Positions 1 through 64,000 of a stretch of 64,000 nt of DNA are shown here, in pieces. The stretch spans positions 3,100,001-3,164,000 of the forward strand of contig NZ_CP060790.1 in NCBI RefSeq assembly GCF_014489595.1, given 5' to 3'. Source of the stretch: Paenacidovorax monticola. Its GTDB lineage: Bacteria > Pseudomonadota > Gammaproteobacteria > Burkholderiales > Burkholderiaceae_C. Numbering within the stretch: the stretch's first letter is position 1; every line of letters begins with the position of its first letter. The position numbers were made by a program, and so were the translations under genes. Under the pieces are notes generated by a model. It did no database searches. It saw only the letters and a list, made by a program, of their open reading frames with translations, and was not told the origin of the DNA.

Positions 1-111
1 GGCCTGGGTCTGGCCATCGTCCGGCGCGTGATGCAGCTGCACGGCGGCAGCATGGCCGTGCAGAGCGGCAGCCCGGGGCTGCGCGTGGAGCTGCGGTTCG
101 CGCCTGCATAG
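1..111 (+). CDS. Sensor histidine kinase, C-terminal end only (CreC candidate)
   Basis: Only the last 36 residues are inside the window. They begin with GLGLAIV, the G2 box of a HATPase_c domain, followed by a hydrophilic stretch with HGGS and a final beta strand, which is the normal end of a membrane sensor kinase. The gene stops with TAG and converges on the diguanylate cyclase 12 bases away. A creD gene with an upstream cre-tag lies 1.6 kb downstream on the same strand, so this kinase is a plausible CreC, the sensor that controls CreB. That identity is inference from context, because the sensor domain is off the window. Confidence 0.8.
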   Translation, partial: GLGLAIVRRVMQLHGGSMAVQSGSPGLRVELRFAPA

Positions 112-123
112 CGGCGCCGGGGC

Positions 124-1055
124 TCAGCCCGCCGCGTCCACGATGCGGTTGCGCCCGCCGTGCTTGGCGCGGTAGAGCCGCCGGTCCACGTCGTCGAGAA
201 AGCGCATCGGGTCGTCGCGTTCGCCAGGCACGAGGGTGCCGCCGCCAATGCTCACCGTGAGCAGCTGGCCGATCGGCGAATCTCCATGCGCGATCTGCGC
301 CTTGAACACCGCCTGCCGGCAGCGCTCGGCCACCGTGCGCGCGGCATGCGCATCGCTCGCGGCAGCAGCAGCACGAACTCCTCGCCGCCGTAACGCGCCA
401 GGAAGTCGCGCGGCCGGTGCGCGGCGCTGGCCAGCGCCCGGGCCACGCGCTTGAGGCATTCGTCGCCCTCCACATGGCCGTAGGCGTCGTTGTAGCGCTT
501 GAAGAAATCCACGTCGAAGAGCAGCAGCGACAGCGGCTGCGACTCGCGCCGCGCATCCTGCCATTCACGGTCGAACACGGCGTCGAACTTGCGGCGGTTG
601 TTCACGCCCGTGAGCCCGTCGCGGAACGACAGGTCCTCCAGCTCCTGCTGCAGGCTCAGCAGCTTCTCCTCGTTCTGCTTGCGCTCGGTGATGTCGAACA
701 TGAAGCCCACGAGCGACACCACATTGCCCTGCAGATCGCGCACCACATGCACCACGTCGCGGATCCATACATAGTCGCCCTGGGTGGTGAGCGCGCGGTA
801 GTCCGCCTCATGGTCCACGCCCGACTGCGACTGGGAGATGCAGAAATTGACCACGCGCTCGCGGTCGTCGGGGTGCATGCGGTCGGCCCAGTCCTGCACC
901 GTGACCCAGCTCGTGGGCGCCCAGCCCAGCAGGCTCTCGATCTGCGGTCCGATATAGGCGAACGTGGCCGTGGCCCAATCGATCTTCCAGGGAATCGCAC
1001 GCGTGGATTCCAGCAGGGTGCGGTATAGCGCGTTGTCGGGTACGGTTTGGCTCAT
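124..1055 (-). CDS. PAS-GGDEF diguanylate cyclase, apparent frameshift
   Basis: This gene makes the second messenger c-di-GMP from two GTP. Residues about 15-130 form a PAS fold with a PAC segment (FMFDITERK), and the GGDEF domain follows (FRDGLTGVNNRR). The active site is GGEEF, and an inhibitory I-site RPRD lies five residues before it, so product feedback is expected. Right after GGEEFVLLLP the frame breaks near 360-362. The remaining domain (DAHAARTVAERC to SIGGG and YRAKHGGRN) continues in another frame. One missing base in a short G run restores a 310-aa protein. I start at the ATG of MSQTVPD; an upstream ATG at 1115 would add 20 residues. No membrane segment is seen, so the protein is probably cytoplasmic. 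Confidence 0.85.
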
Positions 1056-1171
1056 GGTGCGAAGGGACAGGGCCCGGGATCCGGACAAGCATAGCGAGAA
1101 CCGGCGTGAACCCATGCAGCACGGCGCTTTCGCCTATAGCATGGAAAGCCTTCCCCCTCATTCTCCGGCAT

Positions 1172-1630
1172 ATGAGTGACATCGAAATCCGCAGCATCCA
1201 GCCACACGACCAGGCCCAATGGCAACCGTTGTGGGCAGACTACAACGCCTTCTATGGCCGCTCGGGCCCCACGGCCCTGGCGCCCGCCATCACGGAGGCC
1301 ACCTGGCAGCGCTTCTTCGACCCCGCCGAGCCCGTGCACGCCCTCGTCGCGGTCCGTGAGGGGCAACTGGTCGGCCTGGCGCACTACCTGTTCCACCGCA
1401 GCACCATCCAGATCCAGCCCACCTGCTATCTGCAGGATTTGTTCACCTCGGAGCACGCCCGGGGCGCAGGCGTGGGCCGCCACCTGATCCAGGGCGTGTA
1501 CGCGCAGGCCCAGGCCGCGGGCTCGCCCCGGGTCTACTGGCAGACGCACGAAACCAACAGCGCGGCCATACAGCTGTATGCACGGCTGGCCGAGCGTTCG
1601 GGGTTCATCGTCTTTCGGAAGACGTTGTAG
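1172..1630 (+). CDS. GNAT family N-acetyltransferase
   Basis: This is a 152-aa single-domain acetyltransferase of the Gcn5 type. The acetyl-CoA binding motif is visible as ARGAGVGRHLI around residues 108-118. Typical GNAT strands precede it (HALVAVREGQLVGLAHY) and the closing alpha-beta unit follows (YWQTHETNSAAIQLYARL). The substrate cannot be told from sequence. It starts at MSDIEIRS; a longer in-frame start at 1106 lies in the divergent spacer and is less likely. It is divergent from the GGDEF gene and lies upstream of creD on the same strand. Confidence 0.88.
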   Translation: MSDIEIRSIQPHDQAQWQPLWADYNAFYGRSGPTALAPAITEATWQRFFDPAEPVHALVAVREGQLVGLAHYLFHRSTIQIQPTCYLQDLFTSEHARGAGVGRHLIQGVYAQAQAAGSPRVYWQTHETNSAAIQLYARLAERSGFIVFRKTL

Positions 1631-1658
1631 CCAGCGAGATGCCGGCTGGCGCACGCAC

Positions 1659-1674
1659 TTCACGCCGGCTTCAC
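1659..1674 (+). promoter_or_regulatory. cre-tag, candidate CreB binding site
   Basis: The sequence reads TTCAC-GCCGGC-TTCAC, an exact match to the known CreB/BlrA direct repeat TTCAC-N6-TTCAC. It lies 75 bases before the creD start codon, where a response regulator would activate transcription. The match and the position are seen; CreB binding is inferred from enterobacterial and pseudomonad work. Confidence 0.75.
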
Positions 1675-1748
1675 AAACTTCATGCCCTTCTCACGGGCGC
1701 TGCAGACACTGCCCTCCACAGACCCATCACCTATCTGCGGAGGAACCC

Positions 1749-3248
1749 TTGAGACACCCCCTGTTCGCCAAAATCGCCGCGCTCGCGGCCGTGACGCTGC
1801 TGCTGCTGTTCGGCCTGGGCCTGATCGAAGACGTGGTGCGCGACCGTCAGCGCTACCGCGCCGAGGCCACGCGCAGCGTGGCGCAAAGCCTGGCCGGGCC
1901 GCAGACGCTGCTGGGCCCGATGCTGCACAGCGCCTGCGTGGAAAGCTGGGACGTGGTGAGCGGCTCGGGCGCCGAGCGCCACACCACCGAGCAGCGGCGC
2001 GAGTTCCTGCTCACCGCCCTGCCCGAGCAGCTGCAGCTGCGCACGGGCGCCGCCATGGAGGAACGCGCGCGCGGGCTGCACAAGGTGAACGCCTACACGC
2101 TCAAGGCCCACGTGACGGCGCAGTGGGCCAGCCTGGCGAGCCTGCGGCCCGAGGGCACGGTAAAGGGCTCGCGCATGCAGTGCGGCGCCCCCATCCTGAT
2201 GGTGGGCGTGGGCGACGCGCGCGGCATCCGCACGGCCCAGGTGGAGGTGGATGGGCAGGCGCTCGCGCTCAAGCCCGGCACCTTCCACCCGGTGTACGCG
2301 CGCGGCCTGCACACGCCGCTGCCCGAGGCGCTGCGCGGGCAGGACGGCCCGGTGAGCGCCTCGCTCGACCTCGAGCTCGTGGGCACCGAGCGGCTGGCCA
2401 TCGTGCCGCTGGGCGGCACGACCGAGGTGCAGATGCAAAGCGGCTGGCCCCACCCCTCATTCGGCGGGCGCTTCCTGCCCTCCGAGCGCCAGGTCACGGG
2501 CGCAGGCTTCACGGCGCGCTGGCGCCTGTCGTCGCTCGCCACCACGGCCCAGCAGGATGTGGCCGAGAGCCGCAAGATCTGCGACAGCGCTCCGGCCGAC
2601 AGCCTCTCATACGACGCCGGCGAGAGCGGCGGCAAGGGCCAGGGGCCGGGCGGCTGCACCGACAGTTTCAGCGTGGGCTTCATCGACCCTGTGAACCCCT
2701 ATTCGCTCTCCGACCGCGCCACCAAGTATGGCGTGCTGTTCATCGCCCTCACCTTCGTGGCCGTGGGCCTGTTCGAGCTCATGGGCAATGGCCCCCACGC
2801 CCCGCCACTGCGCGGGTCGCTGCCCCCTGAGGGGGCCGCTTTTTTATCTGGGGGCGGCCCGGCGATGAAAAAACTGCGCGTGCACCCGGTGCAGTACCTG
2901 CTGGTGGGCAGCGCGCTGTGCAGCTTCTTCCTGCTGCTCGTGAGCCTGTCGGAACACCTGCCGTTCGGCGCCTCGTACGCGATCGCAGCCACGGCCTGCG
3001 TGCTGCTGCTGGGCTACTACGCGAGCCACATGCTGGGCAGCCTGCGGCGCGGGGTGCCGTTCGGCGCGCTGATCGGGCTGCTCTATGGCCTGCTGTACGT
3101 GCTGCTGCAACTGGAGCAGACCGCCCTGGTCGTGGGCGCGCTCTCGCTGTTCACCGTGCTGGCCGCCGTGATGGTGCTCACCCGCCGCGTGAACTGGTAC
3201 GGGCTCTCTCCGGCCCGCCCCGCACAGGCCGCGCCGGAGGCCGCATGA
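1749..3248 (+). CDS. creD: CreD family inner membrane protein with an in-frame repeat insertion
   Basis: CreD is an inner-membrane envelope-integrity protein controlled by CreBC. The 499-aa product has the family layout: an N-terminal membrane helix (residues about 8-28), the motif LAGPQTLLGP, a large periplasmic domain, and several C-terminal helices starting at FIALTFVAVGLFEL and continuing after KLRVHPVQYLLVG. The start is a TTG preceded by CGGAGGA. Between LFELM and KKLRVHPVQYLL, two parts normally joined, about 28 residues are inserted (including SLPPEGA and GPAMKK). They are encoded by repeat R1 at 2790-2872. The insertion keeps the frame and falls in a cytoplasmic loop between helices, so the protein may still work. 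The stop overlaps the next start (ATGA). Confidence 0.9.
   Translation: MRHPLFAKIAALAAVTLLLLFGLGLIEDVVRDRQRYRAEATRSVAQSLAGPQTLLGPMLHSACVESWDVVSGSGAERHTTEQRREFLLTALPEQLQLRTGAAMEERARGLHKVNAYTLKAHVTAQWASLASLRPEGTVKGSRMQCGAPILMVGVGDARGIRTAQVEVDGQALALKPGTFHPVYARGLHTPLPEALRGQDGPVSASLDLELVGTERLAIVPLGGTTEVQMQSGWPHPSFGGRFLPSERQVTGAGFTARWRLSSLATTAQQDVAESRKICDSAPADSLSYDAGESGGKGQGPGGCTDSFSVGFIDPVNPYSLSDRATKYGVLFIALTFVAVGLFELMGNGPHAPPLRGSLPPEGAAFLSGGGPAMKKLRVHPVQYLLVGSALCSFFLLLVSLSEHLPFGASYAIAATACVLLLGYYASHMLGSLRRGVPFGALIGLLYGLLYVLLQLEQTALVVGALSLFTVLAAVMVLTRRVNWYGLSPARPAQAAPEAA
2790..2872 (+). repeat. Repeat R1, copy a, inside creD
   Basis: A palindromic element of about 83 bp. It starts at CCCCCACGC, has a central hairpin TGCCCCCTGAGGGGGC and ends GGGGGCGGCCCGGCGATG followed by an A run. 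Copies lie at 3533-3611 and, reversed, at 42930-43013. Here it is translated in frame within creD. Confidence 0.8.
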
Positions 3249-3517
3249 ACGCCGCCACGACCCGGTGGGCCACCCACCTCAGCGAAGCCCGGCCGCTACC
3301 CGCCACCGCACTCACCGATGCCGAGGCCGCGCGCGTGCAGCGCCACCGCGACCGCCTGCTCGCCGCGCTGCAGGCGCGTGACCGCGATGCGCTGCGCGGC
3401 GCCAAGCAGGCTGTGCTGCAGGCCGCCTACCGTGCGGGCGGCCGGCCCGCGCTGCGGCAGGCGTTGCGCCAGCTGTCGTGGCACATGGCGGGCTGGCTGC
3501 TCACCGAGCACCGCTGA
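3245..3517 (+). CDS. Hypothetical 90-aa protein coupled to creD
   Basis: A small, alanine- and arginine-rich, helical-looking protein without signal peptide or membrane segment. Its ATG overlaps the creD stop codon (ATGA), so it is translationally coupled to creD and probably expressed with it. I recognise no family. The sequence contains repeated RALRQALRQL-like heptad patterns that suggest an amphipathic helix bundle. It ends TEHR just before an R1 repeat. The tight coupling is the main argument that the gene is real. Confidence 0.65.
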   Translation: MNAATTRWATHLSEARPLPATALTDAEAARVQRHRDRLLAALQARDRDALRGAKQAVLQAAYRAGGRPALRQALRQLSWHMAGWLLTEHR

Positions 3518-3532
3518 ACCCGGGACGGAAAT

Positions 3533-3611
3533 GGCACCCACGCTCCCCAATGCGTGGGCTCGCCGCCCTCAAGGGCCTTTCATCTTGGGACGGTCCGGCG
3601 ATGAAAAAAAG
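3533..3611 (+). repeat. Repeat R1, copy b, intergenic
   Basis: Shares CCCACGCTC at the start and CATCTTGGGACGGTCCGGCG-ATG-A7 at the end with copy a, with a degenerate central hairpin (GCCCTCAAGGGC). It fills most of the space between the creD operon and the convergent hemerythrin gene. Downstream GCCGC and GCGGC arms could form a weak terminator. Nothing else is seen in 3518-3669. Confidence 0.75.
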
Positions 3612-3669
3612 CCGCAGGCACTTCTCGCGCAAGCACCCGCGGCTGTCAAAAAACTTCCCCAATGCGCAC

Positions 3670-4179
3670 TCAGGCCACGGCGCGCTCCGGCTCAGGGGCC
3701 ACCTCGTCGCCGCTCGAACAAGCGCCGCCACAACCATGGATCAGCTCCCCCGGCAACGCCTGGGGCGCCAGCACGGTGCCTGTGGCAGGGTCGAAGCCCA
3801 CGCGGCGCAGATGCAGGGCCAGGGCCGCATCCATGGCTTGCGCGTGCTGCGGGAACCACACGGCCAGCTCCGAAGCCATGGCGCGCACCACGGGCAGTTC
3901 GCCCTGGGCTGCACGCGCCGCGCCTTCGCGCATGACCTGCAGCACCACCTTGTGCTGCATGCTGTGGCAGTTGCCCGAAGCGAAGCGCGTGGCGGCCATC
4001 CAGGCGTCTTCCTGGCCGAAATGCTGGTCGGTGTGGTCGATCAGCGCCTGCCAGGCCTGCAGCAGCGTGGCGTCATCGGCCTGCTCGACGGCGGCCAGCA
4101 GATCCACGAATTCGCGGTGGGTGTCGTCCATCAGCGGCAGATCAAGCACCAGGGCGTCGGACCAAGCGAGAGCGGCCAT
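3670..4179 (-). CDS. Bacteriohemerythrin
   Basis: A 169-aa protein with a complete hemerythrin di-iron site. The ligand set is H21, H53 and E57 (HFGQE), H72 and H76 (HSMQH), and H112 and D117 (HAQAMD). Such proteins bind oxygen reversibly, and some relay oxygen or NO signals or deliver oxygen to oxidases. A C-terminal tail of about 40 residues follows the domain and ends in an acidic and proline-rich stretch. The start is the second ATG (MAALAW), because AAGGA lies six bases before it. The ATG two codons upstream touches that ribosome binding site. It is a single-gene unit between an R1 repeat and the GntR gene. Confidence 0.9.
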   Translation of the reverse strand: MAALAWSDALVLDLPLMDDTHREFVDLLAAVEQADDATLLQAWQALIDHTDQHFGQEDAWMAATRFASGNCHSMQHKVVLQVMREGAARAAQGELPVVRAMASELAVWFPQHAQAMDAALALHLRRVGFDPATGTVLAPQALPGELIHGCGGACSSGDEVAPEPERAVA

Positions 4180-4348
4180 CTTCATTCCTTATCAACTGGA
4201 CGGCCAGCTTATCGGTCATGGTGGACCGGGCCTTTGACGCAAGTCAGTCATCCATGTCGCTGCGCACCGCCACAGTCCACGCCCCATGCAACCGGCGCGC
4301 CCCAGGCTGGAGCAGCCGAGCAAGGGCCTCGTGGGGATGTCGCTTCCC

Positions 4349-5041
4349 TCAACGCATGAGGAACTTCTCAACGTAGAGCTGGCGCGCGCGGTCCATGTGG
4401 TCCAGCGCGAGCTGGTGCAGCCGCGCGCGGTCGCAGGCATGCAGCGCCCTCACCATGGCCGCGTGCTCGCCGCAGGCCTGCTCGAGCGCCCGCGCGTCGG
4501 CGATGCCATAGGCGCGCGCGGGGAAGCTCAGCCAGTCGTGCAGGCGGATCGATTCGGCGATGTAGGGGTTGTCGCACAGGCCGTAGAACAGGCGGTGGAA
4601 GGCCATGTTCGTGCGGTGGATGGTGATGAGGTCGCCCGTAGCGGCAGCCTCGGCATGGGCCTGCGCTGCGGCCTCGACGGCGGCCATGCGCTCGAGCGCC
4701 ACGGGCAGCGGCATGGCCGCCACGGCCGCGCCGTGCAGCACGGCGCGGAAATGGTAGAGGTCGCGCAGGCTCTGATCGTCGAAGCGCCGGATGCGCGCGC
4801 CCAGGTGCGGCGGCTTGACGACCACGCCCAGGCGCTGCAGCTCGGCCAGCGCCGCGCGCACCACGTGCCGCTTGGCGTCGTAGTCCTCCATGAGGTGGTC
4901 TTCGATCAGCCGGTTGCGCGGCAGGATGCGGCCACGAATGATGTCAGTCTCGATCGCCTCGATGACGGCAGCCACCTGCGCCGGCAGGGTGGCATGGGGA
5001 AAGGCGCCGGTGTCGGTGGCGGCCAGCCGGTTTTTGCTCAT
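4349..5041 (-). CDS. GntR family transcriptional regulator (FCD domain)
   Basis: A 230-aa FadR-type regulator. The winged helix is at residues about 15-80 (AIETDIIRGRILPRNRLIEDHLMEDYDAKRH is split by the usual turn), and a C-terminal FCD ligand domain follows (HRTNMAFHRLFY, HAAMVRALHACDRARLHQLALDHM). FCD domains usually bind an organic acid, often with a metal held by histidines and an aspartate. The gene is divergent from an aldehyde dehydrogenase, a 6PGDH-like dehydrogenase and a Bug receptor, which it probably controls. A perfect palindrome in the shared spacer is the candidate operator. The start is MSKNRLA; upstream in-frame codons reach into the promoter region and were not used. Confidence 0.88.
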   Translation of the reverse strand: MSKNRLAATDTGAFPHATLPAQVAAVIEAIETDIIRGRILPRNRLIEDHLMEDYDAKRHVVRAALAELQRLGVVVKPPHLGARIRRFDDQSLRDLYHFRAVLHGAAVAAMPLPVALERMAAVEAAAQAHAEAAATGDLITIHRTNMAFHRLFYGLCDNPYIAESIRLHDWLSFPARAYGIADARALEQACGEHAAMVRALHACDRARLHQLALDHMDRARQLYVEKFLMR

Positions 5042-5118
5042 GGCCCGATGGTAGTCAACAGCGCCGCGCCCGGCGTGGCGGGGCCGGTGTGCGGCACTGG
5101 TTTTTATCAATAGTTTTA

Positions 5119-5134
5119 TCGCCAATATTGGCGA
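5119..5134. promoter_or_regulatory. Perfect 16-bp palindrome, candidate GntR operator
   Basis: TCGCCAATATTGGCGA is a perfect palindrome with an AT centre. It sits in the spacer between the divergent GntR gene (start 5041) and the aldehyde dehydrogenase (start 5204), where an autoregulating FadR-type repressor would bind. Binding is inference. Confidence 0.5.
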
Positions 5135-5203
5135 CAACGCGCTCGTTGTGTTTCGCGTTTCGGCTCCCTAGACTGCCGCCCGGAATCACCCCAGGAAAGA
5201 CCC

Positions 5204-6639
5204 ATGGCACCGTCCCCAGCCGCCACCGAACTCATCAGCACCAACCCCGCCAACGGCGCCGAGATCGCGCGCGTCCCCATCACCACGCCCGACGAACTGA
5301 ACGCGGCCGTGGACCGTGCCTGGCAGGCATTCCACCACTCGGGCTGGAAGTCGCTGCTGCCGCACAGGCGCGCGCTCGTGCTGCACGCGATCGCCGACGG
5401 CCTCGTGGCCGAGAAGGAGCCGCTCGCGCGCCTGCAGATGCAGGACAACGGCAAGCCGCTGGGCGAATGCCGCGGCATGGTGGAGTCGGCCATCGGCACC
5501 TTCCGCTACTACGCCGGCGTCTGCGAGACGCTGGAGACCGACGTGACGCCCGCGCGCGGCGACTATGTCTCGTTCACCGTGCTGGAACCCTTTGGCGTGG
5601 TGGCCGCGATCACGCCCTGGAACTCGCCGATCATGAACGATGCGACCAAGGTCGCGCCCGCGCTCGCGGCGGGCAATGCCGTGATCCTCAAGCCCTCGGA
5701 AGACTCGCCGCTGCTCGCCCCCGAGCTGGCGCGCATCGCACGGGCCGCAGGCCTGCCCGAGGGCCTGCTGCAGGTGGTGCAGGGCCGTGGCGCCGACGTG
5801 GGCGCGGCCCTGGTGACCCACCCCGGCGTGCGCATGGTCTCGTTCACGGGCGGCACCGTGTCGGGCCGCGCGATTGCACGCGTGGCGGGCGACCGCCTCG
5901 TGCCCACGGCTCTCGAACTCGGCGGCAAGTCGCCCCATGTGGTGTTCGCCGACGCGAACCGCGAGCATGCCGTGGCAGCCGTGGTGGCGGGCATCTTCGG
6001 ATCGGCGGGCCAGTCCTGCGTGGCCGGCTCGCGCCTGTTTATCGAGACCAGAATCTACGACGAGGTGCTGGCCCAGGTCGTGGCGCGCGCCCGGGGCATC
6101 CGCGTGGCCCCGCCCGACGCCGAAGGCGTGGAGATGGGCCACTGGCCTCGTTCCACCATCGCGAGCGCGTGGCAGCCTTCGTCGAGCGCGCGCGTGCCGA
6201 GGGCGGCCGCGTGCTGTGCGGCGGCGCGGCGCCCACGGGCGGCGTGTTCGACCAGGGCGCCTACTACCTGCCCACGGTGATCGATGGCCTCTCGTACGAT
6301 GCCGCCGCCTGCCAGGAAGAGGCCTTCGGCCCCGTGCTCGTGGCCTTGCCGTTCCAGGACGAGGCCGACCTCATTGCCCAGGCCAACGGCACGGCCTTCG
6401 GCCTGGCTTGCGGCATCTGGACCGAGAGCTTCAAGCGTGCCTGGCGCATCGGCCGTGCGCTCGAAGCCGGATCGGTCTGGATCAACACCTACAAGCAGTC
6501 CGTGACCAGCACGCCCTTCGGCGGCTTCAAGAACAGCGGCATCGGCCGCGAAAAAGGCATCGACGGCCTGAAGCTCTACGCCCAGGTCAAGAGCATGTAC
6601 TTCGGCCTGCACGAACTGCCGCTGGCCGTGGCCAAGTGA
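5204..6639 (+). CDS. NAD(P)-dependent aldehyde dehydrogenase, apparent frameshift
   Basis: Oxidises an aldehyde to the acid. Visible family motifs are ITPWNSP, the cofactor lysine segment ILKPSED, SFTGGTVSGR, the base glutamate in LELGGKSP, the catalytic cysteine in GQSCVAGS, EEAFGPV, and the C-terminal TPFGGFKNSGIGRE. The frame breaks at about 6138-6140 (VEMGP then LASFHHRERVAAF), and one missing C in a GGCCC run restores 478 residues, the normal length. It is the first gene after a divergent GntR regulator, 32 bases before a 6PGDH-like dehydrogenase and followed by a Bug receptor. The substrate is therefore probably a hydroxy-acid-derived semialdehyde, which is inference. Confidence 0.88.
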
Positions 6640-6671
6640 GCCCCATTTCCTTTCCTTCTTCGCCAGACACC

Positions 6672-7568
6672 ATGACCCAGCCATCTCCTGTCGCCATCTA
6701 CGGCCTCGGCAACATGGGCTATCCGCTCGCCGAGCGCGTTGGCCGCCAGTTTCCCACCCAGGTGTTCGACCTCGACGCCGCCGCGCTGCAGCGCGCCCAG
6801 GCGGCGTTTGGTGCCACGCCCATCGCGGCGCCGTCGGACCTCGCAGGCACGCGGACCGTGGTGCTGTGCCTGCCCAGCCCCGCCATCTCGCAATCCGTGC
6901 TGCAGCAGATCGCGCCCCACCTGCCGCGCGGCGCCGTAGTGCTGGAGACCAGCACCGTGAACCCCGAGCACATCCACGCCGCGCAAAAACTGCTCGCCCC
7001 CTACGGCATCGACGTGGTGGACGCCTCCATCCTGGCCGGCGTGGGCCAGATGGTGGCGGGCACGGCCTCGCTCGCATTGGGCGGCGACCCGGCCGCCATC
7101 GCGCGCACCCAGGGCGTGCTCGATGCGATCGCGAGCAAGCAGGTCTACTTCGGCGCGCTGGGTGCGGGCGCGGCGGCCAAGGTGATCAACAACGCCGTGG
7201 CCCATGCCGTGATGATCGTGGTGGCCGAGGCGGGCGCCATGGCCACGGCCGCGGGCGTGGACTGCCAGAAACTCATCGCCCTGCTGTCCGACGCGCAGAT
7301 GGGCCTGCACCGCCCGCTGACCTACCGCTATGCCGAGCGCATCGTGCAAGGCGACTACGCGGGCGGCATGCCGCTGGACGCCGCGCGCAAGGATTCGGTG
7401 CTGGCGCTGCAGCTTGCCCAGACGCTGGGCGTGCCGCTGTTCGCGATCCAGAGCTCGCACAGCGTGTACGACATGGCCGCGGCCGCGGGCCATGGCCGCG
7501 ACGACTACGCCGCCGTGGCCAAGCTCTGGGCCGACTGGGGCTGCCCCACGGTGCCCCCGGCTGCCTGA
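6672..7568 (+). CDS. NAD(P)-dependent 3-hydroxyacid dehydrogenase family oxidoreductase
   Basis: A 298-aa enzyme of the 6-phosphogluconate/3-hydroxyisobutyrate dehydrogenase superfamily. It starts with the Rossmann motif IYGLGNMGYPLA. The substrate region is DASILAGVGQMVAGTASLALGG, and the catalytic lysine is in AGAAAKVINNAVAH. It lies between an aldehyde dehydrogenase and a Bug receptor, so it likely oxidises a beta-hydroxy acid in the same route. The exact substrate is unknown. The ILAGVG segment differs from the usual DAPVSGG of 3-hydroxyisobutyrate dehydrogenase, so that name would be too specific. Confidence 0.85.
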   Translation: MTQPSPVAIYGLGNMGYPLAERVGRQFPTQVFDLDAAALQRAQAAFGATPIAAPSDLAGTRTVVLCLPSPAISQSVLQQIAPHLPRGAVVLETSTVNPEHIHAAQKLLAPYGIDVVDASILAGVGQMVAGTASLALGGDPAAIARTQGVLDAIASKQVYFGALGAGAAAKVINNAVAHAVMIVVAEAGAMATAAGVDCQKLIALLSDAQMGLHRPLTYRYAERIVQGDYAGGMPLDAARKDSVLALQLAQTLGVPLFAIQSSHSVYDMAAAAGHGRDDYAAVAKLWADWGCPTVPPAA

Positions 7569-7606
7569 GCCCTTCCCCTCCCGCATCGAACCATCCCAGG
7601 AGACAT

Positions 7607-8590
7607 ATGACTTCCACCGCATCCCCCTTCTTCGCGCGCACGCGCCGCCGCCTGGCCCTGGCCCTGGGCGCGCTTGCGCTCTGCGCGGGCCCGGCCTGGG
7701 CCGCCTGGCCCGAGAAACCCATCGAGCTGGTGGTCGGCTTCGCAGCCGGCGGCGGCACCGACATCACGGCGCGCACGCTGGCCGTGCACCTGTCCAGGCA
7801 CCTGGGCGCGCAGGTGGTGGTGACGAACAAGATCGGCGCCTCGGGCGAGCTAGGCCTGGCGTACGTGGCCAAGGCCGCGCCCGACGGCCATGTGATCGGC
7901 ATGACCAACATGCCGGGCCTGGTCACGCTGCCGATCGAGCGCAAGACCCAGTTCAAGGGCAGCGACTTCGCCTACATCGCCAACCTCGTGCGCGATCCCA
8001 GCGCGTTCAGCGTGCTGGCCAGCAGCAAGTACAAGAACCTGGCCGACCTGGTCGCCGACGCCAAGGCGCGGCCCGGCGAGATCAGCTATGGATCCACCGG
8101 CGTGGGCACGGACGACCACCTTGCCATGGTGCTGTTCGAGCGCCTCACCGGCACGCAGCTCAACCACGTGCCCTACAACGGCGCAGGCCCGCTGCGCACG
8201 GCCGTGCTGGGCGGCCATGTGGTGATCGGCGGCATGAACCTCGGCGAGGTCATGCCCTTCAAGGACAAGGTGCGCGTGTTGGGGCAGGCCAGCCCCGCAC
8301 GCTCGCGCCTCGCGCCCGATGTGCCGAGCTTCAACGAGCAGGGCGTGAACCTGGTGTTCAACTCCGAACGCGGCATCGTCGCGCCCGCCGGCATTCCCGC
8401 CGCCGTGCAGCAGCGCCTGACCGAGGCCCTGCGCGCGATCGCCGCCGACCCCGAGTTCCAGAAACAGATGCAGGTGCAGTTCACCGAGATGGACTACCTG
8501 GAGGGAGCCGCCTGGAAGGCCCGCCTCGACAAGGCCACGGCCGACTTCAACACGCTGTGGAAGTCGGCCCCCTGGGCTGACGCGAAGTAG
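7607..8590 (+). CDS. Bug family (TctC-like) periplasmic solute-binding protein
   Basis: A 327-aa receptor. The signal peptide has RTRRR, a hydrophobic core, and cleavage after AWA. The mature start WPEKPIELVVGFAAGGGTDITART is the typical Bug pocket strand and loop, broken here only by the usual GGG turn. Later motifs are HVPYNGAGPLRTAVLGGHV and VPSFNEQG. Bug proteins bind carboxylates or related small solutes. AGGAG lies five bases before the start. It closes the GntR-controlled gene group and is followed by a terminator. No TctA/TctB membrane genes are nearby, so its transport partner must be elsewhere, or it acts in sensing. Confidence 0.92.
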   Translation: MTSTASPFFARTRRRLALALGALALCAGPAWAAWPEKPIELVVGFAAGGGTDITARTLAVHLSRHLGAQVVVTNKIGASGELGLAYVAKAAPDGHVIGMTNMPGLVTLPIERKTQFKGSDFAYIANLVRDPSAFSVLASSKYKNLADLVADAKARPGEISYGSTGVGTDDHLAMVLFERLTGTQLNHVPYNGAGPLRTAVLGGHVVIGGMNLGEVMPFKDKVRVLGQASPARSRLAPDVPSFNEQGVNLVFNSERGIVAPAGIPAAVQQRLTEALRAIAADPEFQKQMQVQFTEMDYLEGAAWKARLDKATADFNTLWKSAPWADAK

Positions 8591-8601
8591 CCCGGTAGGG
8601 C

Positions 8602-8632
8602 AAAAAAAGCCCCGCATCGCGGGGCTTTCTTT
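8602..8632. terminator. Bidirectional rho-independent terminator
   Basis: AGCCCCGC and GCGGGGCT form an 8-bp stem with a 3-base loop, flanked by an A run on the left and a T run on the right. It serves both the Bug gene and the convergent metH gene. Confidence 0.9.
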
Positions 8633-8644
8633 GTGGCGTGCACA

Positions 8645-11383
<2,739 letters not shown>

Positions 11384-11386
11384 AGG

Positions 11387-11422
11387 GCTCACCTGCGCGA
11401 ACGGACGGATAAACAGGTGAGC
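11387..11422 (-). promoter_or_regulatory. Shine-Dalgarno sequestering hairpin of the metH riboswitch
   Basis: GCTCACCTG (11422 to 11414) can pair over nine bases with CAGGTGAGC (11395 to 11387), which contains the AGGTGAG ribosome binding site of metH. The first arm also forms the 3' strand of the aptamer, so the two structures exclude each other. When SAH stabilises the aptamer the ribosome site is freed, an ON switch at translation. The pairing is seen; the mechanism is inference. Confidence 0.7.
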
Positions 11423-11498
11423 GTCGTTGGAAGAAAGGTCCCGAGCCCAAGCCTGACGGCGATCCGGGGTGGATGCCGCTGCAACGCTCCTTGGGCGA
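11414..11498 (-). promoter_or_regulatory. SAH riboswitch aptamer upstream of metH
   Basis: The S-adenosylhomocysteine aptamer features are present in order: GCCCAAG, GGAGCGTTGCA, a hairpin with CGGC/GCCG and ATCC/GGAT arms, CAGGCTTGGGC, a loop, and AACGACGCTCACC. GCCCAAG pairs with CTTGGGC (P1), and GAGCG pairs with CGCTC. The match to the known Ralstonia-type SAH aptamer is clear from memory. SAH riboswitches activate SAH recycling genes (ahcY, metH, metF), which fits the position before metH. Confidence 0.88.
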
Positions 11499-11535
11499 GG
11501 CCCGATTTTACCGGGCCCGGGCGGCGCGCGCCGCG

Positions 11536-12275
11536 TCAGCGCACGGGCAGGAACTGCAGGAAGGTGCCGCCCACGATGCCCTGCACGTAGCTGATCGCCG
11601 CGCGGCGGTATTTCTCGGTGGTCACGGCGGCCAGCAGGTCGATGCGCGCGATGATCTTGCCGAACTCGCGCTCGTAGCTCAGGTTGCGGCCCTGCGCGCC
11701 GATCTCGTCGGCCAGCAGCAGCGGCTGGCCCTGGGCATTGCGGCGCTGGGCCAGCATCCACACGGCAATTTCCACGTTGCGCGCGGCGTTGTAGAGGTGC
11801 TGCGCATCGAATCCGTCGAGCAGGAAGAACTCGGTCTTGCCGCCATGGGCCGTGATGATCATGTCGGCGGTGGCGTGGATGAAGGCCGCCACCCGGTCGC
11901 CAGCGAACTCGGGCGCGAGCGCCAGGCCCATGGCCGCGATGTCGCGGCGCCCTTGCAGCGGCCCCCAGGGCTGGCGCTGCTCGATGGCGGTGCGCACCTG
12001 CTCGATGGCCTGCTCCCGGCTCGCGGTGCCGCTCTTGCGCCATTCGGCGGGGTTGCGGCGGTAGAGCTTGTCCATGAGGCGGTATAGCCCGTCGAGGTTC
12101 TCCTTCATGGCCAGGGTGGCCATGCGGTTCACGTCGGACTGGGCGAGTTCGCCCGGCGAGGCGGCAGCGCCCTTGACCTCGCCGCGCGGCGTGGGCGCGC
12201 TGCCGGCACAGCCGACCAAAGCGGCACACAGCAGCCCCCCAGCCCCAGAACACCCCACGCCACAAGCCTTTGCAT
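11536..12275 (-). CDS. Conserved hypothetical lipoprotein, apparent frameshift in the signal peptide
   Basis: Reading from ATG at 12275 gives [14 protein letters not shown], the start of a signal peptide. It continues, after one missing G in a six-G run (12235-12240), as [14 protein letters not shown] with lipobox LVGC. The corrected protein has 246 residues and is probably anchored to a membrane by the cysteine. The mature part is helical, with [24 protein letters not shown] and [12 protein letters not shown] as recognisable blocks. I know no function for this family. Without correction, an ATG at 12294 gives a poor signal sequence, which supports the frameshift. It stands alone between metH and amiE. 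Confidence 0.75.
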
Positions 12276-12367
12276 AGGCGGCCATTATGGGCAAGCCGGC
12301 TCTTCGGCGGCGGCACCCGGCCAGGGCAGTTCACAGTATTTGACGGTGGTGCGGCCCGTCCCGGGGG

Positions 12368-13390
12368 TCAGGGATGGGGAATCCCTTCGATCGGGCACTC
12401 CTCGGTGCCGATCATGGGCCGGGTGATCGCCTCCACCGCTTCGCGCGTGCCCTCGGGGTCGCTGATCCAGCGGTTGTAGAAGCCATAGGGGCATGCCGCG
12501 ACGCCGTGGTCGCCGTCTCCTGACCGAATGACCCCGGTGTAGCCCCGGTGCAGCAGCTTGAACAGATGGTTCTCGCTCTGGCCGTTCTTGCGGAAATCGC
12601 GGATCAGGCGCGTGGACAGGGCTGCGTACTGCACGCCGTACTCCTCCTCGCCGCACTCGCCGAGCGTGCGGCCATCGAAACCGATGATCGCGCTGTGGCC
12701 GAAGTAGCTGTAGACGCCATCCCAGCCCGCCGCATTGGCCACGGCCACATAGCAGTTGTTGGCCCAGGCCATGGCCTTGGACATGAGCACCTGCTGCTCC
12801 TTGGCGGGGTACATGTAGCCCTGGCAGCGCACGATCAGCTCCGCGCCTTGCATGGCGCAGTCGCGCCAGATTTCGGGGTAATTGCCGTCGTCGCAGATGA
12901 TGAGGCTGATCTTCAGCCCCTTGGGGCCCTCGCTCACGTACGTGCGCTCGCCGGGGTACCAGCCCTCGATGGGCGTCCAGGGCATGATCTTGCGGTAGGT
13001 CTGCACGATCTCGCCCTGGTCGTTCATGAGAATGAGCGTGTTGTAGGGTGCCTTGTGCGGATGGGCCTCGTGCCGCTCGCCCGTGAGCGAGAAGACGCCC
13101 CATACCCTGGCCTTGCGGCAGGCCTCGGCGAAGACCTCGGTCTCGGCTCCCGGCACGGTGCTGGCCGTGTCGTACATCTCCTGGGCGTCGTACATGATGC
13201 CGTGGGTGCTGTACTCAGGGAAGATCACCAGGTCCAGGCCCGGCAGGCCCGACTTCATGCCGACCACCATGTCGGCGATCCTGCGCGCGTTGTCCAGCAC
13301 CTCGGCCCGGGTGTGCAGCCGGGGCATCTTGTAGTTGACCACGGCCACGCCCACCGTGTCCTTGCTGCTCGAAATGTCGCCATGCATCAT
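12368..13390 (-). CDS. amiE: Aliphatic amidase AmiE
   Basis: Hydrolyses short aliphatic amides (acetamide, propionamide) to the acid and ammonia. The 340-aa sequence follows the Pseudomonas enzyme closely, from [10 protein letters not shown] to the C-terminus. The nitrilase-fold triad is present: E59 in FPEYS, the lysine of YRKIMPW near 134, and the cysteine of [13 protein letters not shown] near 166. The close relative formamidase AmiF is less likely, judging from the N-terminus. AAGGAG lies before the first ATG, directly after the fmdB stop. It is the last gene of the urtABCDE-fmdA-fmdB-amiE operon and the family is cytoplasmic. Confidence 0.93.
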
Positions 13391-13406
13391 TGCCGTCTCT
13401 CCTTCG

Positions 13407-13768
13407 TCAGTGGCTGATCATCCAGGGGCGCTTGGACGGGAAGGCCTTGGCCCCATTGGCAGCCGTCACGGTGGCGCCCCGCTTGCCGCCCCCGCGCCGC
13501 AGCACCCGCAGCCCGCGGGATGGCGCAAGCGCCCGTAACTGCCCTCCGCGCCGTCGCGCGAACGGCGGGGCTCATGCCGCGCGCGTTCGTTGGTTTCATG
13601 GGCGCGGCGCGCGTCGGCCGTGGTGCAGGCCAGGCGCGGCGCGCTGGCGAACACGCGCGGCGAGGCCGCCGCGCACTGCGGGCAGGGCGCCGGCTCGTTG
13701 CGCTGCGCCAGACTGCGCAGCGCATCGAATCCGCCGCACTGCGCGCACAGATAGTCGTAGGTGGGCAT
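13407..13768 (-). CDS. fmdB: FmdB family zinc-ribbon protein, apparent frameshift
   Basis: A small protein starting [13 protein letters not shown], with a CxxC pair at the N-terminus, a second pair in PCPQCAAA, and a later CGCC. This is the FmdB zinc ribbon, proposed as a regulator of formamidase. The frame as read stops early at GAPP. One missing G in the run at 13489-13493 restores [16 protein letters not shown] and the end [10 protein letters not shown], a family-typical tail, giving 120 residues. GAGGAG lies seven bases before the start. The restored stop lies 16 bases before the amiE start, which explains an otherwise odd gap. Confidence 0.85.
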
Positions 13769-13784
13769 GCGCGGACTCCTCGTC

Positions 13785-15014
13785 TCACTTGTCGGGGGCG
13801 ATGGGCAGGTCCACGCCGCCCGTGATGATCTTCTGCGGCCCCTCGGCCGTGGGGTTGATGTCGAAGTCGAAGATCTCCGTGGGCAACCACAGCGTGGCGC
13901 AGGCGTTGGGAACGTCCACCACGCCGCTGATGTGGCCCTGCACGGGCGCCGTGCCCAGCAGCGAGTAGGCCTGGGCGCCGCTGTAGCCGAACTTCTTCAG
14001 GTACTCGATGGCGTTCAGGCAGGCCTGGCGGTAGGCCACGGTCACGTCCAGGTAGTGCTGCTGGCCCTTCTCGTCCACCGAGATGCCTTCGAAGATCAGG
14101 TAGTCCTTGTAGTTGGGCGTGATGGGGCTGGGCTTGAAGATGGGGTTCTTGATGCCGTACTTGGCCATGCCGCCCTTGATGAGATTGACCTTCATGTGTA
14201 CCCAGCCAGCCATCTCGATGGCGCCGCAGAAGGTGATCTCGCCGTCGCCCTGGCTGAAGTGCAGGTCGCCCACGCTCAGGCCCGCGCCGTCCACATAGAC
14301 CGGAAAGAACACGCGCGAGCCGCGCGACAGGTCCTTGATGTCGCAGTTGCCGCCATGCTCGCGCGGCGGCACGGTGCGCGCGCCCTCGGCGGCGGCCTTG
14401 GCGCGGGCCTCGCCCTGCATCCGGCCCATGTGGGCGGTGTCGGCCTTGGGCGGGTTGGCCAGGCCGGGGATGCGCTCGGGGTCGGTGGCGATGAGGCCGG
14501 TCTCGCGTTCGTTCCAGGCAGCCAGCATCTGGGGGTCGGGCAGGCAGCCGATCAGGCCCGGGTGGATCAGGCCGGCGAAGTTGACGCCCGGAATGTGGCG
14601 GCTCTTAGTGAACATGCCATGGAAGTCCCAGATGGACTTCTGGGCCAGCGGGAAATGCTCGTCGAGGAAGCCGCCGCCGTTCTGCTTGGAGAAAAAGCCG
14701 TTGAAGCCCCACAGGCTGTCGTCGCGCGCGCCGATGTCCAGCAGGTCCACGACCAGCAGGTCGCCGGGCTCAGCACCCTTGACGCCCACGGGGCCGGACA
14801 GGAAGTGGACGGTGGACAGGTCCACGTCGCGCACGTCCTCGGCGCTGTCGTTGTTCTGGATGGCGCCGCCGGTCCAGTCATAGGTCTCCAGCTTGAACTC
14901 CGCGCCCGGCTCCACCCAGACCGCCATGGGAATGTCCGGATGCCAGCGGTTGTGCACCTGCGGGTTGTCGTAGGGGGACTGGTTGAGATCGACCTTGATC
15001 AGGGTTTCGGCCAT
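13785..15014 (-). CDS. fmdA: Formamidase (acetamidase/formamidase family)
   Basis: Hydrolyses formamide to formate and ammonia. The 409-aa protein matches FmdA of Methylophilus in length and motifs: WHPDIPMAVWVEPG near the start, DWTGGAIQNNDSAEDV, GDLLVVDLLDIG, IPGVNFAGLIHPGLIGC, REHGGNCDIKDLSRGSRV, and HFSQGDGEITFCGAIEM. The metal- and substrate-binding acidic and histidine residues of the family are in these blocks. AAGGAG lies six bases before the ATG. It is preceded by the transporter genes and followed 16 bases later by fmdB, so uptake and hydrolysis are co-transcribed. Confidence 0.95.
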   Translation of the reverse strand: MAETLIKVDLNQSPYDNPQVHNRWHPDIPMAVWVEPGAEFKLETYDWTGGAIQNNDSAEDVRDVDLSTVHFLSGPVGVKGAEPGDLLVVDLLDIGARDDSLWGFNGFFSKQNGGGFLDEHFPLAQKSIWDFHGMFTKSRHIPGVNFAGLIHPGLIGCLPDPQMLAAWNERETGLIATDPERIPGLANPPKADTAHMGRMQGEARAKAAAEGARTVPPREHGGNCDIKDLSRGSRVFFPVYVDGAGLSVGDLHFSQGDGEITFCGAIEMAGWVHMKVNLIKGGMAKYGIKNPIFKPSPITPNYKDYLIFEGISVDEKGQQHYLDVTVAYRQACLNAIEYLKKFGYSGAQAYSLLGTAPVQGHISGVVDVPNACATLWLPTEIFDFDINPTAEGPQKIITGGVDLPIAPDK

Positions 15015-15047
15015 GGTGTGCTCCTTGCGATAGCAGTGGGAAAAGGA

Positions 15048-15736
15048 TCAGACGGAGAGATAGGACTTGATGCGTTGTTCGTCGGTATCGGCGCGCGCCG
15101 TCTCATGGACCAGTCGGCCGCCCTCGATGACGAACAGCCGGTCGGCCACGTCCATGGCAAACGAGAGCACCTGCTCGCTGACCACGATGGTGAGTTGGCG
15201 CAGCTTGCGGATCTCGTTGAGGGCCTTGGCGATGTCCTTGATGATCGAAGGCTGGATGCCCTCGGTGGGCTCGTCCAGCAGCAGCACCTTGGGGTCCGTG
15301 ACCAGGGCGCGCGCGATCGCCAGCTGCTGCTGCTGCCCGCCCGAGAGGTTGCCGCCCTTGCGCCGGCGCATGTCCCACAGCACGGGGAACAGCGCGTAGA
15401 TCTCCTCGGGAATCTGGCGCGTCTTCGCGTTTTCCAGGCCGGTCTGGATGTTCTCTTCCACCGTGAGCGTGGGAAAGATCATGCGGCCCTGGGGCACGTA
15501 GGCAATGCCCTTGGCCACGCGCCGGAAGCTCTCGTCCGCCGTCACGTCCTGCCCGGCCACCGTGACCTGGCCGCTCTTGACAGGCATGACCCCATGAGGC
15601 TTTTGAACAGCGTGGTCTTGCCCATGCCGTTGCGGCCCATGATGGCGATGGTTTCGTTCTTCCGGCCTTCAAAGGAGATGCCGTGCAGCGCCTCGCTCTG
15701 GCCATAGGCCACGTACAGATCATTGACTTGCAGCAT
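15048..15736 (-). CDS. urtE: Urea/amide ABC transporter ATPase UrtE, apparent frameshift
   Basis: Second ATPase of a branched-chain-type importer. Walker A is GRNGMGKTT, the signature is LSGGQQQQLAIARAL, Walker B is LLLDEPTEGIQPSI, and the switch region is VVSEQ. The end VHET...SYLSV is UrtE-like. The frame breaks after LFKSLMG at 15590-15593, and one missing G restores GVMPVKSG and a 229-aa protein. AGGAG overlaps the urtD stop region just before the start, so translation is coupled. Identity as a urea or short-chain-amide system rests on the operon partners. Confidence 0.92.
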
Positions 15737-15745
15737 GTGCTTCTC

Positions 15746-16489
15746 CTAGTGCCCGAGGTAGACGTCGATGACCTTGGGATCGGCCTGCACCTTGTCCATG
15801 GGGCCCTCGGCGAGGATCTTTCCCTGGTGCATGACGGTGACCTTGTGGGCGATGCGCGCCACGAACTCCATGTCGTGCTCGATGACGATGACGGAGCGGT
15901 TCCTGCAGATGCGCTGCAGCAGCTCGGCCGTCAGCTCGCGCTCGCGGGCGCTCATGCCGGCGATGGGCTCGTCCAGCATCAGCAGCTCGGGCTCCTGCAT
16001 GAGCAGCATGCCGATCTCCAGCCACTGCTTCTGCCCGTGGCTGAGCAGGCCGGCCTCCGTGTCCAGGCGCTCGCCCAGGCCGATATCGGCGGCCACGGCC
16101 TGCACGCGCTCGCGCACCGCCTCGGTGCATCGGAAGGCCAGGGCGCCGAACACGGAACGGCCCTCGGGGTAGGACACCTCCAGGTTCTGGAAGACCGAGA
16201 GGTTCTCGTAGATGGACGGCGTCTGGAACTTGCGCCCAATCCCCAGGCGCACACGCTGGTGCTCGGCCATGCGCGTCAGCTCCTCGTTCTTGAACTTGAT
16301 GCTGCCGCCCGTGGCGCGCGTCTTGCCGCAGATCAGGTCCAGCAGCGTGGTCTTGCCCGCGCCGTTGGGGCCGATGATGACGCGCAGCTCGTTCCTGTCG
16401 ATGTACAGGTTCAACGCGTCGATGGCCTTGAATCCGTCGAACGAGACCGTGAGGTCTTCCACGGCCAGCGTAAAGTCGGTATTGCTCAT
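15746..16489 (-). CDS. urtD: Urea/amide ABC transporter ATPase UrtD
   Basis: A 247-aa ABC ATPase of the LivG type. Walker A is GPNGAGKTTLLD, the signature is the UrtD-characteristic LSHGQKQWLEIG (instead of LSGGQ), Walker B is LLMLDEPIAGM, and the H-loop is VIEHDMEFV. The LSHGQKQWLEIG form separates UrtD from LivG and supports the urea-family assignment. It lies between urtC and urtE with spacings of only 9 to 16 bases. Confidence 0.95.
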   Translation of the reverse strand: MSNTDFTLAVEDLTVSFDGFKAIDALNLYIDRNELRVIIGPNGAGKTTLLDLICGKTRATGGSIKFKNEELTRMAEHQRVRLGIGRKFQTPSIYENLSVFQNLEVSYPEGRSVFGALAFRCTEAVRERVQAVAADIGLGERLDTEAGLLSHGQKQWLEIGMLLMQEPELLMLDEPIAGMSARERELTAELLQRICRNRSVIVIEHDMEFVARIAHKVTVMHQGKILAEGPMDKVQADPKVIDVYLGH

Positions 16490-16505
16490 GGCATGCTCCG
16501 ATGGT

Positions 16506-17726
16506 TCAGACGCCCTGGCGGCGGATGCCCTCGGGCATCACGGACGCCGCCGCGTCGGAAGGCTTGGCCTGCGGGGCCGATGCGGCCACCGCCGGCACGG
16601 GGGTGGTCAGCACAGCCGGCTGCTGTACTGCGGCGGCGCGAAGCGCCTCGCGCCGCCCCTTCCACCAGGGTGCGATGCGGCTCTCCCACAGGCCCGCAAG
16701 CCCCATGGGGAAGGCCATGGTCACGCTGATGAACAGGCCCGCCATGAGGAACAGCCACAGGTCGGGAAAGCTCTCCGAGAAGTAGGTCTTGCCCGCGTTG
16801 ACCAGCAGCGTGCCGTACACGGCCCCCACGAGGCTCATGCGCCCGCCCACGGCGGCATAGATCACCATCTCGATCGACGGCACGATGCCCACGAAGCTCG
16901 GCGACATGAACCCCACCTGCAGCGTGAACAACGCCCCGCCGATGCCCGACAGCGCCGCCGCCAGGCAGAACGCGAAGACCTTGAAGTTGGCCACGTCGTA
17001 GCCGGAGAAGCGCACGCGGTCTTCCTTGTCGCGCATGGCCAGCAGCAGCGTGCCCACTTTGCCGGTCTGTATCCAGCGGCACAGCACGATGGCGCCGATC
17101 AGCAGGGCCACGCACACGTAGTAGAGGATGTACTTGGCGCTGTCGGTGCGCGTGTCCCATCCCCACAGGGTCTTGAGGTCGGTCATGCCGTTGACGCCGC
17201 CCGTGTAGCCTTGCTGGCCGATGATGAGCACGGTGAGGATCAGCGCCACGGCCTGCGTGATGATGGCGAAGTACACCCCGCCCACGCGGCGCTTGAACAT
17301 GGCGAAGCTGATGATCCAGGCCAGCAGCGTGGGCACGGCGATGACGGCGGCCAGCGCAAACGGCAGGCTCTTGAACGGCAGCCAGAAGCTGGGCAGCTCG
17401 GTCAGCTGGTTCCAGTCCATGAAGTCGGGGATGCCCGGCGTGGACTGGATGGCCGTGCTCGCGGGGTCGGACGCCTCCAGCTTGAGAAACATGGCCATGG
17501 CGTAGCCGCCCAGGCCGAAGAACACGCCCTGGCCCAGGCTGAGCACGCCGCCATAGCCCCAGACCATGACCAGGCCGATGGCGACAAAGGCATAGGTCAG
17601 GTACTTGCCGACCAGGTTGAGGCGGAAGATGTCCAGCGCCAGGGGCAGCACCACCGCCAGCAGGACGGTGAGCAGCACCAGGCTGGCGAGCTGGTAGCGC
17701 TGTATCCAGGCTTTGAGGGCTTGCAT
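16506..17726 (-). CDS. urtC: Urea/amide ABC transporter permease UrtC
   Basis: A LivM-type membrane permease of 406 residues with about ten helices. Recognisable blocks are YGGVLSLGQGVFFGLGGYAMAMFL, GGVYFAIITQAVALILT, and GRMSLVGAVYGTLLVNAGKTYFSE with the YFSE motif typical of UrtC. An alanine- and proline-rich cytoplasmic tail closes the protein. I start at MQALKAW because GGAG is seven bases upstream. An in-frame ATG at 17768 has no such site. It pairs with UrtB to form the channel. Confidence 0.93.
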   Translation of the reverse strand: MQALKAWIQRYQLASLVLLTVLLAVVLPLALDIFRLNLVGKYLTYAFVAIGLVMVWGYGGVLSLGQGVFFGLGGYAMAMFLKLEASDPASTAIQSTPGIPDFMDWNQLTELPSFWLPFKSLPFALAAVIAVPTLLAWIISFAMFKRRVGGVYFAIITQAVALILTVLIIGQQGYTGGVNGMTDLKTLWGWDTRTDSAKYILYYVCVALLIGAIVLCRWIQTGKVGTLLLAMRDKEDRVRFSGYDVANFKVFAFCLAAALSGIGGALFTLQVGFMSPSFVGIVPSIEMVIYAAVGGRMSLVGAVYGTLLVNAGKTYFSESFPDLWLFLMAGLFISVTMAFPMGLAGLWESRIAPWWKGRREALRAAAVQQPAVLTTPVPAVAASAPQAKPSDAAASVMPEGIRRQGV

Positions 17727-17777
17727 GGAAAGACTCCGGTGAACTCTGGGAAATCGAGGGTCAGCCAAGGCGCCGCA

Positions 17778-18692
17778 TCAGCGGCGCACCTTGGAAGCGA
17801 ACAGCCCTTGCGGACGCATCATCAAAATCAGCACGATCAGGGACAGCGTGATCACCTTGGCCATGGAGCCGGCCATGAAGAACTCGGTGATGGACTGCGT
17901 CTGGGCGATGCCGAAGGCCGAGACCACGGTGCCCAGCAGGCTGGCCGCGCCGCCGAAGGTGACGACCAGGAAGGCGTCCACGATGTACAGCGAGCCCGAG
18001 GTGGGGCCGGTCGAGCCGATGGTGGTGAAGGCCGCGCCGGCCACGCCGGCGATGCCGCAGCCGATGGCGAAGGTCAGGCGGTCGGTGCGCTTGGTGTCGA
18101 TGCCGATGGCGTTGGCCATGACGCGGTTGCTCACCGTGGCGCGCACCCGCAGGCCCCAGCGGCTCTTGTGCAGCGCGATCAGCACGCCGGCCGTGACCAC
18201 CACGGTCAGCGCCAGCACGAACAGGCCGTTGATGGGGATGTCCAGCCCCTCGGCCGGCGCCCACGAGCCCATCAGCCAGTCCGGCAGCGTGGGGCTGACC
18301 TCCTTGGGGCCGATGAAGGTGCGAAAGCACTGCTGCAGCGCCAGGCTCACGCCCCAGGTGGCCAGCAGCGTGTCCAGCGGGCGCTTGTAGAGGTGGCGGA
18401 TCAGCCCCCACTCCACCAGCCAGCCCGCCACGAAGGCAAAGCCGAAGGCCGCCACGATGGCCAGCGGAAAGTAGTAAGGCATGAACTCGGGCGCGTGCTG
18501 CGCGGTGAGCGTGGAGCCCAGGTAGATGGTGTAGGCGCCGATGGTCATGAACTCGCCATGCGCCATGTTGATCACGCCCATCTGGCCAAAGATGATGGCC
18601 AGGCCCAGGCCCATCAGCAACAGCACGGCAAACAGGCTCAGCCCCGCGAAGCCCTGCATCAGGCCGATGTTCATCATGTCGGAAAAACTCAT
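17778..18692 (-). CDS. urtB: Urea/amide ABC transporter permease UrtB
   Basis: A LivH-type permease of 304 residues with about eight helices. Family blocks include GLGLAIIFGQMGVINMAHGEFMTIGAY (read with the usual breaks), RVRATVSNRVMANAIGID and TFGGAASLLGTVVSA. AGGAG lies seven bases before MSFSDMMN. Reading further upstream would enter repeat R2, so the longer start is rejected. The gene is separated from urtA by that repeat, unlike the tight spacing of the genes downstream. Confidence 0.94.
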   Translation of the reverse strand: MSFSDMMNIGLMQGFAGLSLFAVLLLMGLGLAIIFGQMGVINMAHGEFMTIGAYTIYLGSTLTAQHAPEFMPYYFPLAIVAAFGFAFVAGWLVEWGLIRHLYKRPLDTLLATWGVSLALQQCFRTFIGPKEVSPTLPDWLMGSWAPAEGLDIPINGLFVLALTVVVTAGVLIALHKSRWGLRVRATVSNRVMANAIGIDTKRTDRLTFAIGCGIAGVAGAAFTTIGSTGPTSGSLYIVDAFLVVTFGGAASLLGTVVSAFGIAQTQSITEFFMAGSMAKVITLSLIVLILMMRPQGLFASKVRR

Positions 18693-18755
18693 GGTGCAGC
18701 TCCTGCGCGCAAGCCAATCGGGAAACGCAATCAATACGACGAACCACCCCTGCCT

Positions 18756-18875
18756 GAAACTGGCAGAGCCCAACGCGGGAGACACCGAGGAAGGGCCGCC
18801 CCGCACCGAGGGTGTCGTCCCCCTCCCCGCGAAGCGGGTAGAGAGGGGGAAGGCGCGTAAGCGCCTCAAAGGGTG
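18756..18875 (-). repeat. Repeat R2, copy a, between urtA and urtB
   Basis: Contains AACTGGC, a GTCCCCCTC block and a nested hairpin: outer arms CCCCCTC/GAGGGGG, inner arms CCCGC/GCGGG around GAA. It ends close to the urtA stop codon. Copies b (45171-45293) and c (52966-53095) keep the fold with different inner-stem bases. A role in stabilising the upstream receptor mRNA is inferred by analogy with malE-malF REP elements. Confidence 0.85.
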
Positions 18876-18876
18876 C

Positions 18877-20142
18877 TTACTGATAACCCTTGGGGAAGGG
18901 ATCGGGTTTGATGAGTTCGGGGGACTCGGAGACCACCTTGAACGTGCCGTCGGGCTGCCCCATGGCGATGCGCGACTTGCTCCAGAGATGGTGGTTGGCA
19001 TCGACCTTCACGTAGCCTTCCGGCGCGGTCTTGAGTTCGATGCCAGGCGATGCCGCGACCACCTTGTCCACGTCGAAGCTCTTGGCCTTTTCCACGGCGG
19101 CCTTCCACAGCCAGGGGCCCAGGTAGCCGGCCTGGGTCACGTCGCCGATGACGGCATTGGGGCCGTACTTGGCCTTGAAGGCGGCCACGAACTTCTTGTT
19201 GTTCTCGTTGTCCAGCGTCTGGAAGTACTTCATCGAGGAATAGAAGCCCGTGAAGTTCTCGCCGCCCACGCCGGTCATCTCGTCCTCGGTCACCGACAGC
19301 GTGACCAGCAGCTGCTTGTCGCCCGTGATGCCCGCGGCCTTGAGCGCCTTGTAGAAGGCCACGTTGGAGCCGCCCACCACGGCCACGAACAGGCAGTCAG
19401 GCTTCTGCAGCTTGATCTTGTTCATCAGCGAGCCGAAGTTGGTGCTGCCCAGCGGGTAGTACTCCTCGCCGACGACCTTGCCCTTCTGGAAGTTCTCGAT
19501 GTGCTTGCGCGCGATCTTCATCGAGGTGCGCGGCCAGATGTAGTCCGAGCCGATCAGGAAGAAGGTCTTGGCCTTCTTCTCGGCCTTGGCCCAGTCCAGG
19601 CTGTACAGGATCTGCTGCGTGGCTTCCTGGCCCGTGTAGATCACGTTCTTGGACTGCTCCAGGCCTTCGTAGAAGGTGGGGTAGTACAGCAGGCCGTTTT
19701 CCTTCTCGAACACGGGCAGCACGGCCTTGCGCGAGGCGCTGGTCCAGCAGCCGAAGACGGCGGCGCAGCGGTCGTTGATGAGCAGCTTCTTGGACTTTTC
19801 GGCGAAGGTGGGCCAGTCCGAGGCGCCGTCTTCCTTGATGACCTTGATCTTGCGCCCCAGCACGCCGCCCATGGCGTTGATCTGGTCGATGGCCAGCTGC
19901 TCCGCCTGGATGGAGCCCGTCTCGGAGATCGCCATCGTGCCCGTGGCCGAGTGCAACTGGCCCACGATCACTTCCGTGTCGGTGACGGCGAGCTTGGTGG
20001 TGTTGACCTGTGCCGTGGTCTGCCCGAAGGACCACGCCGGAAGGCCGGCCACCGAGGCGGCGCCCAGCGCCTGCAGCATGCGGCGGCGGCCGGCGTCCAG
20101 GTCGCCCGGGCGGATCGCGGAGGGGTCGTGTTGGTGCTTCAT
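18877..20142 (-). CDS. urtA: Urea/amide ABC transporter substrate-binding protein UrtA
   Basis: Periplasmic receptor of 421 residues. The N-terminus has RRRMLQALGAASVAG, a twin-arginine-like export signal. The mature protein shows the UrtA/FmdD blocks VGQLHSATGTMAISE, CAAVFGCWTSASRKAVLPV, NGLLYYPTFYEGLEQSKN, and FLIGSDYIWPRTSMKI. UrtA/FmdD proteins bind urea and short-chain amides; with formamidase and amidase in the operon an amide substrate is at least as likely as urea. AAGGAG precedes the start. It is the first operon gene, divergent from the sensor kinase. Confidence 0.95.
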   Translation of the reverse strand: MKHQHDPSAIRPGDLDAGRRRMLQALGAASVAGLPAWSFGQTTAQVNTTKLAVTDTEVIVGQLHSATGTMAISETGSIQAEQLAIDQINAMGGVLGRKIKVIKEDGASDWPTFAEKSKKLLINDRCAAVFGCWTSASRKAVLPVFEKENGLLYYPTFYEGLEQSKNVIYTGQEATQQILYSLDWAKAEKKAKTFFLIGSDYIWPRTSMKIARKHIENFQKGKVVGEEYYPLGSTNFGSLMNKIKLQKPDCLFVAVVGGSNVAFYKALKAAGITGDKQLLVTLSVTEDEMTGVGGENFTGFYSSMKYFQTLDNENNKKFVAAFKAKYGPNAVIGDVTQAGYLGPWLWKAAVEKAKSFDVDKVVAASPGIELKTAPEGYVKVDANHHLWSKSRIAMGQPDGTFKVVSESPELIKPDPFPKGYQ

Positions 20143-20240
20143 AGGGGACACTCCTTGCAGGAACAAAAGGGGGTTGAAAGGGCATGTAGGCGGTGTTCCG
20201 CGCTGGAATGAAGGTTAGGGACAACCCTTGCGCAGGCCCA

Positions 20241-20256
20241 TACGTCAATTAACGTA
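20241..20256. promoter_or_regulatory. Inverted repeat, candidate response-regulator site
   Basis: TACGT-CAATTA-ACGTA lies in the 205-bp spacer between urtA (start 20142) and the divergent hybrid kinase (start 20348). It is about 100 bases from each start, a position suited to activation of the amide operon by the LuxR-type regulator at 23799. Binding is inference. Confidence 0.45.
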
Positions 20257-20347
20257 GCCGCGCGCCACGCGCCGTTCCCCCCCGGCGGCGCCACTGCACT
20301 GCTCGGGGGCTTCGTGCACCAAGAACGGTTCTTGCTTGAACCGGCGC

Positions 20348-23300
20348 ATGCCACAGCCCCGCACCACCGACACCGCCCCCGCGCCGCAGACGATCTTCCG
20401 GTTCCGGCGCGAGTACAACGCGTGGGTGGCCGATGAGTCCATGGAGGACTACGCGCTGCGCTACACGCCCCACAGCTTCCGGCGCTGGAGCGAGTTCCGC
20501 GTGGCCAACACGGCCTTTGGCTCGCTGTCGTTTCTGGCGCTCGAAGCGATCGGCGGCGCCATTGCCCTGAACTACGGCTTCGCCAACGCCCTCTGGGCCA
20601 TCCTCACGGTAGGGCTGCTGATCTTCCTCACAGGCCTGCCCATCGCGTACTACGCCGCACGCTACGGGCTGGACATGGATCTGCTGACGCGCGGCGCCGG
20701 GTTCGGCTACCTGGGCTCCACCATCACGTCGCTGATCTACGCGGTGTTCACGTTCATCTTCTTCGCGCTGGAGGCCGCCATCATGGCGCTGGCGCTGCAG
20801 ATGGTGGTGGACTGGCCGCTGGAGTGGTGCTATGCGGCGTCGTCGCTGGTGATCGTGCCTCTCGCCATGCGGGGTATCACGCTCATATCGCGCCTGCAGG
20901 CCTGGACGCAGCCGCTGTGGCTGTTCCTGCTGCTCTTGCCCTTCGTGTGGGTCGCGCTCACCCAGCCACAGCTCTACCGCGACTTCGCCGGGCTGTCCGG
21001 CCTGCGCTCGGGCAGCAGCCGGTTCGATCCGCTCATGTTTGGTGCAGCGGCCGCCGTGATCTTCTCGCTGGTGGTGCAGATCGGCGAGCAGGTCGACTTT
21101 CTGCGCTTCCTGCCCAAGCGCACCGCGGCCAACCGCTGGCGCTGGTGGAACGCCGTGCTGATCGCAGGCCCCGGCTGGATCGTCATGGGCATGCTCAAGA
21201 TGGTGGGGGGCGCGTTCCTCGCATTCGCCGCACTGCAATTCGAGGTGGATGCCTCCCGCGCGGCCGAGCCCACGCAGATGTTTCTCGCGGGCTTCCAGCA
21301 GGTGCTGCAGGCCGTGGGACTGCCCAGCTTCGCCGTTGCCACGACGGTGCTCTTCGTGGTCATTTCGCAGATCAAGATCAACCTCACCAACGCCTACGCG
21401 GGCTCGCTCGCATGGTCCAATTTCTTTGCGCGCGTCACGCGCAGCCACCCCGGGCGCGTGGTCTGGCTGGTGTTCAATGTGGTCATCGCCATGCTGCTCA
21501 TGACGCTGGGCGTCTTTGGCGCACTCGAGAAAGTGCTGGCCGTGTACAGCAACGTGGCCATTGCCTGGGTAGGGGCCCTCGTGGCCGATCTGGTCATCAA
21601 CAAGCCGCTGGGCCTGAGCCCGCCCGGCATCGAGTTCCGCCGCGCGCACCTGTTCGACTTCAATCCCGTGGGGCTGGGCGCCATGCTGCTCGCAGCGATT
21701 GCGGCCTGCTGCGCCTATGCGGGCCTTCTGGGCGAAGCCGCTGCGGCCTTCTCGCCCTTCATCGCATTGGTGCTCTCGATGGCGCTGGCGCCGCTGTTCG
21801 CATGGCTGACGCAGGGCCGCTACTACCTTGCGCGGACGCCGGAGCACCTGTGGAAGCCCGGCGAGACGGTGCAGTGCGCCGTCTGCCAGAACCGCTTCGA
21901 GTCCGAGGACATGGCGCGCTGCCCCGCCTACGCCGCGCCCATCTGCTCGCTGTGCTGCTCGCTCGAGTCGCGCTGCCACGACCGCTGCAAGCGCGGCTCG
22001 CGCGCCGGCGACCAGCTGCGCGCCCTGGCTGCCGCACTGCTGCCGCAACGGTGGGCCGCCCGGGTCAACTTCCGCATCGGCCAGTACCTGGTGGTCATGC
22101 TGTCGCTGTGCGCCGTCATGGCGTTCATGGTGGGGGTGGTCTACATGCAGGAGAGCCTGCAGGCACAGGACGATGCCCTGCGCAGGCCCTTCATCAAGGT
22201 CTTTGCCCTGCTGGCCCTGCTGGGCGCCGTGTCCGCCTGGTGGGTGGTGCTCAGCACCGACAGCCGCCGCATGGCGCAGGACGAGTCGGAGCGGCAAACC
22301 CAGCTGCTGCTGCAGGAGATCGAGGCGCACAAGCGCACCGACGCCGAATTGCAGGCCGCGAAGGACCAGGCGGACCAGGCCAACCAGGCCAAGACACGCT
22401 ATGTTGCCGGCATGACGCACGAACTGCGCTCGCCGCTCAACAGCATCCTCGGCTACACACAGATCCTGCTCAAGAACCCCCAGGTCGATGGCTGGATCCG
22501 CGAGACGCTCTCCACCATGCAGCAAAGCGGACAGCACCTGCATGCGCTGATCGACGGCTCGCTGGAACTCGCGCGCATCGAGGCCGGCCGGCTGCGGCTG
22601 GATCTGGCGCCCCTGCCCCTGCCCGGCCTGATCGACAGCATCGAGGCCATGATGCGCCCCCAGGCGCAGGCCAAGGGGCTGCAGTTCACCGTCGAAACCC
22701 TGGGCAGCATGCCGGCGTGGGTCCGTGCCGACGCCAAGCGCCTGCGCCAGATCCTCATCAACCTGCTGTCCAATGCCGTGCGCTTCACCGCGCGCGGCGA
22801 GGTCCGCCTGCGCCTGGACTTCCGGGCCCACGTGGCGCGGATCGAAGTGATCGACACCGGCATCGGCATCGAGCCGCAGGACCTGGAGCGCATCTTCGTG
22901 CCCTTCGAGCGCGGCAGCGCCGGGCGCCGCGCCAGCGACGCCGGCACGGGGCTGGGGCTCACCATCACCCACCTGCTGACCGAACTCATGGGGGCCAGCT
23001 CACGCTCGCCAGCACCCCGGGCCAGGGCAGCACCTTCACCGTGCGGCTGTACCTGCCCAGCATGGCGGCCGACGCGGCCTCGGCCGCCGCCCATGGCGCC
23101 GCCACGCTGCGCCCCGTGATCGGGTATCTGGCCCCCCGGCGCACGTTGCTGGTGGTGGACGACCAGCCCCTGCAGCGCCAACTGCTGGCGGGCCTGCTGG
23201 TGCCGCTGGGCTTTGACGTGCGCGAAGCGGCCAGCGGGCGCGAATGCCTGGAGATCGTGCGCCAGAGTCCGCCGGACCTGGTGCTGCTCGACATCACCAT

Positions 23301-23799
23301 GGACGACCTGGACGGCTGGCAGACCGCCGCGCTGCTGCGCGGGCACTGGTCCGCCGCACAGCTGCCGGTGGTGTTCGTGTCGGCCAACCTGTTCGAGAAC
23401 GAGGCCCCCCGCCTGGCCGACGCCCAGTGCCAGGGGTTCGTGGGCAAGCCGGTCATCGAATCGGAGCTGCTGCAGGTGCTGGAGCGGGCGCTGGAGCTGG
23501 AGTGGGTGCGGGACAACACCCCGCTCGTGCTCCGCCCACCGCACGCCGCCGAGACCGCTGCCCCAGCGGATGACACGCCCCGAAACCCGTCAGCACTCCT
23601 GCCCGATGCCCTGTGCGAGCGGTTGATCCGCCTGGCGCGCTCGGGACAGGCCGTGGCGCTGCGCGAGTGCCTGCGCCAGGCACTCGCGGACCATCCCGAG
23701 CAGGCGGCCACCCTGGGCCCCCTGCAGGCCTGTGCCGATCGCTTCGACTTCGACGCCCTCATCGCGCTCCTGCGGGATACCCAGGACGACACGCTGTAA
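20348..23799 (+). CDS. NCS1-permease / zinc-cluster / hybrid histidine kinase fusion, apparent frameshift
   Basis: A 1150-aa fusion after correction. Residues about 30-490 form a 12-helix NCS1 (purine-cytosine permease type) domain. Residues 508-547 hold a cysteine-rich cluster (CAVC, then CPAYAAPICSLCC, then CHDRC), probably zinc-binding. Two more helices and a coiled linker follow. HisKA has H690 in MTHELRSPLNS, HATPase_c has DTGIGI and GTGLGLTI, and a receiver domain begins at VVDDQP near 935 with aspartate near 980. The C-terminal region is HPt-like in size. The frame breaks at 22990-22994 (one missing G). Divergent from urtABCDE-fmdAB-amiE, it likely senses amide or urea through the permease domain. 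Function is inference. Confidence 0.88.
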
Positions 23800-24709
23800 T
23801 GGAACCCTCGACCATGCCTCCTTCCAGCCACCCGCACGTGATCCTCGTGGTGGACGACGCCCTGGACACCTTGCGCATGCTGTGCGACGCCCTGAACGCC
23901 GAGGGCTACACCGTCCTCGCGGCCCGCGATGCCGAAGAAGCGCTGCAGCGCTTCGATCTCACCGTGCCCGATGGCGTGCTGCTGGACGCGGTGATGCCCG
24001 GCATCGATGGGTTCACGCTGTGCCGCCAGTTGAAGGCGACGCCCCCCTGGTCCCACGTTCCCGTGGTCTTCATGACGGGACTGTCCGAGACCGAACAGAT
24101 CCTGCGCGGCTTTGCGAGCGGAGGCGTGGACTATGTCGTCAAGCCGCTACGCATTCCCGAAGTCCTGGCCCGGCTCGCCACCCACGTGCGCAACGCCCAG
24201 GCCACACGGCTGGCCCGGGAGGCCGTGGACGTGGCGGGGCTGGGCGTGGTGGTGCTCGATGGCCAGGGGCGCGTGGCGTGGCGCTCCCCCCAGGCGTCGC
24301 GCTGGCTGGAGGACGCGTTCGCGGCGGCAGCCTCTCCCCTGGACGCGGCGAGCACCTGGCTGCGCCAGGCCGAGCAGGCTGGCAGCCTGCCGCTGGCCCT
24401 GCCCGACGGGCGGCAACTGCTCGCGCGGCACCTGGGCGCCAGCGGCCTGGCCGAATCCATGCTGCTGCTGAGCCATGCCGCCCCGAGGGCGCTGCTCCGC
24501 GCAGGCTGCAGCAGGTGGCGCTCACGCCGCGCGAGACGGAGGTCCTTTCCTGGCTGAGCAAGGGCAAGACCAACCGGGACATCGCCGACATCCTGGGCAT
24601 GAGCCACCGCACCGTCAACAAGCACCTGGAACACATCTTCGAGAAGCTCGGGGTGGAAACCCGCACGGCCGCGGCGGCGGTCGCTGGCCAATTGCTGCAG
24701 CCCGGCTGA
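23799..24709 (+). CDS. LuxR-type response regulator, apparent frameshift
   Basis: A receiver domain begins at VILVVDDALDTLRML with the phospho-aspartate in LLDAVMPGIDGF and the lysine in VVKPL. A middle segment with a PAS-like stretch (GLGVVVLDGQGRVAWRSP) follows. The C-terminal LuxR helix-turn-helix reads LTPRETEVLSWLSKGKTNRD, then IADILGMSHRTVNKHLEHIF. The frame breaks at 24481-24484, and one missing C restores SHAAPEGAAPRRLQQVALTP and 303 residues. The ATG overlaps the kinase stop (TAATG), so the pair is co-translated and almost certainly a cognate couple. The natural target is the divergent amide operon. Confidence 0.88.
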
Positions 24710-24772
24710 GAGGCCCGCTGAGGCGCCCGGACCGGTACGCCCTGGCGGCTTGCCGGGGCTGCTGCCCGCAGG

Positions 24773-25231
24773 CTAGGCGGGAACACCCGCCGCCGAAGCG
24801 GGCAGGCCGAACAGGTGATCGAACACCCAGTTGAACACGAAGGTGTAGCAGAGGAAGAACACGATCAGGCCCAGGTCCATCACGAACGCGTGCCAGAGGC
24901 TGATGCCGAACCACCACGCGAACAGCGGCACCAGCGTGAACACCAGCCCGCCCTCGAAACCGATGGCGTGGGCCACGCGGCGGGCCACGCTGCGCCCGCG
25001 CACCGGCTGGCGCGACTCCCAGCGCTCGAAGGCCCAGTTGAAGACGATGTTCCAGACGATGGCGATGACCGAGGCCGCCGCGGCCACCACGCCCGAGTGG
25101 CCCGCGCCCTGGCCCGTGAGCAGGGCCAGGCCCGCCGTGGCGGCCACGATGGCGATCAGCTCGTACAGCGTCACGTAGATCACGCGGCGCTTCAGGCCCT
25201 GCAGCCCGAAGAGGGTGGGTTTCTTGTCCAT
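24773..25231 (-). CDS. PACE family efflux transporter (AceI-like)
   Basis: A 152-aa inner-membrane protein with four helices arranged as two tandem bacterial transmembrane-pair domains. The signature motifs are present: RVIYVTLYE and RRVAHAIGFE at the start of each half, and WNIVFNWAFERWE and FNWVFDHLFG at the ends. PACE proteins export biocides such as chlorhexidine and short-chain diamines by proton exchange, using the glutamate of the first motif. It is divergent from a LysR regulator, the usual aceI/aceR arrangement, with an inverted repeat between them. No clear ribosome binding site is seen. Confidence 0.92.
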   Translation of the reverse strand: MDKKPTLFGLQGLKRRVIYVTLYELIAIVAATAGLALLTGQGAGHSGVVAAAASVIAIVWNIVFNWAFERWESRQPVRGRSVARRVAHAIGFEGGLVFTLVPLFAWWFGISLWHAFVMDLGLIVFFLCYTFVFNWVFDHLFGLPASAAGVPA

Positions 25232-25237
25232 GGGCGC

Positions 25238-25268
25238 ACTTTATGTTCATTGTTCTGACACATAAAGT
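25238..25268. promoter_or_regulatory. Inverted repeat between PACE gene and LysR gene
   Basis: ACTTTATGT and ACATAAAGT are perfect 9-bp arms around a 13-base spacer. They fill the spacer between the divergent starts at 25231 and 25307, as expected for a LysR operator. Confidence 0.55.
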
Positions 25269-25306
25269 CAGCTTGTTTCAGTTTTTTTGATAAATTGATC
25301 CCCGCC

Positions 25307-26355
25307 ATGGCCTTCAACTCCGACAGCGTCCAGGTCTTTCTCGCCGTGCTTGACCGTGGCTCGTTCTCAGCGGCCGCACGCGCCCTCTCGCGCGTGCCCT
25401 CGGCCGTGAGCATGACCATCGCCCACCTGGAGGCCGAGCTGGCCGTGCAGCTCTTCGACCGCAGCGGGCGCGAGCCCCGCCCCACCCCGCGGCCCGCGCG
25501 CTCGAACCCCAGGCCCGGCTGCTGGCCGCACAGCTGCAGCAGCTCAACGCGCAGGCGCTCGCGCTCACGCAGGGGCTGGAGGAACGCCTCACGCTGGCCA
25601 TCGCGCCCGAACTGCTGGCCGCGCGCTGGACCGGCCCCGTGGCCGCACTGGCGCAGGAATATCCGCTGCTGCAGGTCGAAGTGCTGGCCGCGCCGCAGGC
25701 CGACGCGCTCGCGCTGCTGCACCAGGGCCGGGCCCAGCTCGCGCTGGTGTTCGAGCGGCCCAGCATCGACGGGCGCGAGGGCTTTCAGGAAGTGGGCACC
25801 GAGACCCTCGTGGCCGTGATGGCGCCCCGCCACCCCGTGCTGGAGGCCGCGCGCGAGGCGGCCCGCGCCCGGGGCGCCGCGCCCGAGGCCGCGCGCCTGC
25901 GCGAGGAACACCTCACGCACACGCGCCAGATCGTCGTGGCCAGCCGCGACCTCGCCCAGACCGACCCGCGCTTCGTGTTCGCGCGCCACCACTGGCGCAC
26001 CGACAGCCACCTGGCGGCGCTGGGCCTGATCGAGGCCGGCCTGGGCTGGGGCTGGCAGCCGCGCGCCCTGGTGCAGCCCCGCATCGAGGCCGGCACGCTC
26101 GTGGAAATGCCGTTCGAAAACCTCAGCAACGGCGCCGCGCTGTGGGTGGACGTGGTCTGGTCCAAGGAGCGCCCGCTGGGCCTGGGCGCGCAGCGCTTTG
26201 TGGCGCTGATGGCGGCTTCGGCGCAGCCCGTGCCGGACACCCCCTTCCATCCATGCTCTGCGCTTGATAGACAAGCGCAATCAGCTATCCGCTGGATAGC
26301 TAAAACGCCCGCGCTCCAGGGGCTGCCAGGTGGCGCAGGCGGGCCACGTCCTTGA
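25307..26355 (+). CDS. LysR family regulator of the PACE gene, apparent frameshift
   Basis: The N-terminal helix-turn-helix (SVQVFLAVLDRGSFSAAARAL, read in two parts, then VPSAVSMTIAHLEAEL) is LysR-like. The frame breaks in the C run at 25495-25498, and one extra C restores PRPTPAARALEPQARLLA and the effector domain (LTLAIAPELLAARW onward). The corrected length is 349 residues, about 40 more than usual, because the last part is read through repeat R3 at 26260-26301. The native C-terminus probably ended near PFHPC. It is homologous in context to AceR, the activator of aceI, and its 3' end overlaps the convergent Crp gene. Confidence 0.85.
26260..26301. repeat. Repeat R3 with two hairpins between convergent genes
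   Basis: GCGCTTG/CAAGCGC around five bases is followed by AGCTATCC/GGATAGCT around GCT. It carries the Crp gene stop codon and could terminate both convergent genes. The copy at 56547-56588 has the same architecture, and shorter relatives lie at 34032, 44241 and 54361. Confidence 0.75.
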
Positions 26356-27013
26356 GGTGCCAGCGGCGCCGGCCGCCGCTGATCCAGCCCTGGGCCTGCC
26401 ATTCGGCCAGCAGACGGTTGAGCGTCTCGGCGCGAACGCCCAGGTGCGCCGCCAGGTGGCGCTGGCTCGTGGGCAGTTCCACATGCTCGCCCTGGCGGCC
26501 TGACTGCGCGACCAGGTAGGCCGCCAGGCGCTGCTGGGCATTGCTGCGGGTGAGCCAGTCCACCTCGTTCACACGCTGGTACAGCCGCAGGCTCAGCGAC
26601 TCCAGCAGGCCCAGGGCCAGAGGCGGGTGGTGCTCGCACGCCCCGCGCAGCGCCGCGCGCGGAATGCGCCACACGGCCGTGTCGCCCTGCGCGCGCGCCG
26701 TCATCGGGTACAGACCATGGGGCATGAACATGGCGGCCTCGGCCACCAGATGGCCGCGTTCGAAGCAGTGGAGCATGCGTTCGTCTCCCGACGCGTCGTA
26801 GCGCAGCACCTCGACGGCGCCCCGCTCCACGTACAGGCAGTGGCGCGCCTCGTCGCCCTCGAAGAACAGCGTCTCGCCTGCGCCATGCACGCGGCGCGTG
26901 GCGGCATGCGCCAGCTCCGTCAGCGGCCCCGAGGGCAGCCCGCCCAGCAACGGATGGGTCGCCAGCAGCCAGCGCAGCGGCGTGTGCGCACCCGCGTCAT
27001 TGATAAAAGTCAT
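26300..27013 (-). CDS. Crp/Fnr family regulator, Dnr-like
   Basis: A 237-aa regulator. A cyclic-nucleotide-type sensor domain covers residues about 15-140 (GETLFFEGDEARHCLYVERGA, in parts, and MLHCFERGHLVAEAAMF), and the helix-turn-helix is TSQRHLAAHLGVRAETLNRLL. The recognition helix keeps the E and R of the Fnr/Dnr class (AETLNRLL compared with VETISRLL), so a TTGAT-type box is expected. The N-terminal cysteines of Fnr are absent, so direct oxygen sensing by a 4Fe-4S cluster is unlikely; NO or heme sensing as in Dnr is possible. It is divergent from a TonB-ABC-nnrS operon. The start MTFINDAG follows AAGGGGA. Confidence 0.88.
   Translation of the reverse strand: MTFINDAGAHTPLRWLLATHPLLGGLPSGPLTELAHAATRRVHGAGETLFFEGDEARHCLYVERGAVEVLRYDASGDERMLHCFERGHLVAEAAMFMPHGLYPMTARAQGDTAVWRIPRAALRGACEHHPPLALGLLESLSLRLYQRVNEVDWLTRSNAQQRLAAYLVAQSGRQGEHVELPTSQRHLAAHLGVRAETLNRLLAEWQAQGWISGGRRRWHLKDVARLRHLAAPGARAF
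27000..27013. promoter_or_regulatory. Fnr/Dnr-like box over the regulator start codon
   Basis: TTGAT-AAAA-GTCAT matches the TTGAT-N4-ATCAA consensus at 8 of 10 positions. It overlaps the start codon of the Crp/Fnr gene and lies 41 bases before the TonB-receptor ATG. Autoregulation or activation of the receptor operon is inference. Confidence 0.4.
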
Positions 27014-27053
27014 TTGAGATTCCCCTTCAAGGCGGCATTCTCCGTCAATACGA

Positions 27054-29225
27054 ATGAATCGCATTTACCAGATCATTACCATGCCGCCTTCGCCCACCGC
27101 CCCATGGCACCGCGCCCTGCTCGCGCCAGCCCTCGCCGCCCTGCCCTGGACCGCTTTCTGCGCCCCTGCTATCGACGGCGCACTGCCCGAGCTGCCTGCC
27201 GTGACGGTGCGTGCCGATGGCGGCGAGGCAGCCACCCTGCCCCTGCGCGCCTCGGTGGCTGCCGAGCGCGAGCGGCTGGCCCGCGTGCCGGGCGCCACCA
27301 ACCTCGCCGAGCCCCAGCGCGAGGCGCGCCTGGCCACGCTGCGCGACGCGCTCGACTACCAGCCCGGCATCGTGCTGCAGGACTTCTTCGGCGCCACCGA
27401 CCAGCCGCGCCTGTCCATCCGCGGATCGGGCATCCAGAGCAACCCGGTCAACCGCGGCGTGCTGCTGCTGCAGGACGGCCTGCCCCTCAACGAGGCCGAC
27501 GGCTCCTTCATCATCGGCCTCATCGAGCCGCGCAACGCCGCGCTCGTGAGCGTGCGCCGCGGCGCCAACGCCTTCACGCCCGGCGCCACCACGTTGGGCG
27601 GTGAGATCGACTTCCAGTCGCTCACGGGCGGCGACGAGCGCGGCCGCGTGCGCGCCGAGGCGGGCAGCTTCGGCCGCCAGGCGCTGCAGGCCGCCGCCGG
27701 TGGCCAGGGCGCGCAATGGGACGCCCGCGTGAACGCCAGCGCCGACCGCTTCGACGGCTGGCGCCACCATTCCGACTCCCAGCGCCAGAGCCTGCAGGCC
27801 AGCGTGGGCTTTCTCGGCGAAGGCGGTTTCGAGAACCGCACCACGCTCGGCTGGACGGACCTGTTCTTCCACATCCCCACCGTCGTGCCCAAGGACCGCG
27901 TTTCCAGCAACCCGCGCGGCGTGATGGGCGACAGCAATGCGCCGCAGGATCAGCTGCTCAACGTCTACCGCCGCGACCCGCGGCGCGACGCCAGCCAGCT
28001 GCGCCTGGCCAACCGCTCGCGCTGGGGTGACGACGTGCTGCGCCACGAACTCGGCGTGTACTGGCAGGACACCGACGACCTGTTCAACGACCAGACCACC
28101 CACACCTTCACCCACAGCCGCACGCTGGGCGCGCAGTGGCTGGCCAGCGGCCGCCCCCGCGGCGCGGCCGGGCCGCTGGGCTGGCGCGCGGGCCTGGCAT
28201 GGACGCGCAGCCGCATGGACCGCGAGCTCTACGCCACCAGCCCGCAGACCGGGCAGCCGCTTCAGCGCTACGGCGCCTACGACCTCACGGCCGAGAACCT
28301 GCAGGCCCTGGCGGGCGCCGACTGGCGCCTCGCGCCGGCATGGACCGCCGTAGGCAGCCTTCAGTGGAGCCGCCAGTCGCGCGACGCGGCGGGCCGCTTC
28401 GGCAGCACCTCGCTGGACCAGCAATGGAGCTTCGCCACGCCCAAGGTCGGCCTGCAGTGGACACCCACGCCCGCCACGCGCTGGTGGGCCAGCCTGGGCC
28501 GCAGCCATGAGGCGCCCACCTACTGGGAGATCGTGGCCGCCCGCTCGGCCCCCGACAGGCCCGCCCAGGCCGTCGCCGAACTCGTGCGGCTGGACGTGCA
28601 GCGCGCCACCACGGCCGAAATGGGCGGCCAGGGCCGCTGGGGCGACGGCGCACGCGCCATGCACTGGAGCCTGGCCGTGTACCGCAGCCAGGTGGCTGGC
28701 GAACTCATCAGCACCACGGACGCCAACGGCATCAAGGTCGGCACCTACAACTACACGGGCGGCACGCGCCACCAGGGCATCGAGGCGGGCGTTTCGGGCC
28801 AGTGGTCGCTCGCGGCGGGCGCGCTGGAGTACCGCGCGTCATGGACATACAGCGATTTCCGCTTCCGAGGTGGCGAATACGCGGGCAGGCGCATCGCCGG
28901 CGTGCCGCGCCACCTCATCAACGCCGAGGTGCTGTGGCGCTCGGGTGCGTGGCGCTTCGGCCCCAACCTGCGCTGGCTGCCCACGGGCACTCCCACCGAC
29001 CACGCCAACACCCCGGGTGCCGAGCAGGACGCCTACGCACTGCTTGGCGCCAAGCTCGAATGGCGCAGCGGCCCCTGGTCGGCCTTCGTGCAGGTGGACA
29101 ACCTCACCGACCGCCGCTATGCCAGCGCCTTCGCGATCCGCAACCGTGCCACGGCCACGCAGCCCGGCTACCTGCCAGGCCTGGGCCGCAGCGTGGCGGC
29201 GGGCCTGTCATACCAGTTCTTCTGA
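27054..29225 (+). CDS. TonB-dependent outer membrane receptor
   Basis: A 723-aa receptor. The N-terminal export signal contains ALLAPALAALPW and FCAPA. A TonB-box-like strand PAVTVRA is followed by the plug domain (DALDYQPGIVLQDFFGATDQ, RLSIRGSGIQ, LLLQDGLPLNEADG, VRRGANAFTPGATTLGGEIDF), a 22-strand type barrel, and the terminal aromatic motif ending SYQFF. It takes up a large or scarce ligand, often a metal chelate. With the downstream ABC importer and NnrS it forms an outer-to-inner membrane uptake route. The ligand is unknown. ATG at 27054 gives a long leader; ATG at 27081 (MPPSPTAP) is an alternative start. Confidence 0.92.
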   Translation: MNRIYQIITMPPSPTAPWHRALLAPALAALPWTAFCAPAIDGALPELPAVTVRADGGEAATLPLRASVAAERERLARVPGATNLAEPQREARLATLRDALDYQPGIVLQDFFGATDQPRLSIRGSGIQSNPVNRGVLLLQDGLPLNEADGSFIIGLIEPRNAALVSVRRGANAFTPGATTLGGEIDFQSLTGGDERGRVRAEAGSFGRQALQAAAGGQGAQWDARVNASADRFDGWRHHSDSQRQSLQASVGFLGEGGFENRTTLGWTDLFFHIPTVVPKDRVSSNPRGVMGDSNAPQDQLLNVYRRDPRRDASQLRLANRSRWGDDVLRHELGVYWQDTDDLFNDQTTHTFTHSRTLGAQWLASGRPRGAAGPLGWRAGLAWTRSRMDRELYATSPQTGQPLQRYGAYDLTAENLQALAGADWRLAPAWTAVGSLQWSRQSRDAAGRFGSTSLDQQWSFATPKVGLQWTPTPATRWWASLGRSHEAPTYWEIVAARSAPDRPAQAVAELVRLDVQRATTAEMGGQGRWGDGARAMHWSLAVYRSQVAGELISTTDANGIKVGTYNYTGGTRHQGIEAGVSGQWSLAAGALEYRASWTYSDFRFRGGEYAGRRIAGVPRHLINAEVLWRSGAWRFGPNLRWLPTGTPTDHANTPGAEQDAYALLGAKLEWRSGPWSAFVQVDNLTDRRYASAFAIRNRATATQPGYLPGLGRSVAAGLSYQFF

Positions 29226-29239
29226 ACGGAGCCGACAGC

Positions 29240-30298
29240 ATGGCAGCCATCCCCCCTCTTTCGCGCCGCCGTGCCTTCGCGGGGCTGGCCGCGCTCGCCG
29301 CCACGGCCCATGCCGGACTGTCCGCACCGGCGCCAGGGCAGCGCCTGCCACGCATCGTGCTGGCCGGGCCACCCGCCATCGTCTCGGCGCCGCTGATCCA
29401 CATGGCCGAGACCGGGGCGTTGGCCGCCGTGACCGAGCGCACCGAGTTCACCGCTTGGCGCGACCCCGACCGGCTGCGCGCCCTGGTGCTTGGTGCGCAG
29501 GCCGACGTGGTGGCCACGCCCAGCAACGTCGCGGCCAACCTCTACAACCGGGGCGCGGGCGTGATGCTGCTGAACATCGCCACCTGGGGCGCGCTGTGGC
29601 TGGTCACGCGTGATGCGCGGCGCCACACGCTGGCCGACTTCCGGGGCGAGGAAGTGGCCGTGCCGTTTCGCGGCGACATGCCCGACATCGTGCTGCAGCT
29701 GCTGGCAGCACACCAGGGCATGGATGCACGCCGCGACCTGCGCGTGCGCTACGTGCCCACGCCCATGGAGGCCATGCAGCTGCTGATCACACGCCGCGTC
29801 GACCATGCGCTGCTCTCCGAGCCCGCCGTATCGATGGCGCTGCGCAAGACGCAGTCTTTTCCCCTAGGGCTCATCGCGCCCACGCTGCACCGTGGCGCCG
29901 ACCTGCAGCAGGAATGGGGCCGCCTGTTCCAGCGCGCGCCGCGCATCCCCCAAGCGGGCATCGCTGCCGTGGGCGCCCTGCGCCAACGCCCCCAGTTCCT
30001 GGACGCCGTGGCGCGTGCCTATGCGGCCTCGGCCGCGTGGTGCCGCGCGCACCCCCAGGAATGCGGCCGCATGGTGGCGGCGCGCATCGACCTGATCACG
30101 CCCGAGGCCGTGGCCGACGCCCTGTCCGTGAGCCAGCTCGATGCCGTGCCCGCCCAGGCCGCGCGTGCCGAGGTTGGCTTCTTCTTCGAGCAGTTGCTCA
30201 CGCGCGACCCCGCGCTGCTCGGCGGCAGGCTGCCCGATGCCGCGTTCTTCCATGCGCCCGGCCAGGAGGGTACAGGCCGAAAGGGCACCAGGCAGTGA
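29240..30298 (+). CDS. ABC transporter substrate-binding protein (NMT1/SsuA-like)
   Basis: A 352-aa periplasmic protein. The N-terminus SRRRAFAGLAALAATAHAG is a twin-arginine-type export signal. The mature protein begins LPRIVLAGPPAIVSAPLIHM, followed by DVVATPSNVAANLYNRG and a helix-rich second lobe, as in nitrate, sulfonate and thiamine-precursor receptors. GGAG lies eight bases before the start. It lies 14 bases after the TonB receptor, and its stop overlaps the permease start. The combination with a TonB receptor suggests a ligand too large or too rare for porins. Confidence 0.88.
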   Translation: MAAIPPLSRRRAFAGLAALAATAHAGLSAPAPGQRLPRIVLAGPPAIVSAPLIHMAETGALAAVTERTEFTAWRDPDRLRALVLGAQADVVATPSNVAANLYNRGAGVMLLNIATWGALWLVTRDARRHTLADFRGEEVAVPFRGDMPDIVLQLLAAHQGMDARRDLRVRYVPTPMEAMQLLITRRVDHALLSEPAVSMALRKTQSFPLGLIAPTLHRGADLQQEWGRLFQRAPRIPQAGIAAVGALRQRPQFLDAVARAYAASAAWCRAHPQECGRMVAARIDLITPEAVADALSVSQLDAVPAQAARAEVGFFFEQLLTRDPALLGGRLPDAAFFHAPGQEGTGRKGTRQ

Positions 30299-31089
30299 CG
30301 CGCATCGCCTGGCGCCTGCTGCGCGGCCTGCCCGCCTACCTGTGGAGCGGCTGGGGCGCAGCCGCAAGCCTGCTGCTGTTCGCGGCGCTATGGGAGTGGG
30401 GCGCGGGCTTCTATGGCCCGCTGATTCTGCCCGACCCGCTCACCACCTTCGCCACGCTCGCGGCCCTGGTCCGGTCGGGCGCGGCCTGGCCCGAGCTGGC
30501 CGCCACGGCACGGCGCGCGCTCGCGGGCCTGCTGCTCGCAGCCACGGTAGGCAGCGCGCTGGGGCTGCTCGCGGGGCTATCGATGACGGCCGCGATGATG
30601 GCGCGGCCCTGGGTCACGCTGCTGCTGGGCATGCCGCCCATCGCCTGGCTCGTGCTGGCCATGCTGTGGTTCGGCGCGGGCGACGGCACGCCCGTGTTCA
30701 CCGTGTTCGTGGCCTGCCTGCCCGTGGTGTTCATGGGCGCGCTGCAGGGCACGCGCACGCTGGACCACCCCCTGAAGGACATGGCGCGCGCCTACCGCCT
30801 GCCCTGGCGCATGCGGCTGCTGGACGTGTACCTGCCCCACGTGGCGGCCTACCTGTTCCCGGCCTGGATCACGGCGCTGGGCTCGTCATGGAAGGTGGCC
30901 GTGATGGCCGAGCTGCTGGCCACCAGCGACGGCGTGGGCGCCGCGCTCGCGGTGGCGCGCTCGCACCTCGACACCAGCGCCTCACTCGCCTGGATCAGCG
31001 CCGTGGTCGGCAGCCTGCTGGCACTCGAATACGCGCTGCTCGAACCCGTGAAGCGCGAACTCGAGCGCTGGCGCGGCGCCGGCACCTGA
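30295..31089 (+). CDS. ABC transporter permease (SsuC/TauC-like)
   Basis: A 264-aa membrane protein with six helices of the BPD_transp_1 family. Visible blocks are ATARRALAGLLLAATVGSALGLL, MPPIAWLVLAMLWFG and the cytoplasmic coupling loop MARAYRLPWRMRLLDVYLPH. It starts with GTG overlapping the previous stop (GTGA), so translation is coupled. It forms the channel with the ATPase encoded 22 bases downstream. Substrate specificity is set by the receptor gene and is unknown. Confidence 0.9.
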   Translation: MTRIAWRLLRGLPAYLWSGWGAAASLLLFAALWEWGAGFYGPLILPDPLTTFATLAALVRSGAAWPELAATARRALAGLLLAATVGSALGLLAGLSMTAAMMARPWVTLLLGMPPIAWLVLAMLWFGAGDGTPVFTVFVACLPVVFMGALQGTRTLDHPLKDMARAYRLPWRMRLLDVYLPHVAAYLFPAWITALGSSWKVAVMAELLATSDGVGAALAVARSHLDTSASLAWISAVVGSLLALEYALLEPVKRELERWRGAGT

Positions 31090-31111
31090 CGACCTCTCAC
31101 CAAACGAACCC

Positions 31112-31900
31112 ATGGACACTGCCTCCCCTCCTCCCGCACTGCGGCTGCGCGGGCTGCGCCACGCCCACGGCCCCAGGCCCGTGCTCGACGGCATCGACCT
31201 GGACCTGCCCGCCGGGCACACCGTGGCGCTCGTGGGCCCATCGGGCTGCGGCAAGACGACGCTGCTGCACCTGTGTGCAGGACTGCTCGCGCGCCAGCAG
31301 GGCTTCATCGGCCAGTCTTTCGTACGGCCCGCGGTCATGTTCCAGCAGCCGCGCCTGCTGCCCTGGATGAGCACGCTCGACAACATCGCGCTGGGGCTGA
31401 AAGCGCGGGGAATGGGCCGCGCCGAGCGCCAGCGGCAGGCCACGCGGGCCGCGCTGGACCTGGGCCTGGATGCAGCGGCGCTCGCGCACTTTCCGGCCGA
31501 GCTGTCGGGCGGCATGCAAAGCCGCGCCGCCCTGGCCCGAGCCCTCGTGCTCGCACCCGACCTGCTGCTCATGGACGAGCCCTTCGGTGCGCTCGACGTG
31601 GGGTTGCGCGGCCAGTTGCACCAGCTGCTGCTCGCGCGCCAGGCCACCGAGGGCATGGCCATGCTGCTCATCACGCACGACCTGATGGAGGCCGTTCGCC
31701 TGGCTGACAGCGTGCTCGTGATGGCCGCCGAGCCGGGGCGCATCGTGGCGCGCTACACGCCGCCGGGCGTCGCGCTCGCCCGTGGCGATGCGCTGGTGTA
31801 CCGCTGCACGGCCGGGCTGCTGCGGCAGCCGCCGGTGCGCGCCGCGTTCGGACTTCCCGCCGTTCCGGCCGGAGGCGGGGAGGCAGCCACGCCATGCTGA
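31112..31900 (+). CDS. ABC transporter ATPase (SsuB/TauB-like)
   Basis: A 262-aa ATPase. Walker A is GPSGCGKTTLLH, the Q-loop is FQQPRLLPW, the signature is LSGGMQSRAALARAL, Walker B is LLLMDEPFGALD, and the H-loop is LITHDLMEAV. The family serves nitrate, sulfonate, taurine or thiamine-precursor importers. The last codons overlap the nnrS start, tying nnrS to the importer operon. Confidence 0.93.
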   Translation: MDTASPPPALRLRGLRHAHGPRPVLDGIDLDLPAGHTVALVGPSGCGKTTLLHLCAGLLARQQGFIGQSFVRPAVMFQQPRLLPWMSTLDNIALGLKARGMGRAERQRQATRAALDLGLDAAALAHFPAELSGGMQSRAALARALVLAPDLLLMDEPFGALDVGLRGQLHQLLLARQATEGMAMLLITHDLMEAVRLADSVLVMAAEPGRIVARYTPPGVALARGDALVYRCTAGLLRQPPVRAAFGLPAVPAGGGEAATPC

Positions 31901-33105
31901 GCCGCCCACGCGCGATCGGCATGCTACGCGCCACGCACCCGCTCTGGATGTGCGGCATGCGGCCGTTCTTCCTGCTCGCCATGCTCTCGGCACTGGCCCT
32001 GATCGCGCTGTGGAGCGTGGTGCTGGGCGCGGGCATCGCGCCGCCGCGCGTGGCGGGCGGCGCTGTAGTGTGGCATGTGCACGAGATGGTCTTCGGCTTC
32101 GCGTGCGCGGCGGTGGCCGGCTTCGCGCTCACGGCCGTTCCGGAGTTCACGGGCAGCGCAGGCGTCACGCGCGCGCAGCTGCGCGCGCTGGTGCTGCTGT
32201 GGGTGCTGGGGCGGCTGGGCTTCTGGAGCTCGGGCGCCATCGGCATGGCGGGGCTGTGGCTGTCCGCGGCGGCGCACATGGGGCTGCTGCTGGGGCTGGC
32301 AGCACTGCTCGCGCGGCCGCTGTGGGGCCCCGCCGGCCGGGCGCACCTGGCGCTGTGGTGGACGCTGCCCGCGCTGGCCGCTACCGTGGCGGGCTTCCAT
32401 GCCGACGCGCTGCGCGGCCTGCCGGGCCTGCGCTGGCTGCATGCAGCCCTGGGACTGCTGATGCTGCTGATCGTCGTGGCCATGAGCCGCATCTCCATGC
32501 GCATCGTGAACCGCGCCATCGAGGCGACCACACCCGGCGCTCCGCCCTACTTCGCCCGTCCGCCCAGGCGCCACCTGGCGGCGCTGTGCATCGGCCTGTA
32601 CACGCTGGCCGAGTTCATGCAGCCCGGCAGCCGGCTCACGGGCTGGCTGGCCCTGGCGGCGTCGGCGTCGATGCTGCACCTGATGGGCGACTGGCACGTG
32701 GGCCGCGCCCTGCTGCGGCGCTGGCCGCTCATGCTCTATGCCGTGTACACCTGCATGGCGCTGGGCTATGGGCTGCTGGGCTGGTTTCTGCTGGGCGGGG
32801 AGCCGGGCGCCGGCGCGGGCCGGCACCTGCTGACCATGGGCGCCATGAGCCTGGCCGTGTTCGCGGTGATCGCCATCGCGGGGCGCGCGCACTGCGGCCT
32901 GCCGCCCGACACGGGGCCCTGGGTGCCGCTGGGCAGCGCGCTGCTGCTGGCGGCCACGGGCCTGCGCGCGGGCGCCGCATGGCTCGGGGGCGCGAGCTGG
33001 CTGGCGGGGGCGGGCGCCTGCTGGTGCCTGGCCTTCGCGCTGCTGCTGTGGCGCGTGGGGCCGCCGCTCATGCGCGAGCGCCCGGACGGGCGGCAGGGCT
33101 GCTGA
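31894..33105 (+). CDS. nnrS: NnrS family membrane protein
   Basis: A 403-aa protein with about twelve helices and the NnrS blocks HPLWMCGMRPFFLLAMLSAL, WHVHEMVFGFACAAVAGF and MSRISMRIVNRA. NnrS is a heme- and copper-containing membrane protein of denitrifiers that relieves nitrosative stress and is usually under NnrR/Dnr control. Conserved histidines in WHVHEM are candidate metal ligands. Its start overlaps the ATPase gene by seven bases, so it is translated with the importer, and a Dnr-like regulator is encoded at the other end of the locus. Confidence 0.93.
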   Translation: MLSRPRAIGMLRATHPLWMCGMRPFFLLAMLSALALIALWSVVLGAGIAPPRVAGGAVVWHVHEMVFGFACAAVAGFALTAVPEFTGSAGVTRAQLRALVLLWVLGRLGFWSSGAIGMAGLWLSAAAHMGLLLGLAALLARPLWGPAGRAHLALWWTLPALAATVAGFHADALRGLPGLRWLHAALGLLMLLIVVAMSRISMRIVNRAIEATTPGAPPYFARPPRRHLAALCIGLYTLAEFMQPGSRLTGWLALAASASMLHLMGDWHVGRALLRRWPLMLYAVYTCMALGYGLLGWFLLGGEPGAGAGRHLLTMGAMSLAVFAVIAIAGRAHCGLPPDTGPWVPLGSALLLAATGLRAGAAWLGGASWLAGAGACWCLAFALLLWRVGPPLMRERPDGRQGC

Positions 33106-33143
33106 AAGCCCGCCACAATGGCACACCAAGCTTTGGAGGTGCC

Positions 33144-34004
33144 ATGGCCCGTTCCCCGTTCGACATCGGCGACAAATCCCTCGCGGCGCGTTGGCGGCCC
33201 TGGCAGCCGCCGGCTGGCAAGAATGGCCACGCGGTGGCGCTGGAAGATTTCGATCCATCGGCCAAGCCGTTTTCGAGCGGCGACAAGGCCGTGGACAAGG
33301 CCGCCGTGGAAGCGCTGGCCGTGGAGCTGGACGAGCTGCAGAACCTGCTGTACGCCGACCGCCGCTACAAGCTGCTCGTGGTGCTGCAGGGCACCGACAC
33401 CTCGGGCAAGGACGGGACGATCCGCGGCGTGTTCGGGCGCATGAGCGCGCTCGGCGTGAAGGCCGTGGGCTGGAAGGCCCCCACCGAAACCGAGCGCGCG
33501 CACGACTACCTCTGGCGCATCCACCAGCAGGTGCCCGGCGCGGGCGAGATCACGGTGTTCAACCGCAGCCACTACGAGGACGTGCTGGTGCCCGTGGTCA
33601 ACGGCTGGATCACGCCCGAGCAGCAGCGCCAGCGCTTCGCGCACATCAACGATTTCGAGCGCATGCTCTGCGAGACCGGCACCGTGGTCGTGAAGTTCCT
33701 GCTGCACATCGGCAAGGACGAGCAGCGCGAACGCCTGCAGGAGCGGCTGGACGACCCCACCAAGCACTGGAAGTTCGACCAGGGCGACATCGCCGTGCGC
33801 GCGCAGTGGGACGGCTACCAGCAGGCCTATGGCCAGTTGCTGGCCGCCACCCACACCGCATGGGCGCCCTGGACCATCGTGCCCGCCAACTCCAAGACAC
33901 ACCGCAACCTCATGATCGCCACGCTGCTGCGCGAGGTATTGCGCGGCCTGGACCTGCGCTACCCGGCCGGCGATCCGGCACTCGCGGACATCCAGGTCAA
34001 ATAG
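33144..34004 (+). CDS. Polyphosphate kinase 2 family protein
   Basis: Transfers phosphate between polyphosphate and nucleotides. The 286-aa length and start MARSPFDIGDK point to the single-domain PPK2 group known as polyphosphate:nucleotide phosphotransferase (class III-like). Walker A is QGTDTSGKDGT, the lid region contains NRSHYEDVLVP, and Walker B-like residues are in the VVVKFLLHIGKDEQ strand. GGAGG precedes the ATG. It is likely its own transcription unit, 39 bases after nnrS. Whether it makes ATP from AMP or ADP cannot be read from sequence. Confidence 0.92.
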   Translation: MARSPFDIGDKSLAARWRPWQPPAGKNGHAVALEDFDPSAKPFSSGDKAVDKAAVEALAVELDELQNLLYADRRYKLLVVLQGTDTSGKDGTIRGVFGRMSALGVKAVGWKAPTETERAHDYLWRIHQQVPGAGEITVFNRSHYEDVLVPVVNGWITPEQQRQRFAHINDFERMLCETGTVVVKFLLHIGKDEQRERLQERLDDPTKHWKFDQGDIAVRAQWDGYQQAYGQLLAATHTAWAPWTIVPANSKTHRNLMIATLLREVLRGLDLRYPAGDPALADIQVK

Positions 34005-34031
34005 CCCGGATGCCCCCGGCGCCCACCCTGT

Positions 34032-34055
34032 GGGCGCAGGTAGCTATCAAAAAAG
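34032..34055 (+). repeat. Repeat R3, short form
   Basis: Contains GGGCGCAGGTAGCTATCAAAA, almost the same as the copy at 54361. It lies in the 185-bp spacer between the PPK2 gene and gdhA. Confidence 0.65.
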
Positions 34056-34088
34056 CAGCACAGGGACAGACACCGGGGGAAGGCCATG

Positions 34089-34109
34089 GTTATGCATTCG
34101 ATGCATAAC
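34089..34109. promoter_or_regulatory. Perfect ATGCAT inverted repeat upstream of gdhA
   Basis: GTTATGCAT and ATGCATAAC are perfect 9-bp arms around a 3-bp centre, 80 bases before the gdhA start. A related repeat with ATGCAT arms precedes pckG at 60461. No regulator is assigned. Confidence 0.5.
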
Positions 34110-34189
34110 ACTGAAACACACCAGCCTTGGACAGCACGCCCGGGCAGGCATAAGCTTGCCAGCCTGAACTGATTCCACAAGGACATTCC

Positions 34190-35491
34190 ATGTCACACAC
34201 CCCCGGCACCACCCCGGTCCATACCCTGCCCTCCTACCTGCAGGCCGACAACCTCGGCCCCTGGGGCATCTACCTCCAGCAGGTGGATCGCGTCACGCCC
34301 TACCTGGGCTCGCTCGCGCGATGGGTCGAGACCCTCAAGCGCCCCAAAAGGGCGCTGATCGTGGATGTGCCCATCGAACTGGACAACGGCACCATCGCCC
34401 ACTTCGAGGGCTACCGCGTGCAGCACAACACCTCGCGCGGCCCCGGCAAGGGCGGCGTGCGCTTCCACCAGGACGTGACGCTGTCCGAGGTGATGGCCCT
34501 GTCGGCCTGGATGTCGATCAAGAACGCCGCCGTGAACGTGCCCTACGGTGGCGCCAAGGGCGGCATCCGCGTCGATCCGCGCAAGCTCTCGCGCGGCGAG
34601 CTCGAGCGCCTGACCCGCCGCTACACGAGCGAGATCGGCATCATCATCGGCCCGTCGAAGGACATCCCCGCGCCCGACGTGAACACCAACGGCCAGATCA
34701 TGGCCTGGATGATGGACACCTACTCCATGAACGTGGGCAGCACCGCCACCGGCGTGGTCACCGGCAAGCCGGTGGATCTGGGCGGTTCGCTGGGCCGCGT
34801 GGAAGCCACGGGCCGCGGCGTGTTCACGGTGGGTGTGGAGGCCGCCAAGCTCACGGGCCTGTCCATCGAGGGCGCGCGCGTGGCCGTGCAGGGCTTCGGC
34901 AACGTGGGCGGCACGGCCGGCAAGCTGTTCACCGAGGCCGGCGCCAAGGTCGTGGCCGTGCAGGACCACACCGGCACCGTGCACAACGACAAGGGCCTCG
35001 ACGTGCCCGCCCTGCTGGAGCATGTGAAGGAGCATGGCGGCGTGGGCGGCTTCGCGGGCGGCACGAGCATGGCGAACGACGAGTTCTGGGGCGTGGCCTG
35101 CGACATCCTGATCCCCGCCGCGCTGGAAGGCCAGATCACCAAGGACAACGCCGGCCGCATCCAGGCCAAGATGGTGATCGAGGGCGCCAACGGCCCCACG
35201 ACGCCCGAGGCCGACGACATCCTCAACGACAAGGGCGTGCTCGTGCTGCCCGACGTGATCGCCAACGCCGGCGGCGTGACGGTGAGCTACTTCGAGTGGG
35301 TGCAGGACTTCTCGAGCTTCTTCTGGACCGAGGACGAGATCAACGCCCGCCTCGTGCGCATCATGCAGGAGGCCTTCGCGGGCGTGTGGCAGGTGGCGCA
35401 GGAGCACAAGGTGAGCCTGCGCACGGCCACCTTCATCGTGGCCTGCAAGCGCATCCTGCACGCCCGCGAGATGCGCGGCCTGTACCCCTGA
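34190..35491 (+). CDS. gdhA: Glutamate dehydrogenase
   Basis: Interconverts glutamate and 2-oxoglutarate plus ammonia. The 433-aa sequence has the substrate-binding segment [14 protein letters not shown], the catalytic lysine in [15 protein letters not shown], the aspartate in IPAPDVNTN, and the Rossmann motif [14 protein letters not shown]. The length and motifs fit the hexameric Glu/Leu/Phe/Val family of about 420-430 residues. AAGGA lies before the ATG. It can assimilate ammonia released by the amide operon or supply 2-oxoglutarate from glutamate. A palindromic motif upstream and a strong terminator downstream mark a single-gene unit. Confidence 0.95.
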
Positions 35492-35515
35492 TCGCGCGGC
35501 ACCGCTGCAGCAGGG

Positions 35516-35540
35516 AAAGGCGGCCTCGGCCGCCTTTTTT
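35516..35540 (+). terminator. Rho-independent terminator after gdhA
   Basis: AAAGGCGGCC and GGCCGCCTTTTTT form a strong stem followed by a T run. The convergent AraC gene ends at its right edge. Confidence 0.9.
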
Positions 35541-36418
35541 CATGGGGCCCCGGGCGGCTCGGCCGGCATCTGCGCGGCGCGTGGCGCACCCGCTCGCTGG
35601 GCGAAGTACCGCGCCGGCGACTCCCCGAAGGCGCGCCGGAACATGGCGATGAAATTGCTCGGCGTGGCATAGCCCAGCGCGTCCGACACGCGGGCCACGG
35701 ACTCTCCCCGCGCCAGGCTTTCGAGCGCATGCACCAGGCCGGCCTGCTGGCGCCACTGCGCGAAGCTCATGCCCAGCTCGGCCTGGCACAGCCGCGTCAG
35801 GCTGCGCGGCGACAGGCCCGCCCAGGCCGCCCACGCATCGAGGGTGCGCGCATCCCCCGGCGCCTGCAGCACCGCGTGGGCGATGCGCAGCAGGCGCCGG
35901 TCGCTCGGCATCGGCAGGTGCAGCGGCTCGTGCGGAGCACCCCGCAGTTCATCGAGCAGCACGGCGCTCAGGCGCCGCTGCGCGGGCGTCAGCACGTCCT
36001 GCCCGCTCCAGGCCACGGCGCGACGCACCAGCGCGCGCATCAGCTCGCTCACGCCCACGACGCAGGGCTCCTTGGGCAGGGAGCGCGCGGCCTGGGGCGC
36101 CACCAGCACGTTCCAGCCGCTCATCACGCCGCTGATGCTGGCCATGTGCGGCAGGCCGGGCGGCACCCAGCCCGCACGGTGCGGCGGCAGCAGCCACGAC
36201 CCCCGCCGGGTGCGCACATGCACCAGGCCGTTCTCGATGCAGAAGATCTGGCCCCTGAGGTGCTGGTGCCACCCGGTCTCGCGCGTGCCCAGCTGGAATT
36301 CGCTGTCGGCCTTCTCGCTGCCCCAGACCGCGATCAGCGGCGGGCCATCCGCCCGCTCGCTGAGGTCGAGCAGCGCCAAGTTGGGCGATACCGGAGAAGA
36401 AGCGGAAATTGACGGCAT
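35540..36418 (-). CDS. AraC family transcriptional regulator
   Basis: A 292-aa regulator with an N-terminal cupin-like sensor domain (ETGWHQHLRGQIFCIENGLVH in parts, GWVPPGLPH) and a C-terminal pair of AraC helix-turn-helices (LDAWAAWAGLSPRSLTRLCQ and VARVSDALGYATPSNFIAMF with FRRAFG). It is divergent from a DHA2-type efflux pump 92 bases away and probably controls it. It shows the layout of regulators that respond to small hydrophobic drugs or acids. The inducer is unknown. Confidence 0.9.
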   Translation of the reverse strand: MPSISASSPVSPNLALLDLSERADGPPLIAVWGSEKADSEFQLGTRETGWHQHLRGQIFCIENGLVHVRTRRGSWLLPPHRAGWVPPGLPHMASISGVMSGWNVLVAPQAARSLPKEPCVVGVSELMRALVRRAVAWSGQDVLTPAQRRLSAVLLDELRGAPHEPLHLPMPSDRRLLRIAHAVLQAPGDARTLDAWAAWAGLSPRSLTRLCQAELGMSFAQWRQQAGLVHALESLARGESVARVSDALGYATPSNFIAMFRRAFGESPARYFAQRAGAPRAAQMPAEPPGAP

Positions 36419-36510
36419 GTCCGGATTTCATTGTTTTATATCCAAACAACGTTATCAGGTTTCAAGGCCCCGGCGGGACACTGGCCCCTCTCGAACCACT
36501 GGAGCCCGAC

Positions 36511-37930
36511 ATGCGCACTGCCGCACTTCCCATCCCCCTGCTGCGTCCCCACCTGCCCCCTGGCTCATCGTCGCGATGGCCTGCCTCGCCTCGTTCATGG
36601 TGGTGATGGACGGATCGATCGTGAACGTGGCCCTGCCCGCGATGCAGCGCGACCTGCGGCTGTCGCACGAGGCCCAGCAATGGGTGATCGACGCCTACCT
36701 GCTGAGCTTCGGCGGCTGCATGCTGCTGGCAGCCCGCGCGGGCGATCTCTACGGGCGACGGCCGGTGCTGCTGGCCGGCCTGGCCCTCTTCACGCTCGCC
36801 AGCCTCGTGGGCGGCCTGGCACAGGGCGCGGCGGCGCTGCTGGCGGCCCGCGCCGCGCAGGGCATCGGCGCCGCCGTCCTGGCCACCTCGTCCATGACGC
36901 TGGTGATGGCCGCCACGCACCACGACAAGCAGGCGCGCGCCAGCGCGCTGTCGCTGTGGGCGGCGCTGAATTCGGCCGGCTTCGCGCTGGGGGTGGTCAT
37001 CGGCGGCCTGCTGACCGAAGGCGCGGGCTGGCGCTGGGTGATGTTCGTGAATGTGCCGGTCGGGCTGGTGCTGATGGCAGGCACCGCCCTCGGGCTGCTG
37101 GCGCCGCCGGCCCGCGCGCAACGGCCCCCGCTGGACCTGCCCGGCGCGCTGGCGTCCACGCTGGGCAGCGCGGCTCTCGTGTATGGCATCACGCAATCCA
37201 CCGCGCTGGGCTGGGGGTCGCCCCTGGTGCTCGGTGCCCTGGCGGTGGCGTTCGGCGCGCTCGGGCTGTTCCTGGCCGTGGAGCGCCGCAGCGCCCACCC
37301 GCTCGTGCGGCTGAGCATCTTCCAGCTGCCCGGCCTGGGCGCCGGCAACCTGCTGATGCTGTGCCTGGGCGGGCTGCTCGCGGCGTCGATCTACCTGATC
37401 TCCACCACCCTGCAGCAGGTCGCAGGCTACAGCGCCAGCGCCACGGGCCTGGCCATGCTGCCGATGGGCTGCGCCCTTGCGGCGGTGCGGATGCTGTTCA
37501 CCCGCGCCATGGCCGCCGGCACCGCCCGGCAGCTGCCGCTGTGGGGATCGCTGCTGGCCGCGGCGGGCTGGTGTGGCTGGGCCTGCTGCCCCCGCAGCCG
37601 GACTTCGTGCGGCACGTGTTCGGCCCGACCCTGCTGCTGGGCACGGGGCTGGGCATGGTGATCCTGGCGGCGACCCATGCGGTGACCGCGGGCGTGCCGG
37701 TGCAGGACGCCGGCCTGGCGTCGGGCCTGGCCAACACCGCGCGCCAGCTCGGCGGCGCGGTGGGCGTGGCCGCCCTGGCCACGCTGGCCGGTGCCGTGGC
37801 GCAGGCACAGCCCGCAGCCCACGGAGCGCAGGCCGCCCTGCTGGCGGGCAGCCAGGCCGCGTTCTTCGCGGCAGCGGGCCTGGCCCTGCTGTGCGGGCTG
37901 GTCTCGCTACGCCTCGGGCCGCAGGCCTGA
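36511..37930 (+). CDS. MFS transporter, DHA2 (EmrB/QacA) family, two apparent frameshifts
   Basis: A drug-type exporter of 473 residues after correction, with about 14 helices. Family motifs are VVMDGSIVNVALPAMQRDL, LLAARAGDLYGRRPVLLAG (motif A) and WRWVMFVNVPVG (motif C-like). Two breaks occur. One follows RPHLPP at 36556-36560 (missing C, restoring PWLIVAMACLASF). The other is at 37565-37567 (missing G, restoring GLVWLGLLPPQPDF). Each is a single missing base in a G or C run. It is divergent from an AraC regulator and followed by a small gene 30 bases downstream. The exported compound is unknown. Confidence 0.87.
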
Positions 37931-37960
37931 AAACCCCATCCCATGCCACAGGAGAAAACC

Positions 37961-38371
37961 ATGGTCTTGAACACAAGCGATTTTCTTGTCCACGACGTGT
38001 CGCGCTTTCCGCTGGTGCTGGCCAGGGGCGACGCGCCACCGGGCCATGCGGCGCAGTGGATCCGCGAGATGCAGGCCCTGCTCGCGCATGGCCAGCCCTT
38101 CGTGGTGGTCCATGCCGGGCCGCGGGCGGAGGAAGCCCACGAGGACCGCAAGCAGCGCGGCCTCTGGCTGAAGCAGAACCGGCGGGCCCTGGGCGCCGCC
38201 TGCCGGGCCGTGATCAGCGTGGAGCCGGACGCCGTGCGCCGGGCCGCCCTCGCCGCCCAGTCGGCGCTCGCCCAGAAGGCCTTCGGGGTTCCGATGCACA
38301 CGGCCGCCAGCCTGGAGCAGGCCTGCGCCGACGGCCTGCAGCGGCTGGAGCCACATCAAGGGGCGCGCTGA
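37961..38371 (+). CDS. Hypothetical protein downstream of the MFS pump
   Basis: A 136-aa protein without signal peptide or membrane helices. AGGAG lies seven bases before the ATG, and the gene begins 30 bases after the transporter stop, so it is probably in the same transcript. It has an alternating alpha/beta look (PFVVVHAGPRAEEAHEDRKQ, AVISVEPDAVRR, FGVPMHTAASLEQA), loosely like STAS or SpoIIAA-type folds, but I cannot assign a family. Its last 16 bases overlap the convergent lyase gene. Confidence 0.7.
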   Translation: MVLNTSDFLVHDVSRFPLVLARGDAPPGHAAQWIREMQALLAHGQPFVVVHAGPRAEEAHEDRKQRGLWLKQNRRALGAACRAVISVEPDAVRRAALAAQSALAQKAFGVPMHTAASLEQACADGLQRLEPHQGAR

Positions 38372-39237
38372 GCCGCCCAGGCCTGGCGCTGCAGCGTGCG
38401 CCGCGCCAGGGCCAGCACGGGCGCATCGACCATGCGCCCATCGACCACGCAGACACCGCCGCGCGCAGCCTCGGCGGCCGCGAGCAGGCGTTCGGCGACC
38501 TGCACCTCGTGCGGCGGCGGCGCGAACACCGCGTGCACGGTGGCCAACTGGCGCGGGTGGATGCACAGCTTGCCGCCAAAGCCCAGGCGCAGGCCGCGCT
38601 CGGTGTCGGCCCGCAGGCGCGCGTCGTCGGCCAGGTCCACGCTCACGCCGTCCACGGGCGCGGCCCGCCCCGCGCGGCGCGCGGCAAGCACCAGCGCCAC
38701 GCGCACGGGCTGCAACTCGGCCTCGTCGGCCCCGCAGCGCATGCCCGCATCGACCTGGAAGTCGAGGTGTCCGAACGCCAGGCGCGCCACCTGGGGCGCG
38801 GCCGCGAGCGCGCTGGCCGCATCCAGCCCCGCCACGCTCTCGATGAGCGGCATGAGCGCGCAGCCCGCGCCCAGCGCGCCGGCCAGCTCCGCGAGGCGTG
38901 CCGCCGATTCGGCCTTGGGCACCACCACGCCCGCCAGCCCTTCGCGGGCCAGGGCCTGCGCGGCCTGCAGGTCGTCGGCATGCCAGGGCGTGCCATCGGC
39001 ATTGGTGCGCACCAGCAGCCGCGCGCGCTGCGCCGGCGCCAGCGACGGCCACAGCGCGGCAAGCGCCGCGCGCGCGCCGGGCTTGGCCTGCGGCGCCACG
39101 GCATCTTCCCAGTCGGCGATGACCATGTCGGCACCGCTTGCCAGCGCCTTGGCTACGCGCGCGGGCTGGTCGGCGGGCACGAACAGGAAGGAACAGGCCT
39201 GGCGCAGCGCTTCGGCCGATGGCAGGGAGCGGTCCAC
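38356..39237 (-). CDS. ccl: HpcH/CitE family CoA-ester lyase, citramalyl-CoA lyase candidate
   Basis: Cleaves a malyl-CoA-like ester; in this setting (S)-citramalyl-CoA to acetyl-CoA and pyruvate. The 293-aa protein has CitE blocks: FLFVPADQPARVAKAL, GADMVIADWEDAVAP with metal-binding acids, LVRTNADGTPW, PLIESVAGL, and GGKLCIHPRQ. It starts with GTG shortly after the upstream Bug stop. Its partners (Bug, MmgE/PrpD, class III CoA-transferase, acyl-CoA dehydrogenase, MaoC hydratase) reproduce the PA0878-PA0883 itaconate gene set, so ccl is the best name. A malyl-CoA lyase would be the alternative. Confidence 0.75.
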   Translation of the reverse strand: MDRSLPSAEALRQACSFLFVPADQPARVAKALASGADMVIADWEDAVAPQAKPGARAALAALWPSLAPAQRARLLVRTNADGTPWHADDLQAAQALAREGLAGVVVPKAESAARLAELAGALGAGCALMPLIESVAGLDAASALAAAPQVARLAFGHLDFQVDAGMRCGADEAELQPVRVALVLAARRAGRAAPVDGVSVDLADDARLRADTERGLRLGFGGKLCIHPRQLATVHAVFAPPPHEVQVAERLLAAAEAARGGVCVVDGRMVDAPVLALARRTLQRQAWAAQRAP

Positions 39238-39248
39238 GGCGGCGCCCC

Positions 39249-40252
39249 CTACTCGGCCGACAGGCCCGCGGAGCGGATGACCTTGCCCCAGCGCGCCACC
39301 TCGGCCTCCAGGTGCTTGCGCAGCCCTTCGGGCGTCGCCTTTTCGGGGGTGGCGAGGTCGGAGCTCAACTCGGTGATGCGTTTCTTCACCGTTTCGTCCT
39401 TCAACGCGGCGTTCAGCGCCTTGTTGATCGCCATCACCACCTCCTTGGGCGTGCCCTTGGGCGCGTACATGCCGTGCCAGACCTTGACGTCGAAGCCCTT
39501 GAGGCCCTGCTCGTCCAGCGTGGGAATATCGGGCAGCGAGCCCAGGCGCTGCGGCGTGGTCACGCCGAACACCTTGACGCGCTGGCCGTCCTTGATGACG
39601 GGCGCGGTCTGCGTGGTCTGGTCGCACAGCAGATCCACCTGGCCGCCCATGAGGTCGTTCATGGCCGGACCGGCGCCCTTGTAGGGCACGGTGGTGAGCT
39701 TCACGCCCACCTGGTGCATGAACAGCATGCCGCACAGCTGCGATACGGCACCGGTGCCGGCGTTGGCCAGCGACACCTTGTCCTGGTTCTTCTTCACATA
39801 GTCGAGCAGCTCAGGCAGGGTGTTGGGGGGAAAGTCCTTGCGCGACAGCAGCGTCATAGGCACATCGAGCACCTGGCCGACATATTCGAAATCCTTGAGC
39901 GAGTCATAGGGCAGCTTCTTGTAGAGCGCCATCGCCGTGGCCATGCCCATGTGGTGGATGAGGATGGTGTAGCCATCGGGCTTGGCCCGGGCCACGCGCG
40001 CGGGCGCCAGCGTGCCTCCCGCGCCCACGGTGTTCTCCACGACCACCGTCTGCCCCAGCGACTGTCCCATGGGCACGGCCAGCAGGCGTGCCACCACATC
40101 GGTGGGCCCCCGGCGCTGTAGGGCACGACCAGGGTCACGGGCTTGTCGGGCCAGGAGCTCGCGAGGGCGGCGGGCGCCGCGCCGCACAGCGCGAGCGCGC
40201 AGGCGGCGGCCTGGAGCAGGCGGTGATGGCGGCGGAAATCGGGGTGTTGCAT
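39249..40252 (-). CDS. Bug family solute-binding protein, apparent frameshift
   Basis: A periplasmic receptor of 334 residues after correction. The signal peptide (HHRLLQAAACALALCGAAPA) is followed by SSWPDKPVTLVVPYSAGGP. The frame breaks at 40107-40111, and one missing G in a five-G run restores TDVVARLLAVPMGQSLGQ. Later family blocks are VENTVGAGGTLAPARVA, TTVPYKGAGPAMNDLMGGQ and IPTLDEQGLKGFD. AAGGAG precedes the start. It lies between the MmgE/PrpD and lyase genes of the itaconate-type cluster, so it probably binds itaconate or a related dicarboxylate (inference). Confidence 0.9.
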
Positions 40253-40347
40253 GGGTTGTCTCCTTTGCTTGGTGGATGGCCAGGGGCGCTCTTGCCGGCG
40301 CCGCTTTGCCGGAACGACCGGCGGCGGGAGGCCGCCGGCCCGAAAAC

Positions 40348-41718
40348 TCAGTCCTCGCCCAGCAGCCGCTGCACGCGCGGCCAGGCGTGCAGCCGCCACA
40401 GGCGCTGCACGGCGGCCTCGGCGCGCCCGGGCGGCAGCGCCGTGCCGTACCGCGCCAGGCGCAGGGCCTTGGCCGTGATCTCCTCGCGGCTCAGCGTGTG
40501 GCCCGGGTCGCCCTTGGGCTCGTCCACACGGCCCTGCAGCACGCGGCCGACCACGGTGTGCACCGTGACCTTGCCGATCCAGCGGCGCGGGTAGGCGGCA
40601 TCCACCTCGGGGTCCAGCACCATGGCCACCCGCTCGCGCAGGGCCACGGTCCCGGGCGCGAGGAACTCCGCGTCGAACTCGCCCAGGCCCGCATGGCCGA
40701 AGCGCGCGGCCAGCGCGAGCACCGTGCCCATGGAGAACTTGCTCTGGTGCACCGTGGCCGGCGCCGCCACGGGCCCCAGCACGTCGATGGCACCCTGGTG
40801 CACATGGCAGGTCACCTGTGCAATGTCTTCGGCCCGCAGGCCGTGCTGCTGCATCACCTGCAGGAGCGCATCGGCCGCGGGGTGCGTGTGGCGGCACGAG
40901 GCATGCCACTTGAAGGAAGTCTCGGCCGTGGCCCAGCGGGTGCCCAGGCCGTCGGTGAGCCTGGCCGGATCGGCATCGGTGGACATGCCCGCCGCCATGC
41001 CCTGCGGGCCGGTGAAGATGTCCTGCGCACCGGTGAAGCCGTCCTTCGCCAGGTACGCGGCCATGAGCCCCGCCGCCGCCGCATGCGCCGTGTGGAGCTG
41101 CTTGCTGTCGGCCGCCGTGCGCAGAAACTCCCACAGCCCCGCCGATTGCGTGCCGGCCGACCCCAGCGCGTGCTGCATCTGCGCGGGCGACAGGCCCAGC
41201 AGGTGCCCCACGGCGGCGGCGGCCGCGAAGGTGCCGGCCGTGCCCGTGGTGTGGAACACCTTGTAGTGGCTGCGGCCCAGGAACTCGCCCACGCGGATGC
41301 CCACCTCGTAGCCCGCCACGCAGGCCGTGAGCAACTGCGCCCCGCTGGCGCCCAGGCTCTGCGCTACGGCCACGGCGGGCGCGAAGACCACGGCCGCCGG
41401 GTGGAACACCGAGCCGTTGTGCACGTCGTCCTGCTCGGCCACGTGCGCGGCGGCGGCGTTGGCCAGGGCGGCCATGAGAGGCGACGTGCTGGCCGCCTGG
41501 CCGATGACCTCGCTCGGCCCCTGGGCCGGCCCCTGCGACAGGGCGAAGCACGCGATGCTGCGCACGGGCCGCGCGCCCTGGCCCGCGAGCACCGAGCCGA
41601 ACCAGTCCACGCACAGGTCTTCGGCGCGGGCGCGCACGGCGTCGGGAATGTCCTGCCACCGCAGCGTGGCCGCGAACCGGGCCAGGGGATGGGTGTCGAT
41701 GGGGGTTGGCTGCGTCAC
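40348..41718 (-). CDS. MmgE/PrpD family protein
   Basis: A 456-aa protein of the 2-methylcitrate dehydratase / cis-aconitate decarboxylase superfamily. Recognisable blocks are ARAEDLCVDWFGSVLAG, AAAAHVAEQDDVHNGSVFHPAAVV, GYEVGIRVGEFLG, HTTGTAGTFAAAAAVGHLLGLS and FKWHASCRHTHPAADALL. It starts at GTG (VTQPTPIDTH), preceded by GGAGA. A family member (PA0881) sits in the same place in the Pseudomonas itaconate cluster, where its role is unclear. It may isomerise or decarboxylate a tricarboxylate that feeds itaconate, which is inference. Confidence 0.87.
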   Translation of the reverse strand: MTQPTPIDTHPLARFAATLRWQDIPDAVRARAEDLCVDWFGSVLAGQGARPVRSIACFALSQGPAQGPSEVIGQAASTSPLMAALANAAAAHVAEQDDVHNGSVFHPAAVVFAPAVAVAQSLGASGAQLLTACVAGYEVGIRVGEFLGRSHYKVFHTTGTAGTFAAAAAVGHLLGLSPAQMQHALGSAGTQSAGLWEFLRTAADSKQLHTAHAAAAGLMAAYLAKDGFTGAQDIFTGPQGMAAGMSTDADPARLTDGLGTRWATAETSFKWHASCRHTHPAADALLQVMQQHGLRAEDIAQVTCHVHQGAIDVLGPVAAPATVHQSKFSMGTVLALAARFGHAGLGEFDAEFLAPGTVALRERVAMVLDPEVDAAYPRRWIGKVTVHTVVGRVLQGRVDEPKGDPGHTLSREEITAKALRLARYGTALPPGRAEAAVQRLWRLHAWPRVQRLLGED

Positions 41719-41741
41719 GGGCGTCTCCGGCGGGGTGGCGC

Positions 41742-43016
41742 TCAGGCCAGGGCGGGCGCGGCCTGCAGCCGCGCGATGCGCTGGGCGGACCAGCCCAGCT
41801 CGGCCAGGATGGCGGCGGTGTGCTCGCCCACGGCCGGCACGGGGTCCATGCGCGGGGCGAAGGCGCTGTTCGCGCCCGGCGGCAGCAGCGCTGGCACGGG
41901 GCCGGCGGGCGTGTCCACGTCGCGCCAGCGCGACCGCGCGGCGAGCTGTGGATGGGCCCACAGGCCCGCCATGTCGTTGACGCGCGCGTTGGCGATGCCG
42001 GCGGCATCGAGCCGCTCGACCACCTGCGCGGCCGTCAGCTCCGCGAACAGCGAGAGGATCAGTGCCTGCAGCTCGGCGCGGTGCGCGTTGCGCTGCGCGT
42101 TGCTGTCGAAGCGCGCATCGGCCGCGAGCTGCGGCTGCCGCAGCACGGTGTCGCAGAAGGCCTTCCATTCGCGCTCGTTCTGCAGGCCCAGCATCACCGT
42201 GCCGCCATCGCCCGCCTGGAACGGGCCATAGGGGTAGATGCTGGCGTGCGAGGCACCGGTGCGCGGCGGCGGCGGCGCGCCATCGAAGGCGTAGTACATG
42301 GGGTAGCCCATCCATTCGCCCAGCGCTTCGAGCATGGACACGTCGATATGGCTGCCCTCGCCCGTGCGGCCGCGCAGCAGCAGCGCCGAGAGGACGTGGG
42401 TGTAGGCATACATGCCGGCCGCGATGTCGGCCACCGAGATGCCGGCCTTGGACGGCACCTCGGGCGTGCCCGTGATCGAGAGGAAGCCCGCCTCGCTCTG
42501 GATCAGCAGGTCGTAGGCCTTCTTGTCGCGGTAGGGCCCGTCGGCGCCGTAGCCCGAGATGTCGCAGACGATGAGGCGCGGGTGGCGCGCCTGAAGCGCT
42601 TCGTAGGACAGCCCCATGCGCGCGGCCGCACCGGGCGCGAGGTTCTGCACCAGCACGTCGGCCTGGCCGAGCAGCTGCTGCAGCGCCTCGAGCGCCTCGG
42701 GCTGCTTGAGGTCCAGCGCCAGGCTTTCCTTGCTGCGGTTGATCCAGGTGAAGTGCGAGGACTGTCCCTTCACGCGCTGGTCGTAGCCGCGCGCGAAGTC
42801 GCCGCCGCCGGGGCGCTCCACCTTGATGACGCGTGCGCCCAGATCGGCGAGCTGGCGCGTGCAGAACGGCGCGGCCACGGCGTGTTCGAGGGAGACGACG
42901 GTGATGCCGTCGAGGGGTCTGATCATGGACAGCCCGCTGCCGGGCCGCCCCAAGGCGGGCTGCGCCCCCTCGGGGGGCAGCGAGGACACGTCAGTGCCGA
43001 GCGTGGGGGGAGTCAT
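41742..43016 (-). CDS. ict: Class III CoA-transferase (CaiB/BaiF), itaconate CoA-transferase candidate
   Basis: Moves CoA from a donor such as succinyl-CoA to a carboxylic acid. The core starts MIRPLDGITVVSLEHAVAAP and has GADGPYRDKKAYDLLIQSEAG, whose aspartate is the likely nucleophile, plus VADIAAGMYAYTHVLSALL. GAGGAA lies six bases before the ATG at 43016, so translation probably starts there, adding 30 residues (with SSLPPEGA) encoded by repeat R1. The family-typical start is 42926, which lacks a ribosome site. The gene follows the acyl-CoA dehydrogenase stop. The ict name rests on cluster context; other dicarboxylates are possible. Confidence 0.82.
   Translation of the reverse strand: MTPPTLGTDVSSLPPEGAQPALGRPGSGLSMIRPLDGITVVSLEHAVAAPFCTRQLADLGARVIKVERPGGGDFARGYDQRVKGQSSHFTWINRSKESLALDLKQPEALEALQQLLGQADVLVQNLAPGAAARMGLSYEALQARHPRLIVCDISGYGADGPYRDKKAYDLLIQSEAGFLSITGTPEVPSKAGISVADIAAGMYAYTHVLSALLLRGRTGEGSHIDVSMLEALGEWMGYPMYYAFDGAPPPPRTGASHASIYPYGPFQAGDGGTVMLGLQNEREWKAFCDTVLRQPQLAADARFDSNAQRNAHRAELQALILSLFAELTAAQVVERLDAAGIANARVNDMAGLWAHPQLAARSRWRDVDTPAGPVPALLPPGANSAFAPRMDPVPAVGEHTAAILAELGWSAQRIARLQAAPALA
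42930..43013 (-). repeat. Repeat R1, copy c, encoding the CoA-transferase N-terminus
   Basis: On the minus strand it runs from CCCCCCACGCTCGG through CTGCCCCCCGAGGGGGC to CTTGGGGCGGCCCGGC. It is read in the same frame as copy a in creD; both give SLPPEGA followed by a glycine-rich stretch. It sits between the ribosome binding site and the original start of the transferase. Confidence 0.8.
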
Positions 43017-43026
43017 GTCTTATTCC

Positions 43027-44193
43027 TCAGAAGGAGCGGGGCAGACCGAGGAGGTGCTCGGCCACGTACGAGAAGATCAGGTTGGTGGAGATGGGCGCCA
43101 CCTGGTACAGGCGCGTCTCGCGGAACTTGCGCTCCACGTCGTATTCGCAGGCGAAGCCAAAGCCGCCGTGGAACTGCAGGCAGGCATTGGCCGCCTCCCA
43201 GCTCGCCTTGGCCGCGAGGTACTTGGCCATGTTGGCCTGCGCGCCCATGGGCTGGTGCGCGTCGAACAGCTCGCAGGCCTTCCAGCGCATGAGGTTGGCG
43301 GCCTCCACCTCGATGAAGGCGTCGGCGATGGGGAACTGCACGCCCTGGTTCTGGCCGATGGGGCGGCCGAAGACCTGGCGGTCCTTCACGTAGCGGGTCA
43401 CGCGGTCGAGGAACCAGTAGCCGTCGCCGATGCACTCGGCGGCGATCAGCGTGCGCTCGGCGTTCAGGCCGTCGAGGATGTACTTGAAGCCCTTGCCCTC
43501 TTCGCCGATCAGGTTCTCCTCGGGGATCTCCAGGTCCTCGAAGAACAGCTCGTTGGTCTCGTGGTTGACCATGTTGGGGATGGGGCGGACCGTGAGCCCT
43601 TTCTTCTCCGCCTCACGCAGGTCGACCATGAAGATCGACATGCCCTCGCTCTTTTTCTTCACCTCGGCCAGCGGCGTGGTGCGCGCGAGCAGGATCATGA
43701 AGTCGCTGTGCTGGATGCGGCTGATCCACACCTTCTGGCCGTTGACCACGTAGCGGCCGTCCTTCTTCACGGCGCTGGTCTTGATCTTGGTGGTGTCGGT
43801 GCCGGTGGTGGGCTCGGTCACGCCCATGGACTGCAGGCGCCATTCGCCGGTGGCGATCTTCGGCAGGTACTTTTCCTTCTGCGCCTGGGAGCCGTGGCGC
43901 AGCAGCGTGCCCATGTTGTACATCTGGCCGTGGCAGGCGCCGGAGTTGCCGCCGCAGCGGTTGATCTCCTCCATGATGACGCTGGCCTCCGTGAGCCCCA
44001 GGCCGCTGCCGCCGTACTCCTGCGGGATCAGCGCGGCCAGCCAGCCGGCCTGCGTGAGCGCGTTGACGAAGGCCTCTGGGTAGGCGCGCTGCTCGTCGAT
44101 CTTGCGGAAGTACTCGTCCGGAAACTCGGCGCACAGCGCGCGGATGGCGTCGCGGATCTCGGGGTGGTTGTGGGAGCTGGTGTGTTCGATCAT
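43027..44193 (-). CDS. Acyl-CoA dehydrogenase
   Basis: A 388-aa flavoprotein that introduces a double bond next to the CoA thioester. Family blocks are PQEYGGSGLGLTEASV, the FAD-binding QSMGVTEPTTGTDTT and GQKVWISRIQHSD, GFKYILDGLNAERTLIAAE, QVFGRPIGQNQGVQFP, and CLQFHGGFGFACEYDVER. In the itaconate-type cluster it corresponds to PA0879, whose true substrate is unsettled. I start at MIEHTSS; upstream in-frame codons run into repeat R3 and the next gene. Confidence 0.92.
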   Translation of the reverse strand: MIEHTSSHNHPEIRDAIRALCAEFPDEYFRKIDEQRAYPEAFVNALTQAGWLAALIPQEYGGSGLGLTEASVIMEEINRCGGNSGACHGQMYNMGTLLRHGSQAQKEKYLPKIATGEWRLQSMGVTEPTTGTDTTKIKTSAVKKDGRYVVNGQKVWISRIQHSDFMILLARTTPLAEVKKKSEGMSIFMVDLREAEKKGLTVRPIPNMVNHETNELFFEDLEIPEENLIGEEGKGFKYILDGLNAERTLIAAECIGDGYWFLDRVTRYVKDRQVFGRPIGQNQGVQFPIADAFIEVEAANLMRWKACELFDAHQPMGAQANMAKYLAAKASWEAANACLQFHGGFGFACEYDVERKFRETRLYQVAPISTNLIFSYVAEHLLGLPRSF

Positions 44194-44240
44194 TGCAAGC
44201 CCAGGTTTGAACGATTCAGGCCGCCAGCGCCCGTCTGGCA

Positions 44241-44268
44241 GGCGCAGGCAGCTATGGTTTTGATAGTT
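44241..44268 (-). repeat. Repeat R3, short form
   Basis: GGCGCAGGCAGCTAT followed by a GGTTTTGATAG tail that partly pairs with it. It fills the spacer between the MaoC-type hydratase stop and the acyl-CoA dehydrogenase start. Confidence 0.55.
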
Positions 44269-44269
44269 T

Positions 44270-45145
44270 TCAAGCCAGCGTGGCGGTGGCCTGCATGGTG
44301 AGGAAGCCTTCGTGGTCCTGCGCCCACAGCGCGATCGTCTTGCCATCGGCAGACGGCTGGCCGTGCACGCTGAACGGGTGCAGGTCGAACGTGGGCCGCA
44401 CGGCCTTGAAGTCGAACGCCGCCACGCGCGCGCCGGGCAGGCTGCGGCGCAGCAGGTCCAGCAGCAGCGTGGCGATCAGCGGGCCGTGCACGATCAGGCC
44501 CGGGTAGCCCTCGACCTGGGTGACGTACTGGCGGTCGTAGTGGATGCGGTGGCCGTTGAAGGTGAGGGCCGAGTAGCGGAACAACAGCACATCGTCCGGC
44601 ACGATGGTGCGCGACCACGCGGCCTGCGCGGGCGGCTGCTGGGGTTGCGGCACCGGGTCGTTGGGTTGCACGGCGGCGCGGTAGACGATGTCGTGCTCTT
44701 CCGTCAGCGCCAGGCCGTTGGCGTTCAAGAAACGGTGTTCGACCAGCACGAACAGCAGCTCGCCCGAGCGGCCCGCCTTGTGCTTCACGCTTTGGATGGT
44801 GGAAACGCGCTGCGCCTCCTGCCCCACTTGCAGCGGGTTGCCCGCATCCCAGCGCAGCCGCCCGCCCGCCCACATGCGGCGCGGCAGCGGCACGGGCGGC
44901 AGAAAGCCGCCGCGCCTGGCATGCCCGTCGGGCCCGATCTCGCTCTGGCGCGCATGCGGCAGGAAGTACAGCCAGTGCCACAGCGGCGGCACCTCGGTGC
45001 CGGGCACGGGCGCCGCATCGTCGCGGTCCAGCGTGGCCGAGAGGGCGCGCACGGGGGCGGCGGTGAGGGTGTCGGGCGTGGTCTCGCTTTGGCCCTGCCA
45101 GGATTGCAGGTGGGCGAGCGCGGCGGCGTCAAGTGAGGGAGTCAT
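44270..45145 (-). CDS. ich: MaoC-like hydratase, itaconyl-CoA hydratase candidate
   Basis: A 291-aa protein of the long MaoC-type group (mesaconyl-C4-CoA / 3-methylfumaryl-CoA hydratase family). The N-terminal half includes VPPLWHWLYFLPHARQSEIG and GRLRWDAGNPLQVGQEA. The hot-dog active-site helix is RYSALTFNGHRIHYDRQYV, followed by VEGYPGLIVHGPLIATLLLD. It would hydrate itaconyl-CoA to citramalyl-CoA, the substrate of the CitE-type lyase in the same cluster. It lies after repeat R2 and a Bug receptor, and before the acyl-CoA dehydrogenase. Identity is inferred from family and context. Confidence 0.82.
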   Translation of the reverse strand: MTPSLDAAALAHLQSWQGQSETTPDTLTAAPVRALSATLDRDDAAPVPGTEVPPLWHWLYFLPHARQSEIGPDGHARRGGFLPPVPLPRRMWAGGRLRWDAGNPLQVGQEAQRVSTIQSVKHKAGRSGELLFVLVEHRFLNANGLALTEEHDIVYRAAVQPNDPVPQPQQPPAQAAWSRTIVPDDVLLFRYSALTFNGHRIHYDRQYVTQVEGYPGLIVHGPLIATLLLDLLRRSLPGARVAAFDFKAVRPTFDLHPFSVHGQPSADGKTIALWAQDHEGFLTMQATATLA

Positions 45146-45170
45146 ATCCGTGATTCAGTGCTCTGGCCTA

Positions 45171-45293
45171 TGGAACTGGCGCAACGACATGCCAGCAGAC
45201 GCCGTGGAACTGGCTTTGCCAGGCCACTGGCGACGTCCCCCTTCCCACGCGAAGCGTGAGAGAAGGGGGAAGGAGCGAAGCGACACAGGGGGT
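45171..45293 (-). repeat. Repeat R2, copy b, between a Bug gene and ich
   Basis: Outer arms CCCCCTTC/GAAGGGGG and inner arms CACGC/GCGTG around GAA. It begins with GAACTGGC and ends six bases from the Bug stop codon. The spacer of about 150 bp holds nothing else. Confidence 0.85.
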
Positions 45294-45298
45294 TGTTC

Positions 45299-46315
45299 TC
45301 AATTGATCGTGGCGCCGGAGGTCTTCACGATGCGCGCCCACTTGGCGATGTCTTGTTTCAAGATGTCGGCGAACTCGTCGGGCGTCACCGGCTTGGCGGG
45401 CGTGCCCGCCAGCTCCACGCCCTGCGCCTCCAGCTTGTCGCGCATCTCCTTGTCGGCCAGGGCCTGGCGCATGCCGTCGCCCAGGCGGTCGAGCACGTCC
45501 TTGGGCACGCCCGCGGGCGCGAAGAGGCCGATCCACAGCGTGCCGTTGTAGCCCGGCACGGATTCGGCGATGCTGGGCACGTCGGGCAGCACCGGCGAGC
45601 GCTGGGCGCTGCTCACGGCCAGCGCGCGCAGCCGTCCCGCCTTGATGTGCGCGAGCGTGGACGGCAGGCTACCGAACATCAGCGGCAGCTGCCCGCCCAG
45701 CACGTCGTTGAGCGCGGGCGCCACGCCCTTGTAGGGCACGTGCTGCAGCTCGATTCCGGCCATCTGGTTCAGCATCTCGCCCAGCAGGTGGTTGAGCGTG
45801 CCGTTGCCCGCCGACGCGTACTGCAGCTGGCCCGGTTGGGCCTTGGCCAGCGCCAGCAGCTCGGGCACGGTCTTGGCGGGGAACGAAGGGTGCGCCAGCA
45901 GCACATTGGGTACCGAGCCGATCAGCGCGATGGGCCGGAAGTCCGCCACCGGGTCGAACCCCGGCGTCTTGTAGAGGGCCGGGTTGATGGCCTGGCTGCT
46001 GCTGATGGTCATGAGCAGCGTGTAGCCGTCCTTGGGCGCCTTGGCCACGGCCTGCGTGCCGATGTTGCCGCCCGCGCCGGGCTTGTTCTCCACCACGGCG
46101 CTGCCGCCCAGCTTCTCGGCGAGCTTCTGGCCCGCCACGCGGCCCACGATGTCGTTGGTGCCGCCCGCGGCCTGGGGCACGATCAGAACGATGGGGCGCT
46201 GGGGATAGGCGGCGCCCTGCGCCAGCACGGCCGGCGCGCCCGAGATTGCCAGCGCACCCAGGGCGCCGGCGCACAGCGCACGGCGGGAAACGGCCACGGA
46301 AGGGGCATGGGGCAT
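45299..46315 (-). CDS. Bug family solute-binding protein, first gene of the itaconate-type operon
   Basis: A 338-aa periplasmic receptor. The N-terminus VSRRALCAGALGALAISGAP is a twin-arginine-like export signal. The mature start YPQRPIVLIVPQAAGGTNDI is the Bug pocket. Further blocks are VENKPGAGGNIGTQAVAKA, HVPYKGVAPALNDVLGGQL and VPSIAESVPGYNG. AGGAGA lies eight bases before the start. It is the promoter-proximal gene, divergent from a LysR regulator, and is followed by repeat R2. A dicarboxylate such as itaconate is the likely ligand (inference). Confidence 0.92.
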   Translation of the reverse strand: MPHAPSVAVSRRALCAGALGALAISGAPAVLAQGAAYPQRPIVLIVPQAAGGTNDIVGRVAGQKLAEKLGGSAVVENKPGAGGNIGTQAVAKAPKDGYTLLMTISSSQAINPALYKTPGFDPVADFRPIALIGSVPNVLLAHPSFPAKTVPELLALAKAQPGQLQYASAGNGTLNHLLGEMLNQMAGIELQHVPYKGVAPALNDVLGGQLPLMFGSLPSTLAHIKAGRLRALAVSSAQRSPVLPDVPSIAESVPGYNGTLWIGLFAPAGVPKDVLDRLGDGMRQALADKEMRDKLEAQGVELAGTPAKPVTPDEFADILKQDIAKWARIVKTSGATIN

Positions 46316-46400
46316 CGCGAATGTCTCCTGATCGGTTATGGGGTGCGTGGCGTGATGCTCGCGGTTTGGCACTCCCTGCACAATCACGAAGTTCAAGATG

Positions 46401-46425
46401 AAGCCTCCTGTTTTTCAGAAGGCTT
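46401..46425. promoter_or_regulatory. Inverted repeat, candidate LysR operator
   Basis: AAGCCT and AGGCTT arms with a 13-base spacer lie in the 182-bp gap between the Bug gene (start 46315) and the divergent LysR gene (start 46498). ATGAAG and CTTCAT flank them. Confidence 0.35.
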
Positions 46426-46497
46426 GCGCCTTCATGGTCCAAAATAATCGGGACTTCCGTATCGATCCTTCACGAAAACAGGATTCACGCACCGCCC

Positions 46498-47394
46498 ATG
46501 CAATTCGACCTGAAGGACCTGCGCCTCTTTCTGCAAGTGGCCCAGACCGGCAGCCTCACCCGGGCGGCCGAGCAGTCGCACCTGTCGCTGGCCGCGACCA
46601 GCGCGCGCATCAAGGCGCTGGAAGAGCAGTCCGGCATGCCCCTGCTGGTGCGCGAGGCCCGGGGCGTGCGGCTCACGGCGCCCGGCGAGGCCTTCCTGTT
46701 CCATGCGCGTGCGCTGCTGGAGCAGACGCGCCAGCTCCAGGCCGACCTGCAGGAATACGGCGCGGGCCTGCGCGGCCATGTGCGCGTGTTCGCCAACACC
46801 ACGGCGGTGACCGACTTCCTGCCCGACATCCTGGCGGCCTACCTCACGCAGCACCCGCACATCAGCGTGGACCTGCAGGAGCGGCCCAATGCGCGCATCG
46901 CCGACGACATCCGCGAGGGCCGGGCCGACCTGGGCATCATCGCGGGCGAGGTGGACACGCACGGCCTGGCCAGCCTGCACTTCAGCACCGACCGGCTGGT
47001 GCTGGTCACGCCCGCCACGGCGGGCTGGCTGGCACGCGAGGACGTGGGCTTCGCCGAGGTGCTGCACGAGCGCTTCGTGGGCATGCACCGGGGCAGCACG
47101 CTGCAGGGCTTTCTGGACCAGATCGGCCAGCAACTGGGGCAGACGCTCAAGCTGCGCATCCAGCTGTCGAGCTTCGACGCCATGTGCCGCATGGTCGCGG
47201 CCGGCGTGGGCATCGCCGTGGTGCCCGAGAGCGCGGCCCAGCGCAACCGCACGGTGCCGGGCCTGCACCAGGTGCGACTGCGCGACGCCTGGGCCGTGCG
47301 GCCGCGCTACATGCTCGTGCGCGACGCCCAGGCCCTGCCGCCGCATGTGCAGGCGCTCATGGCAGCCGTGCAGGACTACCACGCCCCCGGGTAG
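46498..47394 (+). CDS. LysR family regulator of the itaconate-type cluster
   Basis: A 298-aa LysR protein, full length. The winged helix is DLKDLRLFLQVAQTGSLTRA then AEQSHLSLAATSARIKALEE. The effector domain starts at GHVRVFANTTAVTDFLPDIL and ends QALMAAVQDYH. It is divergent from the Bug-ich-acyl-CoA dehydrogenase-ict-PrpD-Bug-ccl gene series, the standard position for its activator. The inducer is presumably a pathway acid or CoA ester. No autoregulation evidence beyond the shared spacer and its inverted repeat. Confidence 0.92.
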   Translation: MQFDLKDLRLFLQVAQTGSLTRAAEQSHLSLAATSARIKALEEQSGMPLLVREARGVRLTAPGEAFLFHARALLEQTRQLQADLQEYGAGLRGHVRVFANTTAVTDFLPDILAAYLTQHPHISVDLQERPNARIADDIREGRADLGIIAGEVDTHGLASLHFSTDRLVLVTPATAGWLAREDVGFAEVLHERFVGMHRGSTLQGFLDQIGQQLGQTLKLRIQLSSFDAMCRMVAAGVGIAVVPESAAQRNRTVPGLHQVRLRDAWAVRPRYMLVRDAQALPPHVQALMAAVQDYHAPG

Positions 47395-47409
47395 AAGCCG
47401 GAGCCGGGC

Positions 47410-48051
47410 TCAGCGCTCGTGACCGTGACCGTGACCGTGACCGTGACCGTGGCCCTGGCCGCCGCCGTGCGGACGGTGCCCTCCGCCGCCTTCGCCACCG
47501 CCCGGGCGCTCGGGCCGGGGCTGCGGCCGGGGCGGCCTGGGAGGCTGGATCTCGGGCCGGGGTGGCGGCGGCCTCACCATGGGCGGGCGCGGCGGCGGCG
47601 GACGCACCTGGGGCGGTGGCGGAGGCTGCCATCCCGGCGGCCGGGGCGGCCTGGGGTTCCAGTGCTGCTGGTTGTGGTACCAGGGCCGGTCGCGGTAGTG
47701 GCTCGACCAGTAGCTGCCCAGCGTGAACACCAGGATCGGCACGCCGATGGCCACGGCCGCGCTGGGCAGGGGCACCCTGGCGGCGCCCTGGGGATAGGCC
47801 AGGTACTGCGCGTAGGCCCAGCCGCGCGGACCGGCCTCGACCTGCACATCGCACCAGCGGTAGCCCGCCAGACAGCCCTGCACCCAGACGCCGACGCCGG
47901 GCTGCAGCACCGCCACCACGGGGTATTCGGGGCCCGGGCCCGCGCGCAGGTTGAGCTGGTGGCTGGCGTAGGCCAGTTGCTGGGCGCCGGCCAGCAGGGG
48001 CCACGCCAGCGCGGCGGCGGCCAGCGCGCGCGGCCAGAAGGAATGGGACAT
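47410..48051 (-). CDS. Exported SH3-domain protein with proline-rich and GH-repeat tail
   Basis: A 213-aa exported protein. The signal peptide (WPRALAAAALAWPLLAGAQQ) precedes a bacterial SH3 domain (LNLRAGPGPEYPVVAVLQPG, VWVQGCLAGYRWCDV, GWAYAQYL). A hydrophobic stretch (VAIGVPILVFTLGSYW), a proline/arginine-rich region and a glycine-histidine repeat end the chain. The SH3 domain suggests peptidoglycan or protein binding, and the GH tail may bind metals. The start MSHSFW is set by the near-perfect site AGGAGGTGAT five bases upstream. The gene faces the LysR gene. Confidence 0.85.
   Translation of the reverse strand: MSHSFWPRALAAAALAWPLLAGAQQLAYASHQLNLRAGPGPEYPVVAVLQPGVGVWVQGCLAGYRWCDVQVEAGPRGWAYAQYLAYPQGAARVPLPSAAVAIGVPILVFTLGSYWSSHYRDRPWYHNQQHWNPRPPRPPGWQPPPPPQVRPPPPRPPMVRPPPPRPEIQPPRPPRPQPRPERPGGGEGGGGHRPHGGGQGHGHGHGHGHGHER
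47419..47454. repeat. Hexanucleotide tandem repeat (GTGACC) in coding sequence
   Basis: Five exact GTGACC units and one GTGGCC unit encode the GH repeat of the SH3 protein on the minus strand. The unit length keeps the frame when copy number changes. Confidence 0.9.
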
Positions 48052-48132
48052 GGGCATCACCTCCTGCGGGAGACGTACCCAGCCATCGTACGCAGGGGCT
48101 GGGGCCTTGTCAGCCCCCGGGCCCCGCAGGCG

Positions 48133-49197
<1,065 letters not shown>

Positions 49198-49221
49198 GGC
49201 CCCGATTGTAAAAAAGGCGGG

Positions 49222-50097
49222 CTAGGCGCCTGCCGCACACGCCAGAAAGACCCGCAGCGCAGGGGTGTCGGTCTCCTCGTGCCACGCCAGCACGCCCACC
49301 GTGGGGTGGTGCAGCCCCGCGATGGGCACGAAGCGCACGCCCTGCACGCCCGCCTGCGCGAGCGACGCGGGCACCAGCGCCACGCCCATGCGCAGCGCCA
49401 CGAGCGACACCACCGTGAGCCACTGGCGCGCCGCATGCCGCGTGTGCGGGTGGATGCCCGCACGGTGGAAGAGCGCGATCACGTTGTCGTGGTTGGCCGG
49501 CGCCACGTCGCGCGCGAACATCACGAAGGTCTCCTGCGCAAGCGCCGTGAGCGGCACGGACCGTTCATGCGCAAGCGCATGGTCCTCGGGCAGGCAGCAC
49601 ACGAAATGGTCGGCCGCCAGCGGCAGGCAGGCCAGGCGCGGCGGCACGGTGCTGGTGTTGACGAAGCCCGCGTGCAGCTGGCGGTGCAGCAGGGCCTCGA
49701 TCTGCTCGCTGGACGACATTTCGCGCAGCTGGACCTCGATGCCCGGCGCACGCGCGCCGAATGCGCGCACGATGCGCGGCATGTCGCGGTAGACCATGGA
49801 GCCCGTGAAGCCGATGTCCAGCCGCCCCTGCAGCCCCGCGGCCACGGCGCGCGCCGTCTCGCCCGCTCGGGCCACGCGGTCGAGCACGATGCGCACCTCG
49901 GCCAGGTAGGCGTGGCCCGCCGGCGTGAGCTCCACATGCTTGCTGCTGCGCTCGAACAGGCGCACGCCCAGCTCCTCCTCCAGCGCCTTGATGCCCGAGG
50001 ACAGGGGCGGCTGCGTGATGGCCAGGCGCTCGGCCGCGCGGCCGAAGTGCAGTTCCTCGGCCAGCACGGCGAAGTAGCGCAGCAGGTGGAGCTTCAT
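49222..50097 (-). CDS. LysR family transcriptional regulator
   Basis: A 291-aa LysR protein. The winged helix is LHLLRYFAVLAEELHFGRAA and LAITQPPLSSGIKALEEELG with FERSSKHVELTPAG, close to the CatR/BenM branch. The effector domain begins at GRLDIGFTGSMVYRDMP. It is encoded 26 bases after the acyl-CoA dehydrogenase on the same strand, so it may regulate that CoA-transferase operon from its end. The start MKLHLL is family-typical; ATG at 50106 would add three residues. Confidence 0.9.
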   Translation of the reverse strand: MKLHLLRYFAVLAEELHFGRAAERLAITQPPLSSGIKALEEELGVRLFERSSKHVELTPAGHAYLAEVRIVLDRVARAGETARAVAAGLQGRLDIGFTGSMVYRDMPRIVRAFGARAPGIEVQLREMSSSEQIEALLHRQLHAGFVNTSTVPPRLACLPLAADHFVCCLPEDHALAHERSVPLTALAQETFVMFARDVAPANHDNVIALFHRAGIHPHTRHAARQWLTVVSLVALRMGVALVPASLAQAGVQGVRFVPIAGLHHPTVGVLAWHEETDTPALRVFLACAAGA

Positions 50098-50123
50098 GGC
50101 GGACATGATGCCCCACGCGCGGT

Positions 50124-51287
50124 TCAGTACGACTTGGGTAAACCGAGCACTTTTTCCGCGATGAAGCACAGGATGAGCTGGGGGCTCACGGGCGCCAGGC
50201 GCGGGATCCACGACTCGCGCAGGTAGCGCTCCACGTGGTATTCCTTGGCGTAGCCCATGCCGCCGTGCGTGAAGATGGCGCGTTCGCAAGCGTGGTAGCA
50301 GGCCTCGGCGGCCAGGTACTTGGCGGCGTTGGCCTCGGCGCCGCAGGGCCGGTGCTGGTCGTAGAGCCACGCGGCCTTCTGCACCATGAGGTGCGCGGAC
50401 TCCAGCTCCATCCACGACTGCGCCAGCGGGTGCTGGATGCCCTGGTTCTGGCCGATGGGGCGGCCGAACACCTCGCGCTCGGCCGCGTAGCCCGCCGCGC
50501 GCGCCAGCGCCGCGCGGCCCAGGCCCACGGCCTCGCTGGCGATCAGGATGCGCTCGGGGTTCAGCCCGTGCAGGATGTAGGAAAAGCCCTTGCCCTCCTC
50601 GCCCACGCGGTCCTCGACGGGAATGCGCAGGCCGTCGATGAAGACCTGGTTCGAATCGACGCACTTGCGCCCCAGCTTCTCGATCTCGCGCACCTCCACC
50701 GTGCTGCGGTCCAGGTCGGTGTAGAACAGCGAGAGGCCTTCCGTTCCCTGGCATTGCTCCACGGGCGTGGTGCGCGCCAGCAGCAGGATCTTGTTGGCCA
50801 CCTGGGCGGTGCTGATCCAGACCTTCTGCCCGTGCACCACGTAGTGGTCGCCCTCGCGCACGGCGCGGGTCTTGAGCTTGAGGGTGTTGAGCCCCGTGTT
50901 GGGCTCGGTCACGCCGAAGCAGGCCTTGTCGCGCCCCTGGATCAGCGGCGGCAGCCAGCGAGCCTTCTGCTCGTCGGTGCCGAACACCACCACGGGGTGC
51001 AGCCCGAAGATGTTCATGTGCACGGCCGAGGCGCCCGACAGGCCCGCGCCCGTGGCGGCGATGGTGTGCATCATGAGCGCGGCCTCGCTGATGCCCAGGC
51101 CCGCGCCGCCATAGGCCTCGGGCATGGCGATGCCGAGCCAGCCCGCGTCGGCCAGCGCCTGGTGGAAGTCGAGCGGGAAACCGCCCTCGCGGTCCTTGCG
51201 CAGCCAGTAGTCGGCGTCGAAGGGCGCGCAGACGCGCTCGATGGCGTCCTTGATCTGTTCCTGTTCGGGGGTGAGGGCGAAGTTCAT
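50124..51287 (-). CDS. Acyl-CoA dehydrogenase
   Basis: A 387-aa flavoprotein. Family blocks are MPEAYGGAGLGISEAALM, the FAD segments CFGVTEPNTGLNTLKLKT and GQKVWISTAQVANK, GFSYILHGLNPERILIASE, and FTHGGMGYAKEYHVER. The substrate is an acyl-CoA, presumably produced by the class III CoA-transferase of the same operon. The ATG overlaps the cupin stop (ATGA), so translation is coupled. It resembles the enzyme at 43027 in layout, and both operons may handle related acids. Confidence 0.92.
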   Translation of the reverse strand: MNFALTPEQEQIKDAIERVCAPFDADYWLRKDREGGFPLDFHQALADAGWLGIAMPEAYGGAGLGISEAALMMHTIAATGAGLSGASAVHMNIFGLHPVVVFGTDEQKARWLPPLIQGRDKACFGVTEPNTGLNTLKLKTRAVREGDHYVVHGQKVWISTAQVANKILLLARTTPVEQCQGTEGLSLFYTDLDRSTVEVREIEKLGRKCVDSNQVFIDGLRIPVEDRVGEEGKGFSYILHGLNPERILIASEAVGLGRAALARAAGYAAEREVFGRPIGQNQGIQHPLAQSWMELESAHLMVQKAAWLYDQHRPCGAEANAAKYLAAEACYHACERAIFTHGGMGYAKEYHVERYLRESWIPRLAPVSPQLILCFIAEKVLGLPKSY

Positions 51288-51688
51288 GGCTGGAGGGACT
51301 GGGAAGGACGGATGACCTTGTCGGGCGATTCGCCGTAGGGCGGGCTGTAGACCACGAGCAGCCGCACGGGCGTGTCGCTCGTGACGGTGAAGACATGCAT
51401 CTGGTCGGCCGGGAAGAAGCACATGTCGCCGGCCACCATGTCGAAGACCTCGCCCGCCACCTCGGCGCGGGCCGTGCCTTCGAGCAGGTAGCAGGCCTGC
51501 TCGATGCCGGGGTGGGCGTGCGGCAGCGCGCCGCCGCCCTTGTGCAGCGTGCCCAGCAGCACCTCCATCTGGCGCGCTCCCACGGTCTCGGGACCGATGA
51601 GGCGCTGGTTGTGCGTGTGGTGGTGGTTGGCGGGCTGGTAGCTCGGCACGTCGGCGGCGCGCACCAGGTAGCGGGGTCGGATGGTCAT
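51284..51688 (-). CDS. Cupin domain protein
   Basis: A 134-aa single-domain cupin. Metal-type ligands are visible as LPHAHPGIEQACYLLEG and the second motif DMCFFPADQMHVFTV, and a histidine cluster HHHTHN lies near the N-terminus. Such proteins act as small dioxygenases, isomerases or sensors. Both ends overlap neighbouring genes by four bases (ATGA), which places it firmly in the CoA-transferase/acyl-CoA dehydrogenase operon. The reaction is unknown. Confidence 0.87.
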   Translation of the reverse strand: MTIRPRYLVRAADVPSYQPANHHHTHNQRLIGPETVGARQMEVLLGTLHKGGGALPHAHPGIEQACYLLEGTARAEVAGEVFDMVAGDMCFFPADQMHVFTVTSDTPVRLLVVYSPPYGESPDKVIRPSQSLQP

Positions 51689-52929
51689 GCGGTCTCTCCT
51701 GTGGCGCGGCATGCCCCCTGGGCGAGCAGCGCATCGATCTCTGCGGGCGCGTAGCCGGCCTCGGCCAGCAGCGCGCGCGTGTGCTCGCCCAGGCGCGGCG
51801 CGGGTGGCTGGGTGCGCGCGGGCGGCGTGGCCGACCAGCGCGTGGGCGGGGCCAGCGTGTGCAGCGCGCCCTCGGTGGGGTGCTGGCTGCGGTGCACGAA
51901 GCCCGTGGCCGTGAGCTGCGCGTTGGCGAGCAGGTCGGCCGGCGAGTTCATGGGCATGTTGGGCACGTCGGCCGCGTCGAGCAGCGCGCGCCACGCGGCT
52001 GTGGTGCGCGTGCGCAGGATGCGCGCCACCTCGGCGTACACCGCGTCGATGTGGGCCGCGCGCGCGCCGTGCGTGGCAAAGCGCGGGTCGCGCGCCAGGC
52101 CCTCGCTTTCGCCGATGGCCGCGAAGAAGCTGCGCCAGTGCTTGTCGTTGTAGATCAGCACGCAGAGCATGCCATCCTGCGTGGCGTAGGGCTTGCGGTG
52201 CGCGGTGAGCAGGCGCGCGTAGCCGGGCTCGCCCAGCGGCGGCTCGAAGCTCAGGCCCGCCATGTGGTCGCCCAGCACGAACTGCGCCATGGCCTCGAAC
52301 ATGGGCACCACCACGGCCTGGCCCTGGCCCGTGCGTTCGCGGGCGTAGAGCGCGGCCGTCACCGCGTACACCGCGTGCAGGCCCGTTACGCGGTCCGACA
52401 GCGTGGTGGGCGCGTAGGCGGGTTCGGGCGCGCCGTACTGCTGCATCAGCCAGGGGATGCCCGTGGCACCCTGGATCAGGTCGTCGTACGCGGGGCGCGC
52501 CGCGTCGGGCCCCTCCTGGTCGAAGCCGCAGCAGCTCACGTGGATGATGCGGGGCTGGCGCGCGCGCACGGCCTCGTAGTCCAGCCCCAGCCGCGCGAGG
52601 GCCTGGGGACGCACGTTGCTGATAAGCACATCGCAGCCCTCGGCCAGGCGCAACGCGGCCTCGCGCCCCTCGGGGTGCTTCAGGTCCAGCACGATGCTGC
52701 GCTTGCCCGCGTTGGCGTGCAGGAAGATGTGCCCCATGCCCGCATGGCGCATGGGCCCCACGTGGCGCATGTTGTCGCCCTCGGGCGTCTCCACCTTGAT
52801 GACCTCGGCGCCGAGCTGGGCCAGGATCTGCGTGGCGAAGGGCCCCATGATGACCGAGGTGAGGTCGAGCACCCGCACCCCGGCCAGCGGCCCGGTGCGC
52901 GGTGGAATGGAAGAGGTCGTATTGGTCAT
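51685..52929 (-). CDS. Class III CoA-transferase (CaiB/BaiF)
   Basis: A 414-aa transferase that activates a carboxylic acid with CoA. Core blocks are LAGVRVLDLTSVIMGPFATQ, LGAEVIKVETPEGDNMRHVG, the CoA-site NAGKRSIVLDLKHPEG, GFDQEGPDAARPAYDDLIQ with the likely catalytic aspartate, and DGMLCVLIYNDKHW. GGAGA precedes the start. It is followed by cupin and acyl-CoA dehydrogenase genes and preceded by repeat R2 and a Bug receptor. It is more distant from the ict-like enzyme than a paralogue duplication would suggest. The substrate is unknown. Confidence 0.9.
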   Translation of the reverse strand: MTNTTSSIPPRTGPLAGVRVLDLTSVIMGPFATQILAQLGAEVIKVETPEGDNMRHVGPMRHAGMGHIFLHANAGKRSIVLDLKHPEGREAALRLAEGCDVLISNVRPQALARLGLDYEAVRARQPRIIHVSCCGFDQEGPDAARPAYDDLIQGATGIPWLMQQYGAPEPAYAPTTLSDRVTGLHAVYAVTAALYARERTGQGQAVVVPMFEAMAQFVLGDHMAGLSFEPPLGEPGYARLLTAHRKPYATQDGMLCVLIYNDKHWRSFFAAIGESEGLARDPRFATHGARAAHIDAVYAEVARILRTRTTAAWRALLDAADVPNMPMNSPADLLANAQLTATGFVHRSQHPTEGALHTLAPPTRWSATPPARTQPPAPRLGEHTRALLAEAGYAPAEIDALLAQGACRATGETA

Positions 52930-52965
52930 AGGGTTCTCCACCGCGCTTTGCACTGCGTGCGGCCG

Positions 52966-53095
52966 CTGAAACTGGCGCTGTCCGTGGCGGCAGACGCCGC
53001 GCAAGGGCCGCCCCGCCGCGCTGGCGTCGTCCCCCTTCCCGCATCGCGCAGCGATGCGAGAGCAAGGGGGAAGCGGCGCAGCCGCTCAGGGGGAT
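52966..53095 (-). repeat. Repeat R2, copy c, between a Bug gene and a CoA-transferase
   Basis: Outer arms CCCCCTT/AAGGGGG and inner arms CGCATCGC/GCGATGCG. It begins GAAACTGGC and ends ten bases from the Bug stop codon. The inner stem differs from copies a and b but still pairs. Confidence 0.85.
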
Positions 53096-53104
53096 GCATC
53101 TTCA

Positions 53105-54109
53105 TCACTCCGGCTTGATGCCCGCCTGCTGGATCAGCGTGCGCCAGTGCGTGAGCTGATCCGCCACGTAGCGCGCGAATTCATCGGGTGTCTTGCTCGG
53201 CCAGACCTGGAAGCCGATCTGCGCGAGCTTGTCCTGCAGCTCCTTGTCGGCCAGCACGGCCTGCAGTTCGGTGTTCAGGCGTGCCACCACGGCGGGCGGC
53301 ATGCCGGCCGGGCCGAAGATGCCGTTCCACGACGTCAGGTCGAACCCCTTCACCGTCTGGCCGATGGGCGGCACGCCCGGCAGCAGCGCCGACGGCTGGG
53401 CCGTGGTGATGCCCAGGGTGCGCACCTTGTCTGTGACCAGCATGCTCTTGCCCGAGCCCAGGTCGGCCACGTAGACCTGCACCTGCCCACCCACGAGGTC
53501 GGTCATGGCCTGGGGGCTGGACTTGTAGGGAATGCCCACCACGTCGATCCCGGCGATGTGCTTGATGCTCTCCATGGCCACCAGCGAGGTGCTGTTGGGC
53601 GTGGCGTAGCTCAGCTTGCCGGGGTTGGCGCGCGCGTAGTCCAGCAGCTCGGCCAGCGTCCTGGCGGGCAGCGACGGGTGCACGGCCAGCGCGAAGGGCA
53701 GCTCGCCCACGCGCGCCACGGGCGTGAAGTCCTTGATGGGGTCGTACTTGAGGCTGGTGTAGAGCGCGGGGTTGGCCGAGTGCGAGGTGTTGGTGGTCAT
53801 GAACAGCGTGTAGCCGTCGGGCTTGGCCTTGGCGACCAGCTGCGCCGCCACCTGGGCGTTGGCGCCGGGCTTGTTGTCCACCAGCACGGGCTGCTTGAGC
53901 CGCTCGGCCAGCCTGCTGCCCACGGCGCGCGCCACCGAGTCGGTGCCGCTGCCCGCCGCGAAGGGCACGACCAGGGTGATGGGCGCGGACGGGTAGGCCG
54001 AAGGGGCCACGGAAGGCCCCTGCGCCTGCGCGCCCGCAGGCGCGGCCGCCAGCGCCGCGGTGGCACACACAGCACAGGCCGCGCGCCGGAAGAGGGAAGG
54101 AATCGCCAT
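53105..54109 (-). CDS. Bug family solute-binding protein
   Basis: A 334-aa periplasmic receptor. The signal peptide has [20 protein letters not shown]. The mature protein begins [20 protein letters not shown], with later blocks [37 protein letters not shown] and [18 protein letters not shown] lies before the start. It is the first gene of the second CoA-transferase operon, and its ligand is presumably the acid activated there. No cognate TctAB genes are present. Confidence 0.92.
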
Positions 54110-54191
54110 GGGTTTGTCTCCTGTCGTTGGAATCGCGGCCCGGCATTCCAGGGGCCTGCTCACCGCCATCTTGTCGACCGCATCGATTCGC

Positions 54192-54211
54192 GTCCAATTG
54201 AGAATTTGGAC
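54192..54211. promoter_or_regulatory. Inverted repeat upstream of the second Bug/CoA-transferase operon
   Basis: GTCCAA and TTGGAC arms with an eight-base spacer, about 80 bases before the Bug start at 54109. A further CCAATT follows at once. It may be the operator of the LysR protein at 49222. The 285-bp spacer to recQ holds no gene. Confidence 0.35.
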
Positions 54212-54360
54212 CGACCAATTCGTTTTGCAAATGGAAAGCCGCGCATCCCCGGCGGCCGGGCGCGCGGCACGGCGCACAATAGAGGCCCCGCCCCCGGCCC
54301 GCCCGTGCGGCCGGGGGCACAGTTCTGTGCATCGAATCTTGCTGCAGCGCCCTGTCAACG

Positions 54361-54384
54361 GGCGCAGGCAGCTATCAAAAAGAG
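54361..54384 (+). repeat. Repeat R3, short form, at the recQ start
   Basis: GGCGCAGGCAGCTATCAAAA, followed by AGAGAG, which can serve as the recQ ribosome binding site. Confidence 0.65.
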
Positions 54385-54394
54385 AGTTTCCGGC

Positions 54395-56251
<1,857 letters not shown>

Positions 56252-56257
56252 GCCGCC

Positions 56258-56540
56258 GCCCGGGGCTTGAGCCATTCGCGCAGATCGCGCTGCAGGCGGC
56301 GGCGCAGGCAGCGCCCCCTGTTCGGCTCCCGCTCCGAATTGATGAAGTGCTGGAAATACGGCAGGCCGTACTTGGCCGTCATCTCGAACAGGCGCTGCGC
56401 TTCTCGCTCTCCCACGGGCAGTCCCGCGCGATGCTGTACGTGGGGATGGGGAAGGTGAACACCCGGCCCCTGGCACCGCCCGTGGTCATCATGTCGATGC
56501 AGGCGCGGTGGATCATGTCCATCTCGGCCTGCAGTTCGCC
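56258..56540 (-). pseudogene. nrdD: Remnant of anaerobic ribonucleotide reductase NrdD
   Basis: Reading leftwards from 56537 gives ELQAEMDMIHRACIDMM and then GRVFTFPIPTYSIARD. After a one-base shift near 56400 it continues RLFEMTAKYGLPYFQHFINSE and then a degraded DLREW segment. These blocks match the middle of NrdD (FTFPIPTYNI and MTAKYGLPYFQNFINSE in intact proteins). About 94 of some 600-700 codons remain, without start, glycyl-radical C-terminus or cysteine ligands. The right edge touches repeat R3 and the left edge touches recQ. It is too short to be only a sequencing error. Confidence 0.8.
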
Positions 56541-56546
56541 GCAGCA

Positions 56547-56588
56547 AGCTACCAGAACAATAGCTGCTTACGCTTGCTGGACAAGCGC
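56547..56588. repeat. Repeat R3 with two hairpins
   Basis: AGCTA/TAGCT around nine bases, then CGCTTG/CAAGCG around five. It has the same two-hairpin design as 26260-26301 and marks the break point of the nrdD remnant. Confidence 0.7.
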
Positions 56589-56614
56589 CCGATGCCGTTT
56601 TCGCTGCAACCGGC

Positions 56615-57265
56615 TCAGGCGCGCTCCAGCGTGGCCGCGTAGGCCTGCACGGCCTGCCCGAGCTGCTTGCGCAGCGCGGCGGCGTCGATCTGCGGCCCGC
56701 GCGCCAGCAGCGACTGGGAGACCCAGCCGTAGGTCATGGCGTGCAGCAGGCGCGCGGCGCCGGCCGCATCGCTCGGCGCATCGGCCGCTGCCTCCAGCGT
56801 GCGCCGCCACAGCTCCACATAGGCCTCGTAGTGCTTGCGGAACGCCTCGGGCGTGGACACCTGCCGCTCTACGAGGAACAGCGCCGCCCACACGGGCGCA
56901 TCGGCCATCACCCCGCCCACCTGCACGTCGAGCTGCGCGTCGAGCACCTGCGCGAGCGGCCGCCCGCGCGCGGCGTCGAGGGCCGCCTGCCCCGCTTCGG
57001 CCAGCGCCTTCACGCGGGCATGGATGCACAGCGCCGCGAGCGCGCGCATGTTGCCGAAGTACTCGTAGAACGTTCCCACCCCCACGCCGGCCACGGCCGC
57101 CACCTCGCGGATGGTGGTTTTCTCGTAGCCGCGTTCGAGCAGAACCCGAACAAACGCGTCCTGCAGCGCCTGCGCGCTCGCCTGGGCGCGTGACTGGCGC
57201 GGACGGCGGCGGATCTGCGGCGCGTCCTGGGGCGGTGTGGAAACCCGAACACCTCGCGAGGCCAT
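56615..57265 (-). CDS. TetR family transcriptional regulator
   Basis: A 216-aa regulator. The N-terminal helix-turn-helix reads KTTIREVAAVAGVGVGTFYE, then YFGNMRALAALC, the classic TetR pattern. The remaining helical domain binds an unknown ligand. It is divergent from an AidB-like acyl-CoA dehydrogenase with a 51-bp shared spacer, so it most likely represses that gene and itself, as FadR-type TetR proteins do with acyl-CoA. AGGAAAA lies close to the ATG. Confidence 0.9.
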   Translation of the reverse strand: MASRGVRVSTPPQDAPQIRRRPRQSRAQASAQALQDAFVRVLLERGYEKTTIREVAAVAGVGVGTFYEYFGNMRALAALCIHARVKALAEAGQAALDAARGRPLAQVLDAQLDVQVGGVMADAPVWAALFLVERQVSTPEAFRKHYEAYVELWRRTLEAAADAPSDAAGAARLLHAMTYGWVSQSLLARGPQIDAAALRKQLGQAVQAYAATLERA

Positions 57266-57316
57266 TTTTCCTAGACTTTCCTTTGAAGAGCCCAACGCAC
57301 AAGGAGACACGCCGCC

Positions 57317-58986
57317 ATGGCCGACTGGAGCACGCACACCGTTTTCAACCAGGTCGACGAGCCCACGGGCATCAACCTGCTCACGGCCGACCCGGCCCTG
57401 GCCGAGGCGCTGCGGCGCGCGGGCGCCGACTGGGCCCTGCCCACGCTCACGCAGTACGCCGCTCGCCTGGGCGACGCGGCCACCTGGCGCCTGGCCGAGG
57501 AGGCCAACCGCCACCTGCCCGTGCTGAACAGCTTCGACGCACGCGGCCGCCGCATCGACCAGGTGGAGTTCCACCCGAGCTGGCATGCGCTCCTGGAAAT
57601 GTACCGTGGCCAGGGCCTGGTCGGACTGCCCTTCGCCGACGCGCGCCCCGGCCGCTGGGCCGCCTGGGCCGCGGGCTTCTACCTGCACGGCCAGGTCGAG
57701 CAGGGCACGCTGTGCCCGGCCACGATGACCACGGCCAGCATCCCCGTGCTGCAGAAGGAACCCGCGCTGTGGGCGCAGCTGCAGGCCCCGCTCTACAGCG
57801 ACGACTACGACGCGCGCGACCTGCCGCTGGCGCACAAGAAGTCGATCTGGCTCGGCATGGGCATGACCGAAAAACAGGGTGGATCGGACGTGCGCGCCAA
57901 CACCACCGTGGCCACGCCATTGCAATCGGGTTCGGGGGCGGGCGGACGCGGCGGCGAATACCTGCTGCGCGGCCACAAGTGGTTCTTCTCGGCCCCCATG
58001 TGCGATGCGCACCTGGTGGTGGCGCGCACCGGCGAGGGCGGCCCGTTCGCGTGCTTCTTCGTGCCGCGCTGGCGGCCCGACGGAAGCAAGAACGCGGTGA
58101 ACATACAGCGCCTCAAGGACAAGGTGGGCAACCGCAGCAATTCCAGCAGCGAAGTCGAGTTCCAGGACGCCTGGGGCGTGCTGATGGGCGAGGAAGGCCG
58201 GGGCATTCCCACCATCATCGAGATGGCCACGTACACGCGCCTGAACTGCGTGCTGGGCAGCGCCGCCATCCTGCGCCAGGCGCTGGTGCAGGCCCTGGCC
58301 TATGCGCGCCAGCGCCTCGTATTCGGCAGGCACCTGGCCGAGCAGCCGCTGATGCGCGCGGTGCTGGCCGACCTGGCGCTGGAGAGCGAGGCCGCCATGG
58401 CGCTGGCCCTGCGCCTGGCCGAAGCCTACGAGGACGAGACCACCCCGTGCAACGGGCGTGGAAGCGCATCCTCACGCCGGCCGCCAAATTCTGGGTCTGC
58501 AAGCGCGGCGTGGAATGCACGGGCGAGGCCATGGAAGTGCTGGGCGGCAACGGCTACGTGGACACCAGCGTGGTCGCGCGCCTGTACCGCGAGTCGCCCG
58601 TGAACTCGATCTGGGAGGGCTCGGGCAACGTGATGTGCCTGGACGTGCTGCGCGCCATCGCGCGCGAGCCCGAGGCCGCGCAGGCGCTGTTCGCCGATCT
58701 GGCCGACGCCGCCGCGGGCGAGCCGCGCCTGCGGGCCCCGCTGCAGTCGCTGCGCGGCCTGCTGGCCCAGCCGCCCGAGCAGCTCGAGGCCCTGGCCCGC
58801 GTGTTCGTGCAGCGCCTGGTGCTGGTGGCCCAGGCCGCGCTGCTGTGCCGCCACGCGCCCGCCGCCGTGGCCGACGCCTTCATCGCCACGCGCCTGGGCG
58901 ACGCCGACGCGGGCCGCGTGGTGGGCGCCATCGACACGCGCGCGGTGGCGGTGGATGCGCTGCTGGCGCGGGCGCTGGCGAACTGA
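57317..58986 (+). CDS. AidB-like acyl-CoA dehydrogenase, apparent frameshift
   Basis: A 556-aa flavoprotein of the AidB / isovaleryl-CoA dehydrogenase-like group, longer than normal acyl-CoA dehydrogenases. Visible blocks are FNQVDEPTGINLLTADPAL, VEFHPSWHALLEMYRGQGL, FAD segments GMGMTEKQGGSDVRANTT and GHKWFFSAPMCDA, GIPTIIEMATYTRLNCVLGS, and ECTGEAMEVLGGNGYVDTS. The frame breaks at 58443-58446, and one missing C restores TTPVQRAWKRILTPAAKFWV. AAGGAG lies before the start. AidB binds DNA in alkylation stress, but relatives in TetR-controlled units may act on branched acyl-CoA. Confidence 0.88.
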
Positions 58987-59003
58987 CACACAATCGCCCC
59001 ACC

Positions 59004-60203
59004 ATGCTCACTCTCCAATCCATCCAGGACGCCGCCGCCCGCCTGCGCGGCCAGGTGCTCGACACGCCCTGCGTCGAATCCCAGACCCTCTCGCAGATCG
59101 TCGGCGCGCAGGTGTTCCTCAAGTTCGAGAACCTGCAGTTCACGGCCTCGTTCAAGGAGCGCGGCGCCTGCAACAAGCTCGCCCAGCTCACCCCCGAGGA
59201 GCGCGCGCGCGGCGTGGTCGCCATGAGCGCGGGCAACCATGCCCAGGGCGTGGCCTACCACGCGCAGCGCCTGGGCCTGCGCGCCGTGATCGTGATGCCG
59301 CGCTTCACCCCCGGCGTGAAGGTGGAGCGCACGCGCGGCTTCGGTGCCGAGGTGGTGCTGCACGGCGACACGCTGGAGGAAGCGCGCCAGCACGCCTACG
59401 CGCTGGCCGACGCCCAGGGCCTCACCTTCGTGCACCCCTACGACGACGAGGCCATCGCGGCGGGCCAGGGCACGCTGGCGCTGGAGATGCTCGCAGCCCA
59501 GCCTGACCTGGACACGCTGGTCATCTCGGTGGGCGGCGGCGGGCTCATCGCGGGCGTGGCCACGGCCGCCAAGGCGCTCAAACCGGGCATCGAGGTCATC
59601 GGCGTGCAGACCACGCGCTTTCCGTCCATGGTCAACGCCGTGCAAGGCACGCAGCACCCCATGGGCGCGTCGACCATTGCCGAGGGCATCGCCGTGGGCA
59701 CGCCGGGCCGGATCACCCAGGAAGTGGTGGCCCGCCTCGTGGACGACCTGCTGCTGGTGGACGAGGGCGACATCGAGCAGGCCGTGCTCATGCTGCTGGA
59801 GATCGAGAAGACGCTGGTCGAGGGCGCCGGCGCCGTGGGCCTGGCGGCGCTCGTGCGCTACCCCGAGCGCTTCAAGGGCAAGAAGGTGGGCCTGGTGCTT
59901 TCGGGCGGCAACATCGACCCGCTGCTGCTGGCCGCCATCATCGAGCGCGGCCTCGTGCGCTCCGGGCGGCTCGCGCGCATCCAGGTCGGCGCGCGCGACG
60001 TGCCCGGCGTGCTCGCGCAGATCACCGCCACCGTGGCCGACGCGGGCGCCAACATCGAGGAAGTGCACCACCAGCGCGCCTTCACCATGCTGGCCGCGCA
60101 GAACGTGGAGATCGAGCTCGTGCTGCAGACGCGCGGCAAGGCCCATGTGGAGCAGGTGCTGGAGCGGCTGCGCGCAGCGGGCATGCAGGCGGCGTTGTTG
60201 TAA
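59004..60203 (+). CDS. Threonine dehydratase (threonine ammonia-lyase) with ACT domain
   Basis: Deaminates threonine to 2-oxobutyrate with pyridoxal phosphate. The 399-aa protein has the PLP lysine in FTASFKERGACNK, SAGNHAQGVAYHA, the phosphate-binding SVGGGGLIAG, and a C-terminal ACT domain (IQVGARDVPGVLAQITATVA, NIEEVHHQRAF). The single ACT domain and the length match the shorter IlvA/TdcB-type group rather than the two-ACT biosynthetic IlvA. It follows the AidB-like gene by 17 bases, and a separate small gene follows it. Confidence 0.93.
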   Translation: MLTLQSIQDAAARLRGQVLDTPCVESQTLSQIVGAQVFLKFENLQFTASFKERGACNKLAQLTPEERARGVVAMSAGNHAQGVAYHAQRLGLRAVIVMPRFTPGVKVERTRGFGAEVVLHGDTLEEARQHAYALADAQGLTFVHPYDDEAIAAGQGTLALEMLAAQPDLDTLVISVGGGGLIAGVATAAKALKPGIEVIGVQTTRFPSMVNAVQGTQHPMGASTIAEGIAVGTPGRITQEVVARLVDDLLLVDEGDIEQAVLMLLEIEKTLVEGAGAVGLAALVRYPERFKGKKVGLVLSGGNIDPLLLAAIIERGLVRSGRLARIQVGARDVPGVLAQITATVADAGANIEEVHHQRAFTMLAAQNVEIELVLQTRGKAHVEQVLERLRAAGMQAALL

Positions 60204-60254
60204 GGGCTGGGCTAGAATGCCTTGAGTTTTGTTGAGTCCTTGGAGAACCCAGCC

Positions 60255-60395
60255 ATGTCCCAGCCCCAGTCCTCGCACACCCCCGAAGCCCATGACGCCG
60301 TGGAGGCCGTGGTGCCGCTGATGCCCGTGGTGCTGCCGGTCGTGGGCGGCATCATGATGTTCCTGCTGGCCTTCATCGCCGTGAGCATGGCCTGA
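60255..60395 (+). CDS. Small single-span membrane protein, 46 aa
   Basis: The frame reads MSQPQSSHTPEAHDAVEAVV and continues with a hydrophobic stretch (LMPVVLPVVGGIMMFLLAF) to the end IAVSMA. The first half is acidic and histidine-containing; the second half is one membrane helix. GGAGAA lies about ten bases before the ATG, and a rho-independent terminator follows the stop by 25 bases, which supports a real gene. I recognise no family; size and shape resemble subunits that stabilise membrane complexes. Confidence 0.7.
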   Translation: MSQPQSSHTPEAHDAVEAVVPLMPVVLPVVGGIMMFLLAFIAVSMA

Positions 60396-60420
60396 GCCCC
60401 TCGGCCGCGCTCCCACCGAA

Positions 60421-60444
60421 AGCCCCGCACTGCGGGGCTTTTTT
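60421..60444 (+). terminator. Rho-independent terminator
   Basis: AGCCCCGC and GCGGGGCT form an 8-bp stem with a 3-base loop, followed by six T. It ends the threonine dehydratase/small protein unit. Confidence 0.9.
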
Positions 60445-60739
60445 GTACCCCCTGCAGCCTGATGCATAAAGGTATGCATCTATTGCATGGATTTACCCCC
60501 CTGCGGTGGCACAAGTGGGCCGGGGTTTCATAAAATCGACATCCCAGCCGACCCGCGGAACCCGTGGTCATCGCCGCCACCGCCGTGGGGCACCGCCGCA
60601 CTCCCCGCCCGCCGACTGAGCATCCAGCCCTTTTTTCAAAGGCAGCGCTCAGAGCCGTCGCTTCGAGCAGGCCTTTCCTGACAAGCGCCCCCGGTCCGCT
60701 TCCTTTGAAAAGATGGTTTTTCAACTTGAGGAAGCTCCG
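60445..60739 (+). other. Non-coding leader region of pckG
   Basis: About 295 bases without a credible gene. It holds the inverted repeat GATGCAT-AAAGGT-ATGCATC at 60461-60480 and a third ATGCA-type half nearby. A hairpin TTGAAAA/TTTTCAA at 60705-60724 lies four bases before the pckG ribosome site. A long untranslated leader with the hairpin could affect translation; this is inference. Confidence 0.5.
60461..60480. promoter_or_regulatory. ATGCAT inverted repeat upstream of pckG
   Basis: GATGCAT and ATGCATC arms with a six-base spacer, sharing ATGCAT arms and a following AA with the gdhA upstream repeat at 34089-34109. No regulator is assigned. Confidence 0.45.
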
Positions 60740-62611
60740 ATGAACGCACCCACGATGCAAGGCCTGGACATCCAGGCCCCCGCATATGTCAAGAACGCCA
60801 AGCTGATCGCCTGGGTGGCCGACATGGCCGCCCTGTGCAAGCCCGACCGCATCTACTGGTGCGACGGCTCCAAGGAAGAGTACGACCGCCTGTGCCAGCA
60901 GCTCGTCGACGCCGGCACCTTCAAGAAGCTCAACCCCGCCAAGCGCCCCGGCAGCTTCCTGGCCTGCTCCGACCCCTCGGACGTGGCCCGCGTGGAAGAC
61001 CGCACCTACATCTGCTCCGCGAAGAAGGAAGACGCCGGCCCCACCAACAACTGGATGGCACCGGCCGAGATGCGCGCCACGCTGCAGCCCCTGTTCGACG
61101 GCTGCATGAAGGGCCGCACCATGTACGTGGTGCCCTTCAGCATGGGCCCGCTGGGCAGCCACATCGCCCACATTGGCGTGGAGCTCACGGACAGCGCCTA
61201 CGTGGCCGTGAACCAGCGCCTGATGACCCGCATGGGCAAGGCCGTGTACGACGTGCTGGGCGTGGATGGCGAGTTCGTGCCCTGCATGCACACCGTGGGC
61301 GCCCCGCTGGCCGCTGGCGAGAAGGACACGACGAGCTGGCCTTGCAACCCCAAGGTCAAGTACATCGTGCACTACCCCGAAACGCGCGAAATCTGGTCCT
61401 ACGGCTCGGGCTACGGCGGCAACGCGCTGCTGGGCAAGAAGTGCCTGGCCCTGCGCATCGCCTCCACCATGGGCCGCGACCAGGGCTGGCTCGCCGAGCA
61501 CATGCTCATCCTGGGCGTGACCAGCCCCGAGGGCAAGAAGTACCACGTGGCAGCGGCCTTCCCCAGCGCCTGCGGCAAGACCAACTTCTCGATGCTGGTG
61601 CCGCCCGAGGCTGGTTTTGCGGGCTGGAAGGTCACCACCATCGGTGACGACATCGCCTGGATCAAGCCCAATGCCGACGGCAAGATGTACGCCATCAACC
61701 CCGAAGCCGGCTACTTCGGCGTGGCGCCCGGCACCAACATGCACACCAACCCCAACTGCATGCGCAGCCTGGACAAGGACGTGATCTTCACCAACGTGGC
61801 CCTGACGGACGACGGCGACGTGTGGTGGGAAGGCATGGAAAAGGACACGGGCAAGCTGCCCGACCACCTGATCGACTGGCAAGGCAAGGACTGGACGCCC
61901 CAGATCGCCAAGGAAACCGGCGCCAAGGCGGCCCACCCCAACTCGCGCTTCACCGTGGCCGCCACCAACAACCCCGCGCTGGACACCCAGTGGGATGACG
62001 CCAACGGCGTGGCCATCGATGCCTTCATCTTCGGCGGCCGCCGCTCCACCACCGTGCCGCTGGTGACGGAAGCCCGCACCTGGACGGAAGGCGTGTACAT
62101 GGCTGCCACCATGGGCTCGGAAACCACGGCCGCCGCCTTCGGCGCCCAGGGCGTGGTGCGCCGCGACCCGTTCGCCATGCTGCCGTTCTGCGGCTACAAC
62201 ATGAGCGACTACTTCCAGCACTGGCTCAGCATGGAAGGCAAGGTCGCCGCCACCGGCAAGGCCGTGCCCAAGATCTTCTGCGTGAACTGGTTCCGCAAGG
62301 ACGAAGCCGGCAAGTTCGTCTGGCCCGGCTATGGCGACAACATGCGCGTGCTCAAGTGGATGATCGACCGCATCGAAGGCCAGGCCGCCGGCCAGGAGAC
62401 CCCCTTCGGCGTGGCGCCTGCATACGGCGAGATCAACTGGACCGGCCTCGCCTTCACGCCCGAGCAGTTCGCCACCGTCACCAGCATCGACAAGGCCGCC
62501 TGGGCCGAGGAGTTGAAGCTGCACGCGGCCCACTTCGAGCAGCTGGCCTACCACCTGCCGCAGGCGCTGCTGGACACCAAGGCCGCGCTCGAAAAGCGCC
62601 TGGCCGCCTGA
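60740..62611 (+). CDS. pckG: Phosphoenolpyruvate carboxykinase (GTP)
   Basis: Converts oxaloacetate and GTP to phosphoenolpyruvate, the entry to gluconeogenesis. The 623-aa length is normal for the GTP type. Motifs are [39 protein letters not shown], the P-loop with reactive cysteine [24 protein letters not shown], and [18 protein letters not shown] lies before MNAPTM, so the upstream in-frame ATG at 60713 is not needed. A single-gene unit with its own terminator. It suits growth on the organic acids handled by the surrounding clusters. Confidence 0.97.
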
Positions 62612-62632
62612 CCCGACGCAACCCGCCGCCAG

Positions 62633-62661
62633 AAAAAGCCGCCCCCCGGGGCGGCTTTTTC
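62633..62661. terminator. Rho-independent terminator after pckG
   Basis: AAAAAGCCGCCCC and GGGGCGGCTTTTT pair around CC, a strong symmetric terminator. Confidence 0.9.
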
Positions 62662-62777
62662 TTTGGGCGGCATTGGAGGGTTTTTCTGGACAATGCATCC
62701 CGTGCCACCGGGCTGATCTTCAGGGCGCGCCTTCCTAGACTCGAATCTCCCCAGTCCCTACACGCAGGAGATTTCCC

Positions 62778-63551
62778 ATGGCAGACCATTCCATCCAGGG
62801 CAAGGTGGCCCTGATCGCCGGCGGCGCGAAGAACCTCGGCGCCCTGATCGCGCGCGACCTGGCCCGCCAGGGCGCGCGGGCCGTCGCGGTCCACTACCAC
62901 AGCGCCTCTGCCCAGGCCGATGCCGATGCCACCGTGGCCGCCATCGAGGCCGCGGGCGCGCGCGCCGTGGCGCTGCGGGGTGACCTGACCACGGCCGGCG
63001 CGGTCGAGAAACTGTTCGCCGACACGGCCGCCGCCGTGGGCCGGCCGGACATCGCCATCAACACGGTGGGCAAGGTGCTCAAGAAACCCCTGGCCGAGAT
63101 CAGCGAGGCCGAATACGACGAGATGGCCGCGGTCAACTCCAAATCGGCCTTCTTCTTCCTCAAGGAGGCAGGCCGGCACGTCAATGACAACGGCAAGATC
63201 TGCACGCTGGTCACGTCGCTGCTGGGTGCCTTCACGCCGTTCTACGCGGCCTACGCGGGCGCCAAGGCCCCGGTGGAGCATTACACGCGCGCCGCCGCCA
63301 AGGAGTTCGGCGCGCGCGGCATCTCGGTGACAGCGGTGGGGCCGGGCCCCATGGATACGCCGTTCTTCTACCCCGCCGAAGGCGCCGACGCCGTGGCCTA
63401 CCACCGGACCGCCGCGGCCCTGTCGCCGTTCTCCCGAACCGGCCTGACCGACATCGAGGACGTGGTGCCCTTCATCCGCCACCTGGTGAGCGACGGCTGG
63501 TGGATCACGGGGCAGACCATCCTCATCAACGGCGGCTACACCACCAAGTGA
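62778..63551 (+). CDS. Short-chain dehydrogenase/reductase
   Basis: A 257-aa NAD(P)-dependent SDR. The cofactor motif is GGAKNLGALIARDL, a variant of TGxxxGxG. The catalytic serine is in CTLVTSLLGAF, and YAAYAGAKAPVEHY carries the YxxxK pair. The end TGQTILINGGY is the normal SDR closing strand. AGGAGA lies before the ATG. It is monocistronic between the pckG terminator and a LysR gene on the same strand. The substrate is unknown. Confidence 0.92.
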   Translation: MADHSIQGKVALIAGGAKNLGALIARDLARQGARAVAVHYHSASAQADADATVAAIEAAGARAVALRGDLTTAGAVEKLFADTAAAVGRPDIAINTVGKVLKKPLAEISEAEYDEMAAVNSKSAFFFLKEAGRHVNDNGKICTLVTSLLGAFTPFYAAYAGAKAPVEHYTRAAAKEFGARGISVTAVGPGPMDTPFFYPAEGADAVAYHRTAAALSPFSRTGLTDIEDVVPFIRHLVSDGWWITGQTILINGGYTTK

Positions 63552-63654
63552 GGCGCGCGGGCGCTGGGCGCCCCGCCCTTTCACCAGATCGGCACGGCCG
63601 CTATGCTTCGGCCAACCGTCCGGCCCGGTGCCGGCGGCCCAGAAAGCGGGGAGC

Positions 63655-64000
63655 ATGGACAGATTCGAGCAGTACCGCGTCTTCGTGCAGGTGGCGGAGA
63701 TGGGCAGCTTCATCAAGGCGGCGAATGCCCTGGAACTGCCCCGCGCCTCGGTGTCGGCCGCCGTCCAGCAGCTGGAGGCGCAACTCGGCGCCCGGCTGCT
63801 GCACCGGACCACGCGCCAGGTGCGCCTCACCGCCGACGGCGGCCAGCTGCTCGACCGCGTGCGGCCGCTGCTCGGCGAGGTGGAGGAGATCGAGCAGCTG
63901 TTCCAGGCCGGCCAGCGCCAGGTGGCCGGGCGGCTGCGCGTCGATGTGCCCAGCCGCATCGCCCGCCGCCTGATCGCCCCGGCGCTGCCGGCACTGCTGC
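63655..64000 (+). CDS. LysR family regulator, truncated by the window end
   Basis: The first 115 residues are visible: a LysR winged helix (FEQYRVFVQVAEMGSFIKAA, LPRASVSAAVQQLEAQLGAR, LLHRTTRQVRLTADGGQLL) and the start of the effector domain (LRVDVPSRIARRLIAPALP). RTTRQVRLT is typical of the CrgA/DsdC-like branch. GGGGAG lies before the ATG. It may regulate the SDR gene just upstream or a divergent unit outside the window. Confidence 0.92.
   Translation, partial: MDRFEQYRVFVQVAEMGSFIKAANALELPRASVSAAVQQLEAQLGARLLHRTTRQVRLTADGGQLLDRVRPLLGEVEEIEQLFQAGQRQVAGRLRVDVPSRIARRLIAPALPALL

Follow-up and report, generated by a model that had tools for sequence, protein, structure and literature searches.

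We analysed a window of 64,000 nt from Paenacidovorax monticola (NZ_CP060790.1, 3,100,001-3,164,000; GCF_014489595.1), and all coordinates given below are relative to this window. A hybrid histidine kinase gene followed by a response regulator gene was located on one strand, divergent from genes for the uptake and hydrolysis of urea and amides, with a palindrome in the intergenic region (Table 1). The HisKA, HATPase_c and receiver domains of the kinase and the LuxR-type regulator that had been named in a preliminary description of this locus were all found by domain search, and the regulator was of the NarL/LuxR type, with both a receiver and a GerE domain detected, in the window in two different frames. 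The divergent urtABCDE-fmdAB-amiE operon was likewise recovered, with urtA to urtE, fmdA and amiE identified by NCBIfam models, UrtA to UrtD scoring above their cut-offs and the UrtE piece, which lies beside a frame break, scoring below. A frame encoding an FmdB-like zinc-ribbon protein was found between fmdA and amiE, a position that this gene also occupies in relatives.

Table 1 Features of the kinase locus and the divergent urea/amide operon.
Feature	Position in window	Strand	Details
amiE, aliphatic amidase	12368..13390	-	NF009802 712 bits, cut-off 427
fmdB-like small zinc-ribbon protein	13466..13768	-	Zn_ribbon_8 45.5 bits, cut-off 34.4
fmdA, formamidase	13785..15014	-	NF045496 768 bits, cut-off 500
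urtE	15048..15736	-	Frame-broken near 15590-15640; TIGR03410 266 bits on 3' piece, below cut-off of 286
urtD	15746..16489	-	TIGR03411 380 bits, cut-off 304
urtC	16506..17768	-	TIGR03408 440 bits, cut-off 296
urtB	17778..18692	-	TIGR03409 390 bits, cut-off 250
urtA, urea/amide-binding protein	18877..20142	-	TIGR03407 508 bits, cut-off 493
Palindrome TACGTCAATTAACGTA, candidate operator	20241..20256	.	Between urtA and kinase gene
Hybrid kinase gene, first open piece	20348..23119	+	NCS1-like head, cysteine cluster, two helices, HisKA, HATPase_c; frame-broken near 22990
NCS1-like transporter head	20453..21820	+	About residues 36-491
Eight-cysteine cluster	21875..21988	+	Residues 510-547; all eight invariant in 53 sequences
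Two long helices	22070..22303	+	Residues 575-605 and 608-652; AF2 secondary structure
HisKA	22388..22588	+	Residues 681-747; E 1.3e-14
HATPase_c	22730..22999	+	Residues 795-884; E 7.3e-21; end at frame break
Hybrid kinase gene, second open piece	22990..23799	+	End of ATPase domain, receiver, C-terminal tail
Kinase receiver domain	23149..23481	+	E 1.8e-22
LuxR/NarL-type response regulator gene	23799..24709	+	Overlaps kinase stop; frame-broken near 24490; receiver and GerE in two frames

The preliminary description had assigned the head to the NCS1 type, which was borne out by the fold and by a bridging relative but not by the Pfam profile. The head resembles the NCS1 transporters (CodB, Mhp1 and their allies; PF02133) in its 12-helix LeuT-type fold, which is nearest to CodB and Mhp1, well ahead of other LeuT-fold families, in a D-x-x-R motif after helix 6 that is common to every NCS1 row of the alignment, and in an N-x-Y motif in helix 8 that is shared with some of these rows only. 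A stand-alone protein that is 28% identical over the head matches PF02133 itself (36.4 bits, cut-off 23.5), and its gene adjoins those for a CN-hydrolase, a UrtA-like binding protein and an AmiR/ANTAR regulator in an amidase-type cluster. The differences from NCS1 transporters are the fusion to a kinase, the lack of any match to PF02133 in the window protein and in all 53 aligned sequences (E up to 10), and two substitutions. SSF (PF00474) was likewise missing from the 14 Pfam families listed for the 53 heads (E up to 10), and none of these families is named STAC. Lys343-Ile344, invariant in the heads, is aligned, with one gap nearby and by alignment only, with the Ser/Thr pair in TM8 of Mhp1, which we take to be the sodium site. 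A lysine taking the place of a sodium ion is an idea from other LeuT-fold transporters. Passages of PMC9379551 give a sodium role to Thr278/Thr279 of CodB and describe the aromatic sandwich residue in TM3 of NCS1 proteins as predominantly Trp; the head carries Phe138 at this position, still an aromatic residue, in place of the Trp of the aligned NCS1 proteins.

The cysteine-rich cluster of the preliminary description proved to consist of eight cysteines (510, 513, 525, 533, 536, 537, 543 and 547), and a Pfam search with the 53 sequences found only a sub-threshold likeness to Prok-RING_1. The two long helices that follow the cluster may span the membrane as a hairpin that connects to the kinase.

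The preliminary description had named homologues that rarely adjoin urt/fmd genes as grounds for its refutation, and such neighbours proved to be far from rare. At least one of the urt, fmd, ami or ure genes was located near the kinase in 70/73, 39/46 and 38/39 loci of three sets, two of which share one head (L035, L124), and in the remaining 7/46 order-level loci the stretch examined was devoid of the genes tested. The regulator gene was located directly downstream of the kinase in 64/64, 43/44 and 36/38 loci. FmdA was present in 33/50 kinase genomes vs 7/250 others among 300 genomes of the order, and Fisher tests on such counts overstate the evidence, since the genomes and loci are related. 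Because the neighbourhood recurs across the phylum, it is not due to chance. The P. monticola genome also carries a paralogue, with a head that is 52-55% identical and with a single frame for HisKA, HATPase_c and receiver. It diverges from urease genes and is accompanied by a receiver-GerE regulator of its own, again in one frame.

The palindrome is the sole match to its sequence in the window at 0 or 1 mismatch (0.10 expected), and its consensus, ATACG(T/C)-N6-(A/G)CGTA, is conserved in relatives, where it is located at the urtA, fmdA and amiE promoters. The preliminary description did not mention it. Across 73 loci (1.364 Mb) we found 64 copies of the strict site, compared with 1, 0, 0 and 0 copies of four control palindromes, and 63/64 preceded urtA, amiE, fmdA or the kinase gene by no more than 400 bp; four loci (L036, L039, L040 and L055) carried a second site 71-84 bp before amiE. 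A relaxed site was present upstream of the kinase in 98/159 loci (about 0.75 expected; six controls gave 2, 3, 0, 0, 2 and 4) and absent there in 61, of which 11 had a divergent urt/fmd/ami neighbour. Its presence tracked such a neighbour, with 94/105 loci having the site where the neighbour was found vs 3/53 where it was not, and 24/34 of the other relaxed copies preceded urtA-like, fmdA or amiE starts. The earlier proposal that the kinase switches on the operon is thus supported as far as direct control is concerned, by the conserved palindrome at these promoters; activation itself we infer.

The architecture in relatives, the NCS1-like fold, the gene linkage, and the conservation and promoter placement of the palindrome are computed features of this system, and we propose, with a probability of roughly 70%, that the divergent urea/amide operon is under the control of a receptor kinase derived from a transporter. 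The kinase is a strong candidate for a sensor of urea and small amides, because the gene partnership and the shared DNA site are kept in many bacteria. Judging from gene context, the 12-helix head would bind its ligand, urea or a short-chain amide, on the periplasmic side, and its movement may pass via the presumably cytoplasmic eight-cysteine cluster and the predicted two-helix hairpin to the kinase. The kinase would then phosphorylate its own receiver and subsequently the LuxR-type regulator, directly or by a relay. The regulator would presumably bind the palindrome in the urtA-kinase intergenic region and, acting as an activator rather than a repressor, would turn on urtABCDE-fmdAB-amiE.

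The head could instead be a working permease for urea or amides whose transport cycle is read by the kinase, as proposed for CbrA, which is described as a transceptor with both transport and kinase activity in passages of PMC13022988 and PMC7096432. The fold of the head is that of a transporter and the stand-alone relative is located in an amidase-type cluster, but the neighbouring genes encode an ABC importer. The invariant Lys343/Ile344 at the presumed sodium-site positions of Mhp1 would further argue against sodium-coupled transport, and Ks-Amt5 is described in part of PMC5764959 as binding ammonium without translocating it. We consider coupling to transport somewhat unlikely. We regard as less likely still that the head senses a general nitrogen or metal state, such as ammonium, or metal or redox conditions at the eight invariant cysteines, with the operon as one output among others. 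Sigma54-like sequences on the same strand as the kinase in 4/6 own-family urease-side paralogue loci (8/159 overall), the kinase of locus L142 beside nifH- and nifD-type genes, and a Dechloromonas nitrogen-fixation cluster with a kinase and a CheY-like receiver before urtA (PMC2907700, in part) would fit such a role; the linked genes, however, are mostly for urea/amide uptake and hydrolysis, and the stand-alone relative is likewise found among amidase-type genes.

It is very unlikely that the palindrome serves a different regulator, with the two-component pair acting on other targets. A refined form of the palindrome was absent from 31/50 kinase genomes of the order, being present in 19/50 vs 9/250 of those without the kinase, and the recognition helix of the regulator (S-x-RTVNKH) did not discriminate between loci with a strict site upstream (50/51) and those without (27/36). 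Nevertheless, 18/19 kinase genomes with the refined site had at least one copy on the contig of the kinase (the exception being G025), the site occurred in only 1/7 FmdA-positive, kinase-negative genomes, on a different contig from the over-cut-off fmdA, and in rearranged loci it remained with urtA, fmdA or amiE. The integrity of the genes bears on a further alternative. The preliminary description had read head, cysteine cluster, kinase and receiver as one chain, which the window sequence does not bear out: frame 2 ends in a stop at 23119, whereas the receiver is encoded in frame 1, so that HisKA, HATPase_c and receiver are all present but in two frames, and the LuxR gene is split as well. 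These could be decaying pseudogenes of a system that is dead in this strain, as the breaks in the kinase, the regulator and urtE might suggest; yet most relatives are intact, with head, kinase and receiver in a single frame in 103/107 relative loci and 36/38 of the phylum sample. Moreover, of 11 genes compared, urtE and a LysR-type gene were broken as well, with 55-92% identity flanking the breaks, and UreC, elsewhere in the genome, is split twice in a similar manner; identity remained high on either side of most breaks. Because of these other broken genes and the flanking identity, assembly indels are the likeliest cause, and decay is quite unlikely.

The proposed control of the operon by the receptor kinase can be extended to a joint reading that we hold tentatively, at less than even odds. 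These kinases may be widespread dedicated receptors for urea and amides, in which an NCS1 transporter has been turned into a sodium-independent sensor. Lys343 would then replace the sodium ion, a remodelled nucleobase sandwich would accommodate a small ligand that is not aromatic, and the signal would be carried or gated by the eight-cysteine domain. One copy, kept with its LuxR regulator and operator in two or more classes of the phylum, would serve amide/urea uptake, and the paralogue would serve urease. Operons for the uptake of urea and formamide are common, and with both the gene partner and the DNA site fixed, the question of control can be tested in one strain. An NCS1-like head would be the third transporter fold recruited for sensing, beside SSS and Amt, and would help to tell whether binding or transport is the signal. 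Among the matches listed in our literature search, no title or abstract opening described an NCS1-headed histidine kinase.

AmiC/AmiR, known from other bacteria, is a pair of a soluble binding protein and an ANTAR regulator that turns on amidase genes in response to short amides, and UreR is an AraC-type regulator that turns on urease genes in response to urea; unlike the system in the window, neither is a membrane receptor kinase, and a link to the former is that the stand-alone NCS1 relative adjoins an AmiR-like gene. The fmdCABDEF cluster of Methylophilus methylotrophus, induced by formamide and urea, also combines formamidase with amide/urea uptake genes, and differs in that the portion of the review PMC10781810 covered here names no regulator in the cluster other than a putative positive one, and no sensor kinase for urea or formamide uptake operons. 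CbrA and CrbS (SLC5-STAC kinases), with CbrB and CrbR, are similar to the window system in carrying a transporter-fold head on a histidine kinase and controlling catabolic genes, and CrbR, a regulator of the LuxR family, acts at an inverted repeat (PMC5715377, in part). They differ in having an SSS head and a STAC domain, instead of an NCS1-like head, an eight-cysteine cluster and two helices, and in their linked genes, as the window kinase family goes with urt/fmd/ami/ure. The sensory module of the kinase Ks-Amt5 was recruited from an uptake transporter, according to passages of PMC5764959, as appears to be the case here, with an Amt domain and ammonium there and an NCS1-like fold beside urea/amide genes in the window.

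The hybrid kinase with an NCS1-like 12-helix head and the LuxR-type regulator that follows it form a system that is real and widespread; its ligand and direct binding are predictions. We compared three samples of loci, namely 73 named loci found through window peptides, all of which were used and which the search peptides bias towards close relatives; 46 of 51 places in Burkholderiales outside the own genome (G126, G236, G091, G259 and G164 were left out); and 39 of the 46 kinase places newly found in Pseudomonadota (one of G674, plus G682, G429, G561, G684, G536 and G546 were left out). The urt, fmd, ami or ure genes were observed within the retrieved stretch at 70/73, 39/46 and 38/39 loci with at least 38% identity, and at 69/73, 33/46 and 35/39 with at least 50%; two of the three misses in the first sample have fewer than 700 bases upstream. 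Among loci long enough, the regulator lay directly after the kinase in 64/64, 43/44 and 36/38. In the window, urtA-D, fmdA and amiE passed the NCBIfam cut-offs, and the urtE piece tested, truncated by a frame break, scored below its own. A chlorhexidine efflux transporter family gene (PF05232; 24776-25231, opposite strand) follows the regulator in the window and is present in only some of the 73 loci.

Features of the window and of two related loci (L084, own genome; L213, phylum set)
Feature	Position	Strand	Remark
Hybrid kinase, first open piece	20348-23119	+	stop at 23119
Kinase domains continued	to 23799	+	different frame
LuxR-type regulator gene	23799-24709	+	two frames
urtA, urtB, urtC, urtD, urtE, fmdA, FmdB-like zinc-ribbon frame, amiE	20142 down to 12368		divergent from kinase
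Second kinase with own receiver-GerE regulator	L084 9987-14535		
Stand-alone NCS1 permease related to head, then CN-hydrolase, UrtA-like binding protein, AmiR_N/ANTAR regulator	L213 7949-12984		

Comparison of the window with four relatives over 12.3-26.3 kb revealed frame breaks in urtE (15048-15736), the kinase, the regulator and a LysR-type gene (about 25307-26240), which is 4 of the 11 genes compared by a hand count from the comparison listing. The LysR-type gene is broken at about 25486, with both pieces confirmed, and the identity to relatives on both sides of the breaks was 55-92%. In relatives urtE and the LysR-type gene are intact; that both share the damage of the kinase and regulator suggests indel errors in the assembly, and such errors are the probable cause of the breaks in the window. 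Intact copies exist in relatives. Elsewhere in the own genome, UreC (L084 6890-8594, in G000:C1:4298000-4316000) is split twice, a relative being matched in three frames. Head, kinase and receiver shared a single frame in 103 of the 107 relatives whose stretch extends over 5 kb past the head start; L075 and L076 were broken, and L054 and L160 had an open frame with the receiver unmatched. In the phylum sample the figure was 36/38, and the exceptions, L248 and L250, whose open frames span 894 and 899 residues, were shorter members with no receiver match, no matching LuxR regulator in place, and FmdA downstream on the same strand. Stop-to-stop frames in the order sample were mostly about 1,130-1,250 residues, with longer ones to 1,695 and a few shorter. 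Cysteines 510, 513, 525, 533, 536, 537, 543 and 547 were invariant; the structure model places small strands at this cluster, followed by two long helices, and a metal there is plausible.

A candidate operator was found between the divergent genes. The strict palindrome TACGT-N6-ACGTA occurs once in the window (20241-20256; at most one mismatch, 0.10 expected). The 73 loci contained 64 copies in 1,364,276 bases, of which 63 precede urtA, amiE, fmdA or the kinase by no more than 400 bp, and four control palindromes gave 1, 0, 0 and 0 copies. The A preceding the site was invariant, and printed columns outside -4 to +16 carried at most 0.5 bit. ATACG-N8-CGTAT was present in 8/8 loci of one family in another class (L214-L221) and in 6/8 further loci, where the maximum of 20 shuffles was 2. 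The relaxed form, TACG-N8-CGTA, preceded the kinase by no more than 400 bp in 98/159 loci, compared with 0.75 expected from the rate elsewhere (34 copies in 2.88 Mb); six control palindromes occurred there in 2, 3, 0, 0, 2 and 4 loci. It accompanied 94/105 kinases with a divergent urt/fmd/ami neighbour versus 3/53 without one (one duplicate head removed). By gene starts estimated from alignments, 24 of the other 34 copies were at most 300 bp upstream of urtA-like (13), fmdA (6) or amiE (5) genes, and 10 had no such assignment. In ten loci (L144, L148, L150, L152, L154, L155, L163, L229, L230 and L251) a relaxed palindrome lay 15-68 bp before a distant UrtA-like gene, 38-42% identical and some kb from the kinase, which suggests that the regulon may include a second importer type. 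An imperfect 14-base direct repeat was also seen upstream of urtA (20145-20158 and 20218-20231, 73 bases apart).

Among 300 genomes of the order, 50 carried the kinase, 40 FmdA over the cut-off and 28 the palindrome in its refined form, a pattern refined on an earlier set of loci and partly on the tested order stretches. Kinase and FmdA occurred together in 33 genomes (Fisher 1e-24), and kinase and palindrome in 19 (Fisher 1e-10), both values being inflated by relatedness; 18 of these 19 had at least one site on the kinase's contig. Only one of the seven FmdA genomes lacking the kinase had the palindrome, not on the contig of the over-cut-off fmdA. The recognition helix of the regulator, S-x-RTVNKH, was found in 50/51 regulators with a strict site and also in 27/36 without; it therefore does not discriminate, which counts against linking regulator to palindrome through it. 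Three urease-side paralogues from the own taxonomic family (L084, L149 and L161) differ, having SPATVKKH.

With the fewest assumptions, these loci would encode a two-component system in which a transporter-derived sensor controls the adjoining operon. Its ligand would be urea, formamide or aliphatic amides, as inferred from the adjoining importers and hydrolases, from the urease-side paralogue and from the amidase-type genes around the L213 stand-alone permease, itself a candidate amide permease. The paralogue, a second kinase of the family in the own genome, has a head 52-55% identical and is divergent from a urease gamma gene. A sigma54-like sequence, TGGCATGGAATCTGCA, lies just upstream of the L084 kinase, with similar ones in L149, L161 and L252.

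In a published table for Dechloromonas aromatica, UrtA is preceded by a histidine kinase of 1,131 residues and a CheY-like receiver of 308 (PMC2907700); by size and place this kinase is probably a member of the family. NifH- and nitrogenase-component-1-type genes, as in that table, lie upstream at L142 (4765-7209), so some members adjoin nitrogen-fixation genes. Among the matches listed in our literature search, no description of such a head on a kinase was found. Transporter-headed kinases as such are already known; the NCS1-like head would be the new element. In its working the system would resemble CbrA/CrbS and Ks-Amt5, but its head lies outside the SSF family of the former and is not Amt by fold, being homologous to PF02133, which the stand-alone permease matches, yet outside PF02133 by Pfam's rule.
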